Shown: piece by piece, positions 1 through 64,000 of the stretch
Layout: the number at the start of each line of letters is the position of its first letter
How positions within the stretch are numbered: the first letter of the stretch is position 1
Source of the DNA: Sedimentibacter hydroxybenzoicus DSM 7310
GTDB lineage: Bacteria; Bacillota; Clostridia; Tissierellales; Sedimentibacteraceae
Direction of reading: 5' to 3'
Assembly (NCBI RefSeq): GCF_013403245.1
Contig: NZ_JACBNQ010000004.1
Coordinates: 124,001-188,000, forward strand
DNA: 64,000 nucleotides
Made by a program: the position numbers and the translations under genes
The notes under the pieces: model-generated
Told to the model about the DNA's origin: nothing
Databases searched by the model: none
The model's input: only the letters and a program-made list of their open reading frames with translations

Positions 1-48
1 TAACGTAATATTGAATAGATAACAGAACAAATAAGTTTACATTATATA

Positions 49-96
49 GGCAGCACAGGATGGTATGTAAATATGGGTTCAACTCCCATTGCTGCA
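49..96 (+). other. tRNA-like hairpin (acceptor plus T-arm only)
   Basis: A 6-bp outer stem (GCAGCA at 50-55 with TGCTGC at 90-95) encloses a perfect 5-bp T-arm with a 7-base loop of TTCAACT (73-89). Only 17 bases separate the first acceptor strand from the T-arm, so there is no room for D and anticodon arms. It lies in the leader of the first gene. This is not a normal tRNA. It may be a structured leader or a tRNA mimic; function unknown. Confidence 0.5.
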
Positions 97-143
97 AGGG
101 GTTCTATATGGGCTACTAATAAAAATACATTGGAGGAAATTAA

Positions 144-617
144 ATGGAGAATATTGTTATTAATGGAGTAGAGGTTTCAGAGGTTAGAGGGATTAGTATT
201 GAAGACCTTTACAAGGTGTATCAAGAGGCTGTAGAAGAAGATATTCCTTATTATGTAGAAGCGAACTGTCTGGTTCAGTTTGATACTGAATATAAGCCAC
301 TTGAAGCCTATCTTTGTATCTCTCGTGAGGGGGATGAATGTTGGTCTTATGTAGATTTTCCATTCACATGGAAAAATGGATGGACTGAAAAAATGTACTA
401 TGCCATAAAGATAAACCTCTTAGAAAGTGAAGTTACGGTACAATCTGAATTTTTGGAGGGTTATCCTTATGATAGGTTAGGTGAGCCACTTGTAGGCATC
501 ACAGATGAAGAAGTTGAAGAGTGGGAAGAGGGAGTTGCAAAATACAGAGAAGAATACGCTCAAAGTATAGAATTTAGGTTTTTTGAGGAAATTGTAGAAG
601 AACTGATAGAGGGTTAA
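144..617 (+). CDS. Hypothetical acidic element protein (157 aa)
   Basis: No family recognised. The product is strongly acidic (Glu-rich, especially the last 40 residues), with no signal peptide or membrane segment, so it is probably cytoplasmic. The start at 144 has a good ribosome site (GGAGGAAATTAA then ATG). It follows the tRNA-like hairpin at 49-96, and its stop codon TAA is the loop of a short AGAGGG/CCCTCT stem followed by a T-run. It belongs to a run of small co-oriented unknown genes typical of conjugative or integrative element cargo. Confidence 0.6.
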   Translation: MENIVINGVEVSEVRGISIEDLYKVYQEAVEEDIPYYVEANCLVQFDTEYKPLEAYLCISREGDECWSYVDFPFTWKNGWTEKMYYAIKINLLESEVTVQSEFLEGYPYDRLGEPLVGITDEEVEEWEEGVAKYREEYAQSIEFRFFEEIVEELIEG

Positions 618-627
618 CCCTCTTTTA
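608..627 (+). terminator. Short terminator overlapping a stop codon
   Basis: AGAGGG (608-613) pairs with CCCTCT (618-623) around the TAA stop of the upstream gene, followed by TTTT. The 6-bp stem is weak. Confidence 0.45.
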
Positions 628-688
628 GCAGGGGCATGGGTGCTAAGTGGAAAATTCATTTATAGGGGTTCAATTCCCCTATCCTGTA
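627..688 (+). other. Second T-arm-like hairpin
   Basis: A 6-bp stem TAGGGG/CCCCTA with the 7-base loop TTCAATT (663-681) looks like a tRNA T-arm. CAGG (629-632) can pair with CCTG (683-686) as a partial acceptor. It occupies the gap between two small genes, the same setting as the element at 49-96. Confidence 0.4.
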
Positions 689-734
689 TACCCTACGGGG
701 TTTCCATAAACAGAGAAAGGAGGAAGTCTTTTAT

Positions 735-1016
735 ATGATTAAAGAAAATAGTTTATTTTTTGCAACAGATTTTCCACAAGAGCAGATTTTTATTTTGGCT
801 GTGATTGGTGAATCAGTACCAAATTTAAGTTATGATGAGGTACAATTAACCTTTTATACAGGTTATCAAGGTACGGGTAAAATGATTTGGTTTGATACGT
901 TTATCGTAGAAGATTATATATTAGAGGACAGAGAAGATTTACAAGAGATAGTTGAGAACTATTTTGAAAAAGATGAAACTTTGAGTATGGCAAAAAGAGC
1001 ATTAGAGGAAAGATAA
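735..1016 (+). CDS. Hypothetical small protein (93 aa)
   Basis: No family recognised. The product is a small soluble acidic protein with no membrane segment. The middle is rich in aromatic residues, and the last third (about residues 65-93) is predicted helical and acidic. The start has the ribosome site AAAGGAGGAAG 10 bases upstream. It follows the second T-arm-like hairpin and precedes a clear terminator at 1082-1112, so it is probably the last gene of the first short transcription unit. Confidence 0.55.
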   Translation: MIKENSLFFATDFPQEQIFILAVIGESVPNLSYDEVQLTFYTGYQGTGKMIWFDTFIVEDYILEDREDLQEIVENYFEKDETLSMAKRALEER

Positions 1017-1081
1017 TAGTTTTGAAAAATAGATAACAATAAAATCTCATTTGGATTTTGCTATAGGCATATCAAAAATTG

Positions 1082-1112
1082 CTGTGTCAGAACTGACACA
1101 GTATATTTTTTT
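1082..1112 (+). terminator. Rho-independent terminator
   Basis: CTGTGTCA (1082-1089) pairs perfectly with TGACACAG (1094-1101) over a GAAC loop, followed by a T-rich tract. Apart from this, the 307-base gap 1017-1323 holds only AT-rich sequence and the ribosome site of the next gene. Confidence 0.8.
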
Positions 1113-1323
1113 CTCTTTTTTCATCTTAATTATTTATATGAAAATAAAAACTTATTTATCGTTCTTTAATCCGTAAAAATATGAAAAAATTATCCCTTGC
1201 TTAAAGAAAATATAGGATTGGACATATATAAAATTAGTTTTGGCTGATACGAACAATTTGAGTGACATAAAGATAAATTCCCTGCAGTTAGATTTATTCT
1301 AACTTAGAGGGGGTGAAAAAGTT

Positions 1324-1617
1324 ATGAAGTCAAGTATCAGCATATTTTTTGAAGTGCCTGAAATGGTATACAAAATTTTGGACATGGTAGCAGAGCAAGA
1401 CAATAATGTGAAATTGTATTGTATGGGTGGAAATGAAATCTTACTGGCAGGCAATCTACCAGAGGTTGAGGATTGTGAGGATGAAGATGAGGATTGGGAA
1501 GATATAGAAGATGAAGATGAGGGTGATTTAGAGTTATTTAAGAAAAATGTAAAGTGGGAAGATTTAGATTTAGATTTTGAGGATGATAGTTGGTGGAATA
1601 AAGATTTACCATTTTAA
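1324..1617 (+). CDS. Hypothetical highly acidic protein (97 aa)
   Basis: No family recognised. The first half (about residues 1-45) is ordinary in composition. The second half is dominated by Asp and Glu in runs (EDEDEDWEDIEDEDEG) ending in a Trp/Asp-rich tail. There is no membrane segment. Such charge patterns occur in DNA-mimic anti-restriction proteins and in histone- or polymerase-binding tails, but there is no direct evidence for either here. The ribosome site GAGGGGGTG is strong. The next gene starts 14 bases after its stop, so the two are co-transcribed. Confidence 0.6.
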   Translation: MKSSISIFFEVPEMVYKILDMVAEQDNNVKLYCMGGNEILLAGNLPEVEDCEDEDEDWEDIEDEDEGDLELFKKNVKWEDLDLDFEDDSWWNKDLPF

Positions 1618-1631
1618 AGGGGGTGTAGCAA

Positions 1632-1952
1632 ATGTCAGTTAATTTGGTTCCTGCTGTGATTGCAGTTAAGGCAGGTAAAGACAAGGCGGGTCAAAATGCT
1701 ATTGTGCATCAAGTGGCACAGATAACAACAAAGTGCTGCTATTACAATGTTGAGATTGTAGAAGGGTTTGTCAGTTTTGGAGGGTTAAAGGATATTAAAA
1801 AAGAAGCCATAAAGATTTTTGAGAAAAAGGCATACAGGTATTTAATGATTTATTCTCCTACACAGTTTACTCAAAATGAAAAAGAGTACAGGGAGTTTGT
1901 AGAGGAATTAGAGCAGTTTTATAACATTCACGTTAAGCAGTTAAGACCTTAA
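1632..1952 (+). CDS. Serine-resolvase N-domain-like protein without catalytic residues (106 aa)
   Basis: The product follows the outline of a serine-recombinase N-terminal domain. An N-terminal strand lies where YxRVS normally sits but reads VIAVKAGKD, with no Ser. A segment like the family's EIVExxxDEG follows (VEIVEGFVSFGG, near 40-50). Then comes IYSPTQFTQNEKEYREFVEEL (in pieces, near 75-95), aligning with the family's YSLDRFSRNEKEFLEFLEEL, in which Asp and both catalytic Arg are replaced by Thr, Gln and Gln. It has no C-terminal DNA-binding part. It is coupled to the acidic gene upstream and precedes a cluster of inverted repeats. The homology is inferred from reading the pattern, not from a search. 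A regulatory or structural role fits better than catalysis. Confidence 0.5.
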   Translation: MSVNLVPAVIAVKAGKDKAGQNAIVHQVAQITTKCCYYNVEIVEGFVSFGGLKDIKKEAIKIFEKKAYRYLMIYSPTQFTQNEKEYREFVEELEQFYNIHVKQLRP

Positions 1953-1983
1953 CGCAATTTTCTCAGGTGGGCTGGTTTCAGAC

Positions 1984-2297
1984 CTTCCCAAAATCCTATA
2001 GATTTTGGCACACTTTTAAATGGCGGTTTTAAGTGTCGGAAAAATGCCTTGCATTTTCCGACCGCCTATTTTTTCTATGTTTTGGGTATTAAAAAATACT
2101 GTTTTCATGAAAAAAAGGGTCAAAAGTGGCCTAAGTGTCAGAAAAAAATCTTCCCAAAAGGGGGATTTTGGGAAGGTCATTTTAAAAAATTCAGTGTATT
2201 GAGATTTGGGGGCACTGAATTTCAAAATTAGGTGCATTGATTTTGTGGGATAAAAACAGCATACGAAAACATTCCCAAAATCGGGGATTTTGGGAAG
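1984..2297. repeat. Cluster of inverted repeats (candidate protein-binding or res-like site)
   Basis: The 360-base gap 1953-2312 is full of dyads. Three copies of a TTCCCAAAATC-type hairpin occur at 1984-2008, 2150-2175 and 2272-2296; the last is a perfect 11-bp stem. A nested hairpin at 2022-2066 (GGCGGT/ACCGCC enclosing GTCGGAAAA/TTTTCCGAC) is followed by a T-run and probably terminates the upstream operon. A further AATTCAGTG/CACTGAATT dyad lies at 2188-2221. Short open frames here are not convincing genes. Position and repetition suggest binding sites for the neighbouring resolvase-like proteins, or a replication or recombination site. Confidence 0.6.
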
Positions 2298-2312
2298 ATT
2301 GAAGGTGGTTAT

Positions 2313-2849
2313 ATGATATGGGCTTATGTGCTTGAAAATATGGGCTTAGAGGACAATAGGAGCAATCAGAATATATTTTTACTCATAAATGATTTACAGA
2401 TACCAGATGATAACAGATATTTTGATACCAATTTAGATAGGCCAGAACTTGAAAGTTTGTTACAAGCCTTGCAATCAGAGGATAGATTGGCTATCAGGTC
2501 TGTTTTGGATTTAGCAGATAGTCTAAGTGATTTAATAAGTGTATTTCAAAAACTTACAGGAAAGCAGATAACACTATGTTCCTGTGAAGAAGATTATTTG
2601 TGCGGGACTGACTATTTGGACACGCTGACTGATTTTACACAGTTGTATGTAGATTTTGAGAAGAAAAAACAGGAGCAGTCTTATAAAAAAGCAGTTGAGG
2701 ATGGCACTGTTGGCAGACCTACAAAGAGCAAAGAAGTAGAACAAGCAGTATCTATGTATCAAAGTGGAAAATATAAGGTCAATCAGATTGAGAGCCTTAC
2801 AGGGGTAAGCAAGTCCACTCTATACAGATATTTAAAGAACGAGAAGTAA
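2313..2849 (+). CDS. Catalytically dead serine-resolvase homologue with Hin-type HTH (178 aa)
   Basis: The last 45 residues (GRPTKSKEVEQAV...VSKSTLYRYLKNEK) are a clear Hin/resolvase helix-turn-helix. The part before it keeps the family order: RPELESLL (normally RPxFxxLL), then VLDLADSLSDLI where LDRLGRSLxDLL is expected, a TDYLDTLTDFTQLYVDFEKKKQ helix (in pieces), and GRPTK. The catalytic Ser segment (YxRVST) is replaced by YVLENMG, and the Asp/Arg/Arg triad is gone. It should therefore bind DNA but not cut it. The start at 2313 has the ribosome site AAGGTGG just after the third TTCCCAAAATC hairpin, so autoregulation through these dyads is plausible. Family membership is fairly sure; the role is inferred. 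Confidence 0.65.
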   Translation: MIWAYVLENMGLEDNRSNQNIFLLINDLQIPDDNRYFDTNLDRPELESLLQALQSEDRLAIRSVLDLADSLSDLISVFQKLTGKQITLCSCEEDYLCGTDYLDTLTDFTQLYVDFEKKKQEQSYKKAVEDGTVGRPTKSKEVEQAVSMYQSGKYKVNQIESLTGVSKSTLYRYLKNEK

Positions 2850-2875
2850 ACAGATTTTAAGGGGGTATATCAATT

Positions 2876-3340
2876 ATGATATTTTTATTTAAGGATTACA
2901 GGAGAAAACTTTCAGGGTTATTAAATGAGTTATCTTCTCCAAAAGAATTGATATTGGTTGAGCAGGAAAACAAGGAGTATCAACTTCACGTTGAACAGGA
3001 CTATTTGCATTTGGTAGATTACAACGTAAATATTTATAGTGGGGTTTTCAGCAATTACACTTATACAGGGGAGTACGAACCTGACACAGCATCCTATTTT
3101 GGACATTACATTTTTTATGATAATAACACAGGGAAAAGGGTCTTTGAAAGAAGATGTCTGGACTTGAAAGAGTGCATTGAAGTGTATCTGACCATTGGCT
3201 TGGAGGGTGAGTATGAGAAACCTCAAACAGATAATATCAGGTGCAAATATTTTTTTGACAATGGGAAATTTTTAAGGGAAAAAGTGATACCTATGTCCTG
3301 CATTGAAAGCTGGGGAAAATTTGAGGTTTGGGAGCAGTAA
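2876..3340 (+). CDS. Hypothetical protein (154 aa)
   Basis: No family recognised. The product is soluble, rich in Tyr and acidic residues, with alternating strand-like segments and no signal or membrane segment. The ribosome site AAGGGGG precedes the ATG. The gene follows the resolvase-like gene by 26 bases in the same direction and is probably co-transcribed. The gap after it (3341-3465) contains a hairpin and then the tyrosine recombinase gene. Confidence 0.55.
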   Translation: MIFLFKDYRRKLSGLLNELSSPKELILVEQENKEYQLHVEQDYLHLVDYNVNIYSGVFSNYTYTGEYEPDTASYFGHYIFYDNNTGKRVFERRCLDLKECIEVYLTIGLEGEYEKPQTDNIRCKYFFDNGKFLREKVIPMSCIESWGKFEVWEQ

Positions 3341-3349
3341 AAATATCAC

Positions 3350-3422
3350 TGCGTTAAATATAGAGAATAAGAAAAATGTTGCCGGTAGCAGACCTTTAAA
3401 TCTGCTATCAGCAATAAACGCA
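3350..3422. repeat. Nested inverted repeat upstream of the tyrosine recombinase
   Basis: A 14-bp stem with one mismatch and one wobble (3379-3392 with 3401-3414, TTGCCGGTAGCAGA/TCTGCTATCAGCAA) sits inside an outer TGCGTT (3350-3355) and AACGCA (3417-3422) pair. It may be an attachment or arm site for the adjacent recombinase, or a transcription attenuator. Confidence 0.5.
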
Positions 3423-3474
3423 AAGTGAGTATGTAGTTTAAGGAAATTTTAGATTTTAGAAGGGGATGAAAAAT

Positions 3475-4056
3475 ATGGCCAATAAAAAAACAAGAGCAAT
3501 AGACAAACAAGAGTTTGAATTGATAATATCTACTATCCAGAAGGGATTTATCACAAATACGGGGCAAAGGATTAGACCCAATGTGAGAGTAGCTGCTACT
3601 CTTTGTTGTGAGGCCAATCTGGGGCTACGCATTGGGGATATAGTCAAGTTGAAATTATCTGATATTGTTTATGAGAGTGGCAGATACCACTTGGATATCA
3701 TAGAAGAAAAGACTAGAAAAAAGAGGACATTCACTGTTCCACATGAGATTTACACCTACTTACAGGGTTACGCTTTAGAAAACAGTATAAAACCAAGGCA
3801 GAGGTTATTTGATATGACTGTAAGAGCAGTACAGAGCCATTTGAAACTTGCTACTGATTATTTGGGGTTAGAAAATGTATCTACGCATTCATTTCGCAAG
3901 TTTTTTGCTAATTCTATCTATCAGCAGGATTATAATGTTGAAATTGTAAGGACACTGCTAAATCATAGCAGTATCGCAGTTACACAGCATTATCTAAGTG
4001 TAGATACTAAACAGGTAGAACAGGCTTTACAAAAGCATATTGTTTTACCAGCATAA
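3475..4056 (+). CDS. Compact tyrosine recombinase (phage-integrase family)
   Basis: This is a DNA strand-exchange enzyme reduced to little more than the catalytic domain (193 aa). Visible catalytic residues are R52 (GLRIGD), a Lys in the beta-hairpin near 79-82, H138 and R141 (THSFRKFF), H164 (LLNHSS) and Tyr173 (TQHYLSV). The usual N-terminal SAM-like core-binding domain is almost absent, with only about 40 residues before the catalytic fold. The ATG at 3466 abuts the AAGGGG ribosome site, so the ATG at 3475 is preferred. The gene is followed by a terminator. It may resolve element dimers or excise a cassette; integration of the whole element is more likely done by the large serine recombinase downstream. 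Confidence 0.85.
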   Translation: MANKKTRAIDKQEFELIISTIQKGFITNTGQRIRPNVRVAATLCCEANLGLRIGDIVKLKLSDIVYESGRYHLDIIEEKTRKKRTFTVPHEIYTYLQGYALENSIKPRQRLFDMTVRAVQSHLKLATDYLGLENVSTHSFRKFFANSIYQQDYNVEIVRTLLNHSSIAVTQHYLSVDTKQVEQALQKHIVLPA

Positions 4057-4060
4057 ATCA

Positions 4061-4100
4061 AAGAGCAGATAGAATTGAACACTATCTGTTCTTTTTTATT
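4061..4100 (+). terminator. Rho-independent terminator after the tyrosine recombinase
   Basis: AAGAGCAGATAG (4061-4072) pairs with CTATCTGTTCTT (4082-4093) with one G-T wobble, followed by a T-run. Confidence 0.8.
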
Positions 4101-4272
4101 TTTCAAGAGGTCTATTAAAAAAAGAAATACACATAAAAAACGAAGTGTAGGACAGTTGCAGGGAAAATACACAACATATAACAGTCAAAAAACCTTACAT
4201 AAATTAACACAGTTACCAGTACAGAAGTACAGGTTTGAGAAAATCGAGTATTTTTGTAAGGTGTGATAGTGG

Positions 4273-4416
4273 TTGGGTAAAGATATAGAAACGGCTAAAT
4301 ATAAAGAAAATGCCGCATTTGAACGTTGTGTGGATTTTATGGCAAGAATGATAGAAAAGTATGGTCATGAAATTACAGAATTTGAAACTGAAAATTATAA
4401 TAGAAAAGCTTCTTAA
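4273..4416 (+). CDS. Hypothetical small protein (47 aa)
   Basis: This short frame has a TTG start and reads GKDIETAKYKENAAFERCVD onward, with an acidic helical composition. It is followed immediately by a terminator hairpin (4424-4450), which supports a real transcribed gene. The ribosome site is poor (AAGGTG 10-15 bases upstream), so the start is uncertain. No family is recognised. It sits between the two recombinase genes, where small accessory or directionality proteins are often found, but it has no visible DNA-binding motif. Confidence 0.4.
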   Translation: MGKDIETAKYKENAAFERCVDFMARMIEKYGHEITEFETENYNRKAS

Positions 4417-4423
4417 TTATTGA

Positions 4424-4451
4424 AAAGAACTCGTTTAGGGTTCTTTTTATC
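4424..4451 (+). terminator. Rho-independent terminator
   Basis: AAAGAACTC pairs with GGGTTCTTT (one wobble) around a short loop, followed by a T-rich tract. Confidence 0.7.
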
Positions 4452-4539
4452 TTTATATATACTTTCTAATTAAAATACGATATAATGGTTGGGACAATAA
4501 ATTACACTTGAATAGATTATATAAAGGGAGTTGACATAG

Positions 4540-6225
4540 ATGAAAAAGAGGTGTTACATATACACAAGAGTTTCAACGGAAATGCAGGTTGATGGGTATA
4601 GCTTAGATGCCCAAAAGGAAAAATTAACAAAGTATGCAGAATATCAGGAAATGGTTATTATGGGTGAATACTCTGATGCAGGTTCAGGAAAAAATTTATC
4701 AGGAAGACCGGATTTTTTGAGGATGCTTACAGATATAGAACAAGGTAAAGATAAAGTTGATTTTGTTTTAGTTTTTAAACTTTCAAGGTTTGGGCGTAAT
4801 GCTGCTGATGTTTTAAGTTCCCTACAACTTATGCAAGATTATGGGGTGAACTTGGTTTGTACGGAAGACGGTATTGATAGTAGTAAAGATAGTGGTAAAC
4901 TTATGATATCCGTTTTGTCCGCAGTCGCAGAAATTGAGAGGGAAAATATCCTTGTTCAGACAATGGCAGGTCGTAGAGAGAAAGCAAGGGTGGGAGAATG
5001 GAATGGGGGGTTTGCACCATACGGATATGATTTAATAGATGGTAAGTTGACCATAGCAGAGGAAGAAGCAAAAGTGATTGAAATTATTTATAAGCAATTC
5101 ACTACTACCAATATGGGTATAAATGCAGTAGCATCATATTTAAATAATAATGGGTACAAGAAGAAAAAAAGACAAAACGGTACTCTTGATGCCTTTTCTG
5201 CTTCTTTTGTGAAGTCAATTTTAGATAATCCTGTATATATGGGTAAGATTGCTTATGGAAGAAGAAAAAATGAAAAAATACAAGGTGAACGCAATAGATT
5301 TCATATTGTAAAACAAAGTGAGTATCCTGTTTATGATGGAGTTCACAAAGCCATAGTATCGGAAGAAATATGGAACACAGCACAGGCGAAGAGAAAGCAA
5401 ACAGGATTTAAATATGAAAAGAAATATAGTTTGGACCATGCTAATATTTTATCTGGAATTTTAAAGTGTCCTTCTTGTGGTGCTGCTATGTATGGGAATG
5501 TAAACAGAAAGAAAAAAGAAGATGGCACTTATTATAGGGATTACTTTTACTATGCTTGTAAACATAGGATGAGGATTAATGGGCATCAATGTGATTATAA
5601 GAAACAATGGGGTCAAGCCAAAATAGATGATGCTGTTGCAGAAGTTATTATGGGGTTAGTTAAAAATCCTAAATTTGAGCAAGCAATAAGAGATAAAATC
5701 AATTCAAAGATTGATACACAGGAGTTAGAATTAGAGTTAGAAAGTCTTAGAAAATCACATCGTCAAGCAGAAATGGCAAAATCTAAATTAGAGCAACAAA
5801 TTGATACCTTAGATATTACGGACTCCTTGTATGATAGGAAATATGAAGATATGCAAAACCGTCTATACCAACTCTATGAAAGGATAGATTCTATTGAAAT
5901 AGAGATAGAAGAAATTAAAACACGAATTCAGAATATTAACTTAGATAAACTTAATGCCGATAGCATTTACAACATTTTAAGAGTATTTGACCAGCTGTAT
6001 GATAAATTTACAGATTTTGAGAGACAAGAGTTTATAAAGAGTTTTGTTGAGAAAATTGAAATTTATCCAGAAACACAAGAAGATGGACGTATTTTGAAGA
6101 ACATAAAGTTTAGGTTTCCGGTCTTTTTTAATGGTAGTGAGGTTAACGAAATTAGTTGGGACTCAGAGAGTACAGTCGAGTGCGTGATTCTGATGCAGCG
6201 TTGTGGTATAGAGGGGAAAAGTTAG
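4540..6225 (+). CDS. Large serine recombinase (integrase of the element)
   Basis: This is a site-specific recombinase of the large serine type (561 aa) that integrates and excises mobile elements. The N-terminal catalytic domain has Ser12 in YTRVSTEMQ and the Arg motif KLSRFGRNAADV. The recombinase domain follows (about 150-270), then a zinc-ribbon (CPSCGAAMYGN near 310, with the later Cys pair in YYACKHR and HQCDYK). A coiled coil spans about 385-480, and the C-terminal tail contains KIEIYPE and TVECVILMQRC. The start has the ribosome site AAGGGAG, and a TATAAT box lies at 4481-4486. The gene sits at the edge of the element, like tndX of Tn5397, and the next sequence is a 5'-truncated yhcG, which suggests the element boundary lies within about 100 bases of its stop. 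A related tail without its body recurs at 25416-25512. Confidence 0.95.
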   Translation: MKKRCYIYTRVSTEMQVDGYSLDAQKEKLTKYAEYQEMVIMGEYSDAGSGKNLSGRPDFLRMLTDIEQGKDKVDFVLVFKLSRFGRNAADVLSSLQLMQDYGVNLVCTEDGIDSSKDSGKLMISVLSAVAEIERENILVQTMAGRREKARVGEWNGGFAPYGYDLIDGKLTIAEEEAKVIEIIYKQFTTTNMGINAVASYLNNNGYKKKKRQNGTLDAFSASFVKSILDNPVYMGKIAYGRRKNEKIQGERNRFHIVKQSEYPVYDGVHKAIVSEEIWNTAQAKRKQTGFKYEKKYSLDHANILSGILKCPSCGAAMYGNVNRKKKEDGTYYRDYFYYACKHRMRINGHQCDYKKQWGQAKIDDAVAEVIMGLVKNPKFEQAIRDKINSKIDTQELELELESLRKSHRQAEMAKSKLEQQIDTLDITDSLYDRKYEDMQNRLYQLYERIDSIEIEIEEIKTRIQNINLDKLNADSIYNILRVFDQLYDKFTDFERQEFIKSFVEKIEIYPETQEDGRILKNIKFRFPVFFNGSEVNEISWDSESTVECVILMQRCGIEGKS

Positions 6226-6318
6226 AGCTTTACCACTATATATTGTATTTTAGGACAAAAAACGTCTAAAATATGTGTTTAGAATAAAATAAGAATAACT
6301 ACACCTTGAAGAATTTAA

Positions 6319-7122
6319 GAGTTTGGAAGAGGGTTTTCCAGATCAAATCTGCAAAATATGAGGGCATTTTATTTAAACTATTCAATTTGCCAGACACTGT
6401 CTGGCAAATTGAATTGGTCTCATTATTGCGAGCTATTAAGCATTTCAGACAAAGATAAACGCAGCTTTTATGAAAAAGAAGCAATGAACTCAAACTGGTC
6501 AGTAAGAGAATTGAAAAGACAAATAAATACTTCTTTATACGAAAGGTTATTGCTTTCAAAAGGTGATATTAATAAACAGGAGGTATTAAATTTAGCGACT
6601 AAGGGAATTGAGTTAGCTAAACCATCTGATATGATTAAAGATTCATATGTGTTTGAGTTTTTGGGATTGCCGGAGAATAAGCCTGTTATGGAAAGTGATT
6701 TAGAAAAAGTACTTACAGAACAGATTGAAAATTTTTTGCTTGAGTTGGGAAGAGGGTTTATGTTTGTTGGAACAGAACAACGAGTAACTATAAATAATAC
6801 GCATTATTATGTTGATATGGTATTTTATAATAAGCCATTGAGATCATATGTACTAATTGAGCTAAAAACAACAAAGCTCATGCCTGAGGCAGCAGGACAG
6901 TTGAACATGTATTTGAATTATTATGAAAATGAAGTAAATGATGAAGATGATAATAAACCAATTGGAATTATTTTATGTACTGATAAGGATGCATTGACTG
7001 TTGAATATGCACTAGGTGGATTATCAAATAATATATTTGCTTCAAAATATACATATTATATTCCAAATAAAGAGAAGTTAATTGCTGAGGTTGAGAAGAT
7101 TGTGAGGAAGTGGAATTACTAA
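6319..7122 (+). pseudogene. yhcG: 5'-truncated YhcG-type (DUF1016) PDDEXK nuclease gene
   Basis: The frame reads FGRGFSRSNLQNMRAFY at its very start, which is the middle of the DUF1016 N-terminal domain. A TAA lies immediately upstream, so roughly the first 80-100 residues are missing. The ATG at 6358 would give 254 residues. The rest is intact: SWSHYCELL-like segment (here NWSHYCELLSISD), EKEAMNSNWSVRELKRQI, and a C-terminal PDDEXK-type nuclease core with YYVDMVFYN and VLIELKTTK. The family is predicted to be DNA-junction or phage-related nucleases. The truncation point lies about 95 bases after the serine recombinase, so element insertion probably removed or displaced the 5' part. Confidence 0.8.
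6380..6414. repeat. Perfect 17-bp-arm palindrome inside yhcG
   Basis: Bases 6380-6396 are exactly reverse-complementary to 6398-6414 around a single centre base at 6397; the inner part reads TTTGCCAGACACTGTCTGG. It lies within the yhcG coding region, just after the truncated 5' end. Confidence 0.85.
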
Positions 7123-7170
7123 GGAACAAATGGAAAATGGAGTGAAGTATAAAATGTCATTAAAAATGCA

Positions 7171-7272
7171 AATTTTCTTAGAAATATACCCTGCCACCAA
7201 GGGGATACCAGGTTCTGCGATCATCAAAATTGCAGCAACAAAGCATGTGGAGACAGTTTTAAAAAAATCAGT
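7171..7272 (+). pseudogene. Gene-3'-end scar, copy 1 (VETV tail)
   Basis: A short frame reads FLEIYPATKG, then an IIKIAATKHVETVL stretch, then a stop near 7275. The IYP and HVExV pieces resemble the C-terminal tail of the serine recombinase at 4540-6225. HVETV is also the classic C-terminus of RlmD/TrmA RNA methyltransferases. Related scraps occur at 17041, 25416 and 30585. It is the remains of a longer gene whose upstream part is absent. Confidence 0.5.
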
Positions 7273-7299
7273 ATAAATAAAGTAGGTATTGAAAGTACA

Positions 7300-7337
7300 G
7301 CAAGATAAGGATTAATATTTCTTACCTTGCTTTTTAA
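7300..7337. terminator. Bidirectional terminator between yhcG side and aldo/keto reductase
   Basis: GCAAGATAAG (7300-7309) pairs with CTTACCTTGC (7321-7330, one wobble), followed by TTTTT. The downstream sequence resembles the terminator-plus-promoter units at 15300 and 35890. Confidence 0.65.
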
Positions 7338-7373
7338 TTTTTCTTGTTGCAGAAATTTATAAATTATTATAAA

Positions 7374-8576
7374 TCAAGCGTTTTTGGATTTCCGTTCCCT
7401 TATTTTTATAAACATTGATACCATAGGCTTATACCAAAACGGCTCCATACGCTTCTTAACGCTTTGAAGCGATTGAATTATGGGAATTTGTTGTGGACAA
7501 TGCTTTTCGCATTTCCCGCATTTTCTACACTGGCTTGCGGCGTAGTTTTTGCTGGGGTCTGTTGCACCCGTACTTGTCATGTACTGATTGAAGCCGCTAA
7601 ACCGTCCAACCGCATAGGACATATTATAAGCCGCAAAGCAACCTGGAATATTGACTTTGTGCGGACAGGGCATACAGTAGTTGCAGCCCGTACAGGGGAT
7701 TTTATATGAATTGTTAAATGCCTCGACAACCAATTGGAAAACCGCCGTTTCCGCTTCTGTCAGCATATTCGGGACAGCGCAACTTGCGATTTTCAGATTT
7801 TCTTCCAACTGTGCGGCGGCGTTCATACCCGAAAGTACCACCGTAATTTCGGGCTGATTCCATAGCCAGCGAAATGCCCATTCAGCAGGGGAACAGGAAT
7901 GATTGGCGTTCCTGAATATTTTTTGTGCCTTTTGGGGTAGGCTGTTTGCCAATGACCCACCGAGCAACGGCTCCATGATGATAACGGGAAGCCCTTTATC
8001 AGCAGCGCGTTTCAATCCGGCAGCGCCCGCCTGATATTCGGTATTGATGTAGTTGTATTGGATTTGGCAAAAATCCCAATCATATAAATCCAGCAAAGCC
8101 ATAAATTCCTTTTGCGCACCATGAAAAGAAAATCCAATCTGCCGGATTTGTCCGATGTCCTTTTTCGTACTAAGCCAGCTTTCAATACCCATATCGCAAA
8201 GCCTCTTCCATAGCTTTGTATCGGAAAGGTTGTGCATAAGGTAATAATCAAAATGATCTGTGTGCAGACGGTCGAGTTGCTCGTTAAATAACGTGTCAAA
8301 ATCTTCCGGACTTTGGCATTTTCCAAGTGGTAACTTCGTTGCAAGATAAATTTGGTCGCGGATTTCATTTTTGTGTATGATTTCCCCCAACGCCTCTTCG
8401 CAGCCGCCGTAAATGTATGCCGTATCAAAGTAGTTAATTCCGTGCTCTACGGCACCTATAATCAGCTCTTCAGTTTTTACTATATCAATTTGTCCCCTAC
8501 TGCGTGGAAAACGCATACAGCCAAAACCTAATATAGACAGTTTATTCTCGGATATTGGATCAATGCGATATTGCAT
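7374..8576 (-). CDS. Aldo/keto reductase with C-terminal 4Fe-4S domain
   Basis: This is an NAD(P)H-dependent reductase of the aldo/keto reductase superfamily fused to a ferredoxin-like domain (400 aa). The barrel shows the Asp/Tyr pair NYFDTAYIYGG, the Lys in LATKLPLG and the His in YYLMHN. Two Cys clusters follow: CTGCNYCMPCPHKVNIP (about 290) and CRKCGKCEKHCP (about 350). The substrate is unknown; electron transfer between NAD(P)H and a carbonyl through iron-sulfur clusters is likely. An ATG at 8594 overlaps the upstream gene's stop, but the ATG at 8576 follows a good AGAGGTGA site and gives the usual MQYR start. The gene is 10 bases after the NAD(P)-binding protein gene and co-transcribed with it. 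GC content is higher than in neighbouring mosaic DNA. Confidence 0.9.
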   Translation of the reverse strand: MQYRIDPISENKLSILGFGCMRFPRSRGQIDIVKTEELIIGAVEHGINYFDTAYIYGGCEEALGEIIHKNEIRDQIYLATKLPLGKCQSPEDFDTLFNEQLDRLHTDHFDYYLMHNLSDTKLWKRLCDMGIESWLSTKKDIGQIRQIGFSFHGAQKEFMALLDLYDWDFCQIQYNYINTEYQAGAAGLKRAADKGLPVIIMEPLLGGSLANSLPQKAQKIFRNANHSCSPAEWAFRWLWNQPEITVVLSGMNAAAQLEENLKIASCAVPNMLTEAETAVFQLVVEAFNNSYKIPCTGCNYCMPCPHKVNIPGCFAAYNMSYAVGRFSGFNQYMTSTGATDPSKNYAASQCRKCGKCEKHCPQQIPIIQSLQSVKKRMEPFWYKPMVSMFIKIRERKSKNA

Positions 8577-8586
8577 AACTTCACCT

Positions 8587-9222
8587 CTATTCACAATTCG
8601 CCACTGTAAATATTGTATTTACATATTGGGGATTTTCAATTTCATCAAGCATTGCCGCCGCATAATCAGCATAACTGATAACCGATTTACCTTTGCTATT
8701 TTTAAGCACAATATCCAATCCAGTTTGATATTTACCAGTTCTTTCGCCTTTCCACGAATAGACGATAGCAGGTGCCATATACGTCCAATCGAAACCGATG
8801 CTGTTATTTTTCAGTGTCAAATAGGCTTGCTCTAAAACAATACAGGCTTCACGCATTTCTTCGGACTGATTATTGTCATAAAACTTTATTTGACGCATTT
8901 TATCTGTGAATAAATGTCCGGCGGCTCCGACTGTAATTAACCGTTTTCCGCTGTTTTTCAAAATGGTCTGATAATGCTCTATGACCTCTATATGTTGCTT
9001 GCGGTTGTTGTAATCTTCGTTACCGAAAGCACTTACAATTACATCAAAGGGCGCAATGTCCCCGACTGTAATGCCAAAAACATCTCTTTGTATGTACGGT
9101 ACTTTTGCATTTAGACGTTCCGGTCTGCGAATAATAACCGTGCAATCCAAGTTACGGCGCAGGGCTTCATTTAAAATCATACTGCCGGATTTTCCCGTTG
9201 CGCCAATGATAGCTATTCTCAT
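8587..9222 (-). CDS. NAD(P)-binding Rossmann-fold oxidoreductase (NmrA/SDR-like)
   Basis: This is a 211-residue atypical short-chain dehydrogenase-like protein. It starts with a dinucleotide-binding loop MRIAIIGATGKSGSMI and has the central strands DVIVSAFGNE and LITVGAAGHLF seen in NAD(P)H-binding proteins related to flavin reductases. It is probably cytoplasmic; the substrate is unknown. The ATG at 9222 is preferred because AAGGAG lies 8 bases upstream; a GTG at 9231 overlaps the ribosome-site region. It forms a two-gene operon with the aldo/keto reductase and diverges from an AraC regulator that probably controls both. Confidence 0.85.
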   Translation of the reverse strand: MRIAIIGATGKSGSMILNEALRRNLDCTVIIRRPERLNAKVPYIQRDVFGITVGDIAPFDVIVSAFGNEDYNNRKQHIEVIEHYQTILKNSGKRLITVGAAGHLFTDKMRQIKFYDNNQSEEMREACIVLEQAYLTLKNNSIGFDWTYMAPAIVYSWKGERTGKYQTGLDIVLKNSKGKSVISYADYAAAMLDEIENPQYVNTIFTVANCE

Positions 9223-9393
9223 GCTTAACACTCCTTATTAATTATTCCAATTTTTTCTTTACACTTGTATTATATTGCATAACCAAAACTAAACAAGCCA
9301 TAAAACTGCAATATTTTTGCCTATTCCTGCATAACACCATTGATTTTAATAATTATTTATAATATACTTGTTACTGAAAGCAGGTGGGATAAT

Positions 9394-10308
9394 TTGAGTG
9401 AAGATATTTTAGTAGAAAAACAGGAATTGCTAAAAAGGCTGCTTACAATGACAAAGAGTATTGCAGTAAGTGAAGGTCGCAATGAAACCGCCGCACCGTT
9501 TCTGTCCGTGTATCGGCGCAGCATAGAAAATCCTTTGACTTGCGGCATCATCACACCATCACTCTGCCTTGTAGTGAATGGTGCAAAAAGGCTACACATG
9601 GGTACGGATATTTTTGACTATACGCCCGGTGATTTTTTAGTTTCCATGATAGATATTCCAGTATCCGGTCAAGTTGCCAGCGCAACAGAGGCATCTCCAT
9701 ATATCGGGCTGAATATTGATTTTACAATTGATGAAATTGTGTCGATTGCCATAGAATCAAAGTCGGGGTTACAAACGGATAGAAAGCCGCTTGTGGTTGG
9801 TGCTTTTGTTGGCAAGTCCGACATAGCAATTTTAAAAATATTTATCCGTCTTTTGAAGTTGAATAGCCGCCCCAAACAAGCGGCGTTTTTATCGACACTT
9901 TACAAGCAAGAATTAATATATGAGCTACTTTCGGGCGAATACGGACACTTATTTTTCAAGTACATTATGATAGACCAACAGGCCAATGGCATTGGAAACG
10001 CTATTGTTTGGATTAAGGAAAATCTTAGTACTTCCTTTACGATTGAAAGCCTCGCCAAAGCCAACGGGATGAGTGTATCTGCCCTACAACATGGCTTTAA
10101 GACGGTTACGACAATGGGGCCGCTCAAATATCAAAAACAGCTTCGACTTCAAGAGGCTCGACGTCTCATGCTGAATAATTCGTTTGACGCAACAACGGCG
10201 GCGCTAAAAGTGGGATACGAAAGCCCCTCACAATTTAGCCGGGAATATCGGCGTTTGTTTGGTCTGCCGCCGCTTCAAGATATAAAGGCACTTCGTAATA
10301 ACGCCTAA
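9394..10308 (+). CDS. AraC-family transcriptional regulator (AraC_N type)
   Basis: This is a transcription factor of about 304 aa. The N-terminal AraC_N cupin-like domain (LCLVVNGAKRLHMGTDIFDY near 60-80) senses a small molecule. The C-terminal part holds two helix-turn-helix motifs (FTIESLAKANGMSVSALQHG near 215-235, and DATTAALKVGYESPSQFSRE near 265-285, ending YRRLFGLPP). The first ATG at 9340 lacks a ribosome site; the in-frame TTG at 9394 has AGGTGGGA correctly spaced and is preferred. It diverges from the reductase operon at 7374-9222. In this subfamily the regulator commonly controls a divergent aldo/keto reductase, which suits the arrangement. Confidence 0.9.
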   Translation: MSEDILVEKQELLKRLLTMTKSIAVSEGRNETAAPFLSVYRRSIENPLTCGIITPSLCLVVNGAKRLHMGTDIFDYTPGDFLVSMIDIPVSGQVASATEASPYIGLNIDFTIDEIVSIAIESKSGLQTDRKPLVVGAFVGKSDIAILKIFIRLLKLNSRPKQAAFLSTLYKQELIYELLSGEYGHLFFKYIMIDQQANGIGNAIVWIKENLSTSFTIESLAKANGMSVSALQHGFKTVTTMGPLKYQKQLRLQEARRLMLNNSFDATTAALKVGYESPSQFSREYRRLFGLPPLQDIKALRNNA

Positions 10309-10485
10309 CCACATGGGGTATAGGATTAAAATTCTCCCTTTCTGCTAAACGGCGTTACGCCTCATGCTGCGTCATGTCGCTCGCTACCGCTCCATTTCCT
10401 TGTTTTTTTCGCACTAAAAGTGATGCAAAAGATGGCTTTTTAGTAGGATAGATAATATTTTATAAATCACAAATTAGAGAGAAAT

Positions 10486-10535
10486 AAAGCCGGAGAAATA
10501 TGGTGGATTTATATCATATATTCTCCGGCTTTAAT
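10486..10535. terminator. Terminator between AraC and PucR genes
   Basis: AAAGCCGGAGAA (10486-10497) pairs perfectly with TTCTCCGGCTTT (10521-10532). The rest of 10309-10678 shows a GC-richer patch at 10330-10405 with no recognisable gene, then AT-rich sequence. Confidence 0.75.
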
Positions 10536-10678
10536 AGCTTTATATTCTTTATTGCAAGAGGGATTTTATTCGAATGAAAAAGGAGCCTTTCTATCATCTG
10601 ATTGGCTTATTCATAAAATTCAAGTATAAGTAATTGCGAAACAAAAATAAAAAAAAGAAACAAAGCAAAAAAAACCTG

Positions 10679-12163
10679 CTATCGTCCTGCATCTTCTTTC
10701 ATCATGGCGTAGGTCAAAAAAATGTGCGCCAGCTCTTGGAAATCATCGTAATTTACATTATACAGTTCTCTTATGCGTTGAATTCGATAGTTAATGGTAT
10801 TCTTGTGCAAAAACAGTTCTACACTCGCTTTTGCTATGCTTCTATTGTGTTTAATATAAGCATAGAGAGTGCTGCTGAAATCTGTAGCGTTTATTCGGTC
10901 ATATTCCGCAAGCTCAAGCACAACAGGATGATATAAAAACCGGCAGGATGGAAGTCTGCACAACGAGTTTACAATGTCATCCATCGCAAATCTCTGGTAA
11001 TCAAAAACACGAAAACTAGAATTGCATTTCTTTCCGTATAGCAGCGCATTTTTTGCTTGGTTGTAATAATGCTGTAAATCAAACATATCTGAAAACATAC
11101 GGCTCATGCCTATGTATGTGCCGAATTGTATACAAAATTTTTCAAGCTCTACCCGCGCCTTTTCATGAGCCGCCCCTTCCGACAGGGCGACAATATATTT
11201 TGCGTAAACAATGCATTTTGTATTTGATAGGCATCTTGCAAAACCATTCTTTAACTTTTGTTCTAAACCTTGATGCCCTGGTTTAGGTACCTCTATCAGC
11301 ATGATTTGTAGATTATCTGCCGCTTCCCATCTGTGCTTGCGCATCCGCATTTCCAATTCATTCCGAGTTTCAATACGCCCATCCAACAAATCGCAAATTA
11401 TCTGGTCAAACATAGCTTTAGTTCCCGGCGGATACACCGGAAATTTTTCAATTTGAACTGATAATAGCTTTGCCATGGTTCGTATTACATCCAAATCCCC
11501 TTCACTTACGGCTCGCTCGTATTCCATGACCTGAAAAACTCCCATATAAACACAGTTGCAAAATATTGAGCAAAAACAGAAGTTATAGCCATCCACTGGT
11601 AGCTTCAGAATATCTTTTCTGTTTGTTATTGTTGAGTGTACTTCATAAAACGATTCGTTATAATTGTCTATGCTATATTCTCCGGTGTCAACAAGCTCTC
11701 TCCACTGCGGCATAGATATACCCTTCGGTTCCCTCACCGCTATTAAGTTCTGCTTGTAGTCCGCAAACAGAATAGGGTTTCCCAAATGCCCATAGGCAAT
11801 ATCCATGAGAGTCTCGGTACTTTCGTTTTCGCTTATCAATCCGTACATGGCAAGACAGGTATCCTCGGCGCGCTGCTTGTCATCCCACCAATCGAACAGC
11901 TTGTCAAAAACCTCACGGAGCGAAAGCTCCGTTTCTATGTAAATACTGTTTTTCTTCGGCACAACAGCAGATGCATCATTACAAAGAACAACTGCGCCAT
12001 CGCAGGATAAATCCTCTCTGTTTTCGCATATAAAAAGAGTGCTGTGACACATATGCGAAGACAGCGGCAAAGCCATTTCTATTCTCAAAAAAGATTTGCT
12101 GTCAAATGAGCCTGTGTATTTGTAATTGCTTTTCAAGTATTGCGCTATTTCTGAACTTTTCAT
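10679..12163 (-). CDS. PucR/CdaR-family transcriptional regulator
   Basis: This is a 494-residue regulator with the C-terminal PucR helix-turn-helix: LAEYDRINATDFSSTLYAYI, then SVELFLHKNTINYRIQRIRE (about 440-475). The middle (about 130-400) fits the GAF-like and GGDEF-like spacer domains of this family. There is no membrane segment. PucR-type proteins usually control a neighbouring catabolic operon. It is divergent from the NIPSNAP-like/nitronate monooxygenase pair, with a perfect ATGTGATG-type palindrome at 12205-12221 between them that could be its operator. It ends near 10679 against a strong terminator. Confidence 0.85.
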   Translation of the reverse strand: MKSSEIAQYLKSNYKYTGSFDSKSFLRIEMALPLSSHMCHSTLFICENREDLSCDGAVVLCNDASAVVPKKNSIYIETELSLREVFDKLFDWWDDKQRAEDTCLAMYGLISENESTETLMDIAYGHLGNPILFADYKQNLIAVREPKGISMPQWRELVDTGEYSIDNYNESFYEVHSTITNRKDILKLPVDGYNFCFCSIFCNCVYMGVFQVMEYERAVSEGDLDVIRTMAKLLSVQIEKFPVYPPGTKAMFDQIICDLLDGRIETRNELEMRMRKHRWEAADNLQIMLIEVPKPGHQGLEQKLKNGFARCLSNTKCIVYAKYIVALSEGAAHEKARVELEKFCIQFGTYIGMSRMFSDMFDLQHYYNQAKNALLYGKKCNSSFRVFDYQRFAMDDIVNSLCRLPSCRFLYHPVVLELAEYDRINATDFSSTLYAYIKHNRSIAKASVELFLHKNTINYRIQRIRELYNVNYDDFQELAHIFLTYAMMKEDAGR

Positions 12164-12204
12164 ATTGTCTCCTTTCTTGCGTCAAAATTACTTTGTTTTT
12201 GCAC

Positions 12205-12221
12205 ATGTGATGCCATCACAT
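12205..12221. promoter_or_regulatory. Palindromic operator candidate
   Basis: ATGTGATG and CATCACAT form a perfect 8-bp palindrome around one base, in the divergent gap between the PucR-type regulator and the NIPSNAP-like gene. It resembles a CRP-type half-site pair (TGTGA...TCACA) but with 5 instead of 6 spacer bases. Confidence 0.5.
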
Positions 12222-12352
12222 ATAGTATATCATAAAAATGTATTTGTGTCCCATTTTCATACTGAAGATTTTTCGTTAAAATATAAACAAGCAATCAAAA
12301 AGAGTGAAGAAAGTGCGTAATAATCGAAGAATGAAATGAAAGGATGAAAAAA

Positions 12353-13021
12353 ATGGTAAAAAAAACGGTAAAAACAGTTAACTATGCAATTGAGCAATTC
12401 ATTGACTTTTCCCCTCCAATGCCAATGTCAACAGATGAATATGTGGAGCTTGCAAACAAGTACCTTCTGCCTGCTCAGGAGAGGCTTGGCTTCAGAGTCA
12501 TAGGCGCATGGGAATATGACTCCTCCCGCCTTTCAAGCATCTACCAGATACTTGGTTTTGAATCCCTTGAGGACATTGCCCGCTTCGAGAAGCTCCGCAA
12601 GGAGGACGCCGACTTTGCGGCATTTGAAACAAGAGTTGAGGAGCTTGCCCCTGAAAAGCAGGAGCACATTTTAAAGGTCGCTCTTGACAACTCCATCGCA
12701 TATTCCACCGAACCCCATGGTGTCTATTCCATGGCTTTTCTTGATGCACACGCCGGGAAGCTGCAGACAGTAGTGGATATGGCTTTGGAATCATCTGCTG
12801 TGGAGATTAACAACAGCAGAATAACCTTCACTGCCACACGTCTGACCGGAAAGCGTAATGTGATGCTCGACCTGTGGTACGGTCACCTTGGCAGAGAAAG
12901 AGATGGATACGCTCCATATCCCGTTGAAGGTCACGACTATATGCGCAATCAGCTGCGGGCCGTAACATACGACGAGAAGATTCTCTACATGTATCCCCTT
13001 CCGTATTCTCCATTGAAATAA
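12353..13021 (+). CDS. NIPSNAP-like dimeric alpha/beta-barrel protein
   Basis: This 222-residue soluble protein appears to have two ferredoxin-like halves, as in NIPSNAP and other dimeric alpha/beta-barrel proteins: YAIEQFIDFSPPMPMS and WEYDSSRLSSIYQILGF near 50-70, then a second half from about 120. It is probably an enzyme or a partner of the next gene; the reaction is unknown. The ATG at 12353 is chosen over 12344 because GAAAGG lies 9 bases upstream. Only 40 bases separate it from the flavin-dependent monooxygenase gene. Base composition (close to half GC) differs from most of the window, suggesting transfer of this module together with its PucR regulator. Confidence 0.55.
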   Translation: MVKKTVKTVNYAIEQFIDFSPPMPMSTDEYVELANKYLLPAQERLGFRVIGAWEYDSSRLSSIYQILGFESLEDIARFEKLRKEDADFAAFETRVEELAPEKQEHILKVALDNSIAYSTEPHGVYSMAFLDAHAGKLQTVVDMALESSAVEINNSRITFTATRLTGKRNVMLDLWYGHLGRERDGYAPYPVEGHDYMRNQLRAVTYDEKILYMYPLPYSPLK

Positions 13022-13061
13022 CGCACAGCGGTTAAAATTAAAATAAAGAGAGGTAAAACAC

Positions 13062-14054
13062 ATGGGTAACAGAGTAACAGAACTTTTTAAGATTGAAAGA
13101 CCAATACTTGAAGGAGCAATGGCATACGCCTGCGACGCGAAATTGGCAAAGGCCTTCTGCGATGCCGGCGGCCTCGGTCTGCTGGGCATGAACTGCACAA
13201 TAGTGGACAAAAACGAATACGATCCCATAAAAAATGCAGAGAATATGCGGGGTGAGATTCGCAAGCTCCGCAGCATGACGGACAAGCCATTTGCAGTAAA
13301 TTACATTCCTCCCATGAAGGGCACAGATCCGAAAAGCAATTATTCGGGACCCTTTAAGCAGCTCATCATTGAGGAAAAGGTGCCCGTAGTCGTCATAGTC
13401 GGCGATTTTAACGACGGCATGATAGCGCCTGAAATCGAGGACTTCAAAAACGCAGGTGTGACAGTTGTTTACCGTGAGGCGTGCTGCACGGTGCAGACCT
13501 GTGTAGATGCGGTAAAAGCGGGGGCTGATGCCATTATAGTCACAGGCTGTGAAGCGGGCGGACACAACAGCAAATACAATATGAGCCTTGCCTGCATACT
13601 GCCTCAGGTAACAGACGTGTTGACAGATGTTCCCATCATAGCCGCAGGCGGCATCGTAGGCGAAAAGTCTGCAAGAGCTGCGGTAGCCATGGGCGCAGAT
13701 GGTGTGTATATCGGCACAGCAATCATGGTGGCGGAAGAAGCGCGTATGCACCCGAATTTCAAGCAAGCAATCATAGATGCTCAGGGTGAGGATATCGTCA
13801 CATGGAGAGCATCCACTGCCCGTATGAATACCACAAACAATTACTTGGGCAGAGTGTGCTCAGCCCTTGCGGCAGGTGGCGCTTCGCCTTATGAAATTGC
13901 TCAGCATTATACAGGCGATCACTTCATCAAGGCTATGATGCAAGGTGATGTTGAGCATGGCTGTGTTACCTTAAGCGGAGCCTGCGGAGCCATCAAGGAG
14001 ATAAGATCTACCAAGGCGATTTTGGACGACATCGCCAAAGGTATGGGATATTAA
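13062..14054 (+). CDS. Nitronate monooxygenase / FabK-like flavoprotein
   Basis: This is a flavin-dependent TIM-barrel enzyme (330 aa) of the 2-nitropropane dioxygenase/FabK group. Visible motifs are the N-terminal PILEGAMAYACDAKLAKAFC, the substrate-loop His in TGCEAGGHNS (about 165), the FMN phosphate-binding loops IIAAGGIVGEKSARAAVAMG (about 195-215) and DGVYIGTAIMVAEEA. The family either oxidises alkyl nitronates or reduces enoyl-ACP. Here the regulatory setting (PucR, NIPSNAP-like partner) favours a catabolic or detoxifying oxygenase or reductase, not fatty acid synthesis. It has a ribosome site (GAGAGG) and follows the NIPSNAP-like gene in one operon. Confidence 0.85.
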   Translation: MGNRVTELFKIERPILEGAMAYACDAKLAKAFCDAGGLGLLGMNCTIVDKNEYDPIKNAENMRGEIRKLRSMTDKPFAVNYIPPMKGTDPKSNYSGPFKQLIIEEKVPVVVIVGDFNDGMIAPEIEDFKNAGVTVVYREACCTVQTCVDAVKAGADAIIVTGCEAGGHNSKYNMSLACILPQVTDVLTDVPIIAAGGIVGEKSARAAVAMGADGVYIGTAIMVAEEARMHPNFKQAIIDAQGEDIVTWRASTARMNTTNNYLGRVCSALAAGGASPYEIAQHYTGDHFIKAMMQGDVEHGCVTLSGACGAIKEIRSTKAILDDIAKGMGY

Positions 14055-14094
14055 TTGTAGGCAGCAATCGCCGTGCAAGGCGTTCCACGGCGGC

Positions 14095-14277
14095 TTGTGG
14101 AACGCTATCTCACTGGACGATGCCCATGTCAAGGCAAAATGTCGTGGGCGGAAGTCTCCGCTCCAGTTCTGCAAACGAAAGAATTATAAAAGTTTCACGT
14201 TAAAGCAGGATGGGCACCGGTTCCACGACGGCGACAGGGTCACAATCATGGGCCGGGACTACAAATATTCCGCGTAA
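14095..14277 (+). other. GC-rich open remnant (60 codons), not recognised
   Basis: A short GC-rich frame ends in FHDGDRVTIMGRDYKYSA. It has no ribosome site, and the sequence before it is also open in other frames. It may be the 3' scrap of a transferred gene. No family is recognised and I do not propose it as a working gene. Confidence 0.25.
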
Positions 14278-14292
14278 CGGCCTTTGAACAAA

Positions 14293-14334
14293 TTGCCGCC
14301 TAACTCGTGACTTTAGTCATGAGTTAGGCGGCAA
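14293..14334. terminator. Long GC-rich hairpin (19-bp stem)
   Basis: TTGCCGCCTAACTCGTGAC (14293-14311) pairs with 14316-14334 (one wobble) over a TTTA loop. There is no long T-run, so it may be a terminator with a weak tail or a remnant end of a mobile sequence. Confidence 0.55.
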
Positions 14335-14366
14335 GCAATTTGCTATTTAATGAAGGCTTTATTAAA

Positions 14367-14979
14367 CTATTTTATTATTGTCTTAATTCCTGCTGATACG
14401 ATCATGGCAATATGCTTAGATAAATCCTCTAGTAAAATTTTCTAATCCGTTTTGAACCACTCCTTATACGCTGTAATCAGTCCTCCTGCCACATATTCAA
14501 GAATATATTTAAGCATTTCAGGGCTGACTGTGGTTTTACTTTCTAAAGTGATGAGAGCACTTCTCTGATTACATTTTTAATTTTCTCGAACATAGTATCA
14601 ATCAATGAGGAGTTGATAAGAAGAGTAAAAAAATTAATATCTTTATTGATAATCTCCGTAAAGATATTAAACATTAAATTCGGTTCCAAAATTATTTTTA
14701 TAATATCTTGTTTATTTATGATACAAACAAACTCTTTAATAATATCGTCTTCGATTTCATTAATAATGCCATTGGCACCTTTATAATACACATAAAAAGT
14801 TTTTCTGTTAATATCCGCAATATCAGAGATTTCAGTTACCGTTATTTCATTTGAATTTTTTTTAGCCGCCAAAGTCATAAAAGTCATTCTAATAGTTTTT
14901 TTGTTTTTCTTACTCTTTTATCAAGCTTGGCTGGATTTTTTGCTGTATTATCCACTACTTTCCATCCCATCTGATTCAT
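14367..14979 (-). pseudogene. TetR-family regulator, broken by two frameshifts and a stop
   Basis: Read from 14979, the frame starts MNQMGWKVVDNTAKNP and continues LDKRVRKTKK. It then shifts inside a run of seven A bases and resumes TIRMTFMTLAAKKNSNEITV, followed by the TetR recognition helix DINRKTFYVYYK. A second shift near 14545-14555 moves the reading to KTTVSPEMLKYILEYVAGGL and ITAYKEWFKTD, ending in a stop at 14442. A further in-frame stretch (KILLEDLSKHIAMIV) runs to 14367. The longest single open piece is 14543-14887. The protein should be non-functional unless the poly-A shift is a sequencing error; the other lesions make that unlikely to rescue it. Confidence 0.75.
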
Positions 14980-15132
14980 TTAATAACTTAATGCAATCAT
15001 TTTTACCGATAAACGATACCTTTGGGACATATGAATCATATTTTGACCATTGATTTAGTTTGGCGAACGAATATAATTATAAATATGTAGTATAAATAAA
15101 TTGTTGTATTCAATAAAAAAGGAGGATTTAGT

Positions 15133-15291
15133 ATGATACAATTTAAGAGTAATGGTGCGACTCCACCGATAGACATGGTTGCTAACCCAAGTATAGAAAA
15201 AGGATTTACTATTTGGGTTATTGTGGTGTTTTTAGTATTCCTCGACTTCGCGGTCAATTATTTTATAAATATACTGAAATTGAGGATATGA
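15133..15291 (+). CDS. Small membrane peptide (52 aa)
   Basis: This short gene has an excellent ribosome site (AAAGGAGGATTTAGT then ATG). The product reads MIQFKSNGATPPIDMVANPS, followed by one hydrophobic segment (about residues 27-46, IWVIVVFLVFLDFAVNYF) and a short basic end. This suggests a single-pass inner-membrane peptide. The function is unknown; small hydrophobic toxins, leader peptides or regulators of membrane proteins look like this. No antitoxin RNA could be identified. It faces the TetR pseudogene divergently. Confidence 0.55.
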   Translation: MIQFKSNGATPPIDMVANPSIEKGFTIWVIVVFLVFLDFAVNYFINILKLRI

Positions 15292-15299
15292 GAGTTAAA

Positions 15300-15371
15300 G
15301 ACTTTTATATCCTTTATTTTTCTTGCAAAAGTTTACAAATTGTAGTACAATAATACAAGAACATACATTCG
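15300..15371 (+). promoter_or_regulatory. Orphan SOS-type promoter (TTGCAA-17-TACAAT with LexA-like box)
   Basis: TTGCAA (15323-15328) and TACAAT (15346-15351) are 17 bases apart, followed by GAACATACATTC (15359-15370), one base off a GAAC-N4-GTTC LexA box. The same unit precedes the Y-family polymerase at 35935-35982. Here the downstream gene is a wreck. Confidence 0.6.
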
Positions 15372-15419
15372 ATTGATATGGAAGTCTAATTCAGAGGAAA
15401 TTACAAAGTAAAAATATTT

Positions 15420-15775
15420 AAAGAGAATAAATTTGTGTAACAGATTGTTGAACAAATTCCATGGCGAACAAACCATACGTTGATGGGTAAGTTGAATGAT
15501 TTTGAGAGCTGGGGTTGGTATGCATATAAGGCTATTGAAAGAAGGGTGTATGGCTTAAATTTAAGAATACGATAAATATAAACTGGATGCTGACCGAATT
15601 TCAGATGTTTTACCTCATGCTGAAACAAATCCTGACTTTCGGTGGGTGGAGATTAACGGAGTTGTCGAGATTCATCCCGTTATATTGTGCAACCAGTCTT
15701 ATGATATATTCATTAATTTTATAGAATCCAACGGCCGGTTTTTTCGGTTGAGGGTTCAAGGATATAACCGATGAG
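15420..15775 (+). pseudogene. Degenerate gene remnant, family not recognised
   Basis: Coding-like stretches in shifting frames include DADRISDVLPHAETNPDFRW, VEINGVVEIHPVILCNQSYD and INFIESNGRFFRLRVQGYNR. These are protein-like but interrupted, with no start or ribosome site. They follow the orphan SOS-type promoter at 15323-15370 and precede the rhuM gene. The rest of 15292-15897 is AT-rich and empty. Confidence 0.4.
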
Positions 15776-15897
15776 AAACAGGATGATTAGATTTTTCGGA
15801 AAGTAGAGTCATACTAATACAATATAAGAAAAATGACATTTATGTTTGATGAATTTATAATAAAAGCATAAATGTCAAGAATTGGAGACAATTAATT

Positions 15898-16983
15898 ATG
15901 AAATCTGATGATAGAGAATCAAAAATAAAAAAACTGGAAGAGCAAAGAAATAAAGCGATTAAAAGTTTGACAGACTATAAGGAAAGTAATCTGCCTGTTT
16001 CCGCAGCTGCAGAATATTTGACATTTATTGCAGGAAGTGGTGAAAGTTTTGTTGAAGTCCGCTACCAAGATGAAAATATATGGTTGACACAAAAAATGAT
16101 GGCAGAGTTATACGGGATCGGAAAAGCAGCGATATCAAAACATCTCAAAAAAGTATTTGAAGATGACGAATTGGAGGAGAATTCAGTTGTTTCCATTTTG
16201 GAAACAACTGCGAGTGACGGAAAAACATATAAAGTGAAATTCTATGCATTACAGGCAGTCATTGCTGTTGGATTCAAGATTGATAATCAAAGAGCCGTAC
16301 AATTTCGCAAATGGATTATCACAATTGCAAAAGATTACACAATAAAAGGTTTTGTCATGGATGATGAACGGTTTAAACTCGGTCACAAATTAACGAATCA
16401 ATATTTTGAAGAACAGCTTGTAAGAATTCGTGAAATTCGTGAATCTGAGCGTATGTTCTATCAAAAAGTTACAGATATTTATTCAACAGCCATCGATTAT
16501 GACAAATCATCCAAGACGACAAAGGATTTTTTTAAAAAAGTGCAGAACAAACTACATTATGCCGTTCATCGACACACCGCAGCAGAAATAATTATGGATA
16601 GAGCAGATTCAGATCTAAAGAATATGGGATTGACCACTTGGAAAGCCGCACCGGGAGGAAAAATTCAAAAATTTGATGTTTCTATTGCAAAAAACTATCT
16701 GACGGAAAAAGAAATTGATTTTTTAAATCGCTTAGTATCAATGTATCTGGATTATGCAGAAGTACAAGCAGAGAACAACATTCCGATGACAATGGAAGAT
16801 TGGGCAAATCGCGTGGATGGTTTTATAGAGTTCAACGGAAGAGATTTATTGATGGATGCAGGGAAAATATCAGCAGAACAGGCAAAACTCCATGCTGAAA
16901 CACAATTTGAAAAATATCGCATTATGCAAGACCAATTGTTCAAGAGTGATTTTGATCTGTTTTTGGAAAGTTACGATGAGTAA
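15898..16983 (+). CDS. rhuM: RhuM family protein
   Basis: This 361-residue protein of the RhuM family is often found on pathogenicity islands and in or near defence and mobile elements; its biochemical role is not established. The central conserved block reads VRYQDENIWLTQKMMAELYG (about 58-77), followed by KAAISKHLKKVFEDDELEEN, a DNA-binding-like segment, then DGKTYKVKFYALQAVIAVGF and NQRAVQFRKWI. The C-terminal half is helical. The gene looks intact and ends 58 bases before scar copy 2. Two short rhuM-like scraps elsewhere (28082-28162 and about 38185-38240) show the family has entered this region more than once. Confidence 0.85.
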   Translation: MKSDDRESKIKKLEEQRNKAIKSLTDYKESNLPVSAAAEYLTFIAGSGESFVEVRYQDENIWLTQKMMAELYGIGKAAISKHLKKVFEDDELEENSVVSILETTASDGKTYKVKFYALQAVIAVGFKIDNQRAVQFRKWIITIAKDYTIKGFVMDDERFKLGHKLTNQYFEEQLVRIREIRESERMFYQKVTDIYSTAIDYDKSSKTTKDFFKKVQNKLHYAVHRHTAAEIIMDRADSDLKNMGLTTWKAAPGGKIQKFDVSIAKNYLTEKEIDFLNRLVSMYLDYAEVQAENNIPMTMEDWANRVDGFIEFNGRDLLMDAGKISAEQAKLHAETQFEKYRIMQDQLFKSDFDLFLESYDE

Positions 16984-17040
16984 ATCTGCTTAGAAAGTAT
17001 GCTTTGAGGAAATTTAAGATAATTACATTTGGTATAAGGC

Positions 17041-17145
17041 TGAAAATATACACTGACACCAAGGGGGTATCAGACTAAACAGTCATCAGAATCACAGCAA
17101 CAGGGCATGTGGAGAGTGTCTGTTTGATGTCAAGGAATAAGTAAG
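17041..17145 (+). pseudogene. Gene-3'-end scar, copy 2 (HVESVCLM tail)
   Basis: The frame reads KIYTDTKGVSD, a TAA stop, then TVIRITATGHVESVCLM followed by SRNK and a stop. HVESVCLMSR is a typical RlmD/TrmA-type or recombinase C-terminal tail. It shares the IY..TKG and VIRI(T/A)A pattern with the scars at 7171 and 30585. It lies directly between rhuM and the NUDIX gene. Confidence 0.55.
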
Positions 17146-17203
17146 TTACAATGAAGAAGATTTATATTCTGTACGTATAAAGTACACGAATGGAGGAATA
17201 AAC

Positions 17204-17722
17204 TTGGTTGAACTTTGGGATATATTAGATAAAAACGGTAATGTAACAGGACGTGTTCACAAGCGTGGCAAGCCCATGAACAAAGGCGAATATCACCTTG
17301 AGGTTTACGTTTGGATTGAGAACGACAACGGAGAATACCTTATATCGCAAAGAACGCCGAACAAGACGCGCCCCAATATGTGGGAATGTACAGGCGGAAA
17401 TGCGGTTGTGGGTGATGATAGCTTGACTACGGCATTGAAAGAAACAAAAGAAGAATTAGGCATTATTCTTGAGCCGCAGAACGGACGAATGATTAAACAT
17501 CTCTTACCGTGTAGCGACATTGAATGTCACGGTTTGGCTGATGTTTGGTTATTTCGGCAAAATGTAGACATATCAACCGTAATTCTTGCTCCTGATGAAA
17601 CCTGCAATGCAATGTGGGCAAGCCGTGATGAAATTAACCGTATGATTGACGAGGGAACATTCACAACATGGGAATAATATACATACATTGACGAATTGTT
17701 TGAGAAAATTAATATGGATTGA
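17204..17722 (+). pseudogene. NUDIX hydrolase with premature stop
   Basis: The frame encodes a NUDIX protein of the isopentenyl-diphosphate-isomerase-like subgroup: the start VELWDILDKNGNVTGRVHKR, then GGNAVVGDD and KETKEELGI as the NUDIX box. In the box the first Glu is Asp and the Arg of REUxEE is Lys, both conservative. A TAA at 17675-17677 ends the protein at 157 aa, but the same frame continues YTYIDELFEKINMD to a second stop at 17722, which matches the expected C-terminal helix. The stop thus removes about 15 residues; the shortened enzyme might still fold. The TTG start at 17204 has a good GGAGG site. Confidence 0.7.
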
Positions 17723-17925
17723 TGGATTGCACACAGTATAAGCATTTTATCGGGCTGGAAATTGGCTTCTATCATGTCAACTCACCCTGTACACTAATTT
17801 TCACATTATATCATGTAGTTATTTTTTCATATAAACACAGATGTCAAGAGTTAACTTTATGATAACAACACTTATATTTATAGGGTTAGTCACATATGTA
17901 TGACTTCTCCAGAAGTTGTTAAACG

Positions 17926-18060
17926 ATGGATCAAAAAACATATGAAGAGATTACAGAATTTTTAAAAAATCATCAAAATAGAATAGTAAAGGTTAAATGG
18001 ATAAATAAAACTCCATGTATACTTTATATATCCTATTTTATTTATGAAATTAAAAATTAA
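17926..18060 (+). other. Short frame of 44 codons, uncertain
   Basis: MDQKTYEEITEFLKNHQNRI continues to a hydrophobic end. There is no good ribosome site, and it converges on and overlaps the next gene's end by 11 bases. It could be a gene fragment. The remaining gap 17723-17925 holds nothing recognisable. Confidence 0.2.
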
Positions 18061-18730
18061 AATATTTAGGTAGTTGTTGTACAACTATATTTATAGCAAT
18101 TGCATCATCTAAATAGCCAATGGGAAAGACATAGTCTGGAATTATATCGGCAGAGAGAATGAAATAAAGTAAGGCACCACCTATAATTGTTTTTTCATTA
18201 GGCTCAATATCTTCAGAGTAAAATAAATCATAAAGTGAATTCAATTGTTCTATGATTATACCTGAGCCATTTATTTTTGCAACCTTGGAAATATATTCAT
18301 CTAGTATTATTTTTTGACCTTCTTCTGTTTTAGAATAAGCCTCATATTTAGTTAACTCTTTTTTTATATCACAAATAACGTTAGATATATCCATATTATG
18401 GAGTTGAAGTATATCTTGTATCATATTTAGCATAAAATAAGAGTCTTTATTAAATCTTTCCTTGCTACCAATCCCTATAGATAACAGTAATTCCTCAATA
18501 GGTATATTTAGATGCCTAGAAAATTTTTGTAGGTGATTTATAGCAGGTAGTTGTTTACCATTGACAATTCTAGATATACTTGAGGTACATATTCCAGTAA
18601 GTTTACTTAACTTTCTCATGGTTATTGATTGTTCAAACATTGAGGATTTAATTATATCACCTAACTGATATAAGCCTAAATCATTTGCGTCTTTAGGATA
18701 CCATTCCTTATACTCTTTATCGTTTTGCAT
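18050..18730 (-). CDS. XRE-type HTH protein with YkvA (DUF1232) domain
   Basis: This 226-residue protein joins an N-terminal XRE helix-turn-helix (ITMRKLSKLTGICTSSISRI, about 36-55) to a C-terminal YkvA/DUF1232 segment (GGALLYFILSADIIPDYVFP and IGYLDDAIAINIVV, about 185-220). The family DUF1232 motif D.IPD...LG.LDD is clear. YkvA domains are small hydrophobic helices of unknown function. As a whole this is probably a DNA-binding regulator that may associate with the membrane. It diverges from the YtaF-like gene, which it may regulate. Confidence 0.8.
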   Translation of the reverse strand: MQNDKEYKEWYPKDANDLGLYQLGDIIKSSMFEQSITMRKLSKLTGICTSSISRIVNGKQLPAINHLQKFSRHLNIPIEELLLSIGIGSKERFNKDSYFMLNMIQDILQLHNMDISNVICDIKKELTKYEAYSKTEEGQKIILDEYISKVAKINGSGIIIEQLNSLYDLFYSEDIEPNEKTIIGGALLYFILSADIIPDYVFPIGYLDDAIAINIVVQQLPKYFNF

Positions 18731-18897
18731 AATATCACCCCAATAAACTTATTTCCTATAATATATGCATCCAAACTACAATTGTTGCTTAAATAGCATC
18801 AGTTGTTTTGATAAAAGCAATGCTGTGCCTTTCTTGTAACGAATACTATGGGAGGGAATATAATAAAATAAAAACATTATTAAAGAGGTGTATGCAT

Positions 18898-19539
18898 TTG
18901 AAACTTTCATTGATTACTCTTTTAGAGGCAGCTTCTCTTGCCTCAGCATTATCCATAGATGCCTTTATAGCAAGTTTTGCTTATGGAAGTAATAAAATAA
19001 AGGTGCCTATGTTATCCATTCAAATAATTAATCTTGTATGCAGTTGTATTTTGGGAATATCTATTGTAGCAGGAACATTAATAAAACAGTATATTCCTGA
19101 TTGGCTAACTATAGCAATTTGTTTTACTATTTTATTTGTACTAGGTGTTACAAAATTATTAGATAGTATTATAAAATCTTTTATTAAAAAGTATAATAAC
19201 TTTAATAAGGAGATAAGTTTCTCCATGTTTAATCTTAAATTTATTTTAAATCTTTACGCTAACCCAGAAGATGCAGATATTGATGCCTCAAGAACAATTT
19301 CACCAATGGAAGCTGCTTCTTTAGCAATTGCACTATCCCTGGATGGTTTCACAGTTGGATTTGGTGCTGCCCTTGGAAATATAAATGGATTAGCAGTATT
19401 TTTAAGCTCTTTAATTACTGATATGGTTGCAGTTGTATTAGGGGTGTATTTGGGAAACAAAATTGCAAGGAAACTATACTTCAACCTATCATGGTTAAGT
19501 GGTATTGTATTAATTATACTTGCATTTTTAAAACTATAG
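18898..19539 (+). CDS. ytaF: YtaF-like sporulation membrane protein (MntP fold)
   Basis: This polytopic inner-membrane protein of about 213 aa has two homologous halves, each opening with an AL(S/A)xDxF motif: SLASALSIDAFIASFAYG near 12-30 and SLAIALSLDGFTVGFGAALG near 140-160. This is the signature of the MntP/YtaF group. YtaF is named for a sporulation role in Bacillus; the transported ion, if any, is uncertain. About six membrane segments are visible. The TTG at 18898 is preferred because the AAAGAGGTG site lies 8 bases upstream, whereas the ATG at 18892 would be only 2 bases away. Confidence 0.85.
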   Translation: MKLSLITLLEAASLASALSIDAFIASFAYGSNKIKVPMLSIQIINLVCSCILGISIVAGTLIKQYIPDWLTIAICFTILFVLGVTKLLDSIIKSFIKKYNNFNKEISFSMFNLKFILNLYANPEDADIDASRTISPMEAASLAIALSLDGFTVGFGAALGNINGLAVFLSSLITDMVAVVLGVYLGNKIARKLYFNLSWLSGIVLIILAFLKL

Positions 19540-19642
19540 AAATTCTTTACAAGAACCAGCTAAAAGGTAATATAATGGAAATGTTTTGTTGAAACAGGTA
19601 TAATAAATGAAAAGTGAACAAAGGGTTTATCTGAAAACATAA

Positions 19643-19816
19643 TTAATCTTTATTATAGCCAGTAGTTTGGATGTTATTAGAGAAGAGGTTAGTTCCCCGA
19701 CTCCAAGGAGGAACTTCCTCAAAACAGCAATATCAGGACTAAAAACTATAAAAGGAACGGTAGAATTTTCTGCAGCAGTTGCAGCTTTGATTCAATTTAT
19801 TCAGCCAATTTTGTGA
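19643..19816 (+). pseudogene. 3' fragment of a hypothetical gene
   Basis: An in-frame stretch without a start reads SSLDVIREEVSSPTPRRNFL, then KTAISGLKTIKGTVEFSAAV, and ends AALIQFIQPIL. The pattern of a basic linker plus a hydrophobic C-terminal helix is found in short hypothetical genes of Clostridia. The rest of 19540-20164 holds only the hairpin at 19852-19887 and AT-rich sequence. Confidence 0.4.
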
Positions 19817-19851
19817 TGACATACATAGATGAATGTGTCCATAATCAAAAT

Positions 19852-19887
19852 AAGTTCACAGGGGGATTGTCCGCTCACTGTGAACTT
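19852..19887. terminator. Hairpin, possible terminator
   Basis: AAGTTCACAG (19852-19861) pairs perfectly with CTGTGAACTT (19878-19887). There is no strong T-run. Confidence 0.5.
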
Positions 19888-20164
19888 TAAAGTTATTTTA
19901 AATTAAGATTTTCTTCGTAATAGTTATAATTTCGGCGGAGAATTTTGCTCTCAGCCCGCCCTTTATATTAAATGCGTCTTAAACATATCAGTTGTTACAG
20001 CTCCTTTTGCAGAATTATATATCGCAAAATGAGAATTACCATGATATAATTAGCACAGCATTTTTATGTGCGCTTTTTAATCCCAAAAACAGCTGTTAAC
20101 TATAGAAAATTTTACAACCGGTTAGAAGCGCTTAGCGCAGAATAGCGGTAGTATGGAGGAAAAA

Positions 20165-22408
20165 ATGACTGAATTATTAGCACCGTCAGGAAATATTGAA
20201 GCTTTAAAAGCTGCAATTTCTAATGGTTGTGATGCAATATACTTAGGAATGCAAAAATTTGGTGCACGTGCATACTCATCTAATTTTGATTTAGAATCGT
20301 TAAAAGAGGCTGTTACGTATGCGCACCTGAGGAATGTTAAAATCTATGTAACAATGAATACTATCGTTTTCGAAAACGAAGTTGAAGAGATGAAAGAACA
20401 GATGGACGAATTAAATGAAATCTGTGTTGACGGAATTATCGTCCAGGACTTGGCTGCTTTTGATTATTTAGTTAAAAACTTTATTGATATGGAAGCACAT
20501 TGCTCAACTCAAATGGGAATAGACGATTTAGACGGGACTTTATTATTTAAAGAACTTGGTGCAAAAAGAGTTGTTCTGTCACGTGAGGTTGAGATTGAAA
20601 AAGTAAAAGAGATAAGAAGAATATCTAAAATGCCTTTAGAAATTTTTGTTCACGGTGCTTTATGTGTATCATATTCCGGAAACTGTCTGATGTCCGGGTT
20701 AATCGGCTATCGAAGCGGAAATCGCGGCAGATGTGTCGGGTCATGTCGTAAGGAGTATGAACTGATTGATAAGACAACAGATACGTCTTTAGGTAAAAGC
20801 TATATTCTATCTACTAAGGACTTAAACACAATCGATTATATCAATGATTTAAAAGAAATTGATTCTTTAAAAATAGAAGGTCGAATGAAAGAGCCTGCGT
20901 ATGTTGCCAATACTGTATCAAAATACCGCATGGCCTTAGATAATAAAGTAAACAAAGAAGATAAGGAAAATCTGAACAAAACATTCAACAGAACATTTAC
21001 TAAAGGATATATGTTTCATGAGGATAAGAAAGATATTACAAACATCTTAAGACCTAATAACTTTGGTTATGAAATCGGAAGAATCAGCAGGATTGTTAAG
21101 GACATGTATGAAATAACACTTACACGTACTTTAAATCAAAACGATATAATCAGAATAAGTCATAACAATGAAGATGTTAATTTAACTGTTGTAAAGCTGT
21201 ACGATAAAGACGGCAATTTAATCAACAAAGCAGATGATGTATGTTATATCAAAATCAAAGAAAAGTTGTCCAAGGGTGATTTAGTATATATAACGAAGGA
21301 TTATTTATATTACAAAGAATTAGATTCATCACTGGAAAAAGAATTTAAGCGTTTCAACCTGAATCTTAAAGTGTATGCATTTCCGGATTCAAAGCTTATC
21401 ATAGATGCAGAGGGATTAGGCTTTAATTATTTATATGAAAGCGAGGAAATACTGGGTGAGGCAATTAATAATCCAACAACAAAAGAGCAGGTAATAAAGC
21501 AGTTTTCAAGATTAAATGATACTATATTCGAACTTGGCAATGTAGATTTTGAGGAAAGCAATGCATTTATTCCGGCTAAACTGTTAAATGCAGCAAGAAG
21601 AGATATTGTACAGGGCTTATATGACTTAAAGCTTAACAGCCAAAAGAAAAGAACCAAGACATTGACAGCAAAAGAAAAAATAAGCTTTGCTCCTGAAAAA
21701 CCATATCTTACGGCCTCTGTAACGACTAAGGAACAGTATGATGCTTGCGTGAGCTGTGGAATTAAGGAAATCTATTTTGAAAACATTATTAGAAGAAACC
21801 AGAATGATTACAAGAAAAAAGAAGGGCAGCTGTTAATCGGAGGATATGGGGGAATTTATCATTACAGAAAAACCAATCCTTTTGTTGCGGACTATTCTCT
21901 TAATGTTGTTAATTCTGTTAGCTGCTATGAATTATATAGATTAGGTGCGAAACGGGTAACTTTATCTTATGAATTGAATAAGAAACAAATTGAAGATTTA
22001 ATCAATGCCTATTATGAAGAAAATGACGGTTATCCCGCGTTGGAAATGATTGTATATGGCAGGGCTCCTTTGATGTTTACAAAATATTGTCCGATGAAAA
22101 AAATGAATCAATGCAGTGTTTGCAAAAGGTCGAGCTATGAGTTAAAGGATGAGCAAGGAACGTTCCCTGTCATTTCTCATGATGATTGTACAACGACTAT
22201 CCTTAATGGGAAGACGCTTAATCTTTTAGATGAGCTGCAAAGCATAAAAGGAATCGAGGCATTCAGATTAAACTTCACAATTGAATCAAAAGAGCAGGTT
22301 GTGAAAATCATTAATAAGGCCTTAAGCAAACTAAATGGCGGAGTGGATAAAGCTGCCTTTGATCAGCAAACAGACACAAGAGGACATTTTAATAAAGAGA
22401 TTTTGTAG
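20165..22408 (+). CDS. Peptidase U32 family protein with DUF3656 (RlhA/TrhP-like hydroxylase)
   Basis: This 747-residue protein begins MTELLAPSGNIEALKAAISN and has the U32 barrel motifs AIYLGMQKFGARAYSSNF, HCSTQMGIDD and FVHGALCVSYSGNCLMSG, followed by the Cys pattern GRCVGSCRKEY. A DUF3656 region spans about 300-480. In E. coli relatives (RlhA, TrhP) this fold makes 5-hydroxycytidine in 23S rRNA or 5-hydroxyuridine in tRNA using an Fe-S cluster and prephenate, so RNA hydroxylation is more likely than proteolysis. The C-terminal Cys set (YCPMKKMNQCSVCKR) fits a second metal site. The ATG at 20153 is the ribosome site itself (ATGGAGG), so 20165 is the start. Confidence 0.85.
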   Translation: MTELLAPSGNIEALKAAISNGCDAIYLGMQKFGARAYSSNFDLESLKEAVTYAHLRNVKIYVTMNTIVFENEVEEMKEQMDELNEICVDGIIVQDLAAFDYLVKNFIDMEAHCSTQMGIDDLDGTLLFKELGAKRVVLSREVEIEKVKEIRRISKMPLEIFVHGALCVSYSGNCLMSGLIGYRSGNRGRCVGSCRKEYELIDKTTDTSLGKSYILSTKDLNTIDYINDLKEIDSLKIEGRMKEPAYVANTVSKYRMALDNKVNKEDKENLNKTFNRTFTKGYMFHEDKKDITNILRPNNFGYEIGRISRIVKDMYEITLTRTLNQNDIIRISHNNEDVNLTVVKLYDKDGNLINKADDVCYIKIKEKLSKGDLVYITKDYLYYKELDSSLEKEFKRFNLNLKVYAFPDSKLIIDAEGLGFNYLYESEEILGEAINNPTTKEQVIKQFSRLNDTIFELGNVDFEESNAFIPAKLLNAARRDIVQGLYDLKLNSQKKRTKTLTAKEKISFAPEKPYLTASVTTKEQYDACVSCGIKEIYFENIIRRNQNDYKKKEGQLLIGGYGGIYHYRKTNPFVADYSLNVVNSVSCYELYRLGAKRVTLSYELNKKQIEDLINAYYEENDGYPALEMIVYGRAPLMFTKYCPMKKMNQCSVCKRSSYELKDEQGTFPVISHDDCTTTILNGKTLNLLDELQSIKGIEAFRLNFTIESKEQVVKIINKALSKLNGGVDKAAFDQQTDTRGHFNKEIL

Positions 22409-22514
22409 GAAAATTCATTAAAATAAATACTTAAAACTTGTATTTTTCTAATCGCTTTTATGATAAGATACTAATCATATAGAATTATAATCTGCCCAAA
22501 TAATGGAGGTATGT

Positions 22515-23366
22515 GTGAAAAAATATATTATTACAACTGAAAGTGGTTCGGATCTATCTAAGGAAATAATAGATCGCTATAATATACAAGTCGTTCCGAT
22601 GCATGTAACAATGGAAAATCAAACGTATGATGATGGTAGTTTTGATGTTCAGAGAGTTTTTGATTATTATGAAGAAACAGGAAATCTACCTAAAACATCC
22701 GGTTCCACACTTCAAGATAATGCCGAGGTTTTTAAGCAGATTTTTGACAAACATCCAGATGCATATATAATTCATATTGGATATTCTGCAGTAACAACTG
22801 TTTCATTCAATGCGGCAAATATTGCAGCTCAAGATTTTAAAAATGTTTACCTTGTAGATTCCAAGCATGTTTCTATTGGAGCAGCTGCTGTTGTTAAAGC
22901 AACAGCGCAATTTATTGAAGATAATCCTGATACAAGTCCTGAAGAAATTATTGCTTTTGTGGAAGATATCAGAGAGCGCACACATATGGTTTTTCTGCCT
23001 AAAACACTCCTTTATCTAAAAGCTGGCGGCCGAGTTTCAAATTTAGCTTTTTATGGGGCAAATCTGTTGAAAATTCATCCGACTATTATATTAGAAAATG
23101 GATACTTAGTCTCCGGGAAAAAATATCGTGGTCCTTTTGATAGCTGTCTAAAAAAGATGGTTAATAATTTTTTTGAAAGTTATAATATTAACCCTGAAAC
23201 CGTTATGGTAGTAGGTGCTCCGGGTGTTGAAGACAATCAGAAAGAGATGATTAATAATCTGCTAAGAGAAAACGGCATTCAAACATCTGGATGGATGAAT
23301 GCGGGTTCTGTGATTTCCAGTCATGGCGGACCAGGGGCAATTGGAATTACAGGGATTGAAAAATAG
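22515..23366 (+). CDS. DegV family fatty-acid-binding protein
   Basis: This DegV protein (283 aa) binds a long-chain fatty acid between two domains; in Gram-positive bacteria the FakB members present it to the kinase FakA. Motifs are IITTESGSDLSKEIIDRYNI at the start, VVPMHVTM, KTSGSTLQD (usually KTSQPS) with the Thr/Ser that bind the carboxylate, and HGGPGAIGI near the end. The ATG at 22503 overlaps GGAGG, so the GTG at 22515 is chosen. No fakA neighbour is visible. It is followed by a strong terminator. Confidence 0.9.
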   Translation: MKKYIITTESGSDLSKEIIDRYNIQVVPMHVTMENQTYDDGSFDVQRVFDYYEETGNLPKTSGSTLQDNAEVFKQIFDKHPDAYIIHIGYSAVTTVSFNAANIAAQDFKNVYLVDSKHVSIGAAAVVKATAQFIEDNPDTSPEEIIAFVEDIRERTHMVFLPKTLLYLKAGGRVSNLAFYGANLLKIHPTIILENGYLVSGKKYRGPFDSCLKKMVNNFFESYNINPETVMVVGAPGVEDNQKEMINNLLRENGIQTSGWMNAGSVISSHGGPGAIGITGIEK

Positions 23367-23376
23367 ATGATTAAAA

Positions 23377-23426
23377 AGGCAAAGTCTGCGGTCAACTTAT
23401 GATCGATAGACTTTGCCTCTTTTTTA
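23377..23426 (+). terminator. Rho-independent terminator after degV
   Basis: AGGCAAAGTCT (23377-23387) pairs perfectly with AGACTTTGCCT (23408-23418), followed by a T-run. Confidence 0.9.
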
Positions 23427-23528
23427 TTTCAAATTAAAATATTTTACTGTGCTCACAGTATATAATTTGAATATTTACTTGTCATTTAAAAAACTGTAAT
23501 TTTCTTATAAATTACATCAATACAAGTT

Positions 23529-25268
23529 TTAAAGTAACTTAATCAGGTCCTCTAATTTTTTAGATAAGGTTTTCGCAAGCTCAAAATCAGTATTTTTTAA
23601 GGCTAATGCTATTTCTGTTTCAACGAATTTTTTCTTTTGTTCAATTTCTAAATAGTCTTTGTCAAAATGTTTGGCATAAATCATCTGTCTGAATTTTCGC
23701 ATACTCATTTTTCTGATTGTCTTATCTTCAATGATTAAAACATAATCCATACAATTTACTATAAAATAATAATCATGAGAAATCATTAAAATTGCACCGT
23801 TATAGTTTTCTATGGCCTTTTCAAGTGCTATTTGTGAATAGGTGTCCAAATGGCTTGTAGGTTCATCGAGCAGCAACATGCTGGCGTTAGTAGCTGAAAC
23901 TTTAGCCAATTGCAGTATGTTTTTTTCTCCACCAGATAAAGAGCCTATCTTTTGATTAACGAGTTTTTCATTAAAACAATAACTCGAAAGATATGATTTA
24001 ATTTCCTGATAAGTTTCAAATCCAACATCTGCAAACTCTTCAAGTATTGTATTGCTTTCGTTTAGTATTTCTCCTTGATTTTGAGATAAATAAGCAACTT
24101 TAACATCACCGTTTATTTCAATGGAAGCATGCTCATTTTTATAGATATCCTTCAATAAAGTTGTTTTTCCTGTACCGTTTGGACCGATAAGAGCTACTTT
24201 ATCAGTAGATTTAATCTCAAAATTAACATTCTCTAAAAGTATTTCATCAAAGGCAACACTATAATCATTAACTTTTAAAGCAATGGTTTCTTCGATTTTA
24301 TTATCAGTAGCTAGACTGATATCCGGCTGTTTAATATCTACGAATGGTGTCTTAATCCTGCGTTCCATTAATCTTTGCTGAATTTTAACCCTGGCTTTCA
24401 AGGCTCTTCCTTTAGATGCATCAGAAACTTCAGTTGCAAGAAATCTTAATTTATTGATTAAAATATGGTTTCTCTTTATTTCTTCATCATCGGCAGCAGC
24501 AAGCTCCTGTAACTCAATTTTAGCCTGCAGTAATGAAAAGTTATAATCAATATATGTTCCGTCAAATTCCTGGAGTTCCATGTTTTCAAGGTGTAAAATT
24601 TTATTAAAGCAATGATTCAACAGATATCTGTTGTGAGTAATAACTAAAATTGTTTCTTTATGAGAATTAATCAGATTTTTAAGAGAATTGATATTTTCAA
24701 AGTCTAAAAACACATCCGGTTCATCCATAATTATTAAGTCAGGACGATTAAGCATTTCCTTAATAACCTGAACAAGTTTAAATTCGCCGCCGCTAAGCTC
24801 AGATATCATTAAATCCTTATGATTACTTAAGTCTGCAAGATTGAGTTTTTTATTAATGTTGCTTTCAAATTCATCTCCGTTAATTGCATCAAACGCGTCT
24901 TGTGCTTGCTGGTACTTTTCCAGCAAGGTATCTATATCCGAAGATGTTTCCATTTCGGCACAAATGGATGTTATTTCATTTTGCAGCTTAATATACCTTT
25001 CGCCTATATATTCAAAAACAGTAGTTTCTTTTGGTTTGTCCAGTTGTGAGAACTGACTTACATACCCAATCCTACAATTTGGGTCTATCTCTAATTTACC
25101 ATCAAACATATATTTCTCTGGATCCATAATTATATCTATCAGTGTGCTTTTTCCACTTCCACTTGTGCCTATAAAAGCGCAATGCTGACCATCTTCTAAT
25201 GTAAATGAAATCTTATTATATAGATTTTTTTGTGGAAATGAGTAGGACAAGTTTTCAACTTTTATCAT
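23529..25268 (-). CDS. ABC-F family ATPase (possible ribosome-protection protein)
   Basis: This 579-residue soluble protein has two ABC ATPase domains and no membrane segments, the ABC-F plan. Domain 1 has Walker A GTSGSGKST, signature LSGGEFKL and Walker B LIIMDEPD. Domain 2 has GPNGTGKTT, LSGGEKNIL and LLLDEPTSHLD. The two are joined by a basic helical linker (about 240-310, with KARVKIQQRLMERRIKTPF), which in family members reaches into the ribosomal E site. In domain 1 the usual DEPT..LD is DEPDVFLD. The length and linker are compatible with antibiotic-resistance ABC-F proteins, but a housekeeping translation factor cannot be excluded. The ATG at 25268 follows AGAAAGGT; the upstream GTG is unlikely. 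Confidence 0.85.
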   Translation of the reverse strand: MIKVENLSYSFPQKNLYNKISFTLEDGQHCAFIGTSGSGKSTLIDIIMDPEKYMFDGKLEIDPNCRIGYVSQFSQLDKPKETTVFEYIGERYIKLQNEITSICAEMETSSDIDTLLEKYQQAQDAFDAINGDEFESNINKKLNLADLSNHKDLMISELSGGEFKLVQVIKEMLNRPDLIIMDEPDVFLDFENINSLKNLINSHKETILVITHNRYLLNHCFNKILHLENMELQEFDGTYIDYNFSLLQAKIELQELAAADDEEIKRNHILINKLRFLATEVSDASKGRALKARVKIQQRLMERRIKTPFVDIKQPDISLATDNKIEETIALKVNDYSVAFDEILLENVNFEIKSTDKVALIGPNGTGKTTLLKDIYKNEHASIEINGDVKVAYLSQNQGEILNESNTILEEFADVGFETYQEIKSYLSSYCFNEKLVNQKIGSLSGGEKNILQLAKVSATNASMLLLDEPTSHLDTYSQIALEKAIENYNGAILMISHDYYFIVNCMDYVLIIEDKTIRKMSMRKFRQMIYAKHFDKDYLEIEQKKKFVETEIALALKNTDFELAKTLSKKLEDLIKLL

Positions 25269-25415
25269 ATTATTACCTTTCTTTATCACTTAAAAAGAGC
25301 TTATAAAACTAAGTTCTTCAATATATAATCTTTCCAATTGTAATTATGTAATTCATTTTTGTTTACCTCGGGTAGCATAACATTTTTTATGACAAAATTC
25401 AATCATTTCATATTA

Positions 25416-25556
25416 AAAATTTTTAGAAATGTACCCTGACATCAAAGCCACAAGGAACGTTGAGTGCGTGACTCTGATGCAGAATTGTGGTTTTGATGAG
25501 AAAAGTTAGAGATTGACCACAATATATTGTGTTTTTAGGACAAAATGCCTAAAAGA
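25416..25556 (+). pseudogene. Serine-recombinase 3'-end scar, copy 3, with conserved downstream flank
   Basis: The frame reads FLEMYPDIKATRNVECVTLM, then QNCGFDEKS and a stop at 25510-25512, matching TVECVILMQRCGIEGKS of the recombinase at 4540-6225. Similarity continues beyond the stop (TTTTAGGACAAAA at 25532-25544, compare 6250-6261). The middle of the recombinase tail between the EMYP and VEC motifs is deleted. The rest of the gap 25269-25655 is AT-rich without other genes. Confidence 0.7.
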
Positions 25557-25655
25557 AATTTATAGTAGAACCTTTGAAAATAGAAAACAAGTGAATTTAA
25601 AGAATAGAAAACGTTCAATATACTTAGTAATTTTTCTATCCTTTTCGTTATATTT

Positions 25656-25847
25656 ATGGTAAGATTATGGGAATTAATAGCATATCTGTTTACGGCAAAC
25701 GAAGAAGACTCTTTAGTCGTAAATCCTGATGAAAATAGCGGTGTTAAGTGGTTTCTGATTGAAAAAATAAATGAAGAATTATTTACAGACCGAGATGTAT
25801 ATCTCTATTCAAAACTCATAAACAGAGTTAACACATGGTTGGAGTAA
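25656..25847 (+). pseudogene. NUDIX hydrolase C-terminal fragment
   Basis: 63 codons read LWELIAYLFTANEEDSLVVN, then PDENSGVKWFLIEKINEELF and a terminal helix. This is the last third of a NUDIX hydrolase (the ENSxVKW segment after the NUDIX box). The box itself is absent and there is no ribosome site. It lies just after scar copy 3. Confidence 0.6.
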
Positions 25848-26013
25848 CGAACAAGTATTTTATGCACTTGAGTGTTACCATTTATTCTGTCTCTTCACCA
25901 TGAGCGGGAATAGAAGAAATTTGGAAATGAAATAAGATTTAGTAGATATGATCCCTATTAATGATTTATGCAATATGTAGGTAAATAGGAATTTGTTTAA
26001 AGGAGGAAACCCT

Positions 26014-26574
26014 GTGAGTACAATCTTGCAATTTCCCAATCGGGAAGAATTTAGAAAGTGGCTGTCAGCGAATTGCCTATCCAGCGACGGTATTTGGCTG
26101 CTATTTGGCAAGGCAGGCGGCCCGGAAACAATAACCGCAAGCGAAGCGCTTGAAGAAGCACTTTGCTTCGGATGGATTGACGGACAAATGAAAAGCATTG
26201 ACAACAAGACTTATAAAAAATATTTTTCTTTACGCAGAAATAACAGTAAGTGGTCAGAGAAAAACAAGGGATTGGTAAAGCTGTTGGATCAGCAAGGAAT
26301 CATGACGGATAACGGCAGGCAAAAAATTGAAGAAGCCAAGAAAAATGGACAGTGGAACATTGTAAAACCAGCTGAAATTACGGAAGAACAGATTGCGTTG
26401 ATAACATTCATGTTAAAAGACTTTGACGCTGCCTACTCCAATTTTATGTCGATGTCTCCATCTGTCCAGAAAACTTATACACGGGCATATTTTGATGCGA
26501 AGACAGACGCAGGGCGTGCCAAGCGCTTTTCCTGGATGGTAGAAAGACTCAATAAAAATTTAAAGCCAATGTAG
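26014..26574 (+). CDS. YdeI/OmpD-associated family protein
   Basis: This 186-residue soluble protein belongs to the YdeI (OmdA) family: FPNREEFRKWLSANCLSSDG at the start, ALEEALCFGWIDGQMKSID (about 50-68) with the family's CFGWIDG signature, and a Lys/Glu-rich C-terminal helix ending in RLNKNLKPM. Members have been linked to peptide or bacteriocin tolerance, but no reaction is established. The GTG at 26014 follows AGGAGG with good spacing, making it better than the ATG at 25993. It stands alone. Confidence 0.8.
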   Translation: MSTILQFPNREEFRKWLSANCLSSDGIWLLFGKAGGPETITASEALEEALCFGWIDGQMKSIDNKTYKKYFSLRRNNSKWSEKNKGLVKLLDQQGIMTDNGRQKIEEAKKNGQWNIVKPAEITEEQIALITFMLKDFDAAYSNFMSMSPSVQKTYTRAYFDAKTDAGRAKRFSWMVERLNKNLKPM

Positions 26575-26705
26575 CGCCTTTATATTTTTATTTGACAATG
26601 AGTTTTGGTGCAAGTTTTTACTACGAAGTCCAAGCACTCTCTGCGAGCCATGACAATTTGGATTTCTTCCCTGTTCCACTATCCCGGGAGGAATCAGATA
26701 AAATC

Positions 26706-26774
26706 ATTATCGGCAAAAAAACAAGAAAAATTACTTTTATTTAAGTTGATATTTTGCCGATAATTTGGTATACT
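26706..26774 (+). promoter_or_regulatory. Fic promoter with overlapping 13-bp inverted-repeat operator
   Basis: TTGATA (26746-26751) and TATACT (26769-26774) are 17 bases apart. ATTATCGGCAAAA (26706-26718) is the exact inverse of TTTTGCCGATAAT (26752-26764); the second arm fills the -35/-10 spacer. A regulator bound there should block transcription. The Fic protein itself begins with an HTH. Confidence 0.75.
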
Positions 26775-26803
26775 ATATTCATATACCAAGGGGAGGAAAG
26801 CCA

Positions 26804-27700
26804 ATGAGATATATTTCAGTTTCTGAGGCAGCGAATCGTTGGGGAGTGTCACAGCGCAGTGTACGTGGTTATTGTGCCGATGGAAAAATCCCCGGTGCAT
26901 TCTTATCAGGAAAGACATGGAATATTCCTGAAACTGCTAAAAAACCGGAGAGAGTAAATAAACGCTCAAATGTGCCTGCCACATTGTGTGAATTTTTAAG
27001 AGCAGAAAAAGCTTCTAAAATACCGGGAGGAATTTATCATAAAGTTCAAATTGAATTCACTTATAATTCTAACCGCATTGAGGGAAGTAAATTAACGCAT
27101 GATCAGACACGGTATATTTTTGAAACAAATACTATCGGTTTTGATGAAGGTGCCGTGAATGTGGATGATATCGTAGAAACAGTAAATCATTTTAAGTGCA
27201 TTGATATGGTGATTGATAGTGCAGGGCATGTTTTGAACGAAACATTTATAAAACAGTTACACGCTGTTTTGAAAAGCGGCACATCCGACAGTCGAAAAGA
27301 TTGGTTCGTGGTAGGTGATTATAAAAAGCTTCCAAATGAAGTGGGAGGACAGGAAACTACATTACCGGAGGGAGTTTCGATAAGTATAAAAGAACTCTTA
27401 AGCAAGTACAACACAAAAAAAGAAAAAACCTTGGAGGAGATTATTGATTTTCATTACCACTTTGAATCTATTCACCCCTTTCAAGACGGTAATGGTCGTG
27501 TGGGCAGGCTTATTGCATTTAAAGAGTGCTTAAAAAACAATATCGTTCCCTTTATTATTGATGATAATCTCAAAATGTTCTATTATCGAGGTCTGAGAGA
27601 ATGGAAAAATGAAAGAGGATATCTTCTTGATACCTGCCTTAGTGCACAGGATAAATTTAAAAAGTATCTGGATTATTTTAAAATCCCCTATGAAGATTAG
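26804..27700 (+). CDS. Fic family protein with N-terminal MerR-like HTH
   Basis: This 298-residue protein has an N-terminal helix-turn-helix of excisionase/MerR type (RYISVSEAANRWGVSQRSVR) and a Fic domain with the complete active motif HPFQDGNGRVGR (His223). Fic enzymes transfer AMP or related groups from nucleotides to target proteins. An inhibitory motif SNRIEG (residues 89-94, fitting S/TxxxE/G) lies before the core, so this is a class II self-inhibited Fic. The start at 26804 follows GGGGAGG. The promoter contains a 13-bp inverted repeat, and self-repression through the HTH is a reasonable inference. A single-gene toxin-antitoxin-like or stress switch is possible; the target is unknown. 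Confidence 0.9.
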   Translation: MRYISVSEAANRWGVSQRSVRGYCADGKIPGAFLSGKTWNIPETAKKPERVNKRSNVPATLCEFLRAEKASKIPGGIYHKVQIEFTYNSNRIEGSKLTHDQTRYIFETNTIGFDEGAVNVDDIVETVNHFKCIDMVIDSAGHVLNETFIKQLHAVLKSGTSDSRKDWFVVGDYKKLPNEVGGQETTLPEGVSISIKELLSKYNTKKEKTLEEIIDFHYHFESIHPFQDGNGRVGRLIAFKECLKNNIVPFIIDDNLKMFYYRGLREWKNERGYLLDTCLSAQDKFKKYLDYFKIPYED

Positions 27701-28081
27701 TTTACAGACGAAATAACTCCCAGAGCAATGGGATGCTACGATGAGATATTTAGTTTTGAAATTGAAAGTAAAAAACACATTTTGAGTTTATATATTACAC
27801 CGTAATTCAGCCGGTCAGTTTGTTTTCAAGTTTATCAAATGGAATAAGCATTTATTTTTATACTATTACGAAAAGGAGTGCACTGACACTATCAAAACAT
27901 TTCATCCAATTTTGCAGGAACTGAAAAGGGATATGGATGTGGCAGAAAAAGAGAAATAGGTCATTGTGATGGCGGTTGCCGTGGACTTCCCATATCGTTA
28001 GATGATTCTGTTTTAGATATATGAGATGACATTAAAATATGGTTTGATCAAGAATTGTCATGCTTGCAAAAGAAATAAACA
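27701..28081 (+). other. Gap with unrecognised coding scraps
   Basis: Two short coding-like pieces are visible: FTDEITPRAMGCYDEIFSFE onward (27702-27805), and HLFLYYYEKECTDTIKTFHP with ILQELKRDMDVAEKEK (about 27850-27959). Neither has a start or a recognised family. They look like remains of deleted genes. Confidence 0.3.
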
Positions 28082-28162
28082 ATTAAAAAGGGTATTTTTG
28101 GATGATGAATTAGAGGAAGATTCAGTATGTGCAATTTTTGCACATACTGCTAGTGAGATATA
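28082..28162 (+). pseudogene. rhuM internal fragment
   Basis: The frame reads LKRVFLDDELEEDSVCAIFA then HTASE, matching the KKVFEDDELEENSV...TASDG block of rhuM at 15898-16983. It ends in a stop just before the helicase start. Confidence 0.7.
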
Positions 28163-28166
28163 GCAA

Positions 28167-30507
28167 ATGAATACAAAAAAACATATGATTATTATTAAAG
28201 GCGAAATAAAAACTAAAAACATATCCTCTTGCAGATATAACCCAAACTCTAAAAAATGGGATGTAATTTTCATTGGCTCCGGGAAAGTGTTCAGCTATGC
28301 CTACTTAAGTGTAGAATGGTTAAAAGATCCTGAAGTATTAAATCCGAATTCATATCGCATAAGCAGAGAGGGAAAAGAATTTTTTGATGTGCAGGCAATT
28401 TGCGTTTTTCGTGGAAAAGGAACGGAATACTGGCATATTTGTTTTGGTAACGGCAGTGAAAGAGATTACAGGAGAGATGAACTAAACATCAGCAAGTCAT
28501 GTCTCATAGATGATAAGTCAAAAAATGTATTTGAATACTTAAAACAGATTTCCCGGTTAAATAATTTAAGGAATAAGGACACAGATGAAAAAATATTAGA
28601 AAAGCGATATGAAAAAATACTGCATGTTGAAAAAACATCTTTGGCTAAATACTTAAATCCTGCAAAGAAAGATAGTATAATGGAAAAAGAGACAATCCCT
28701 ATATTTCCCTTTGGGTGCAACAAGAGTCAGTACAAAGCTGTAAAAAATGCATTGGAGAATCAAGTAAGTGTTATTCAGGGACCTCCGGGAACCGGAAAAA
28801 CACAAACGATTTTAAATATTATTTCCAATATTTTGCTTCAGAGAAAAACTGTACAAGTAGTTTCAAATAATAATGCTGCAATTGAAAATGTATATGAAAA
28901 GCTCTCGTCATCAAAATACAATTTAGGTTTTATAGTAGCATCTCTGGGTAATGTGGAGAATAAAAAAGAATTTATAAGAAGTCAGGAAAGAACATATCCA
29001 CAGTTTTCAGATTGGATGGTTCAGGATACAACGTTAAATTCTCTGGACGAGGTGAAAAGAAAATCAGGACAATTAAGTGTTGTTTTTGATAGACAGGAAA
29101 GATTAGCATGTCTTAAACAGGAACTGGCACAGTTGGAACTGGAACAAAAATACTTTGATGAATACTTAAATGAGACAAATTTTATGGAAAGATCCTCAAA
29201 GAGTATTAGCGGAGTATCCGGTAATATTAAGCACTACATTTTCGTCGAGAGCGAGCCTGAATAGTGATGTGGTGTATGACTATTTAATTATGGATGAAGC
29301 ATCACAGGTTGATATTGCAACAGGTGCATTATCTCTTTCATCTGCAAAAAACTCAGTTATAGTTGGAGATATCAAGCAATTACCTAATGTGGTTGAAGAA
29401 GAAATGAAGAAGCAGTCAGAAGCGATATTTAAGGATTTTAATATTAATAAAGGGTATCAATTTACCAATAGTTTTCTGCAGTCTGTTTTAGATATTATGC
29501 CTGATGTAAGACAAGTGTTATTACGGGAACATTATCGGTGTCATCCTAAAATAATTAATTTCTGTAATCAAAAGTTTTACAGGGGCGAGCTTATTATTAT
29601 GACAGATGATAATGGTGAGGAAAATGTGCTTGCTGCAATGAAGACAGTAAAGGGTAATCATGAGAGAGACCACTATAGTCAGAGGCAGATTGATGTAATA
29701 GTGAAAGAAATTTTACCAAGCTTACAAACAGAAATGAGTAAAATTAGTATAATTGCGCCATATAGAAATCAGGTGAAAGCTATAGACAAGCAGTTGGGAG
29801 AAATAGATGCTGCAACTGTCCATAAATTTCAAGGCAGAGAAAAGGATGTTATTATTATTTCAACGGTTGATGATGAAATTTCAGATTTTGCTGATGATCC
29901 GTATCTATTGAACGTAGCCGTTTCAAGAGCTAAGAAAAAATTGGTTGTGGTTGTGTCTGGGAATGAGCAATCTCCGGAAAAAAACATTAGTGATTTAATT
30001 GCCTATATCAAATATAATAATTTTGAGGTGCGCGATAGCAAAATATATTCTATATTTGATTATTTATATAAACAATATACGGCAGCGAGACAAAAGTATT
30101 TAAGTACACATAAGCAGATTTCAGAATATGATTCTGAAAATCTGATGTATGCACTTATTTCTGATATTTTAAGTGCAAATAATTATGCAAGCTTGGATGT
30201 AGTGTGTCATTTCCCTTTAAATATGCTAATACGTAATCCCGATTTATTAAATGACAGAGAATGTGAATATGCTATGAATCCGGCAACTCATTTAGATTTT
30301 CTTATTTATAACAGATTGAGCAAGCGACCTGTCCTGGCTGTAGAAGTAGATGGGTATGATTTTCATAAGGAAGGAACGGTTCAGGCTGAAAGAGATCAAT
30401 TAAAAGACCGTATATTAAATTTATATAATATCCCGATTTTGAGATTTAGTACTAACAGAAGCGGCGAGAAAGAAATAATAGAGTTGAAGTTAGAAGAATT
30501 GGTGTAG
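28167..30507 (+). pseudogene. Superfamily I helicase with C-terminal nuclease-like domain, broken by an out-of-frame deletion
   Basis: The first part (28167-29264) holds Walker A GPPGTGKTQT and later helicase motifs. The second (29170-30507) holds the DEAS box (YLIMDEASQVD), GDIKQLP, LREHYRCHP, HKFQGREKDVIIIS and NVAVSRAKK, then a C-terminal REase-like segment (HLDFLIYNRLSKRPVLAVEV) as in DUF559/DUF2726-type ends. The two reading frames overlap where YFDEYLNETNF meets LWKDPQRVLAEYPVILSTTF. Members of this family carry a long helical region at that point, so an internal deletion with loss of frame is inferred. Related helicases occur in phage-defence islands. The 5' end directly follows a rhuM scrap. 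Confidence 0.75.
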
Positions 30508-30584
30508 GGAAATCAATAGGAAGAGGATATTAGATTCAACAATAATTAGTATAGCTATTTATTAAAAAAGGTTGAGACTTGGAA

Positions 30585-30663
30585 AATAAGTAAAGATACC
30601 ATGCCGCCAAGGGGTATCAGGTCCAATGGTCATCAGAATCACAGCCATCCGCTTAAAGAATTG
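30585..30663 (+). pseudogene. Gene-3'-end scar, copy 4
   Basis: The frame reads KIPCRQGVSGPMVIRITAIR and soon stops. It matches the KGVS...VIRITA part of scar copy 2 at 17041 but lacks the VESV tail. It lies between the helicase pseudogene and the beta-lactamase-like pseudogene. Confidence 0.45.
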
Positions 30664-30725
30664 AATCGAAAGATAGGTTTGATTGGAAAGCAGGAGTTTT
30701 TATTAAATATAAGGGGGAAGTAGCT

Positions 30726-31804
30726 ATGGTGGATATTGGAAGCGAGAAATTTGAAAAAGTTTTCAATAAATTTACAAACTCAAAGAAAATCAATGAAGGG
30801 ATTTTACTGATAGAAAGCAAAAATGGAGAGTTCTCACTTTCCAAAGGATATGGTGGCAAGGGATTAAATTCACCATTTCTTATGGCAAGTATCACGAAGC
30901 TATTTACTACTACTTGTATTTTAATATTATTGGAACAGAGGAAATTATCCTTAAATGATAAAATATCTGAGTATTTTGATGAAAATATTATAAAAGGAAT
31001 TCATATTTATAATGGTAAGGATTATTCTTTGGAATTAACAATATCTGACTTACTGTTTCAGACAAGCGGACTGCCAGATGTGTATTTAGAAGGAAAAGAC
31101 AGTGTGAGGAATCGAGTTATTTTAGAGGATTTTATATCACTTTTATTGATATGCTAGATATGGTTAAGAATTTAAAACCTCGATTTGCACCAAGAAAGGA
31201 AAGAAAAGCTTATTATGCAGATATTAATTTTGATTTACTAGGTAAATTAATAGAAAATGTAAGTAGCTTCAAACTATCCGAAGCATATAAAAAATATATT
31301 TTTGACCCCCTTGAGCTATCCCATACATATCTTCCGGAAAATGAAAATGATCTGATACCTCAAATCTATTATATGAATCAAATCATTTACCGTCCTAAGC
31401 TTGTGATTAGCTGTGGTGCAAGTGGGGGATGTATTACTAATGCTCATGAATTAATGATATTTATAAAAGCGTTCTTTGGAGGAAAATTATTTAATAAAAA
31501 TATATTTAATAGCTTATCAACCTATAATAAACTGCAGATTTCTATGGGACCGATTTATTATGGAGGAGGATATATGCAAATCCCTTTAAATGGAGTTATC
31601 AGTCTTTTTAAATATAGAAGTACGAGATCTACACTAATTCCTTTTGTTGATCTGAATTTTGGAGAACTTAAAAATAAATCTGTAATTAAAGAAATTATCA
31701 TTGGACCAAAATGCTGTGTAGATGAAGAAGAAATAAAATTTATTTTCAGTAATTATGGGTATAGTACTCCAATTATAAAAAATTCGATGTCGACATATTG
31801 CTAA
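30726..31804 (+). pseudogene. Serine beta-lactamase-like gene, frameshifted and fused to a DUF2971 tail
   Basis: The frame starting at 30726 (ribosome site AAGGGGGAAG) encodes the first half of a class C-type beta-lactamase/DD-peptidase, with the SxxK motif in FLMASITKLF. It runs into a stop at 31157. The family continues in another frame from 31151 with YADINFDLLGKLI in the YxN region and HTYLPENENDL. After about 31615 the sequence no longer fits a beta-lactamase (no HSG box) and instead reads STLIPFVDLNFGEL and IKEIIIGPKCCVDEEEIKFI, typical of the DUF2971 C-terminus. The locus thus carries both a frameshift and an in-frame chimera. Confidence 0.7.
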
Positions 31805-31981
31805 TACTGTTTCACTCAAAACAGTAAGGACCCTTCAATGTTTGGGATACTTGTGGTAAAAAGGAAATATACCTGTTAAAGCGGTTATTGAAGAATTAAA
31901 GGTTTATTTTTTAATGTTAATGACGATATATAATCAATGATATTTTAATTTTATTATATGAAAGAGAAAGGCGGGATTTTT

Positions 31982-32398
31982 ATGTTTTGGAAGGACAAGT
32001 ATGAAGTAGGAGTGGAATTAATAGATAATCAACACAAAGAGTTATTCAATCGTGTGGAAGATTTTCTGAAAGTTATTCGTTCTACTACATTAGGAGAGAA
32101 AAAGGCTCAAAAGGTTAATGAAACATTGGAATTTATGAAGGCATATGTGGTAGAGCATTTTAGGGATGAAGAAGAATATCAGCTGAAAATAGGCTATCCT
32201 GATTATGAAAAGCACAAACAAATCCATGACAATATGGTAAGCTTTGTATTGGAGGTTTCGGAGGAATACGAAAAAAGCGGCTATAACGATGCTTTAATAC
32301 AAAAATTTGCAGGAAGACTATTAACATGGCTTATTAACCATGTAGCTGCAGAAGATCAAAAAATTGCAGACTATGCTGCTAAGAGGGAGGGAATATAA
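31982..32398 (+). CDS. Bacteriohemerythrin
   Basis: This oxygen-binding di-iron four-helix protein of 138 aa carries the family's His/Glu/Asp ligands: DNQHKELFNRV (helix 1), VVEHFRDEEEY (helix 2), YEKHKQIHDNM (helix 3) and LINHVAAEDQKIADY (helix 4). In anaerobes it is thought to store, scavenge or sense oxygen. The ATG at 31982 follows AAAGGCGGG; the ATG at 31958 lacks a site. Its stop overlaps the start of the cheX-like gene (TAATG), so both are translated together. This suggests that oxygen binding is tied to a chemotaxis-type output. Confidence 0.9.
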   Translation: MFWKDKYEVGVELIDNQHKELFNRVEDFLKVIRSTTLGEKKAQKVNETLEFMKAYVVEHFRDEEEYQLKIGYPDYEKHKQIHDNMVSFVLEVSEEYEKSGYNDALIQKFAGRLLTWLINHVAAEDQKIADYAAKREGI

Positions 32399-32847
32399 TG
32401 ATAGAAAATATCCAAAATCCTTTTTTCGAAGCAACAAAAAATGTATTTAACCTTATGCTGGATCTTCAGGATGTTTCAGAAACATCGGCAGAAAATTTCG
32501 ACCATAATAAGTGTTTAAATATTTGCATAGGAGTAACCGGTGACTTAACAGGTAAGGTTGTATATAAGTTTGATGACAAAACATCTCTCAACGTGGTGAA
32601 TATTATCAGTGGAATGGAAATAGACAGTATAGATGATTTTGTTACATCGGCTATTTCAGAAATTGCAAATATAATAAGCGGAAATGTTTTTAGCATGCTG
32701 GCAGAAACTAATATTATTTGTGACATACTTCCTCCATATGTGGCAACTGCTGAGGATGACAAAGAATACCACGTAGATAAGGATATTTGTATAGTTACAT
32801 CTGTAGGAAATGTTTGTTTAAGTATAAAGCTGGATAAAAGCAAGTAA
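32398..32847 (+). CDS. cheX: CheX-family phosphatase-like protein
   Basis: This 149-residue protein has the CheX/CheC phosphatase signature: an active-site helix SAISEIANIISGN (E..N, about 82-94) within an alpha/beta fold starting FFEATKNVFNLML. CheX removes phosphate from CheY. No other chemotaxis gene is present nearby. Overlap with the bacteriohemerythrin gene suggests a two-gene module for oxygen-linked signalling. It is followed by a terminator at 32867-32893. Confidence 0.85.
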   Translation: MIENIQNPFFEATKNVFNLMLDLQDVSETSAENFDHNKCLNICIGVTGDLTGKVVYKFDDKTSLNVVNIISGMEIDSIDDFVTSAISEIANIISGNVFSMLAETNIICDILPPYVATAEDDKEYHVDKDICIVTSVGNVCLSIKLDKSK

Positions 32848-32866
32848 ATAACAACAAATTAATGTG

Positions 32867-32893
32867 ACGGTTCTTAATAAGGATCGTTTTTTA
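32867..32893 (+). terminator. Rho-independent terminator after cheX
   Basis: ACGGTTCTT pairs with AAGGATCGT (two wobbles), followed by TTTTTT. Confidence 0.7.
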
Positions 32894-32920
32894 ATTATAT
32901 ACGCCCAAAACACTACGTGC

Positions 32921-33040
32921 TATGCTGCATTTAGAACTGGTTTCTCCGACCAGAGTCATTTCACTAACTTCTTTACTGCCTTTATTGGTATTTCGCCGGG
33001 TGCATATAGGGATATAGTTATATCCAGAACTAATTGTTGA
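32921..33040 (+). pseudogene. AraC-family regulator C-terminal fragment
   Basis: Forty codons read YAAFRTGFSDQSHFTNFFTA and FIGISPGAYRDIV, the second recognition helix and end of an AraC-type HTH (GFxDQSHFxxxF...P..YR). Everything upstream is missing. A short frame at 33066-33140 (MLEEGLRRIVAAINDL) may be another scrap. Confidence 0.8.
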
Positions 33041-33173
33041 GAATGTACAGAATCAGAGTACAATAATGTTGGAAGAAGGTCTGCGTAGAATTGTTGCGGC
33101 AATCAATGACTTAACGGAGGTAAAAGAGGTACGGGGGTAAAAGATATTATAACAAAAAAAGGAGAGAATCAAA

Positions 33174-33587
33174 GTGAAGAAAAAAATATCATTAATTCAT
33201 TCTAAAAATTTAGCTACGGTAGACTATGCTTATGCCGGACGTATACCCTCCGGAATGGACTTATTATTTTTGGCGGGGGCATGTCCCATTGATAAAAGCG
33301 GAGAAGTACCCAGTTTGAGTGATTATGAGCTTCAGGCAAAACTTTGTGTAGAGAATTTGAAGGAAGCACTGAAGGACTGTGGGGCTGCCTTGGAAGACGT
33401 AGTATATACCAGAGTTCTTGTGGCATCTCACGATCAGTCAGATTTGGTAACTGCATGGGAAACAATAAGAAAAGAGTTTGGTAATCATGATGTTCCAAGT
33501 ACCTTGTCCGGAGTTACAGTATTAGGATATACAAATCAATTGGTGGAAATTGAAGCAGTAGCAGCAGTAGATAATAATACAAAATGA
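33174..33587 (+). CDS. RidA family (YjgF/YER057c/UK114) protein
   Basis: This small trimeric protein (137 aa) of the RidA group hydrolyses reactive enamines and imines made by PLP enzymes. Features are the central LFLAGACPIDKSGEVPSLSD, ENLKEALKDCGAALEDVVYT (about 62-82), ending LVEIEAVAAV. The usual catalytic Arg, in a pattern like VxRxxVx, falls in VVYTRVLV (about 79-86). It has a GTG start with AAAGGAGAG upstream. It appears to be a single gene. Confidence 0.85.
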   Translation: MKKKISLIHSKNLATVDYAYAGRIPSGMDLLFLAGACPIDKSGEVPSLSDYELQAKLCVENLKEALKDCGAALEDVVYTRVLVASHDQSDLVTAWETIRKEFGNHDVPSTLSGVTVLGYTNQLVEIEAVAAVDNNTK

Positions 33588-33753
33588 TTGAAGTATAAAG
33601 TTGAACTAATTCGATGCGTCCTAAGCAAAATATCTTGTTTCTCGACTGTTATTTGTTATAATATATTTTGCTTTAACAGCATTTCTGTAGGTTTGTAATG
33701 CTGTTTATTACATCTTGAGAAGAAGTTATGTTAACAATAAAAGGAACAAACCT

Positions 33754-34199
33754 ATGGAATGCATGAAGGAAGGATTAAAATTATTAATAAGTCGCTCAGA
33801 CATAGAACAAAATGAGTTTGAGAAGTATAACAATATGCTTGTTCTAGGCAGAATCCGTTTAATCTCTTTAGCTAATATTTTTTTGTCAATTTTTTGGGTG
33901 TATATGGATTGGACAATTATAAATAATGGTGCAGATCACATATACAGTGTAACACTTGTTAGTATGCATACGGTTAGTGTAGTCGTTTCAGCTATATGTA
34001 TTTTTGTACATTCTTTTTGGGGCAGCTTCTTCTATCAACAGTAATATACAAGAAGAGTTTCCTTATAATATTATGGCAAGCCACGGATTATTTTATTTCT
34101 GCACCGGCATGGATATAGATTTAGGGCACATTAATTGAAAAGGCAGATAAAATGATGTATGAAGAAAAGCAAAGGCTAAAGAAAGAATATCAAACCTAG
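33754..34199 (+). pseudogene. GGDEF diguanylate cyclase, internally deleted
   Basis: An intact N-terminus with at least two membrane segments (LVLGRIRLISLANIFLSIFW and LVSMHTVSVVVSAICIFV) runs to a stop at 34044. After a break, short stretches (LFYFCTGMDIDLG; LIEKADKMMYEEKQRLKKEY, 34131-34199) match the last part of a GGDEF domain. The catalytic GG(D/E)EF segment is missing. It is a dead cyclase, unlike the two intact ones at 39924 and 42037. Confidence 0.65.
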
Positions 34200-34313
34200 C
34201 ACTCACCAGCTTCAGGCGGTATTTTTTGAATATTTTGCAGAAAATAAATTAGTTATTATATGCCCAAATTGGGGTATATTAAAGTTTAACTTAAGTTAAA
34301 GGAGGATTTATCT

Positions 34314-34409
34314 ATGAACAAGTTTGTTTTCAATGATTATTTTCATGAGCCCAAGGGAAAAATCGCCAAGCGCATGATTTTCAAAAGTGATAATGTAATT
34401 GCAATTTGA
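34314..34409 (+). pseudogene. Cupin-domain gene, N-terminal fragment (31 codons)
   Basis: MNKFVFNDYFHEPKGKIAKR followed by MIFKSDNVIAI resembles the start of small cupin proteins. The metal-binding barrel is absent because of an early stop. The ribosome site AAAGGAGG is intact, and a terminator follows at once. Confidence 0.5.
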
Positions 34410-34415
34410 AAAGCA

Positions 34416-34465
34416 GATAAAGCTAACCTTCAGTACGCTGAGGATTTTAGCTTTATCTTTTATCT
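34416..34465 (+). terminator. Rho-independent terminator
   Basis: GATAAAGCTAA (34416-34426) pairs perfectly with TTAGCTTTATC (34447-34457), then a T-rich tail. Confidence 0.8.
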
Positions 34466-34553
34466 TTATAAAATTAGGTGTCGAAAAATAAAAGTTGTCA
34501 TGCTATAATTAATACAGCTAATTTGTAAAAAGAAAGGAATATATAAAGGTTCT

Positions 34554-34862
34554 ATGAAGCGAGTTTTAGAAGAAGATTTAATTTATGAAATTCTTTCTGT
34601 TGTAGAGGAAATTCCGGAGGGTTGTGTCTCTACATATGGACAAATTGCAAAGTTAATCGGCAGAGATAAAAACGCAAGACTTGTTGGAAAAGTCCTCAGC
34701 AAGGCAGAGTATTATGGAGAATATCCCTGCCATAGAGTAGTTAATCACGCCGGCAGACTGGCACCGGGATGGATTGAACAAGGTGACTTGCTTCGCAATG
34801 AGGGCATTACGCTGAAAGACGAAACACATGTTGATTTAAAGAAGTATCAATGGGAATGCTGA
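34554..34862 (+). CDS. MGMT-family DNA repair protein (short form)
   Basis: This is the 102-residue C-terminal domain of an O6-alkylguanine-DNA alkyltransferase, with IPEGCVSTYGQIAKLIGRDK and the active-site pattern YPCHRVVN, Cys59 retained. Alkyltransferase-like proteins of this length usually have Trp in place of Cys; here Cys is kept, so it could still accept alkyl groups despite lacking the N-terminal domain. A full-length homologue lies at 57495-57956. The start follows AAAGGAATATATAAAGG. Confidence 0.8.
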   Translation: MKRVLEEDLIYEILSVVEEIPEGCVSTYGQIAKLIGRDKNARLVGKVLSKAEYYGEYPCHRVVNHAGRLAPGWIEQGDLLRNEGITLKDETHVDLKKYQWEC

Positions 34863-34934
34863 CAGTAAACTTACAGAGAGTTATTGCTGCTGGTTTTCTG
34901 AATGCACTTGAATAATTATAAAGGAGACAAAATT

Positions 34935-35885
34935 ATGAATGATAAAACTGTGGTACTAAATGCCGGCGTGGTAAATTATGATGGGAATGTTGATTACTCA
35001 CAAATTGCATCTGAAGTGGTAATCTATGATGAAACGCCCGAAGATAAAATTTTGGAACGAGTTGACGGTTTCGCAGTCGTTGTAACAAAAGAAATGAAAG
35101 TCAGAGGGGACATTATCAGAAAATTCCCTGATAGCGTAAAGATGATTTGTGAAGCCGGAACCGGATATAACAATATAGATTTGGATGCTGTACGCGAAAA
35201 AGGAATCATATTATGCAACATCCCTGCGTATAGCAGCGAACGAGTGGCGCATACAGCAATTCTTTTGATTTTAAATCTGGCAAGCTCAATGCAAAAACAG
35301 ATTCGTATGCTTTCAGAAGGTAATCATGATAATTTCCATAAGCACTTAATGGTAGACCATGTTGAATTAAATGGCAAAACATTGGGGGTTATCGGTTATG
35401 GAAATATTGCAAAAGAAATAATCAAAGTAGCGCAAGCGTTGGGAATGAAAGTTTTGGTATCGGTCAGAACTCCAAGAGAAAATGTAGGACAAATTAGCTT
35501 TACAACAAAGGAAGAAGTTTTCATGCAAAGTGATTTCATTTCTCTTAATTGTCCTTTAAATGAATCAACAAGGCATATGATCAATAAAGATACTTTAGCA
35601 ATGATGAAACCGACAGCATATTTAATCAATACTGCGCGAGGAGGATTGGTTGATGAAAAAGCATTGATTGATGCATTGCAAAATAATGTAATTGCCGGTG
35701 CGGGATTAGATGTGCAGGAAGTAGAGCCGTTAGATGATGCAAGTCCATTGTATACAATGGATAATGTTATCATTACTCCGCACATGGGATGGCGGGGATT
35801 AGAAACAAGACAACGCTTAGTTTCATTAATCCAAGATAATATCAAAGCTTTTTCTAAAGGACAGCCGATTAACAGAGTAGACTAA
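34935..35885 (+). CDS. D-2-hydroxyacid dehydrogenase (NAD-dependent)
   Basis: This oxidoreductase (316 aa) of the D-isomer 2-hydroxyacid dehydrogenase family interconverts 2-oxoacids and D-2-hydroxyacids with NAD(H). The NAD-binding domain shows LNGKTLGVIGYGNIAKEI (about 140-157) and the catalytic triad segments LINTARGGLVDEKAL (Arg), DVQEVEPL (Glu) and IITPHMGWRG (His). The substrate is not predictable. The ATG at 34935 with AAAGGAGA is preferred over 34902. It is followed by a strong terminator. Confidence 0.9.
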   Translation: MNDKTVVLNAGVVNYDGNVDYSQIASEVVIYDETPEDKILERVDGFAVVVTKEMKVRGDIIRKFPDSVKMICEAGTGYNNIDLDAVREKGIILCNIPAYSSERVAHTAILLILNLASSMQKQIRMLSEGNHDNFHKHLMVDHVELNGKTLGVIGYGNIAKEIIKVAQALGMKVLVSVRTPRENVGQISFTTKEEVFMQSDFISLNCPLNESTRHMINKDTLAMMKPTAYLINTARGGLVDEKALIDALQNNVIAGAGLDVQEVEPLDDASPLYTMDNVIITPHMGWRGLETRQRLVSLIQDNIKAFSKGQPINRVD

Positions 35886-35891
35886 AATAGG

Positions 35892-35926
35892 GCAAGATAA
35901 GATTATATTTCTTATCTTGCTTTTTT
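35892..35926 (+). terminator. Rho-independent terminator
   Basis: GCAAGATAAG pairs perfectly with CTTATCTTGC, followed by TTTTTT. It is nearly the same as the terminator at 7300. Confidence 0.9.
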
Positions 35927-35934
35927 AACTTTCC

Positions 35935-35982
35935 TTGCATAAGTTTAGAAATTATAGTACAATGAAACCAGAACGTACATTC
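35935..35982 (+). promoter_or_regulatory. SOS-type promoter of the Y-family polymerase operon
   Basis: TTGCAT (35935-35940) and TACAAT (35958-35963) are 17 bases apart. GAACGTACATTC (35971-35982), one base off GAAC-N4-GTTC, lies over the expected transcription start, a classic LexA-repression arrangement. A related unit is at 15323-15370. Confidence 0.7.
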
Positions 35983-36109
35983 GAGAATATACTATATTAC
36001 GACGGAGGGCATAAAGACCAATTGTCATTAGCTGAGGTTGTATATACTATAATAATAAAGAAATAATCTTAAACAGATGAATTTTTAAGGAGGCGACCGG
36101 AGAATAAAC

Positions 36110-37633
36110 ATGAAGAACAGAACCTATTTTGCAATCGATTTAAAATCATTCTACGCTTCGGTTGAGTGCGTGGAACGAGGGCTCGACCCGATGACCACTA
36201 ATCTTGTTGTCGCTGATGCAAGCCGTACCGAAAAAACCATTTGTCTCGCCGTCTCCCCCTCCCTCAAAGCATACGGTATTTCCGGGAGAGCGAGGCTGTT
36301 TGAGGTCGTGCAAAAGGTCAGGGAATTAAATGCAGAACGTCTGCGCAAAGCACCGGAGCGTACTTTTTCAGGTGTTTCCTTCAGCGATACTGAATTGAAA
36401 GCTTCACCGGGTATTTCGTTGGACTATATTATTGCTCCGCCGAGAATGGCACATTATATAGAGTACAGCACACGTATTTACAATATTTACTTGAAATACA
36501 TCGCGCCGGAGGATATCCATGTCTATTCCATCGATGAGGTATTCGTTGATGCTACCGATTATCTGCACACCTACAACATTTCGGCCCGTGAGCTTGTTAC
36601 GAAAATGGTTCTTGATGTACTTAAAACGACCGGCATTACAGCATCGGCTGGAATCGGCACAAACTTGTATCTTTGCAAAATCGCTATGGATATTCAGGCA
36701 AAGCATGTTCCGACGGATCAGAATGGCGTACAGATTGCTGAATTGGATGAAATGAGCTACCGTCGCTTGCTGTGGTCACACCGTCCTCTGACAGATTTTT
36801 GGCGCATTGGCAAAGGATATGCCAAGAAGCTGGAGGAACAAGGTATCTTTACCATGGGAGATATTGCAAGGTGCTCTCTCGGTAAGCCCAACGATTACTA
36901 CAACGAGGAATTGCTATACAGGTTGTTCGGCATAAATGCGGAGTTATTGATAGACCATGCATGGGGCTGGGAGCCATGTACGATTGCCGATATCAAAGCA
37001 TATAAGCCAAGCACAAACAGTATTGGATCGGGTCAGGTACTGCAATGTGCCTATACCTTTGATAAAGCGAAGCTGATTGTTCGTGAAATGACCGATTTGC
37101 TGGTACTTGATCTGGTGGATAAAAGGCTTGTGACCGACCAGCTTGTTTTGACGATTGGATATGATATTGAAAATCTGATAAATCCAAAGATAAAGAAATC
37201 ATATCACGGGGCGATTACCATTGATCACTACGGACGTGCCGTTCCGAAATCAGCCCATGGTACGACAAATCTTGGCAGACAAACCTCCTCCGCAAAACTG
37301 ATTATGGATGCCGTCACAAAGTTGTTTGAGCGCATTGTTGACGAAAATCTCCTGATCAGGAGAGTCAACATCACAGCGAATCATGTTGTTGACGAGGGAA
37401 CCGTTCAAAAGACGGACAGTTTTGACCAGCTTGACCTTTTCACAGATTATGTGGCTGAACGGTCGAAAAAAGAGAAAGAAGAAGCCGAGCTTGAAAAAGA
37501 AAAAAAGATGCAGAAAGCAATGGTGGAGATAAAAAAGAAATACGGAAAGAACGCTGTTCTAAAGGGTATGAATCTGGAGGAAGGTGCTACTACATTAGAT
37601 CGGAACAAGCAGATTGGAGGGCATAAGGCATGA
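36110..37633 (+). CDS. Y-family DNA polymerase (UmuC/DinB-like)
   Basis: This translesion polymerase has 507 aa. The palm begins TYFAIDLKSFYASVECVERG with the first catalytic Asp, followed by DVHVYSIDEVFVDAT-type motif (here IHVYSIDEVFVDATDYL) with the Asp-Glu pair. The segment TASAGIGTNLYLCKIAMDI and the little-finger domain follow, and the C-terminal 60 residues are Lys/Glu-rich. It bypasses DNA lesions at the cost of accuracy. It is translationally coupled (ATGA overlap) to a YolD-like gene and sits under an SOS-type promoter, the usual Gram-positive pairing seen also on mobile elements. GC content is above that of the surrounding DNA. Confidence 0.92.
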   Translation: MKNRTYFAIDLKSFYASVECVERGLDPMTTNLVVADASRTEKTICLAVSPSLKAYGISGRARLFEVVQKVRELNAERLRKAPERTFSGVSFSDTELKASPGISLDYIIAPPRMAHYIEYSTRIYNIYLKYIAPEDIHVYSIDEVFVDATDYLHTYNISARELVTKMVLDVLKTTGITASAGIGTNLYLCKIAMDIQAKHVPTDQNGVQIAELDEMSYRRLLWSHRPLTDFWRIGKGYAKKLEEQGIFTMGDIARCSLGKPNDYYNEELLYRLFGINAELLIDHAWGWEPCTIADIKAYKPSTNSIGSGQVLQCAYTFDKAKLIVREMTDLLVLDLVDKRLVTDQLVLTIGYDIENLINPKIKKSYHGAITIDHYGRAVPKSAHGTTNLGRQTSSAKLIMDAVTKLFERIVDENLLIRRVNITANHVVDEGTVQKTDSFDQLDLFTDYVAERSKKEKEEAELEKEKKMQKAMVEIKKKYGKNAVLKGMNLEEGATTLDRNKQIGGHKA

Positions 37634-38046
37634 CAAAGACATATGACGATATCATCCATCTACCGCACCATGTTTCTACTACACATCCTCATATGGCAGC
37701 TATTGACCGGGCGGCTCAATTTTCTCCCTTTGCCGCACTGACCGGATATAATGCTGCCATCAAAGAAACCGCAAGGTTGACTGATGAGAGAGTAGAATTG
37801 GACGAATATACGAAAGGCGCCTTGAGCGACAAGCTACAGATCGTATCAGAACGCCTTAAAGAGCATCCTGAAATTGCAATCACCTACTTTCAGCCGGATG
37901 CTGAGAAGGATGGCGGTGCTTACGTTACTGCTGCCTGCACAGTTAAAAAGATAGACGCATATGAACGTATTGTAGTTATGACGGATGGAACAGTAATCCC
38001 CATAGGTGAAATAATTAGAATAGATGGGCAGATATACGATTTATAA
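37630..38046 (+). CDS. YolD-like family protein
   Basis: This 138-residue protein pairs with Y-family polymerases in Firmicutes and is proposed to modulate them. It reads HPHMAAIDRAAQFSPFAALT (the family's M...DRAAQF.PFAAL signature, about 20-40) and has a C-terminal strand-rich half. Its start overlaps the polymerase stop. A very long hairpin follows. Confidence 0.88.
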   Translation: MTKTYDDIIHLPHHVSTTHPHMAAIDRAAQFSPFAALTGYNAAIKETARLTDERVELDEYTKGALSDKLQIVSERLKEHPEIAITYFQPDAEKDGGAYVTAACTVKKIDAYERIVVMTDGTVIPIGEIIRIDGQIYDL

Positions 38047-38184
38047 ACACTTGTCCCAGATATCAATATCGGATATAATATTGATATAAACTTAAGGATA
38101 ATTATAGTAATAAGAATATTATGAATAATTACTCCTATGCATATATAAGAGAGTTATAGGAGATCAATAGGAATAGCAAATAAA

Positions 38185-38240
38185 AGGGATTAAAGATTTT
38201 TACGGATTCAGAATTGGAAGAGAGTTCGGTTATTTGAAAA
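38185..38240 (+). pseudogene. Possible rhuM scrap
   Basis: IFTDSELEESSVI followed by a stop resembles the VFEDDELEENSVV block of rhuM. It is short, so it is only a suggestion. The rest of 38047-38382 holds the hairpin at 38263-38314. Confidence 0.4.
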
Positions 38241-38262
38241 TGGGTTAATCAAATAGCGAGTA

Positions 38263-38314
38263 CGAAAACATAAAAGGACTCGTGCTTGTCAGCATGATTC
38301 TTTTTATGTTTTCG
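38263..38314. terminator. Very long hairpin (23-bp stem)
   Basis: Bases 38263-38285 pair with 38292-38314 (only G-T wobbles besides perfect pairs) around a 6-base loop; the arms contain CGAAAACATAAAA and TTTTTATGTTTTCG. It sits between the polymerase operon and the convergent catalase gene and may terminate both, or be the end of a small mobile repeat. Confidence 0.65.
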
Positions 38315-38382
38315 CATGGATTATGCTTCATTTCTTGTTCCATTATCATAGAAAATCAAATCTGCTATTGAAGCAATAGGAT

Positions 38383-39741
38383 TTATTTTCTCACTGTACC
38401 TGAATACAAAAGCATTTGATTTCTGACCATATCTGCAAGTGCAGGAGAAACCCGCTCCAAGTGCCGTAAGACGGTTCGTTGTGTATTAGGCTGGGCATCC
38501 ACAAGTCCCGACGCAATATTATTTGCAAGGTTCTTTTTCTCTGTTGCAGAAAAGGACTCATATCTCTGGCTTGCTTGTGTAAAATCGTCAGGATTAGGGA
38601 TTTCGGCACGCATGATTTCACCTGCGACATATCTGCCGTTTCCGCTGGATACCATAGATGCAGGAGACCAGTTTAGCTGTTTGTTGACGGGTATATTACG
38701 ATAATCAGGACCCAGTCTGTGACGCTGTGCATCCGAATAAATAAAGGTACGTCCTTGCAGCACCTTGTCATCTGAAAATTCCAGACCGGGAAGCAAATTC
38801 GCCGGATTAAATGCTAATTTGTCTACTTGATCGGCATAATTTTCAGGATTGCAGTTCAAAACCATCCGTCCGACAGGCAAGAGAGGATATACGGCTTCAT
38901 CCCATACCTTAGTATCATCCAAAGGGTCAAAGGGAAGAAGCTTTGCATCTTCAGGATTCATCAGCTGTACACGCATCTCGTATTCCACGGCATTTCCTTT
39001 TGCTATACTGTCATACAGGTCACGTCCGGCAATATCAGGGTCTTCGCATGCCAGTCGTTGAGCCTCCTGCTGGTCAATGTATTGCACACCTGCCATAGGG
39101 AACCAGTGATATTTTACATAGTTGCGAACACCCTGTGCATTTCGCCAGACATAAGTGCTTACACTATATCCCTTGATATGGCGAAGACTCTTTACCGTTC
39201 CTAAATCCGAGAAAAACCATATCAGCATATTCGTTGACTCGGGATACTCGGCAAACATGCTCCAAAGTCTCTCGGGGTCAGGAAGATTATTCACCGGTGA
39301 GGGCGAAAGGTGGCTGATTATATCCGGTACACGAATGGCGTCCCGCACAAAAAAGACAGGGAGATGATTACAGAGTAAATCAAAAATTCCTTCCTCGGTA
39401 TAAAATCTGGTGCTGAAGCCCCTCACATTTCTTAAGGTGTCCGGTGTTCCCTTATTGCTTGAAGCCAGAGAGAAACGCACCGCTACCGGCACCTGTTTAT
39501 TAGGGGTTTGCAAAAACCCGGCTTTTGTATACTGCTTCATTGAGTGAGTGGTGTAAAAATATCCAAAAGCACCATACCCTTTTGTATGGATACGTCTTGG
39601 CAGTGTGGTGGAGAATACAAAGTCTTCCAAGGTTTCATGCAGAACGGTATCCTGCACAAGGACGGGACCGCGAACACCCACCGTTTGGGAATGAGATGCA
39701 TTTGATAAAGGCGATTGAGATTGATTGTGATTATTGTACAT
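38383..39741 (-). CDS. Heme catalase
   Basis: This enzyme (452 aa) converts hydrogen peroxide to water and oxygen. Visible are the catalytic His52 in RRIHTKGYGAFGYF, Asn125 in DLLCNHLPVFF, VRFSLASSNKG and RNVRGFSTRFY in the core, and the heme-ligand Tyr region GRTFIYSDAQRHRLG (about 350). The C-terminus is slightly shorter than in typical small-subunit catalases and has no added flavodoxin domain. There is no signal peptide, so it is cytoplasmic. It stands alone and converges on the YolD operon. With the bacteriohemerythrin it points to an anaerobe that meets oxygen. Confidence 0.92.
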   Translation of the reverse strand: MYNNHNQSQSPLSNASHSQTVGVRGPVLVQDTVLHETLEDFVFSTTLPRRIHTKGYGAFGYFYTTHSMKQYTKAGFLQTPNKQVPVAVRFSLASSNKGTPDTLRNVRGFSTRFYTEEGIFDLLCNHLPVFFVRDAIRVPDIISHLSPSPVNNLPDPERLWSMFAEYPESTNMLIWFFSDLGTVKSLRHIKGYSVSTYVWRNAQGVRNYVKYHWFPMAGVQYIDQQEAQRLACEDPDIAGRDLYDSIAKGNAVEYEMRVQLMNPEDAKLLPFDPLDDTKVWDEAVYPLLPVGRMVLNCNPENYADQVDKLAFNPANLLPGLEFSDDKVLQGRTFIYSDAQRHRLGPDYRNIPVNKQLNWSPASMVSSGNGRYVAGEIMRAEIPNPDDFTQASQRYESFSATEKKNLANNIASGLVDAQPNTQRTVLRHLERVSPALADMVRNQMLLYSGTVRK

Positions 39742-39923
39742 TTATAATCCCTCCAACCGTGTTAAAAACACGAAAATAATATAATAAAGTGTATTCTAGG
39801 TTTTCATAAATTATACCATTTTGTGTCTGTATGCTTCAACTTTACGCATACGGCACGTCAGATGTCTGAAGCTTATTATAATGAGTGACATGAGCAGCAG
39901 TGTGTTTTGAAAGGAGACGTGAA

Positions 39924-41909
39924 ATGATTCTCAAGAAGGCAAAAGGAAACAGTGGAATCATAAGAAAAGAAGAAGGAACAAAAACAGGGAGCCTGCAGCG
40001 GCATTTAAAACAGTTAATCGCAGTGATAATCGTAGGCATGCTCACCATTTTTTGGTTAGGAACCGGACGGAATTTCGAGCCTTATCCGAAGGCGGAGACA
40101 GGAATCATGGACTTAACACAACTGGAATTTGAAAATGATGTGGTCTCTTTAGATGGACAGTGGGAATTTTTTTGGAACCGGCTCCTGAATCCCGGTGAAT
40201 TAAAAACCGACATAGTAATTGAGTATGTTGATATTCCAAGTTCATGGAACAAATATGTGTCCAATAAGAGTACTTATTACGGAGACGGTTATGCAACCTA
40301 CAGATTGATTTTCATAACTGAGGAGGAGCAGAGATTAGCTTTAAAGATTCCAAGACTGCGTACGGCATACAAGCTTTGGGTCAATGGAGAATTGATTGCC
40401 TCTGCCGGAACAGTGGGTAAAGCCAGAGAGGCCATGAAACCTCAATATCTGCCTCAAATTTCTTTTTTTGAGGCACAACAAGGAGAAAATGAGATTTTAA
40501 TTCAGGTTTCTAATTTTTATCATCGCAGTGGCGGCATATTGGAGAGTTTAAAGCTTGGTAGTGAAGATCAGATATTTGAGCTGAAACTAAAAAGTATGGC
40601 TATGGAATTTATTTTGTTTGGAAGCTTGATGTGTATCGGAACCTATCACCTTACTCTGTTTTTTTTCAGAAGAAAAAAAGATAGCTCTCCAATGTATTTT
40701 GGGTTGTTTTGTATTTTAATCGGAATAAGAATTATGCTGAGCGGAGAATGCTTTCTTTTCTATTTATTTCCTGAATTCAGCTGGGAAATCGCCCATAAAA
40801 TACTGACATTGACCTACTATTTAGGGGTGCCCATTGCACTGATGTTTTTTATAGCAATTTTTCCGGAATATTTCAATATACGAATGATCAAAGCAGCTCA
40901 AATGATGGGGGGTGTTTTTGTATTAATTGTTCTTTTTACTCCTGCGAAGATTTTTACAGTTACTAACATTGTATACCAGATATGGAGTTTTGGTGTAATT
41001 TTCTATATCATAAGTGTGTTTATCAAAATATTCATCCACAGAGAAAAAGATAGCTTGCTGATCGGATTAGGTGCGACAGCCCTATTGATGAGTAGTATAA
41101 ATGATATCATTTTTTTCACTCCATGGATGCATGACAATGAGCTCGTATTTCTAAGGGCTTTGGTTAGAACCGGAAATATTACTCCTCTGGGACTGTTCAT
41201 TTTTGCCTGTACAAATTCTTTGCTGATAGCAAAGAGATTTTCTGATGCCTTGGAACAAGAAGAATTGATGACTGCAAAGCTGACTGAAATGAATGCACAT
41301 TTAGATGAATTGGTATTTCAACGAACCAAAGACCTGGAAGAGTCCAATCAAAAAATAGAATATCAGAACATTGAATTAGAAAGAAAAAATCAAGTTTTGC
41401 AGAGATTTTCTTTTAAAGATCCTTTGACAGGTGTGTGGAACAGACGAAAATATGCTCAAATGATAAAAAGTGAATGGCGCCGATGTTTAAGAGAGCAAAA
41501 ACCCATAGCTTTATTGCTCCTGGATATTGATCATTTTAAAAGATTTAATGATTTTTATGGACATATGGAAGGAGATAAGTGTCTTATTAAAGTCGGACAT
41601 GCCCTCAAGAAATCTTTATCGCGCTCAACCGACATCTTAGCACGTTACGGTGGAGAAGAGTTTATCGTGTTGTTAGCCGGTGCAGGTAAAGAAGAGTCAA
41701 TAAAGACTGCCAACATGTTGAGGCAGAAAATTGAGGATCTTGCGATTCTCCATGAAAAATCACCTGTGAGTGATTATGTAACTGTAAGTATAGGATGTAC
41801 TTCTATGATTCCGAATTTGAATTCTTCCTATCAGGATTTGTTCAATATGGCTGACAAGGCTTTATATCAAGCAAAAAATGCAGGTAGAAATCAGGTTAGA
41901 TTTTTATAA
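39924..41909 (+). CDS. Membrane diguanylate cyclase (7TMR-DISM sensor, GGDEF)
   Basis: This 661-residue enzyme makes c-di-GMP from two GTP. It has an N-terminal anchor (LIAVIIVGMLTIFWLG, about 30-47), an extracellular jelly-roll DISM sensor (about 60-210), seven membrane segments (about 215-420), a coiled coil (about 430-490) and a GGDEF domain. The active motif is RYGGEEF, with an RSTD I-site five residues before it, so product feedback is expected. The start at 39924 has GAAAGGAGA. It is followed by a second cyclase and by the exopolysaccharide operon, whose synthase has a PilZ domain, which suggests local c-di-GMP supply. Confidence 0.9.
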   Translation: MILKKAKGNSGIIRKEEGTKTGSLQRHLKQLIAVIIVGMLTIFWLGTGRNFEPYPKAETGIMDLTQLEFENDVVSLDGQWEFFWNRLLNPGELKTDIVIEYVDIPSSWNKYVSNKSTYYGDGYATYRLIFITEEEQRLALKIPRLRTAYKLWVNGELIASAGTVGKAREAMKPQYLPQISFFEAQQGENEILIQVSNFYHRSGGILESLKLGSEDQIFELKLKSMAMEFILFGSLMCIGTYHLTLFFFRRKKDSSPMYFGLFCILIGIRIMLSGECFLFYLFPEFSWEIAHKILTLTYYLGVPIALMFFIAIFPEYFNIRMIKAAQMMGGVFVLIVLFTPAKIFTVTNIVYQIWSFGVIFYIISVFIKIFIHREKDSLLIGLGATALLMSSINDIIFFTPWMHDNELVFLRALVRTGNITPLGLFIFACTNSLLIAKRFSDALEQEELMTAKLTEMNAHLDELVFQRTKDLEESNQKIEYQNIELERKNQVLQRFSFKDPLTGVWNRRKYAQMIKSEWRRCLREQKPIALLLLDIDHFKRFNDFYGHMEGDKCLIKVGHALKKSLSRSTDILARYGGEEFIVLLAGAGKEESIKTANMLRQKIEDLAILHEKSPVSDYVTVSIGCTSMIPNLNSSYQDLFNMADKALYQAKNAGRNQVRFL

Positions 41910-42036
41910 AAATCTAAGGGAGTTTTCCGGATAATGTTATGGTAAGTAGCTTTATTCTTTTCCGATAATTATTGATTTCTTATAAAAAATGGTATAATAT
42001 ACTATTAATAAGAGGTGCTGCAAAGGAGGGAAAAAC

Positions 42037-43539
42037 GTGCAGTATTTTAATATATTTGTAATACTTGTATTTATGGCAACTATTTGCTCGGTTATTCTTA
42101 TACTGTATACTATTAAGCATCGCAATGTCGATAAATCATATTTTTTAATTTTTCTTTCTGCCGCTACTTATTTATATACTTTTGGCTATCTTTTAGAAAT
42201 AACCTCATCTACATTAGAAACAGCTTTTTGCACAGTTCGTATGCAGTACACGGGTTTGCCTTTCATTCTGCCCATCAGCTATCTGTTTGTGAGGGATATT
42301 TACGGTGAAAAGCATCTAAGCAAACTAAAGCTGTTTTTTCTGTTTTCAGTTCCTGTTCTTACCGTAATCACTATGCAGTTATATCCGCTTATGAAAATTT
42401 TCTATTCAAATATTGAATATATCTCCAACGGGTACATAGCCAACTGCCGAGTGTATCCCGGACCATTTTACCACCTGTATACCGGTTTTAGCTATCTCAT
42501 TTTTTTATTGATTATTCGTTTGATTATTATCAAACTAAAGGGGAGCAGCAAACTGAAAAAGCAGCAAAGCCTGATTCTTTTGGTAGCATGTCTGATTCCT
42601 ACGCTTTGCAGCATACCATATGTTCTGTCCACAGCCAAGCTGCGATACGATCCGACTCCGATTGCAAATGCCATCTCTATGATACTGCTGCTTTATGCAA
42701 TACGCTACCACAATCTGATCAATGTAGTACCATTAGCAAGAGCACAGGTAATTGAATCAATGGATGACGCTTTTATTGTCTGCGATAAGGATTTTAATTT
42801 TCTGGACGCAAATGAAGCAGCAAAGCAATTGTTTCCTGAACTTAAAAATTTAATACCGGGGGATGCTATAGAAGGGGTGGAGCGTTTCAAGGATACAACT
42901 GAACTGAGCATTCAAAGAGGAAATGAAACACGATTTTATAAGTCGACTCAAACCTGTATCCTGCAGGATAGAATGGTTAAAGGTATTTGTATTGTGCTTC
43001 ACGATGTCACTGAAAATGAAAAACTGCTTAAAAAGCTGCGCATACAGGCCTCTTTTGATCCTTTGATGAACATCTACAACAGGGGGACTTTATTTGAAGC
43101 TGCAAAGCTGATGCTGAATTCCGAAAAAGCTAAACAGCTTTCCTATGCACTGCTGATGATAGACCTTGATTTTTTTAAGATTGTCAACGATACTTACGGA
43201 CATTTCGCAGGAGACCTTGTACTAAAAACTGTCGTTTCTATTATAAAGAAGACTTTTCGCAAGGATGATATCATTGGTCGTTATGGAGGTGAAGAAATTG
43301 TTGTTTTACTGGAAAACATTTCAGTAGAACAGACTTTTCGTATTGCTGAAGAATTGAGAAAAATTATTGAGAACACACCTATTTCTTATCAAAATCATAC
43401 AATTAACATTACTATCAGCATCGGTGTCGCTCACTCTCCGGCCGGAGAGGGTCATTCGTTTGAGAATATGCTGGACAGGGCAGATGCTGCAATGTACGAA
43501 GCTAAAAACAGCGGACGTAACCGTACTGTTGCAGAATAA
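42037..43539 (+). CDS. Membrane diguanylate cyclase (histidine-kinase-type 7TM, PAS, GGDEF)
   Basis: This 500-residue protein has seven N-terminal membrane segments of the HisKA_7TM sensor type (about 1-225), a PAS domain (AFIVCDKDFNFLDANEAAKQ, about 245-330) and a C-terminal GGDEF domain. The motif is RYGGEEIVVLL (Ile in the last position of GGEEF), with an RKDD I-site upstream; the metal- and GTP-binding residues look intact. It should make c-di-GMP in response to a membrane or PAS signal. The GTG start has AAAGGAGGG. It lies 128 bases after the first cyclase. Confidence 0.88.
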   Translation: MQYFNIFVILVFMATICSVILILYTIKHRNVDKSYFLIFLSAATYLYTFGYLLEITSSTLETAFCTVRMQYTGLPFILPISYLFVRDIYGEKHLSKLKLFFLFSVPVLTVITMQLYPLMKIFYSNIEYISNGYIANCRVYPGPFYHLYTGFSYLIFLLIIRLIIIKLKGSSKLKKQQSLILLVACLIPTLCSIPYVLSTAKLRYDPTPIANAISMILLLYAIRYHNLINVVPLARAQVIESMDDAFIVCDKDFNFLDANEAAKQLFPELKNLIPGDAIEGVERFKDTTELSIQRGNETRFYKSTQTCILQDRMVKGICIVLHDVTENEKLLKKLRIQASFDPLMNIYNRGTLFEAAKLMLNSEKAKQLSYALLMIDLDFFKIVNDTYGHFAGDLVLKTVVSIIKKTFRKDDIIGRYGGEEIVVLLENISVEQTFRIAEELRKIIENTPISYQNHTINITISIGVAHSPAGEGHSFENMLDRADAAMYEAKNSGRNRTVAE

Positions 43540-43696
43540 ATATTTGCGAGTTGTTTGAGGTATGTGCCGCATTATTTGACAAATAATGCTAAAATAATAC
43601 ATAAAACAACCTTTTTTGATGCACAAAATTGAAATAATGTCATAAATATAAAGTATGGATTATAAAAATCCTGTTTAATAAAAAGGGGTTTTTTGT

Positions 43697-44836
43697 ATGA
43701 ATAAGAATGAAAACTTTTCTGATTTAGTTTCATTTATTAATAATGACGATTTCAATAAAATTAAGACGACAGAAGATAATTTTAATAATGCATGGAATTG
43801 GGGCTGTAATCCGTGTATACCGCCTTGCTCATTGTGTCCTCCCGGACCTCCAGGTCCGCAGGGAGCAACAGGCCCGGCAGGTCCACAGGGAGCGGCAGGT
43901 CCACAAGGGCCACAAGGTGTGGCAGGCCCACAAGGACCTCAAGGAGCAACAGGTCCGGCAGGTCCGCAAGGAGCAACAGGTCCGGCGGGTCCGCAAGGAG
44001 CAACAGGTCCGGTAGGTGCGCAGGGAGCAGTAGGTCCACAAGGCCCACAGGGAGAAACAGGTTCGACAGGTCCTCAGGGAGCAGCAGGTCCGGCAGGTCC
44101 TCAGGGAGCAGCAGGTCCGGCAGGTCCTCAGGGAGAAGCAGGTCCGGCAGGTCCACAAGGTCCACAAGGAGCAGCAGGCCCGGCAGGCCCTCAGGGAGTG
44201 GCAGGTCCGGCAGGTCCGCAAGGCCCGGCAGGCCCGGCAGGGCCACAAGGTCCACAGGGAGAAGCAGGTCCGGAAGGCCCACAGGGAGAAGCAGGTCCGG
44301 CAGGTCCTCAGGGAGAAGCAGGTCCGGCAGGTCCACAAGGCCCACAAGGAGCAGCAGGCCCGGCAGGTCCTCAGGGAGAAACAGGTCCGGAAGGCCCGCA
44401 GGGTCCAACCGGAGAAGTCGTGTTGGCTTATGGATCTTTAAGAGGAAGTACTGTAGAAGTACCTGGAGAAACATTTGTACCTGTACCATTTAATGTGGTA
44501 GGTCCTTTGTCAAGTAATATTACAGTCAGTATGTCAGGCAATGAATTAGTGGTGGGAGAAAGCGGAATTTATCAAATAACGATATCCATTAATGCTGAAG
44601 CTACTACTGATCCTGATCCCGATCAACCGTATCTAAATGCTATTATTACTGTCAATGGTACACCGATTTTTGGCGATACTACTACTTTCTTTAAGATATC
44701 TAACCGAAGCAGTTCGACGTTTGTTGTTCAAGCCTCTTTAACGGCGGGAGATGAAGTAGGAACAAGTATCAGTACGGCTTTTCCTATTTTGGGTTATATG
44801 AATCGCTCTTTAACCATTATTCAGTTAAGCAATTAA
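43697..44836 (+). CDS. Collagen-like triple-helix repeat protein
   Basis: This 379-residue surface protein has a short N-terminal region with a Cys-rich [13 protein letters not shown] segment, then about 63 Gly-X-Y triplets (residues 50-240, dominated by GPAGPQGAA units), and a C-terminal domain of about 139 residues with a strand-rich TNF/C1q-like look ([20 protein letters not shown] onward). Similar proteins form exosporium or biofilm filaments. There is no Sec signal peptide or sorting motif. The repeat DNA is free of stops in most frames, so the long frames on both strands here are shadows. It lies between the c-di-GMP cyclases and the polysaccharide operon, and a terminator follows. Confidence 0.9.
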
Positions 44837-44894
44837 ACTATTATCAAAATTAATGTATTAATGAGTAGAAAATAAAATAAATTGTTAAAGTAAT

Positions 44895-44948
44895 AAAAAA
44901 GCGTAGATTCCGGACTATGGTTAGTCTATGAAAATATGCTTTTTTTAT
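44895..44948 (+). terminator. Terminator after the collagen-like gene
   Basis: AAAAAAGCGTA (44895-44905) pairs with TATGCTTTTTT (44935-44945, one wobble); a further inner helix forms from TAGATTCCGGACTA and TAGTCTA. Confidence 0.75.
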
Positions 44949-45059
44949 TGGAGATAAATCCTTCCTTAAATAATAACATATAAAATGGTTATCATATTTT
45001 TTAATGAATATATTATTTTGAAAATAAAAAATAATAACTGAAGATAAAGCGAGAATAAT

Positions 45060-46154
45060 ATGAAGAATCATAACAATGAAAAAGCCATTATTCTTATTCC
45101 ATCCCTTGAGCCCGACAGAAAACTTTTAGCATATGTGAATGAGTTAAAGGAACATGGTCTTACGGATGTTATTATTATTGATGATGGTTCCGGAGAAGAT
45201 TATCAACCTATTTTTTGCGAGCTTATTACTATTGGCTGTGTAGTATTGCACCATTCGGAGAATTATGGAAAGGGTTGTGCACTAAAGACCGGATTTAAGT
45301 ATATACAAGAAAATTATGATTGGTTTAGCTGTGTTGTAACGGCAGATTCGGACGGACAACATGCAGTTAAGGATGTTTTGAGAATTTTGGAAACATCAAA
45401 AAAGAATCCTGACACATTAAGCTTGGGTGTTCGCGATTTTAGTATGCCCGGAATACCTGTCAAGTCCTTGCTGGGAAACAGGTTTGTTTCCTTTGTGTTC
45501 GCCTTATTATACGGGAGGTATATTTCCGATACTCAAACAGGGCTCAGGGCATTCGGTATACCGCTGCTTGAATTTATGATTGATGTAAAAGGAGAAAGGT
45601 TTGAATATGAGATGAAAATGCTTATTGCCTGTGTGCAAGCCGGAATTTCTATTACGATGATTCCGATTCAGGTAATTTATATAGATTCTAATGAAAGGAC
45701 TCACTTTAAACCTATTCTTGACAGCATTAGAGTTGTCGGAACAATTCTCTCTGATTTTCTCCGGTTTTCTGTTTCATCTATTGTTAGTGCAGCAGTTGAT
45801 CTTGGAATTGCGTGGCTTCTTTTGGATTTTCTTCACGTATATTTTAAATCGGAATATCTGAAAATTTTAATGGCAACATTTGTTGCGAGAGTTATTTCGA
45901 CAGGGGTAAATTACCTGTTGAATCGAAACTTTGTGTTCAGAGAGAAGAGTGCAGGCGGACGAAGCTTGATTCGTTACTTGATGTTGTGTGCTGTGATTAT
46001 TATATTTTCAACGACAGGTGTCTACGTGCTTTACAAAGGCTTTGGAATCAATGAAAAAATCGGAAAAGTTATCTGTGATACTTTATTGTATTTCCTAAGC
46101 TATCAAGTACAGCAAAGATGGGTTTTCAAATATATGGGAGATGAACCGCAATGA
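45060..46154 (+). CDS. Glycosyltransferase family 2 fused to GtrA-like membrane domain
   Basis: This 364-residue protein joins a cytoplasmic GT2 domain (ILIPSLEPDRKLLAYVNELK, DDGSG near 44, and TADSDGQH near 105) to a GtrA domain of four membrane segments (about 230-350). GT2-GtrA proteins make or flip polyprenyl-phosphate sugars. It is the first gene of a four-gene operon with the cellulose-synthase-like gene, whose ATG overlaps this stop. It may supply a lipid-linked sugar for decorating or priming the polymer. The clostridial cellulose (ccs) operons known from Clostridioides difficile contain similar partners. Confidence 0.85.
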   Translation: MKNHNNEKAIILIPSLEPDRKLLAYVNELKEHGLTDVIIIDDGSGEDYQPIFCELITIGCVVLHHSENYGKGCALKTGFKYIQENYDWFSCVVTADSDGQHAVKDVLRILETSKKNPDTLSLGVRDFSMPGIPVKSLLGNRFVSFVFALLYGRYISDTQTGLRAFGIPLLEFMIDVKGERFEYEMKMLIACVQAGISITMIPIQVIYIDSNERTHFKPILDSIRVVGTILSDFLRFSVSSIVSAAVDLGIAWLLLDFLHVYFKSEYLKILMATFVARVISTGVNYLLNRNFVFREKSAGGRSLIRYLMLCAVIIIFSTTGVYVLYKGFGINEKIGKVICDTLLYFLSYQVQQRWVFKYMGDEPQ

Positions 46155-48214
46155 ACGAAAAGCAAAGAAGTGTTTTCTTAATACTTACCATAATTCTTAT
46201 GACTGTATACCTTTTGTGGAGACTCTTTTTTACATTGCCTTTCGGTCAGGGTGTTTTGAACATGATTTTTGGAATCCTGCTGATTGTGGCTGAAACGGTG
46301 ACTGTATTGACAACATTTGAGCTTTTTATTCAAAAAATAAAAAAGAAAAGAGGATATTTGGAATGTCCGGTTATTCCATCAGAATATTATCCTGATGTGG
46401 ATGTTTTTATTGCCACTCACAATGAGTCGGTTGACTTATTATACAAAACAGTTAATGCTTGTACCTTCATGGATTATCCGGATAAGCAAAAGGTACATAT
46501 TTATCTCTGTGACGACAGCAGCCGTCCCGAAGTGGCAGAGCTTGCAAAACAGTTTGGAATAGGATACCTGGGTCTTGCTGATAACAAACATGCCAAATCC
46601 GGCAACTTAAACAATGCTTTGTCTAAAACGTCATCCCCTCTGATTGCTACCTTTGATGCAGATATGATTCCTCAGCATACATTTTTGATGAAGACTGTTC
46701 CTTACTTCCTGCTTTCAGAATTTAAAGGAAGGGGGACACACCTCCTTTTCACAGAAAGTCTTTGTGGTAAGGAGGAATGTCCACGTCAGAAGGAGGATGA
46801 TGTATGGCTGCTTCGCAGAAAGAATGAGAAAGATGACGGTTGGAAACTGGGGTTGGTGCAGACTCCTCAGAGTTTTTATAATCCGGACCTGTTTCAGTTT
46901 AATCTTTTTGCGGAACGAAGTATACCTAACGAGCAGGATTTCTTTTCAAGAGAAATTAACATTCTTCGTAACACATCCAACGCAGTGGCTTACACCGGCA
47001 GCAACACAGTGATTTCTCGAAAAGCAATGGAGGATATTAACGGTTTTCCTTTGAGAACCATCACTGAAGATTTTGAGACGAGTATACGTATGCAACAGGC
47101 AGGATATATTACGTATGCAACAGATGAAGTTCAGGCAGCCGGTCTTACTACCACAACTGTTTCAGGCATGATTAAGCAAAGAGTCAGGTGGGCAAGAGGC
47201 GTTTTGCAAAGCTTGCAGAATACCCGTGCCATCTTTTCCAAAAAGCTTTCTCTACCTGCAAGAATTACATATTTAAACAGTTTTCTGTATTGGTGGTCTT
47301 TTTTTAACCGGATGATTTTTATTTTGTCGCCCATTTTATTTGCGCTATTTGATTTTCAAATTGTAAATACAGGATTTTGGGATATAGTTATTTTTTGGCT
47401 GCCGTCTTATTTCTTTTACAGCACGGCAATGCGCTATCTTTCCGGTAACATCAGGACACAGCGGTGGAGTCAGGTCGTGGATACAATTTTTATGCCTTAT
47501 CTGATTATTCCGGTGCTGCTTGAAACGCTCCATATACATGAGAGGAAGTTTAAAGTCACAAATAAAAGTAAACTATCATCAAAGGACAAATTTTATAATT
47601 TCTGGTATGCTATTCCGCATATTTTTTTATTAGTGCTCTCTATTATGGCTATTATCCGCTTTGCGTATGGTAAATACGGCTGGGCACTTTTTTATGGCAG
47701 CATTATTATTTTTTGGCTTGCATATAATATTGTAGCGCTGTTCTATGCCCTGTTCTTTATGCTCGGTCGCCGTTCTTACCGTGCATCTGAACGCATTCAG
47801 GCATCGGAGACAGTATATGTTAAGTATAAGGACAAAGAATATAAAGCAGTGACAATAGATGTATCTGATCACGGACTATCGTTCTACGTTCCGTCTCCAA
47901 TAGATTTGCCGGAGAAATCAGGTATTAATCTGACTATTCAAACCTGCCGATATGAAGCACGGCTTGAAGGCTCTGTAGTATATATAAGAAAAGAAGGTGA
48001 TGGTTGGCGTTATTCTGCCGTTGTTAAACCTGTAGATGAAACGGATAAACGCCAATACATGCAGATTATATATGACCGTCTCCATTCTCTGCCAAAGCAA
48101 ATTGACCCTTGGGTAACTGTCTATGATGATATATTTCGCAATATAGAAAACAGGGTGCGTTTAGTACGAAATAAACCTGTAAATCATACGAGAAAAGTGA
48201 CAGGAGGGAATTGA
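46151..48214 (+). CDS. Cellulose-synthase-like GT2 with C-terminal PilZ domain
   Basis: This processive beta-glycan synthase (687 aa) of the BcsA/CcsA type makes and exports polymer through its own membrane channel. GT2 motifs in order are FIATHNE with CDDSS (first Asp), FDADMIP (DxD), TEDFE (catalytic base) and QRVRW (Q/RxxRW). Membrane segments lie at about 10-50 and 380-560. The PilZ domain (about 565-665) has RASER (RxxxR) and DVSDHG (DxSxxG), the c-di-GMP-binding residues, so the enzyme should be switched on by c-di-GMP from the two cyclases upstream. It overlaps the upstream gene by 4 bases and the next gene follows one base after its stop. The sugar made is not certain. Confidence 0.9.
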   Translation: MNEKQRSVFLILTIILMTVYLLWRLFFTLPFGQGVLNMIFGILLIVAETVTVLTTFELFIQKIKKKRGYLECPVIPSEYYPDVDVFIATHNESVDLLYKTVNACTFMDYPDKQKVHIYLCDDSSRPEVAELAKQFGIGYLGLADNKHAKSGNLNNALSKTSSPLIATFDADMIPQHTFLMKTVPYFLLSEFKGRGTHLLFTESLCGKEECPRQKEDDVWLLRRKNEKDDGWKLGLVQTPQSFYNPDLFQFNLFAERSIPNEQDFFSREINILRNTSNAVAYTGSNTVISRKAMEDINGFPLRTITEDFETSIRMQQAGYITYATDEVQAAGLTTTTVSGMIKQRVRWARGVLQSLQNTRAIFSKKLSLPARITYLNSFLYWWSFFNRMIFILSPILFALFDFQIVNTGFWDIVIFWLPSYFFYSTAMRYLSGNIRTQRWSQVVDTIFMPYLIIPVLLETLHIHERKFKVTNKSKLSSKDKFYNFWYAIPHIFLLVLSIMAIIRFAYGKYGWALFYGSIIIFWLAYNIVALFYALFFMLGRRSYRASERIQASETVYVKYKDKEYKAVTIDVSDHGLSFYVPSPIDLPEKSGINLTIQTCRYEARLEGSVVYIRKEGDGWRYSAVVKPVDETDKRQYMQIIYDRLHSLPKQIDPWVTVYDDIFRNIENRVRLVRNKPVNHTRKVTGGN

Positions 48215-48215
48215 A

Positions 48216-50081
48216 ATGACGGCTATACTTGCATTTTTTTCAACAATTCTGTTAATATGCTCTTTCCTTGGCTATATGCTTCTGACTCAAAAAATAACCG
48301 GGATAAGACAGGAGTTTGTGCCTGTGTTTGTCTTTTCATCCGTTGCGTGTATTGTATATTTCTGTGGTTTAGCAGGAATACTCTTTGCAGGTTCCGTTAC
48401 AGTTATGGTGGGAGGGCTGATTGCATTTGGCATTCTTTTGGCAAAGAGATTGCGTAATGAGTCACATTTCAGGATTCAGCTTTCTTTATTCGGATTTTTT
48501 TGGTTAGCAGGAAATTTGTTTTTCTTTTCACTCCTGCTTAGAAGTGAATTGACTCATTACGATAATTTTTCTCATTGGGCAATTGTAGTAAAGCAGATGC
48601 TTAGTACTGACGCTTTTCCTGCCTCAAGCTCCAATCTTATCGACTTTAAAAATTACCCTCTCGGCATTTCGTCCTTCATATATTACGTCTGCCGTTTTGC
48701 CGGTAATTATCAGCAGGTTATGATTTTAGCCCAGGGGATATTGATTTTTTCTTGTTTTTATGCCATATTTGGTATTATAACCGAGAAAAAAAGATTTTTG
48801 CTGTATGCATTTTTAGGATTGGGTTGTTCTTCACTTTCCTTTTTCAATATTACAATTCGCATCAATAATTTATTAGTGGATTTTTTGCTGCCAATTTACA
48901 CATTAGCAATTTTTGCAGTGGCATATCGGTATAGCGGAGACCATAAGCGTGCTTTTACCGGTGCTTTACCCATAGCGGCTCTGTTGGCAATTACAAAGAG
49001 TACAGGAATAATCTTTGCGGTGATTGGTCTTGTTTTTCTGTTTTACATGGTATTCATTCACGACAGTTATACATCAGGAGGCCGAAAATTACTCCTTGTT
49101 CTCATTACATTGCTTGTGGCAATTTTGCCGTATTTGAGTTGGTCATGGCATATGAAAACTGCATTCAGTGATGTTGAGAACAAATTTGATTTTCAAAATA
49201 TGCCGGAGGAAAAAACAGTTGAGCAAATACAGGAAATTTCATATTTGTTTATCCGCTCAAGTACTGATATCTCAACAAGACCTGCAATGGGAATACTTGT
49301 CTTCAACCTTACAGCTGCCGGAGCAATAATTTTTGATTTCCTTGTGCTTAAGAAAAAATGGAAGCTGTGGAAAGCGCTGATTGCTCTTGATGTTGTACTG
49401 ATTCTTTATTATGCGGGTATTTTAGGCTTGTATGTTTTTTCGATGCCATTGGACGAGGCAATGTGGTTAGCCGGATTCGAACGTTATGCTTCAAGTATAG
49501 TTGTGCTGTTTGCAGGGGGATTAGTTATGACCGCTGCAGTGGATATTGAAAATTCATTTTACTACAGAATCGGTCAGGTACCGGATGAACAGGCATTTCG
49601 CAGTGTAGGAAGCAAGAATCGTTATCAAAAGGGCGTATTGGCTTGTATGGCAATTGCCGTTACATTACTGCTGTCGGAATACAATGGAATTTTATCTATT
49701 GTACGTACATACGATAACTCTCTGCCTTATAAAATCAGTACAATTACAGGAGATAGGTGGTATAAAAATGGTGAAGAAGACAGTAAAAGATATCTTTTTT
49801 ATGCACCGGACAGAGATTCACAGGTTACAAATTTTTATATGCAATATGTAGGAAGATACTACCTATATTGTCCTAATGTTGACGGTATCTGCCTTTTCTA
49901 CGAAGATAATATGAATAATTTGCTGAGCGGTTATGATTACTTGATAGTGGCGGAGGGAGATGCCAATGAGCGTTACCTGCTTCGTAAACATTACGGTGTT
50001 TCAGGGAAGGAAGGTATTTACAGGGTTGAAAGTAAGGACGGACAGGTTGAACTTATCTTTGAAGAGAGCGAGGAAAAATAG
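48216..50081 (+). CDS. Polytopic membrane protein of the polysaccharide operon
   Basis: This 621-residue protein has about a dozen hydrophobic segments across residues 1-490 and a soluble C-terminal part of about 130 residues (after LLSEYNGIL near 485). I do not recognise a named family with confidence. The arrangement, with a loop containing LRSELTHYDNFSHWAIVVKQ near 105-125, resembles GT-C membrane glycosyltransferases. It may transfer groups from a lipid carrier to the growing polymer or take part in export. It is transcribed with the synthase (1-base gap) and the GH5 gene (2-base gap). Confidence 0.7.
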   Translation: MTAILAFFSTILLICSFLGYMLLTQKITGIRQEFVPVFVFSSVACIVYFCGLAGILFAGSVTVMVGGLIAFGILLAKRLRNESHFRIQLSLFGFFWLAGNLFFFSLLLRSELTHYDNFSHWAIVVKQMLSTDAFPASSSNLIDFKNYPLGISSFIYYVCRFAGNYQQVMILAQGILIFSCFYAIFGIITEKKRFLLYAFLGLGCSSLSFFNITIRINNLLVDFLLPIYTLAIFAVAYRYSGDHKRAFTGALPIAALLAITKSTGIIFAVIGLVFLFYMVFIHDSYTSGGRKLLLVLITLLVAILPYLSWSWHMKTAFSDVENKFDFQNMPEEKTVEQIQEISYLFIRSSTDISTRPAMGILVFNLTAAGAIIFDFLVLKKKWKLWKALIALDVVLILYYAGILGLYVFSMPLDEAMWLAGFERYASSIVVLFAGGLVMTAAVDIENSFYYRIGQVPDEQAFRSVGSKNRYQKGVLACMAIAVTLLLSEYNGILSIVRTYDNSLPYKISTITGDRWYKNGEEDSKRYLFYAPDRDSQVTNFYMQYVGRYYLYCPNVDGICLFYEDNMNNLLSGYDYLIVAEGDANERYLLRKHYGVSGKEGIYRVESKDGQVELIFEESEEK

Positions 50082-50083
50082 CA

Positions 50084-51226
50084 GTGAAAAGACATAAATA
50101 CAGATTTTATTTTTATAATTTCATCTTAGCTCTTTGTTTTATATTTATAACAGGAATATTTGCGCTTAAAAACTTACAAGGGATAGAGATATTGAACCTT
50201 ATGAAACAAGAAAGAGAAACAAGAAATTTTGTAAAACAACTGGGACAGGGATTTAATTTAGGTAATACCTTAGATACACACGACCTTCACTTTGAAACAA
50301 ATGACCCATCTGATTTTGAGACCTACTGGGGAAATCCTGTTACCACAAAAGAAATGCTGGAGGATATAAAATTGGCAGGCTTTAATGTGCTTCGGGTTCC
50401 TGTAACATGGTATGAGCATATGGATGAGAATGATATTATTGACCCGATTTGGCTTGAACGTGTATGTCAGGTTGTGGACTACGGATTAGAAGCGGGTATG
50501 TATGTGATTATAAATGCACATCATGACGATTGGTATATCCCTGATGATGAATATTTGCCAAAAGCCCGCGAAAGAATGAAAGCTTTGTGGAGCCAGATTG
50601 CCGAACGATTTAAAGAATATGACCAAAACCTTTTGTTTGAAAGCATGAATGAACCGCGATTAATCGGAGAAACAGAGGAATGGAGAGAGGGAACTCCACG
50701 GTCGCGGGAAATCATCAATGTATTAAATGAGATTTTTGTGCAGACAATTCGTGAAAGCGGCGGAAAAAATGCAGATAGATACCTTATCCTTCCTACTTAT
50801 TGTGCAAAGCCTTATGAAGAAGCATTGAAGGATTTTCGTATGCCTGAAGGAAACAGATTAATTGCTTCAATACATCTGTATTCGCCATATAGTTTTACAT
50901 TAAATATGCAAGGTACATCTGAATTTAATCACGAAGAGCCTGCAGATACCGAAGAGGTTGATAAAATATTTGAGGATCTTAATCGATTTTTTATAAGCAA
51001 GGGTGTATCTGTAATTATAACCGAATTCAGTGCGGTGGATAAGAAAAATGAGCAACAGCGCGCAACTTGGGCACGATATGTCGGGAAAAAGGCAGAATAT
51101 TTTGGAATTGCTTGTATCTGGTGGGATGCAGGTCCGGGTGAAGAGGAAGGTAAGCCCTTTCCGCTTTATAACCGATATACACGTAAATGGCTGTTTCCTG
51201 ATTTGTTGGAAGCATTAACTGAATAG
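50084..51226 (+). CDS. Glycoside hydrolase family 5 endoglucanase
   Basis: This 380-residue enzyme is held by an N-terminal anchor or signal (residues 9-28) facing outside. The GH5 features are GFNLGNTLDTHD, NVLRVPVTWYEH, INAHHDDWY, the acid/base Glu190 in SMNEPR, HLYSPYSFT and the nucleophile Glu314 in IITEFSA. It should cut beta-1,4-glucan. As the last gene of the synthase operon it plays the role of BcsZ/CcsZ, trimming or releasing the nascent polymer. The GTG start is 2 bases after the previous stop. Confidence 0.92.
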   Translation: MKRHKYRFYFYNFILALCFIFITGIFALKNLQGIEILNLMKQERETRNFVKQLGQGFNLGNTLDTHDLHFETNDPSDFETYWGNPVTTKEMLEDIKLAGFNVLRVPVTWYEHMDENDIIDPIWLERVCQVVDYGLEAGMYVIINAHHDDWYIPDDEYLPKARERMKALWSQIAERFKEYDQNLLFESMNEPRLIGETEEWREGTPRSREIINVLNEIFVQTIRESGGKNADRYLILPTYCAKPYEEALKDFRMPEGNRLIASIHLYSPYSFTLNMQGTSEFNHEEPADTEEVDKIFEDLNRFFISKGVSVIITEFSAVDKKNEQQRATWARYVGKKAEYFGIACIWWDAGPGEEEGKPFPLYNRYTRKWLFPDLLEALTE

Positions 51227-51337
51227 AGATTGTACAATAATTTGAGCACATAATCAGTTGCGCATTGAGTTATTTACATAATTGTGATACAATATTCCAT
51301 AAAATACACAATACATACCTTACGGAGGATAAAAATT

Positions 51338-51868
51338 TTGAATCAATTACGGACACTATGTGTGATGGGCACATTCGACAGTCAAGCTAACCAAGAGGTG
51401 TTATTAATCAAAGAAAAATTGAAATCAGAAGGTATTTCTACTGATATATATGAACCTCATATAACATTTGGTATCTATACAGAACTTGACGAAGAGAGGC
51501 TGCTTAAGTGGGTTAGTAATGTGGCAGAACAGCATAAAAAATTCAATGTCTATTTTAATCATTTCGGTTTTTTTTCAGATGCCCCATTTTGCTTTTTAGC
51601 GCCTAGTTCCAGCTATAGCTTACTGGATCTGCATTCAGGCATACGTGAGAAATACGATAACCTTTGTGCGGACAAAGGGTGTTTATATTCGCTTAAGCAA
51701 CAAAAATGGACTCCTCATATGACAATTGCTTCTGTTGAGCCGGGACAGGAGGAAAGGCTGTTTTCAATTCTTTGGAAAAACTTTCTGCCATTTACAGCAG
51801 AACTTACAAAACTAAAAATAACATCTTCCGATACAAGCGAAGATGTTGGTGTGTTTGAACTGCAATAA
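51338..51868 (+). CDS. 2H phosphoesterase (2'-5' RNA ligase family)
   Basis: This 176-residue protein has the two His motifs of the 2H superfamily: PHITFG (about 47) and PHMTIA (about 124). Members hydrolyse or ligate cyclic phosphates in RNA or small nucleotides; the substrate here is unknown. The TTG at 51338 has GGAGGAT upstream and is preferred over the far ATG at 51284. It stands alone and converges on the Ada-like gene. Confidence 0.8.
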   Translation: MNQLRTLCVMGTFDSQANQEVLLIKEKLKSEGISTDIYEPHITFGIYTELDEERLLKWVSNVAEQHKKFNVYFNHFGFFSDAPFCFLAPSSSYSLLDLHSGIREKYDNLCADKGCLYSLKQQKWTPHMTIASVEPGQEERLFSILWKNFLPFTAELTKLKITSSDTSEDVGVFELQ

Positions 51869-51941
51869 AGAGAATTAATGCTCGTCAATATACTGATTCA
51901 ATGCATCGTGATATACATCGATTCTTGTTTCTTGCGGTTTC

Positions 51942-52502
51942 TTAACTATTGTATTTATTACCATATTCACTTCTGTATGCCGCAGGGGATAATCCTGTAT
52001 TAATCTTGAAAAAGCGATAAAAGGATGATAAACCTTCAAAACCTATGGCATATGCTATATCAATTATTTTATCATTAGTTTCAGAAAGCAGTCGCTTTGC
52101 TTCTTTTAGTCTCAATTTTTTTATATATTCATATACTGTGATGCCGTATTCATCCTTAAAGATTTGAACCATTCGTCGATGAGACAGGCCCAGTTGCTGT
52201 AGTTCTTTATTTATTTCATCGTCTCCACGGAAAGACTCATCCAGTAATTTCTTTACTTTTTCTGCAATTTCTTTAATCGGCTGATATTCTGAAAGATCGC
52301 TTCTGCACCTCTTGCATGGACTGAATCCTGCGGCTATAGCCTGTTCTGCCGTATTAAAAAAGCTTACATTTTCACGTTTAGGATTTTTGGATTTACATGA
52401 AGGCCGGCAATAGATTCCGGTGGATTTGACTGCATAGAAAAAAATACCGTCGTAGGACGCATCATTTTCTGATACTGCTTTCCACATTTCTTCCTGTGTC
52501 AT
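51942..52502 (-). CDS. adaA: Ada-type methylphosphotriester sensor and AraC regulator
   Basis: This 186-residue protein corresponds to the N-terminal half of Ada. A Cys4 zinc/methyl-acceptor domain (FFYAVKSTGIYCRPSCKSKN and FSPCKRCRSDL; the first Cys accepts the methyl group) is joined to an AraC-type HTH (IDIAYAIGFEGLSSFYRFFK, AYRSEYG). It senses methyl damage on the DNA backbone and turns on repair genes. The alkyltransferase half is absent; ogt-like genes at 57495 and 34554 could supply it, as in the adaA/adaB split of Bacillus. Confidence 0.9.
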   Translation of the reverse strand: MTQEEMWKAVSENDASYDGIFFYAVKSTGIYCRPSCKSKNPKRENVSFFNTAEQAIAAGFSPCKRCRSDLSEYQPIKEIAEKVKKLLDESFRGDDEINKELQQLGLSHRRMVQIFKDEYGITVYEYIKKLRLKEAKRLLSETNDKIIDIAYAIGFEGLSSFYRFFKINTGLSPAAYRSEYGNKYNS

Positions 52503-52640
52503 TTTCTTATCTCCTTCTTCTGTTTCTTAGGGATTTAGTATATTATAGCATATGTGTACAAAGTTTTTCTTCTCAATTTAGGATGTTCAATTTTAAGTCT
52601 GAACAGGCTAGAAAATATCTTAAAATATTTTTACAATATA

Positions 52641-52669
52641 TTGCAAAAAATGTATCATTATGCTATGAT
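52641..52669 (+). promoter_or_regulatory. Sigma-A-type promoter of the secreted protein gene
   Basis: TTGCAA (52641-52646) and TATGAT (52664-52669) are separated by 17 bases, 31 bases before the ATG. Confidence 0.6.
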
Positions 52670-52699
52670 ATTGGACATACTTGAATTGGAGGAAATAAT

Positions 52700-53725
52700 A
52701 TGTACATTAAATCATTACACAAACTTTTATTATCAACTATGTTAATTTTGGGACTTATGATGGTTCCGGTCTATGCGGCTCAGACAGAGACAATCGATTT
52801 AGTAGATGCAGACAGCGGTTATAAAATTGTTGTACCTAACTTTATTGATATAAGAGAAGTAGAGGTAGACGGAGAAGTTATCAGGGCAGTTGCTGTAGAA
52901 AAACCTGTTAAGGACAGCTTAGGCACATATACTTTCTTTGAAATACAAACAACTAATGAAGATGCATCAATGATAGCTTCAGCTCCCGGAACATTCTATG
53001 AGCAAATAGGTGATCTTTTTTATGAATTAGAAGATGGCAAGGTTGCATACAGACCGTCATTGTATGTAGATTTCGAAGAAGTTTTTGAGGACAACGTATT
53101 TGTTTTTGATTTTTCTGTTAGGGATGCAGACGGAGAAGTAATAAATGTTTTTAATAGCATTTATTTTGTGTTTGTAGAAGCAGAAGAAGCTACTGAAACA
53201 CCTGCTGAAGCTACTGAAACTACCGTTGAAGAAACTGCTGAAGAAACTACCGAAACTCCTGAAGCTGTTGTTGAAACGCCGGCTCAGGAAGCAACGGCTG
53301 TACCTACGGCATCTGATGTTGTTGTAGACGGAAAGAATGTTTCTTTTGAAGCATATAACATCGACGGATACAATTATTTTAAACTGAGAGATTTGGCTAT
53401 GGCTGTAACCGGTTCAGATAAACAATTCGAAGTTACATGGGATGGAGAGAAAAATGCTATTAACCTTGTTTCCGGCGAAGCATATACACCTGTTGGAGGA
53501 GAATTTGCGGTATCAGAAGGAACCGAATCTGTACAAGCAATAGTTAATCAGTCAACAATCTACATAGATGGAGAAGAAATTGCACTTCAGGCATATACAA
53601 TTGGAGGAAATAATTACTTCAAACTTAGAGATGTAGGCGAAGTGTTTGATTTTGGTGTTCTTTGGGATGGAGAGTTAAATCAGATTTCAATTGATACAGT
53701 TGTTGGCTATGTAGTAGTAGAATAA
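52700..53725 (+). CDS. Secreted stalk-domain (copper-amine-oxidase-N-like) protein
   Basis: This 341-residue exported protein has a signal peptide (LLLSTMLILGLMMVPVYAAQ, cleavage near 27), a folded domain (about 30-155), a Glu/Thr/Pro-rich flexible linker (about 157-205, repeated ETPAEATE), and two copies of a stalk-type motif: FEAYNIDGYNYFKLRDLAMA (about 215-235) and LQAYTIGGNNYFKLRDVGEV (about 295-315). Such NYFKLRD repeats are common on Clostridia surface proteins and form rigid stalks; the ligand is unknown. There is no LPXTG motif. It is divergent from the Ada-like gene. Confidence 0.85.
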   Translation: MYIKSLHKLLLSTMLILGLMMVPVYAAQTETIDLVDADSGYKIVVPNFIDIREVEVDGEVIRAVAVEKPVKDSLGTYTFFEIQTTNEDASMIASAPGTFYEQIGDLFYELEDGKVAYRPSLYVDFEEVFEDNVFVFDFSVRDADGEVINVFNSIYFVFVEAEEATETPAEATETTVEETAEETTETPEAVVETPAQEATAVPTASDVVVDGKNVSFEAYNIDGYNYFKLRDLAMAVTGSDKQFEVTWDGEKNAINLVSGEAYTPVGGEFAVSEGTESVQAIVNQSTIYIDGEEIALQAYTIGGNNYFKLRDVGEVFDFGVLWDGELNQISIDTVVGYVVVE

Positions 53726-53745
53726 CAATATTTTAGCAAAAAATA

Positions 53746-53785
53746 CGGGACGCCTGTGTGAACAGACGTCCTGTTTTTGTTATGC
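53746..53785. terminator. Bidirectional terminator
   Basis: ACGGGACGCCTGT (53746-53758) pairs with ACAGACGTCCTGT (53763-53775) with wobbles over a GTGA loop, followed by TTTTTG. It serves both this gene and the converging collagen gene. Confidence 0.8.
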
Positions 53786-53815
53786 TATAATTGTAAGGAT
53801 CTCTTAAAAAACCTC

Positions 53816-55201
53816 TTAAGAAATTCCCAGACCAGCGCTTGCGTAGCCTGCGATAGCTGCTGCTATATCGAGACCATCTGTGATTTCTGCGGAGAATACC
53901 AGCAGTAATCTGGTTCCTGCAGTAACAGGAATGTTCAAACCGGTTGTGATACCGCTGCTTATATCGCCGACGGAAATTAATCCTGTCAGAGGTGGTGCCA
54001 ATGTGACAACTGCGCCCGGCACAGCAACGAATGTATCGTTAGGAGTAGCAGATTGGAACAACTGAGCGGTTACCGTTGCGGTTGAGCCAATCAAACTCAG
54101 ACCTGCACTGATGCTTAAATATGCTGCTAAGGAGGTAATAACACCATCCCTTGGCATCGAGAACGCTAAGTTTGTCAGACCTGTTAGGTCGATTGTTCCG
54201 GATGCAGCTGAGATGCCCGGGAGATTCAATCCGAATCCAACCGCACTTGAAGTATTAAGCAATCCTCCGAGTACGGTAGTCAAAGCAACAGGTGTACCTG
54301 ATGCAAACGGAATAATTGCTCCTTCACCCGGAGGTCCAGCCGGTCCTTCAGGTCCTGTAGCACCTGTAGCACCCGTGGCACCTGTGGCACCTGTAGCTCC
54401 TGCCGGTCCTTCAGGTCCTTCAGGTCCTGTAGCGCCTGTAGCACCCGTGGCACCTGTAGCTCCTGCCGGTCCCGGAGGTCCCTGAGGTCCTTGTGGTCCC
54501 GCCGGTCCAGCCGGTCCTATCGGTCCCTGAGGTCCGATTGCTCCCGCCGGTCCTTCCGGTCCCGCCGGTCCTGCCGGTCCTTGAGCTCCAGCCGGTCCAG
54601 CCGGTCCTTGAGGTCCCTGAGGTCCAATTGCTCCCGCCGGTCCTTCGGGTCCAGCCGGTCCGGCCGGTCCCTGAGGTCCAGCCGGTCCTGTAGCACCTGT
54701 AGCACCTGTAGCTCCCGCCGGTCCCGCCGGTCCTTGAGGTCCGGTTGCACCAGTTGCTCCCGGAGGTCCCTCAGGTCCCTGAGGTCCTTCAGGTCCAGCC
54801 GGTCCAGCCGGTCCCTGAGGTCCGGTTGCGCCGGTTGCTCCCGGAGGTCCAGCCGGTCCAATAGGTCCTTGAGGTCCAATTGGTCCCTGAGGTCCGGTTG
54901 CTCCCGGAGGCCCCTGTGGTCCTGTTGCTCCCTCGGGTCCCTGAGGTCCTATCGGTCCTTGAAGTCCAGCCGGTCCTTGAGGTCCTTGAGGTCCCTGCGG
55001 ACCACGAGGTCCCGGACAACAGCATGGTGTAGGAGGATATGGTGGAGTAGGTGGGCACGGATATCTCTCAGGCTGTGAGCATCCACATCTTTCCTGTTCG
55101 CAATTTATACTTATATTGTTTGAAAATGGATAGTCCTGATCTCTGTAACGTTTTGTTCCTGTGCATGAATTGTACTGTCTTGGCATATTATTGTAATACA
55201 T
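53816..55201 (-). CDS. Collagen-like protein with BclB-type C-terminal domain
   Basis: This 461-residue protein opens with a Tyr/Asn/Cys-rich region (1-63, ending CCCPGPRG), has about 76 Gly-X-Y triplets (64-293) and a C-terminal domain of about 168 residues matching the BclB exosporium domain ([54 protein letters not shown]). BclB-type proteins lie on the spore surface and affect exosporium assembly in Bacillus, so the organism is probably a spore former. It differs from the other collagen-like protein at 43697 in both end domains. The start lacks a strong ribosome site (AGGTAGTGATTA). The DNA repeat has open frames on both strands that are shadows. Confidence 0.9.
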
Positions 55202-55365
55202 TATTAATCACTACCTTATATTAATTTTATGCTAACGGGACATATTAAATTTATTCCCTTTAGTATTCTATGTACAAGCAAAGAAGATGTGACATGTTTC
55301 TACAAAAAAATTGAAATTATTACACAATAAATATTTAATCAGACACTTACAATATAAACGGCCGG

Positions 55366-55391
55366 CACCTAAACGAAATATTTGGGTGATC
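55366..55391. repeat. Small inverted repeat
   Basis: CACCTAAA and TTTGGGTG form an 8-bp stem (one wobble) in the 320-base gap 55202-55521, which otherwise holds AT-rich promoter-type sequence (TATAAT at about 55486). Confidence 0.4.
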
Positions 55392-55521
55392 TGCTTAAAA
55401 TAATATTAAATAATAGTAAAGACAGCTGCGAAAAAAGTTTAACAAATTGATTAAAAAAGCAGAGATTTTAATTAATAATTATGCTATAATGCTTTGAGAT
55501 GTGTTTTCCATAGGAGGCATT

Positions 55522-56376
55522 ATGAAACGATGTGACGGAAAATTAGTAAAATCATTGGATCCATTTATAAGAATCATCCCTTATATCATGGAGAAGCGCA
55601 GCGATGCACAGAATTTTTCTAAGCAGGTCGTTTGTGCCGATTCCATTGATCGCTATATCCTAGAGAAAAAGGAACAAGGATATAAGTTAAGTTATTTGCA
55701 TATTTTTATAGCGGCATATGTAAGACTAATAGCAAAGAGACCTCAATTAAATCGATTTATTATGAACAGTCAAATATACGAGCGAAACAATATTTGTGTT
55801 TCAATGGCTATCAAGCGGTCTTTGCGCGATGAAGGCGAAGAAACAACCGTAAAATTTGAATTTACCGGTAAAGAAAATCTATTTGAAATAGCTGAAATTA
55901 TAGATAGAATTATAACTGAAGCAAAGTCTTATAAAAGCAATACTGATACAGACAGGCTTGCGGCAATGGTTATGTCAATGCCCGGAATAGTGAAAAAATT
56001 ATTAGTTAAAATTATAAAGAGTATGGATCAATTAAATTTATTGCCTGAAAGTGTAATTAAGGCAAGTCCGTTTCACACAAGTATGTTTTTCACATATTTA
56101 AAATCGATAGATACTAATTATATATATCACCACCTTTACGATTTTGGAACAACGGGAATTTTTGTTGCCTTGGGGAAAACAGTAAAGCTTCCTATGGTCG
56201 TTAATGATCAGGTGGTTGTAAAAAAATGCTGTCAAATCGGTTATACTTTAGACGAAAGAATTTGTGATGGCGTATATTTTGCCAGATCGTTCAAGCTTTT
56301 AGAGAAGTATTTTGAAAATCCTCATTTGCTCGAATCAGCTGATGAGGAAAATATGAAAATTAAATGTATTGTTTAA
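55522..56376 (+). CDS. 2-oxoacid dehydrogenase E2/CAT-fold protein without catalytic His
   Basis: This 284-residue protein has the fold signature of the E2 acyltransferase catalytic domain (FIAAYVRLIAKRPQLNRF; IFVALGKT...; YTLDERICDGVYFARSF near 240-258). Active E2 and chloramphenicol acetyltransferase have HxxxDG; here the motif is DERICDG, with Glu in place of His, so ordinary acyl transfer is unlikely. There is no lipoyl or subunit-binding domain. Its role is unknown. The start at 55522 follows TAGGAGG. A terminator follows at 56383. Confidence 0.7.
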   Translation: MKRCDGKLVKSLDPFIRIIPYIMEKRSDAQNFSKQVVCADSIDRYILEKKEQGYKLSYLHIFIAAYVRLIAKRPQLNRFIMNSQIYERNNICVSMAIKRSLRDEGEETTVKFEFTGKENLFEIAEIIDRIITEAKSYKSNTDTDRLAAMVMSMPGIVKKLLVKIIKSMDQLNLLPESVIKASPFHTSMFFTYLKSIDTNYIYHHLYDFGTTGIFVALGKTVKLPMVVNDQVVVKKCCQIGYTLDERICDGVYFARSFKLLEKYFENPHLLESADEENMKIKCIV

Positions 56377-56382
56377 TCTGAA

Positions 56383-56438
56383 ATTGAGGCAGGACACAAG
56401 CATTAAATGATTGATTTGTGTGTCTGGCCTCAATTTTT
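56383..56438 (+). terminator. Rho-independent terminator
   Basis: ATTGAGGC..GGACACAA pairs with TTGTGTGTCTGGCCTCAAT (small bulges), followed by TTTTT. Confidence 0.75.
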
Positions 56439-56516
56439 AAATTTTCTTTAATTAAGCCTTAAAACTTTGGGTATATAATGAATTATACCAACTAAAAAGT
56501 AAAGGGGGTTAACTGT

Positions 56517-57425
56517 ATGGCAACAAAGAAAAGAAATGGCATTATTATTCCAATGCAATTAAAAGGAAACGAAATTGTAGAAGATTTGTTTAAAGAAATA
56601 AGTGAAGAAGATATCATTGAAAAAAACATTAGCATAAATGATGAGTTATTAATTAATTGTTCTCATGAATTAAAAACGCCTTTAAATATAATATACGGTG
56701 CAGCACAGATGATTGAACTTTCTGCCCGTAATATAAGCGATGATAATTTGACGAATTACGTGAATTCCATTAAAAATAACTGTTTCAGGTTAACAAAGTA
56801 TATCAATCACATTTTGGATTTAACAGCAATAGAAGCCGGCGAATACAAATTAAATCTTGAGCGTGTTAACATTGTAGAGGTTGTAGAATATGTGGTTCAA
56901 AAAATAGCCCCCAGAATAAAGGAAATGGGGCTTAATATTTTATTTGATACAAATGTAGAAGAAAAATATGTTATAATTGATTCTGAATTGTTTGGAAAAT
57001 CAATACTGAATATTATATCCAACGCTGTGAAATTTTCAAAACAGGGAGGAACTATATTGGTTGAATTTACGGATTATAAAACTAATATAGAAATAAAAAT
57101 TGAAGACAATGGTATTGGAATTGATACGAAATATTTGGAAAAAATATTTCATAGATTTGGACAAGTTGACAAATCACTATCAAGAGGTTCCGAAGGAAGC
57201 GGCATAGGTCTTAAATTGGCTAAGGCGATAATAGAACTTCATGGAGGCAAGGTCAGCGCAGAAAGCAAATTAAATGAAGGAAGTACTTTTTCTGTTAAAA
57301 TTCCTCTTGGTAATAAGGATACAATTCATAGCCTGTACAAAAATGATGATGTAAAGGTTATTGATTATGACACGATTAACCAGCTGGTACATATAGAATT
57401 TTCTGATATTTTTAATATTAGTTGA
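56517..57425 (+). CDS. Orphan soluble sensor histidine kinase
   Basis: This 302-residue kinase has no membrane segment and almost no sensor domain. The phosphorylated His50 is in NCSHELKTPLNIIYG, followed by ATPase motifs NAVKFSKQGG (N), EDNGIGID (G1), FHRFGQVDKS (F) and GSGIGLKLA (G2). The C-terminal 40 residues after the ATPase domain (YKNDDVKVIDYDTINQLVHI) are extra. No response regulator is adjacent. It may work with a distant regulator, for example one that governs sporulation. The start follows AAAGGGGG. Confidence 0.88.
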   Translation: MATKKRNGIIIPMQLKGNEIVEDLFKEISEEDIIEKNISINDELLINCSHELKTPLNIIYGAAQMIELSARNISDDNLTNYVNSIKNNCFRLTKYINHILDLTAIEAGEYKLNLERVNIVEVVEYVVQKIAPRIKEMGLNILFDTNVEEKYVIIDSELFGKSILNIISNAVKFSKQGGTILVEFTDYKTNIEIKIEDNGIGIDTKYLEKIFHRFGQVDKSLSRGSEGSGIGLKLAKAIIELHGGKVSAESKLNEGSTFSVKIPLGNKDTIHSLYKNDDVKVIDYDTINQLVHIEFSDIFNIS

Positions 57426-57494
57426 CATATTGATTCTTAGTGTGTTTTGTAATAAAATAGTGTAATAAAAATAATCTTAACACAGGAGAAAATC

Positions 57495-57956
57495 ATGAAA
57501 AATGTATTTTTTTATGATACAAAGATCGGTAAGCTTGCGATAATGGACAATGGAACTGAAATAACCAATATTGAAACAGCTGAAGAAGAGTATAACGGTG
57601 ACTATAATATTTGTGAAACAAAATTGATTAAAAATGCTTCGGAACAGTTATATGAATATTTTGACGGTGAAAGAAGAGAATTTAATCTTCCTCTCAAGCT
57701 AAGCGGAACAGACTTTCAGAATAAGGTATGGAAGGCATTATGCGAAATTCCCTACGGGGAAACAAGAAGCTATAAGCAGATTGCCGAGAGGGTAGGAAAC
57801 CCCAGCGGATCCCGGGCTGTTGGAGGAGCAAACAACAAAAATCCTATTATGATTGTAGTACCTTGTCATAGAGTGGTGGGATCAAACGGAAACTTGATAG
57901 GTTACGCAAGCGGTTTACATATTAAAGAAGTACTTCTATCGATAGAAAAGCATTAG
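57495..57956 (+). CDS. ogt: Methylated-DNA-protein-cysteine methyltransferase
   Basis: This full-length Ogt-type repair protein (153 aa) has an N-terminal ribonuclease-like domain (1-68) and a DNA-binding domain with FQNKVWKALCEIPYGETRSY, RAVGGANNKNP and the active Cys124 in VVPCHRVVG. It takes alkyl groups from O6-guanine in a single-use reaction. It complements the Ada-type sensor at 51942. It has a start with CAGGAGAA and is followed by a hairpin at about 57969-58001. Confidence 0.92.
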   Translation: MKNVFFYDTKIGKLAIMDNGTEITNIETAEEEYNGDYNICETKLIKNASEQLYEYFDGERREFNLPLKLSGTDFQNKVWKALCEIPYGETRSYKQIAERVGNPSGSRAVGGANNKNPIMIVVPCHRVVGSNGNLIGYASGLHIKEVLLSIEKH

Positions 57957-57968
57957 ATTGCTGAAAAA

Positions 57969-58001
57969 GCCCGCCTGTTTCGTTTAAGTTCAGGCGGCCA
58001 A
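57969..58001. terminator. Hairpin between ogt and the CoA-transferase gene
   Basis: GCCCGCCTG and CAGGCGGCC form a GC-rich stem; the T-tract is weak. It is placed between convergent genes. Confidence 0.5.
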
Positions 58002-58063
58002 CCATAACTTATGTTTGGATTAGCCGCTTTTCTTCACCTTTCAGGATGAGCTTTATCTTTTAT

Positions 58064-59263
58064 TTATTTTAATGCGCCTTTTTGTCTGAATTCTTCTAAT
58101 TTTTCTTTGGAAAACCCTAAAGATTCAAATATTTCGTCATCATCCTCGCCTAAATCAGGAGCTGCTTTTTTATATTGAACGGGGTATTCATTCATTTTAA
58201 TTGGATTGCCTATAACTGTAAGCTCTCCTGCTTCAGGGTGCTTTACTTTTACAAACATTTCTCTTGCATTTAAATGCTCATCTTCATAAACATCCTTCAT
58301 ATTATAAATAGGTCCGGCAGGAACGCCTGCACCTAAAATGATATCAACACATTCTTTTGCTGTTTTATCGCTGCCCCAATTATTTATAATAGATTTTAAC
58401 TCATCCGCATTTGCTTTTCTTAATTCTGTGTTAACAAATCTTTGATCCTGCGCCAATTCAGGCATTCCCATGCATGCGGTAAGATTAGCAAAATGTTTGT
58501 CAGTTCCGCTTGCTATAACGTATTCTGTGTCCTTTGCAGAGAAGGAATCATACGGAGCCGAAGCGATGTATTTGTTTCCTGTTTTTTCGGGAATATGATC
58601 TTCGTATACATATTGCATCAATTTAGCTTCCAATCCGGAAACTATGCTGTCCACTAAAGCAACGTCTATATTTTGTCCTAATCCTGTTTCTTTTCTTTTA
58701 TACAATGTAGCCAATATTCCAATGCATGCATTCAGACCCGCAAATAAATCACCAATTGCCATACCTGCACGTGTTGGCTCACTTCCCGGCCATCCGGTAA
58801 TGCTCATTGAACCGCCCATTGCCTGTGCAATTAAATCGTATCCCGGTCTTTCCGTTAATGGACCATATTGACCAAAGCCGGAAATAGAAGCATAAATAAG
58901 TTCAGGATTTAATTTCTTACAAACTTCATAATTGAAACCTAATTTTGCCATTACACCGGGACGATTATTTTCTACTAATACATCCGCTGATTTAACCAAT
59001 TCAGAAAAAAGCTCTTTCCCTTCCTTTGTTTTTAAATCAAGACATACACTTTTTTTGTTTCTGTTTAAGTTTCCGAAGTACATACTTCTGTTTGTGCTTT
59101 TTTCCTTGGGACGTGCCGTTCTGACGAAATCACCATTACCCTGTAAATTTTCAATTTTTATTACTTCAGCACCCATATCCGCCAAAAACATTGAACAGTA
59201 TGGTCCTGCTAAAAATTGTGTGAAGTCTAACACTCTGATTCCTTCTAATAATTGTTTGTTCAT
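58064..59263 (-). CDS. Class III CoA-transferase (CaiB/BaiF family)
   Basis: This enzyme (399 aa) moves CoA between acyl groups. It begins LEGIRVLDFTQFLAGPYCSM and has GADV-type CoA contacts (EVIKIENLQGNGDFVRTARP), VLVENNRPGVMAKLG and the catalytic Asp172 in AGMAIGDLFAG. Members act on formate/oxalate, carnitine, benzylsuccinate, itaconate or citramalate. Here it diverges from a dicarboxylate transporter and shares a sigma-54 control region with it, and an HMG-CoA-lyase-type gene is nearby. It therefore probably loads CoA on an imported branched dicarboxylate. A perfect -24/-12 promoter lies 43-60 bases upstream of its start. Confidence 0.9.
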   Translation of the reverse strand: MNKQLLEGIRVLDFTQFLAGPYCSMFLADMGAEVIKIENLQGNGDFVRTARPKEKSTNRSMYFGNLNRNKKSVCLDLKTKEGKELFSELVKSADVLVENNRPGVMAKLGFNYEVCKKLNPELIYASISGFGQYGPLTERPGYDLIAQAMGGSMSITGWPGSEPTRAGMAIGDLFAGLNACIGILATLYKRKETGLGQNIDVALVDSIVSGLEAKLMQYVYEDHIPEKTGNKYIASAPYDSFSAKDTEYVIASGTDKHFANLTACMGMPELAQDQRFVNTELRKANADELKSIINNWGSDKTAKECVDIILGAGVPAGPIYNMKDVYEDEHLNAREMFVKVKHPEAGELTVIGNPIKMNEYPVQYKKAAPDLGEDDDEIFESLGFSKEKLEEFRQKGALK

Positions 59264-59303
59264 ATTAGTTCTCCTATAATAATACTTTTATCAGAATAGT
59301 TAA

Positions 59304-59321
59304 TTGCAATTTGTGTGCCAA
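59304..59321 (-). promoter_or_regulatory. Sigma-54 promoter of the CoA-transferase gene
   Basis: On the minus strand this reads TTGGCACACAAATTGCAA, with GG (59318-59319) and GC (59306-59307) exactly 10 bases apart, matching the -24/-12 consensus almost completely. Confidence 0.88.
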
Positions 59322-59394
59322 CTAATTATGATATTAATATTACTGCAAAATTAAAATTTTTAGATTAAAGCAGCAAAAATGAAAGCAACTTAAT

Positions 59395-59409
59395 GTTAAC
59401 CTGCGTTAA
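59395..59409. promoter_or_regulatory. Candidate enhancer site for the PrpR-like activator
   Basis: GTTAACCTGCGTTAA has the form GTTAAC-N4-GTTAA. It lies between the two facing sigma-54 promoters. A matching site (reverse strand GTTAAC-N4-GTTGA) occurs at 63063-63077 upstream of the third sigma-54 promoter. Confidence 0.55.
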
Positions 59410-59480
59410 ATAAAATAAACATTTTACATAGCATAATTTTGAATATAAATAAAGAATGTTCAAAAAACAACAAACTTAAA

Positions 59481-59498
59481 CTTGGCATATTAATTGCA
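59481..59498 (+). promoter_or_regulatory. Sigma-54 promoter of the transporter gene
   Basis: CTTGGCATATTAATTGCA has GG (59484-59485) and GC (59496-59497) 10 bases apart, 56 bases before the ATG. Confidence 0.88.
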
Positions 59499-59552
59499 TA
59501 ATATTTGCTAAATTCATAAAATAATTTTTTAAAATTTGGAGGAATCATTATT

Positions 59553-61013
59553 ATGGAACAAACAAAAAAACAGGAATATTCCAATACTAAAAAAGTTGGA
59601 TTGTTCTTAGGCTTAGCATTAGCTGCGGTTATATTAATGCTGCCTGAAATTAAGGGTTTAGATGATGTAGGACAAACGGCTTTAGCCTTGACCGCATTGA
59701 TGATTACGTGGTGGATAACGGAGCCTGTGCCGATATGGGTAACGGCATTATTGCCGATAGCGTTCTCTCCGTTATTGGGATTAGCAGGAACAAAGACTAC
59801 AGAAGCGGGAATTAATGTTTATTCTAATTATTCATCTCCGGTAGTTATGTTAAGTATAGGTGTATTTTTATTGGCAGCAGTTATAGAAAAATGGAATTTG
59901 CACAAAAGAATTGCCTTAAATATAGTTTATAAAATGGGTGATAAAGCAACGATGATTATATTTGGGTTTGCTTTAGCGACAGGTTTTGTATCTATGTTTA
60001 TGTCAAATGTTACTGCTACCGCAATGATGCTTCCTATAGGAGTGGCATTGTTGAGACAATTAGGTTTTACAGGTGAGAGCGGATTTGCTAAAGCCTTGGG
60101 TTTGTCTATACCTTTTGCTGCATCCATAGGAGGATTAGGCACTATGATTGGTTCCGGTACTAATGTTTCGGGTGTAGGTCTGATGAGAGAGTTAGCTGGA
60201 ATAGACATAACATTTTTTGAGTGGATGAAAGTCGGAGTACCATTCGTAGTGTTATTGATACCCATAAGTGTATTTGCCTTAAATAAAATTTTTAAAGTAG
60301 GACAAATATCGTTGGGGGATACATCGATTATAGGAAATGAGCTTAAAGCACTTGGACCTATGAGCAAAGCAGAAAAATTTACAACGGTTTATTTGATACT
60401 TGCTATAGGTGGATTTATGTTCAGAGCTCAGCTTTCAAAGCTCTTTCCATTGTTAACAGACGAAGGCTTTGCAGTGTTGATTGGAGTTATACTGTTCTTC
60501 GTACCTGTAGATTTTAAAAAAGGTATATTTTTAATGGATTCTAAAACTGCTATAAGAGAAATATCCTGGTCAACTTTCTTGTTGCTGGGCGGTGCGTTAA
60601 CTTTAGGAGATATATTCTCTAAAGCAGGTATTGCAAAATGGATTGCATCAGGATTGGGCTTCCTGGAAGCATTGCCGGAAATTGCAATAATTTTCGTAAT
60701 AGCTATATTAGTTTCGTTCATTACAGAAGCATGTTCAAATTTTGTTGTGGCAAGTGCCTTCTTACCGGCAATTTATGGTATAGCATTGCAGCTAAACATA
60801 AATCCTATGCTGTTAATGATGACAGTTACATTATCAGCAAGCTTTGCATATATGCTTCCTACAGGAACGCCTACAAATGCAATCGCATTCGGGTCCGGAT
60901 ACATCGATATCAAGGATATGATCAAAGGTGGATTTGTTGTTAAAATAATTTCTATATTGTTATTCCCTATTGTTATGTATTTTATAGCTGCACCGTTAAC
61001 AACACTGTTCTGA
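59553..61013 (+). CDS. DASS-family dicarboxylate transporter (SLC13-like)
   Basis: This inner-membrane symporter (486 aa) of the divalent anion:sodium family has 11-12 membrane segments. It shows ITWWITEPVPIWVTALLPIA (about 50-70), the first substrate loop SNVTATAMMLPI (about 150), GSGTNVSG (about 200), SNFVVASAFLP (about 395) and the second loop PTGTPTNAIAFGSG (about 435), all hallmarks of DASS proteins such as VcINDY. It takes up C4-C6 dicarboxylates with sodium. It is under its own sigma-54 promoter and followed by a terminator and the activator gene. Confidence 0.92.
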   Translation: MEQTKKQEYSNTKKVGLFLGLALAAVILMLPEIKGLDDVGQTALALTALMITWWITEPVPIWVTALLPIAFSPLLGLAGTKTTEAGINVYSNYSSPVVMLSIGVFLLAAVIEKWNLHKRIALNIVYKMGDKATMIIFGFALATGFVSMFMSNVTATAMMLPIGVALLRQLGFTGESGFAKALGLSIPFAASIGGLGTMIGSGTNVSGVGLMRELAGIDITFFEWMKVGVPFVVLLIPISVFALNKIFKVGQISLGDTSIIGNELKALGPMSKAEKFTTVYLILAIGGFMFRAQLSKLFPLLTDEGFAVLIGVILFFVPVDFKKGIFLMDSKTAIREISWSTFLLLGGALTLGDIFSKAGIAKWIASGLGFLEALPEIAIIFVIAILVSFITEACSNFVVASAFLPAIYGIALQLNINPMLLMMTVTLSASFAYMLPTGTPTNAIAFGSGYIDIKDMIKGGFVVKIISILLFPIVMYFIAAPLTTLF

Positions 61014-61034
61014 TATAATCAATAAATATATATT

Positions 61035-61068
61035 AAGAAGTGGAAAAAAAACCCCCACTTCTTTTTAT
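61035..61068 (+). terminator. Rho-independent terminator after the transporter
   Basis: AAGAAGTGG (61035-61043) pairs perfectly with CCACTTCTT (61055-61063), followed by TTTTATT. A small GC-rich patch at 61110-61142 is unexplained. Confidence 0.85.
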
Positions 61069-61178
61069 TATTTAATATGTGATATATTATATATATCATA
61101 CCATCCCCTCGGCAATGCAAGCTCGCTTGCGCTGCGCTTGGCTCAGATATGATAAAAAAACATTTTAGAAGGTGTGTT

Positions 61179-63047
61179 ATGAAAGCAACAATCGGGCTGA
61201 TAGCTCCAAACAAAAGAATAAGTGATAATGCTTATAGAGCGCTAAAGGATGAAATATTAAACAAAAGATTAATAGTAAGCTTACTAAATGAGGATAATAT
61301 TGTACAGCAAGCTGAATATTTAATTAAAAAGGGTGCAGATTTAATTATAGCAAGAGGCGGCACTTATTATGACTTGATAGACAGCAAACTCCCTGTTCCT
61401 GTTGTACAGCTGAATTATAATACAGAAGATATATTGAATTCCATAAATCATGCCCGTAAATTAGGCGACAAGGTGATATTGATTTTAACTTCGAACATAG
61501 TATTTGAAATAGAAAGATGGAAAGATATTTTAAATGCTGATTTAGAATTGATAAAATTTGAACACAGACATGAAATTGATGAGGTCATTTTTAATATATT
61601 TGAAAAATACAAAGAACCGGTAATATTGGGCGGAACTTTCACATGTTCAAGGGCGGATAAGCTTGGAATGAAGTACGTTGAAATAGATAACAGCGAGGCA
61701 ACAATTGCTGCGACGTATTTAAGAGCTCAGGAAATTATGGATCTCATTTTTAGAGATAATAAGCATCTTCAGCTTTTATCAACAGTCCTGGATAATGTCA
61801 ATGAGGGAATTTTGTTTATTAATCAAGAGGGTATTGTTGAACATTATAACAACAACATCCTTAAATTTTTCCCTGATGTAACAAAGCAATTTATTGATAA
61901 AAAATTATCTGAGGTGATACCTGAGCTTAAATTTGTTATTGAGTCACTTAATGGTAAAAAAATTGAAAATCATATATTAAAAAAAGGTAAGTTCATACTG
62001 AACGTAAATACGGTTACTGTTAATATTGAAGGCAATAAACTAGGCATCGTTTGTACAATGCAGGATTTAACCGAAATACAAAAATTAGAAGAAGATTTAA
62101 GGTATAAACTAAATCCGAAAGGCTTAAGTTCAAAATATACATTCGAAAATATTTTTACAAAAAATAAAAAAATGAAGGAAGTAATTGAAAATACCAAGGA
62201 ATTTGCGAGAGCTGACAGTACAATATTGATTTACGGTGAAAGCGGAACCGGTAAAGAAATGTTTGCTCAAAGCATTCATAATTACAGTGAACGAAAAAAT
62301 GCGCCTTTTGTGGCAGTAAACTGCGGTGCATTGTCGGAAAGCTTATTGGAAAGTGAATTGTTTGGATATGTGGAGGGCGCTTTTACAGGCGCAAGGAAGG
62401 GCGGAAAACAAGGTTTATTTGAGCTTGCCCACAAAGGAACTATTTTTTTAGACGAAATAAACAGTCTGCCGTTAGAAATTCAATCGAAGTTTCTGAGAAT
62501 AATTGAGGAAAAGGAAGTGATGAGGTTGGGTTCTGACTACGTAATACCTTTGGACGTCCGTATAATTGTTGCAAGCAATGAAAAGCTTATAAATATGGTC
62601 GAAAAAGGAGAATTCAGGCGAGATTTATTTTACCGTCTCAATGTTTTAGAAATAAAAATACCGACCTTAAAAGAAAGGCAAGACGATATAATACCGTTGT
62701 TTGAAATCTTTTTAAAGGAATTTAATTCTTACGAGTTGCCTATATCTGAGGAATTAGCTGTTAAATTAAAGGAATATCAATGGAAAGGTAATATAAGGGA
62801 GTTAAGAAACGTTGCGGAAAGATATGCTCTTTTAAAGGATAAAATGAATTTTGAATTCTTAAATGAATCTAATGATGAAATTGACTTTTTGACAGATGAT
62901 TTAAAAATTGATTTGAAAGAGCTGAATAAAACTGTAGAAGAATTGGTTATAGAATCCCTGATCAATAAAGGTATTTCTAAAAATGAAATATCAAATATTT
63001 TAGGGATAAGCAGGACTGCGCTTTGGAAAAAGATAAACAATAATTGA
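61179..63047 (+). CDS. Sigma-54-dependent activator with PrpR_N sensor
   Basis: This 622-residue enhancer-binding protein has an N-terminal PrpR_N domain (1-170, ADLIIARGGTYYDLI), a ligand sensor for propionate-like acids in known members. A PAS domain (about 185-290) and the sigma-54 AAA+ domain (about 320-555) follow, with Walker A GESGTGKE, the sigma-54 contact loop GAFTGA and LDEINSLPLEIQ. A Fis-type HTH ends the protein (ISKNEISNILGISRTALWKK). All key residues are intact. It should activate the three -24/-12 promoters in this locus. The ATG at 61179 with AGAAGGTG is preferred over 61149. No -24/-12 site was seen upstream of its own start. Confidence 0.93.
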   Translation: MKATIGLIAPNKRISDNAYRALKDEILNKRLIVSLLNEDNIVQQAEYLIKKGADLIIARGGTYYDLIDSKLPVPVVQLNYNTEDILNSINHARKLGDKVILILTSNIVFEIERWKDILNADLELIKFEHRHEIDEVIFNIFEKYKEPVILGGTFTCSRADKLGMKYVEIDNSEATIAATYLRAQEIMDLIFRDNKHLQLLSTVLDNVNEGILFINQEGIVEHYNNNILKFFPDVTKQFIDKKLSEVIPELKFVIESLNGKKIENHILKKGKFILNVNTVTVNIEGNKLGIVCTMQDLTEIQKLEEDLRYKLNPKGLSSKYTFENIFTKNKKMKEVIENTKEFARADSTILIYGESGTGKEMFAQSIHNYSERKNAPFVAVNCGALSESLLESELFGYVEGAFTGARKGGKQGLFELAHKGTIFLDEINSLPLEIQSKFLRIIEEKEVMRLGSDYVIPLDVRIIVASNEKLINMVEKGEFRRDLFYRLNVLEIKIPTLKERQDDIIPLFEIFLKEFNSYELPISEELAVKLKEYQWKGNIRELRNVAERYALLKDKMNFEFLNESNDEIDFLTDDLKIDLKELNKTVEELVIESLINKGISKNEISNILGISRTALWKKINNN

Positions 63048-63062
63048 AAGGCTTAATATGCG

Positions 63063-63077
63063 TCAACTAACGTTAAC
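63063..63077. promoter_or_regulatory. Second candidate enhancer site
   Basis: TCAACTAACGTTAAC; its reverse strand reads GTTAACGTTAGTTGA, the same GTTAAC-N4-GTTRA form as at 59395-59409, 84 bases upstream of the -24 element. Confidence 0.5.
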
Positions 63078-63157
63078 TATTTTAAACACGGACATTGCTT
63101 TTAACAAATTTACAAAATAAGAAAATATGAAATTAACCTAAATTTGTTTCATTTTAA

Positions 63158-63175
63158 GTTGGCATATAAATTGCT
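63158..63175 (+). promoter_or_regulatory. Sigma-54 promoter of the HMG-CoA-lyase-type gene
   Basis: GTTGGCATATAAATTGCT has GG (63161-63162) and GC (63173-63174) 10 bases apart, 38 bases before the ATG. Confidence 0.88.
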
Positions 63176-63211
63176 AACATATTATTGTCATGAAATAATT
63201 TGGAGGTAATA

Positions 63212-64000
63212 ATGGAAGCAGTAAATAAAGTAATAATACGCGAAACAGCCCCGAGAGACGGGTGGCAGAACCTTGAATTCATAGAAACGGATATGAAATT
63301 TCAGATTATAGAAAAAATAGTTGATATGGGGGCACCTGAAATTGAAGTAACTTCTTTCGTGAACCCTAAAGCGGTTCCTCAGACAAGGGATGCTTCAGAG
63401 CTGGCAAGAAGAGTGATTGGTATGGTATCAGAAAAAGATAAGCACGTAAAATTAACTGCTCTGGTTCCGAATAAAAAAGGAGCGGAAAATGCTTACGCTT
63501 CAGGAATTAAGACTGTTGATTTCGTAATGAGTGCCAGCGAAGAGCATAATAAAAGAAATGTAAGAAGAACGATTGACGAAAGCTTTGCTGCTCTTGAAGA
63601 TATTATAGACAATTCTCCGGAGGATTTTGAAGTTCGTCTCGCATTTGCATGCGTGTTTGGAAGTCCTTTTGGAGATAAAATTGATATAGACAATGTAATA
63701 AAAATTATAGAAAAAAGCCTGCATATGGGAGTTAAAATAATTGGTTTGGCTGATTCTGCAGGATTATCCACTCCGGACCACACAAGCGCTGTACTAAGAA
63801 GGATAAAAGAATACGTTGACATAGATAAATTGTCGGCACATATTCATGATACTAGGGGATTGGGTATTGCCAATACTTATGCTGCATATCAGGAAGGTAT
63901 ATATAAATTTGACGCAGCATTGGGAGGATTGGGAGGATGTCCGTTTATTCCGGGTGCCGCAGGCAACATTTCTTCTGAAGATGTTATAACTATGTTTGAA
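63212..64000 (+). CDS. Hydroxymethylglutaryl-CoA-lyase-type enzyme (runs off the window)
   Basis: This is the first 263 residues of a DRE-TIM metallolyase. Visible motifs are RETAPRDGWQNLEFIET (metal-binding Asp and catalytic Arg), EVTSFVNPKAVPQ, the metal ligands HIHDTRGLG and the catalytic-loop Cys in GGLGGCPFIPGAAGN, all as in HMG-CoA lyase. The family splits HMG-CoA into acetyl-CoA and acetoacetate; close relatives could cleave citramalyl-CoA or similar. About 40 residues are missing at the 3' end. The ATG follows TGGAGGTAAT. It has its own sigma-54 promoter, linking it to the CoA-transferase and transporter. Confidence 0.88.
   Translation, partial: MEAVNKVIIRETAPRDGWQNLEFIETDMKFQIIEKIVDMGAPEIEVTSFVNPKAVPQTRDASELARRVIGMVSEKDKHVKLTALVPNKKGAENAYASGIKTVDFVMSASEEHNKRNVRRTIDESFAALEDIIDNSPEDFEVRLAFACVFGSPFGDKIDIDNVIKIIEKSLHMGVKIIGLADSAGLSTPDHTSAVLRRIKEYVDIDKLSAHIHDTRGLGIANTYAAYQEGIYKFDAALGGLGGCPFIPGAAGNISSEDVITMFE

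Follow-up and report, generated by a model that had tools for sequence, protein, structure and literature searches.

DNA cutting is what serine recombinases are known for, and such regulatory roles as they have hinge on recombination. What, then, is a serine resolvase for once the residues that cut DNA have been replaced? This question is raised by the first part of the window, the whole stretch of 64,000 nucleotides from Sedimentibacter hydroxybenzoicus DSM 7310 that was analysed. Positions 1-6300 make up the right-hand portion of an integrated element, at whose right end lies a large serine recombinase (Table 1). A sequence-only reading had placed open reading frames of 106 and 178 aa here, and both are indeed in the list of open reading frames. 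It took the two for resolvase homologues stripped of their catalytic residues and proposed that a recombinase fold had been recruited as a DNA-binding factor. We believe it moderately probable that the 178-aa resolvase has lost cleavage and been kept as a sequence-specific, probably self-regulating DNA-binding protein, which the 106-aa protein probably modulates. Among the matches listed in the literature searched, most of it outside subscription journals, neither a gene pair of this kind nor dead resolvases linked to SulP genes are described.

Table 1. Features of the right-hand part of the element, in the order in which they stand in the window
Feature	Position	Strand	Remarks
Acidic ORF, 97 aa	1324..1617	+	First in its transcription unit; ORF list
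"Short" protein, 106 aa	1632..1952	+	Predicted four-stranded Rossmann-like domain; E-helix and HTH absent
Gap between the 106-aa and 178-aa genes	1953-2312		360 bp; holds the repeats
Palindromic site 1	1985..2011	.	TTCCCAAAA-N9-TTTTGG
GC-rich hairpin followed by a T-run	2022..2075	+	-18.9 kcal/mol, z -3.1 (fold)
Single TTTTGGG	2080..2086	+	Within ATGTTTTGGGTATTAAA; ATGTTTTGGGTAT present also in L040 and L068
Palindromic site 2	2151..2174	.	TTCCCAAAA-N6-TTTTGGGAA
Palindromic site 3	2272..2296	.	TTCCCAAAA-N7-TTTTGGGAA; ends 16 bp 5' of the long-gene start codon
"Long" protein, 178 aa	2313..2849	+	Resolvase of the small serine type, predicted to be catalytically dead; E-helix and HTH retained
ORF, 154 aa	2876..3340	+	3' of the long gene; ORF list
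Tyrosine recombinase, 196 aa	3466..4056	+	Catalytic domain only; PF00589 4.2e-17
Large serine recombinase	4540..6225	+	YTRVST, KLSRFGRN; PF00239, PF07508, PF13408

The ancestry of the 178-aa protein is the firmest part of the argument, and here the sequence-only reading holds. Pfam finds both PF02796 HTH_7 (1.6e-9) and PF00239 Resolvase (4.2e-7) above their curated cut-offs. A profile of four members of the long family matches 11 active relatives with 99.8% probability over 173 columns. An AlphaFold model (pLDDT 89), built from a 24-row alignment that included active relatives, has the strand and helix order of a resolvase, a long E-helix at residues 101-129 and a C-terminus of three helices. 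DNA-bound Sin (2r0q, E 7.6e-8) is the best PDB match of this model, with gamma-delta and Tn3 resolvase next. The catalytic serine and the Asp/Arg/Arg residues are gone, as had been claimed, since the alignments show AYVLEN where active relatives have GYARVS (VLEN replacing ARVS) and SVLDLADS in place of the expected KLDRLGRS. By descent the 178-aa protein is a small serine recombinase of the resolvase/invertase kind; as an enzyme it is predicted not to be a recombinase.

The same cannot be said of the 106-aa protein, and the claim of two resolvase homologues stands for the longer product but for the shorter one is reduced to a compatible fold. The short product has no Pfam Resolvase match. In hhalign its profile matches neither active resolvases (P 0.07) nor the long family (P 0.033) convincingly, and reaches P 0.022 against the two together. 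Adding a short protein from locus L039 brings this to P 0.0013, a value that is partly circular. That protein, encoded downstream of the L039 long gene, is a 128-aa Resolvase N-domain lacking an HTH (3.5e-7), and is weakly related to the 106-aa protein (P 0.004). The 106-aa model, computed from four aligned rows at pLDDT 76, has a b-a-b-a-b-a-b, four-stranded alternating fold. Among the 50 PDB matches listed by Foldseek none has E <= 0.001; the top query TM-score, 0.61 (E 7.7e-3), is to the serine recombinase domain 3g13, with lumazine synthase and Argonaute MID, which are Rossmann-like and unrelated, in a near-tie among the matches listed. The model makes resolvase ancestry plausible, possibly as a stand-alone resolvase-type N-domain.

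The sequence-only reading had proposed looking for the gene pair in other elements, and the outcome is mixed. L040 and L068 each have a relative of the short gene directly 5' of the long gene, the one in L040 being 42% identical. In L041 the long gene and its upstream motif stand behind a different small ORF, with no short gene on the contig, so the pair is not obligatory. A search of 391 genomes with the short pair was clear only in G000 and G581; seven other matches were weak. The acidic 97-aa ORF gave no significant match in family searches. Small ORFs occupy its position in L068 and L041, and a BLASTP search found no similarity between these and the 97-aa ORF, so homology is unsupported; the one match of the 97-aa ORF is weak (E 0.009) and runs through an acidic tract, to a different L041 ORF of 130 aa.

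Is the long gene just a single damaged copy? The same dead form occurs at six other loci: G223 (L008/L039, a Tissierellia MAG), G581 (L040), G332 (L041), G627 (L051), G762 (L068) and G392 (L042), the last a match that ends 60 bp from the contig end and leaves the first 25 residues uncovered. The earlier reading had allowed that relatives might retain the catalytic Ser and Arg, which would make these genes only decayed copies. None of the five full-length orthologues aligned with the window protein does; all bear the same replacements (AYxxEN, DL), and the six full-length members, including the window protein, form one clade with support of 100/99. The replaced active-site positions are conserved in their new form, since A4, Y5, E8, N9, D66 and L67 are among the invariant residues of the four-row family alignment. 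The computed dN/dS values (NG86) among the long genes of G581, G627, G392 and G762 are 0.13, 0.15, 0.15, 0.37, 0.16 and 0.13, and those of near copies of the short gene are 0.20 and 0.08, all of them small comparisons among four near loci with shared branches; the neighbouring IS110-type transposase gives 0.10-0.11 for comparison. Both frames look to be under purifying selection by this measure. Relaxed selection and broken frames, the marks of a pseudogene, are absent from the long gene, the selection being judged from the four near loci. The shared replacements in relatives, together with these near-copy values, argue that the 178-aa gene is not a lone decayed copy.

The dead form is rare. 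It was found in 4 of 391 genomes of the class at E < 1e-30, 2 of 249 of the order at E < 1e-20, 2 of 398 of the phylum at E < 1e-80 and 3 of 14 genomes from the family to which G581 belongs, counts from overlapping samples that each take in G000 or members already known. One scan of genome contigs returned only L039. The long protein has two partial matches among phages and nothing fuller, and in viral contigs no relative was confirmed by the single protein, by the long or short alignments or by the 154-aa and 157-aa neighbours; the 157-aa protein had no match among plasmids. The 154-aa ORF of the window belongs to no significant family and has no relative in the nine neighbour loci compared. 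The long-gene stretch is 91-97% identical in DNA among G581, G627, G392 and G762, genomes under three different family labels, which suggests recent transfer among them.

In four of these loci (L040:10350-12026, L042, L051 and L068), from four genomes under three family labels, an IS110-type transposase gene with a conserved upstream non-coding stretch lies 3' of the dead long gene; it was Pfam-tested in one. We dropped the idea that transposase and dead pair form a single element, since three further IS110 copies in G581 occur without the pair. The whole L068 contig is 4549 bp long and its ends share exactly 127 bp, so it is either a circle or an assembly loop; it holds the short gene, the long gene, the IS110-type transposase and small ORFs that by eye resemble a toxin tail and an immunity gene.

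The gap between the two genes is where a DNA-binding role should leave its mark. The three hairpins of the sequence-only reading are real, with TTCCCAAAA and TTTTGG arms, but all three lie inside the gap and none stands just before the pair as had been stated. TTTTGGGA occurs five times exactly in these 360 bp, a count that none of 2000 dinucleotide shuffles reached. It occurs twice in each of the L040, L068 and L041 gaps (reached by 0, 3 and 1 of 2000 shuffles) and once in L051, where only 156 bp of upstream sequence exist. The 511-bp gap of L039 has no TTTTGGG and no TTTTGGGA, and the L042 gap is unreadable; TTTTGGGA is present at five of the six loci with a readable gap. The top 8-mer shared by the gaps of the window, L040 and L041 is TCCCAAAA, whose count product none of 300 shuffles attained, some 8-mer being common to the gaps in 120 of the same 300. 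Across the 3.8 Mb of its own genome, TTCCCAAAA-N5-10-TTTTGG is found at four places, three of them in the gap and the fourth at the start of an ORF that by eye is arginine-deiminase-like; the control pattern has 0 matches. With dimer-size half-sites present and enriched, the gap is a candidate res-type array. At the other long-gene loci, L040, L068 and L041 among them, the half-sites are not arranged as the window's palindrome.

A second group of dead resolvases extends the comparison beyond the orthologues. In this PY group (L005, L013, L020, L022, L025, L064 and L065) GYMRPY replaces GYARVS and KLFxxADS replaces KLDRLGRS. In six of the seven loci the gene is divergent from a SulP gene (PF00916), counting L022, where that gene is in two pieces and the 61-aa piece was tested; the neighbour in L064 is a sulfatase-domain gene. 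We presume that databases label the SulP-linked genes "recombinase family protein". TTTTGGG lies upstream of six of the seven PY genes, five of those as TTTTGGGA; its distance from the start is 74-82 bp in five genes and 235 in L005. L065 has no motif, and L064 has a full TTCCCAAAA-N8-TTTTGG palindrome. For 53 resolvase-like ORFs in the collected loci the 400 bp upstream were surveyed, and TTTTGGG is there in 11 of 14 dead ORFs, 4 of 32 active ones and 0 of 7 "mixed" ones. The survey took Thr for Ser, the "mixed" ORFs appear by eye to be active, and a fragment of a large serine recombinase entered the count twice. Without the five dead rows of the loci that yielded the motif the figures are 6/9 against 4/39 (P 0.0011), and the PY genes by themselves give 6/7 against 4/39 (Fisher 1.4e-4), both optimistic values given near copies such as L022/L025 among the rows. 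K-mer discovery with no prior motif was not significant in the regions upstream of six PY genes, a set that omits L025 because it nearly duplicates L022. We also considered TTTTGGG as an ancestral res motif of the active relatives and rejected it, the motif being rare upstream of them. In the trees a branch has the two dead groups together on one of its sides, whether or not the active-site columns are included, at weak support (67/97 and 73/96).

The six SulP-linked loci share features with the long family: Resolvase and HTH domains are present, the catalytic Ser and Asp/Arg are replaced, and TTTTGGG is upstream in 5/6, as it is in L064 beside its other neighbour. They differ from the long family in having their own replacements (RPY, LFxxADS), in being single genes divergent from a sulfate-permease-family gene and in having one site rather than an array. 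We suggest, tentatively, that serine resolvases of the Bacillota have given rise to an unrecognised class of regulators sharing the TTCCCAAAA half-site, with a chromosomal branch that would control SulP-type anion transporters and a mobile-element branch, that of the window, which would work with a second, DNA-binding-free protein. If this were true, the invariant E8, N9 and D66 at the former active site would make a new site for a ligand or partner. Should a conserved, selected lineage of dead recombinases prove to have its own operator, bacteria would offer a clear example of a recombinase turned regulator. The question of how many genes annotated as recombinases truly encode DNA-binding regulators becomes testable with it.

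PY proteins are possible regulators of the SulP-family transporters beside them. A resolvase clade in L026, L027 and L038 has GYCRATT, with Thr for the catalytic Ser, and KLDRFAKS, and its activity is doubtful. L102:1489-2037 encodes a third dead-looking resolvase (YVHQTG, QLRSLGKS), with TTTTGGG absent from the 400 bp upstream.

How might a resolvase work with cleavage gone? It could still dimerise through the E-helix and read half-sites through the HTH. Dimers of the 178-aa protein probably occupy the TTCCCAAAA half-sites of the three 24-27 bp palindromes before its own gene, where they would control transcription of the long gene and assemble a local protein-DNA complex. The hairpin at 2022..2075 is a probable terminator of the acidic-short unit, although it is absent from the output of a consensus terminator scan. 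Site 1 lies 5' of it and sites 2 and 3 beyond it. Autoregulation is the simplest reading because the sites flank this terminator and site 3 ends so close to the long-gene start. The 106-aa protein is encoded in the preceding unit and has no DNA-binding domain; it is a likely co-factor, which would most likely use its Rossmann-like domain to tune the long protein. The binding, the autoregulation and the part of the 106-aa protein we infer; for the idea of recruitment as a DNA-binding factor, the shared replacements, the purifying selection and the recurrence of TTTTGGGA in independent lineages together give partial support.

Precedent for a resolvase acting in this way comes from Sin, which has no catalytic activity when bound at its regulatory site II; it can bind repeats in either inverted or direct orientation and, in a reporter, represses an overlapping promoter (PMC2428073). 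The likeness to the 178-aa protein would go beyond the structural match, as Sin can act without catalysis on repeated half-sites (PMC2428073), as proposed for the 178-aa protein. Sin differs in retaining its catalytic residues and recombining at site I, whereas the 178-aa protein has lost them and has no evident crossover site. The gamma-delta and Tn3 resolvases share its fold, E-helix and HTH. Their res sites are clusters of dimer-size sites in the gap adjoining the gene, a layout that the candidate sites before the 178-aa gene resemble. Unlike them, the 178-aa protein has no catalytic residues, its sites are 24-27 bp and of one sequence type, and it has the 106-aa neighbour.

Accessory sites are known to direct recombinases in resolution systems. 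The dead protein could be such an architectural accessory, its dimers on the three palindromes forming a res-like synaptic complex that steers an adjacent active recombinase, either the 196-aa tyrosine or the large serine enzyme. Three dimer-size sites within 312 bp do resemble a res array, recombinases lie directly 3' in the window and also around the L039 long gene, and four loci have the IS110-type transposase 3' of the long gene. However, the neighbouring recombinase varies by locus, and no relative of the window's tyrosine recombinase was found in L039, L040, L041, L042, L051 or L068. The long gene is missing beside the three further IS110 copies of G581, and the PY group retains the half-site next to a transporter gene. 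We consider this explanation unlikely.

The hairpins may instead have nothing to do with the dead protein: they may serve as terminators in both directions, as an attenuator preceding the long gene, or as core sites for the 196-aa recombinase. All three palindromes fold as RNA (z -3.0 to -3.7) and two are terminator-like on the minus strand; arms of 9-11 bp around a short spacer also suit the core site of a tyrosine recombinase. What makes this quite improbable is that L040, L068 and L041 keep the motif but not the palindrome, and that the motif recurs at PY genes, in whose 3.4-kb loci no tyrosine recombinase was seen by eye.

We see a slim chance that the element was once circular and that the 178-aa protein served in its maintenance, through partition or replication control, with the repeats as its centromere or iterons. 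The tyrosine recombinase is, by its sequence, akin to plasmid recombinases (49% to pCY360, 36% to a 9.5-kb plasmid of C. difficile), plasmids being the only collection searched whole, and the scan of the genome shows the palindromes to be local to the gap. Against this, the long protein has matches at E 0.01 in 332 of 72,556 plasmid records, and just 6 of these cover 80% of it; the best 20 of the 332 are weak or partial, resolvase-type matches. The short protein and the gap DNA have no plasmid match, and no ParA-like or Rep gene was seen by eye among the ORFs listed. Decay of both genes from an active resolvase, for which the loss of every catalytic residue and the transposase genes that by eye crowd some loci might speak, is hardly credible when frames stay open in divergent genomes, the dN/dS values are as low as those above and a supported clade has residue-specific replacements in common.

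The surroundings of the pair deserve a brief description. The large serine recombinase adjoins a truncated DUF1016 gene, in which the DUF1016_N match begins at window position 6319 and at model position 59; a search of the same genome at E 10 did not recover the gene's left half. A comparison of positions 1-6300 with phages gave 10 records, every one matching within the stretch of the large serine recombinase. Rfam on bases 1-7500 gave one sub-threshold match, judged to be chance, and the tRNA search was empty. Two short tRNA-like folds lie at window positions 50-96 and 628-690, each just 5' of a small ORF and with the consensus T-arm GGTTCAAnTCCC; neither ARAGORN nor Rfam reported a tRNA there. 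Upstream of the window, at L004:17116-19524 (G000:C34), an 802-aa fusion joins a C5-cytosine methylase to a D12 adenine methylase. Its N-terminal part is integrase-like by eye (a weak SAM-like match, E 0.12), and its gene lies 5' of a tyrosine recombinase that has no N-terminal domain.
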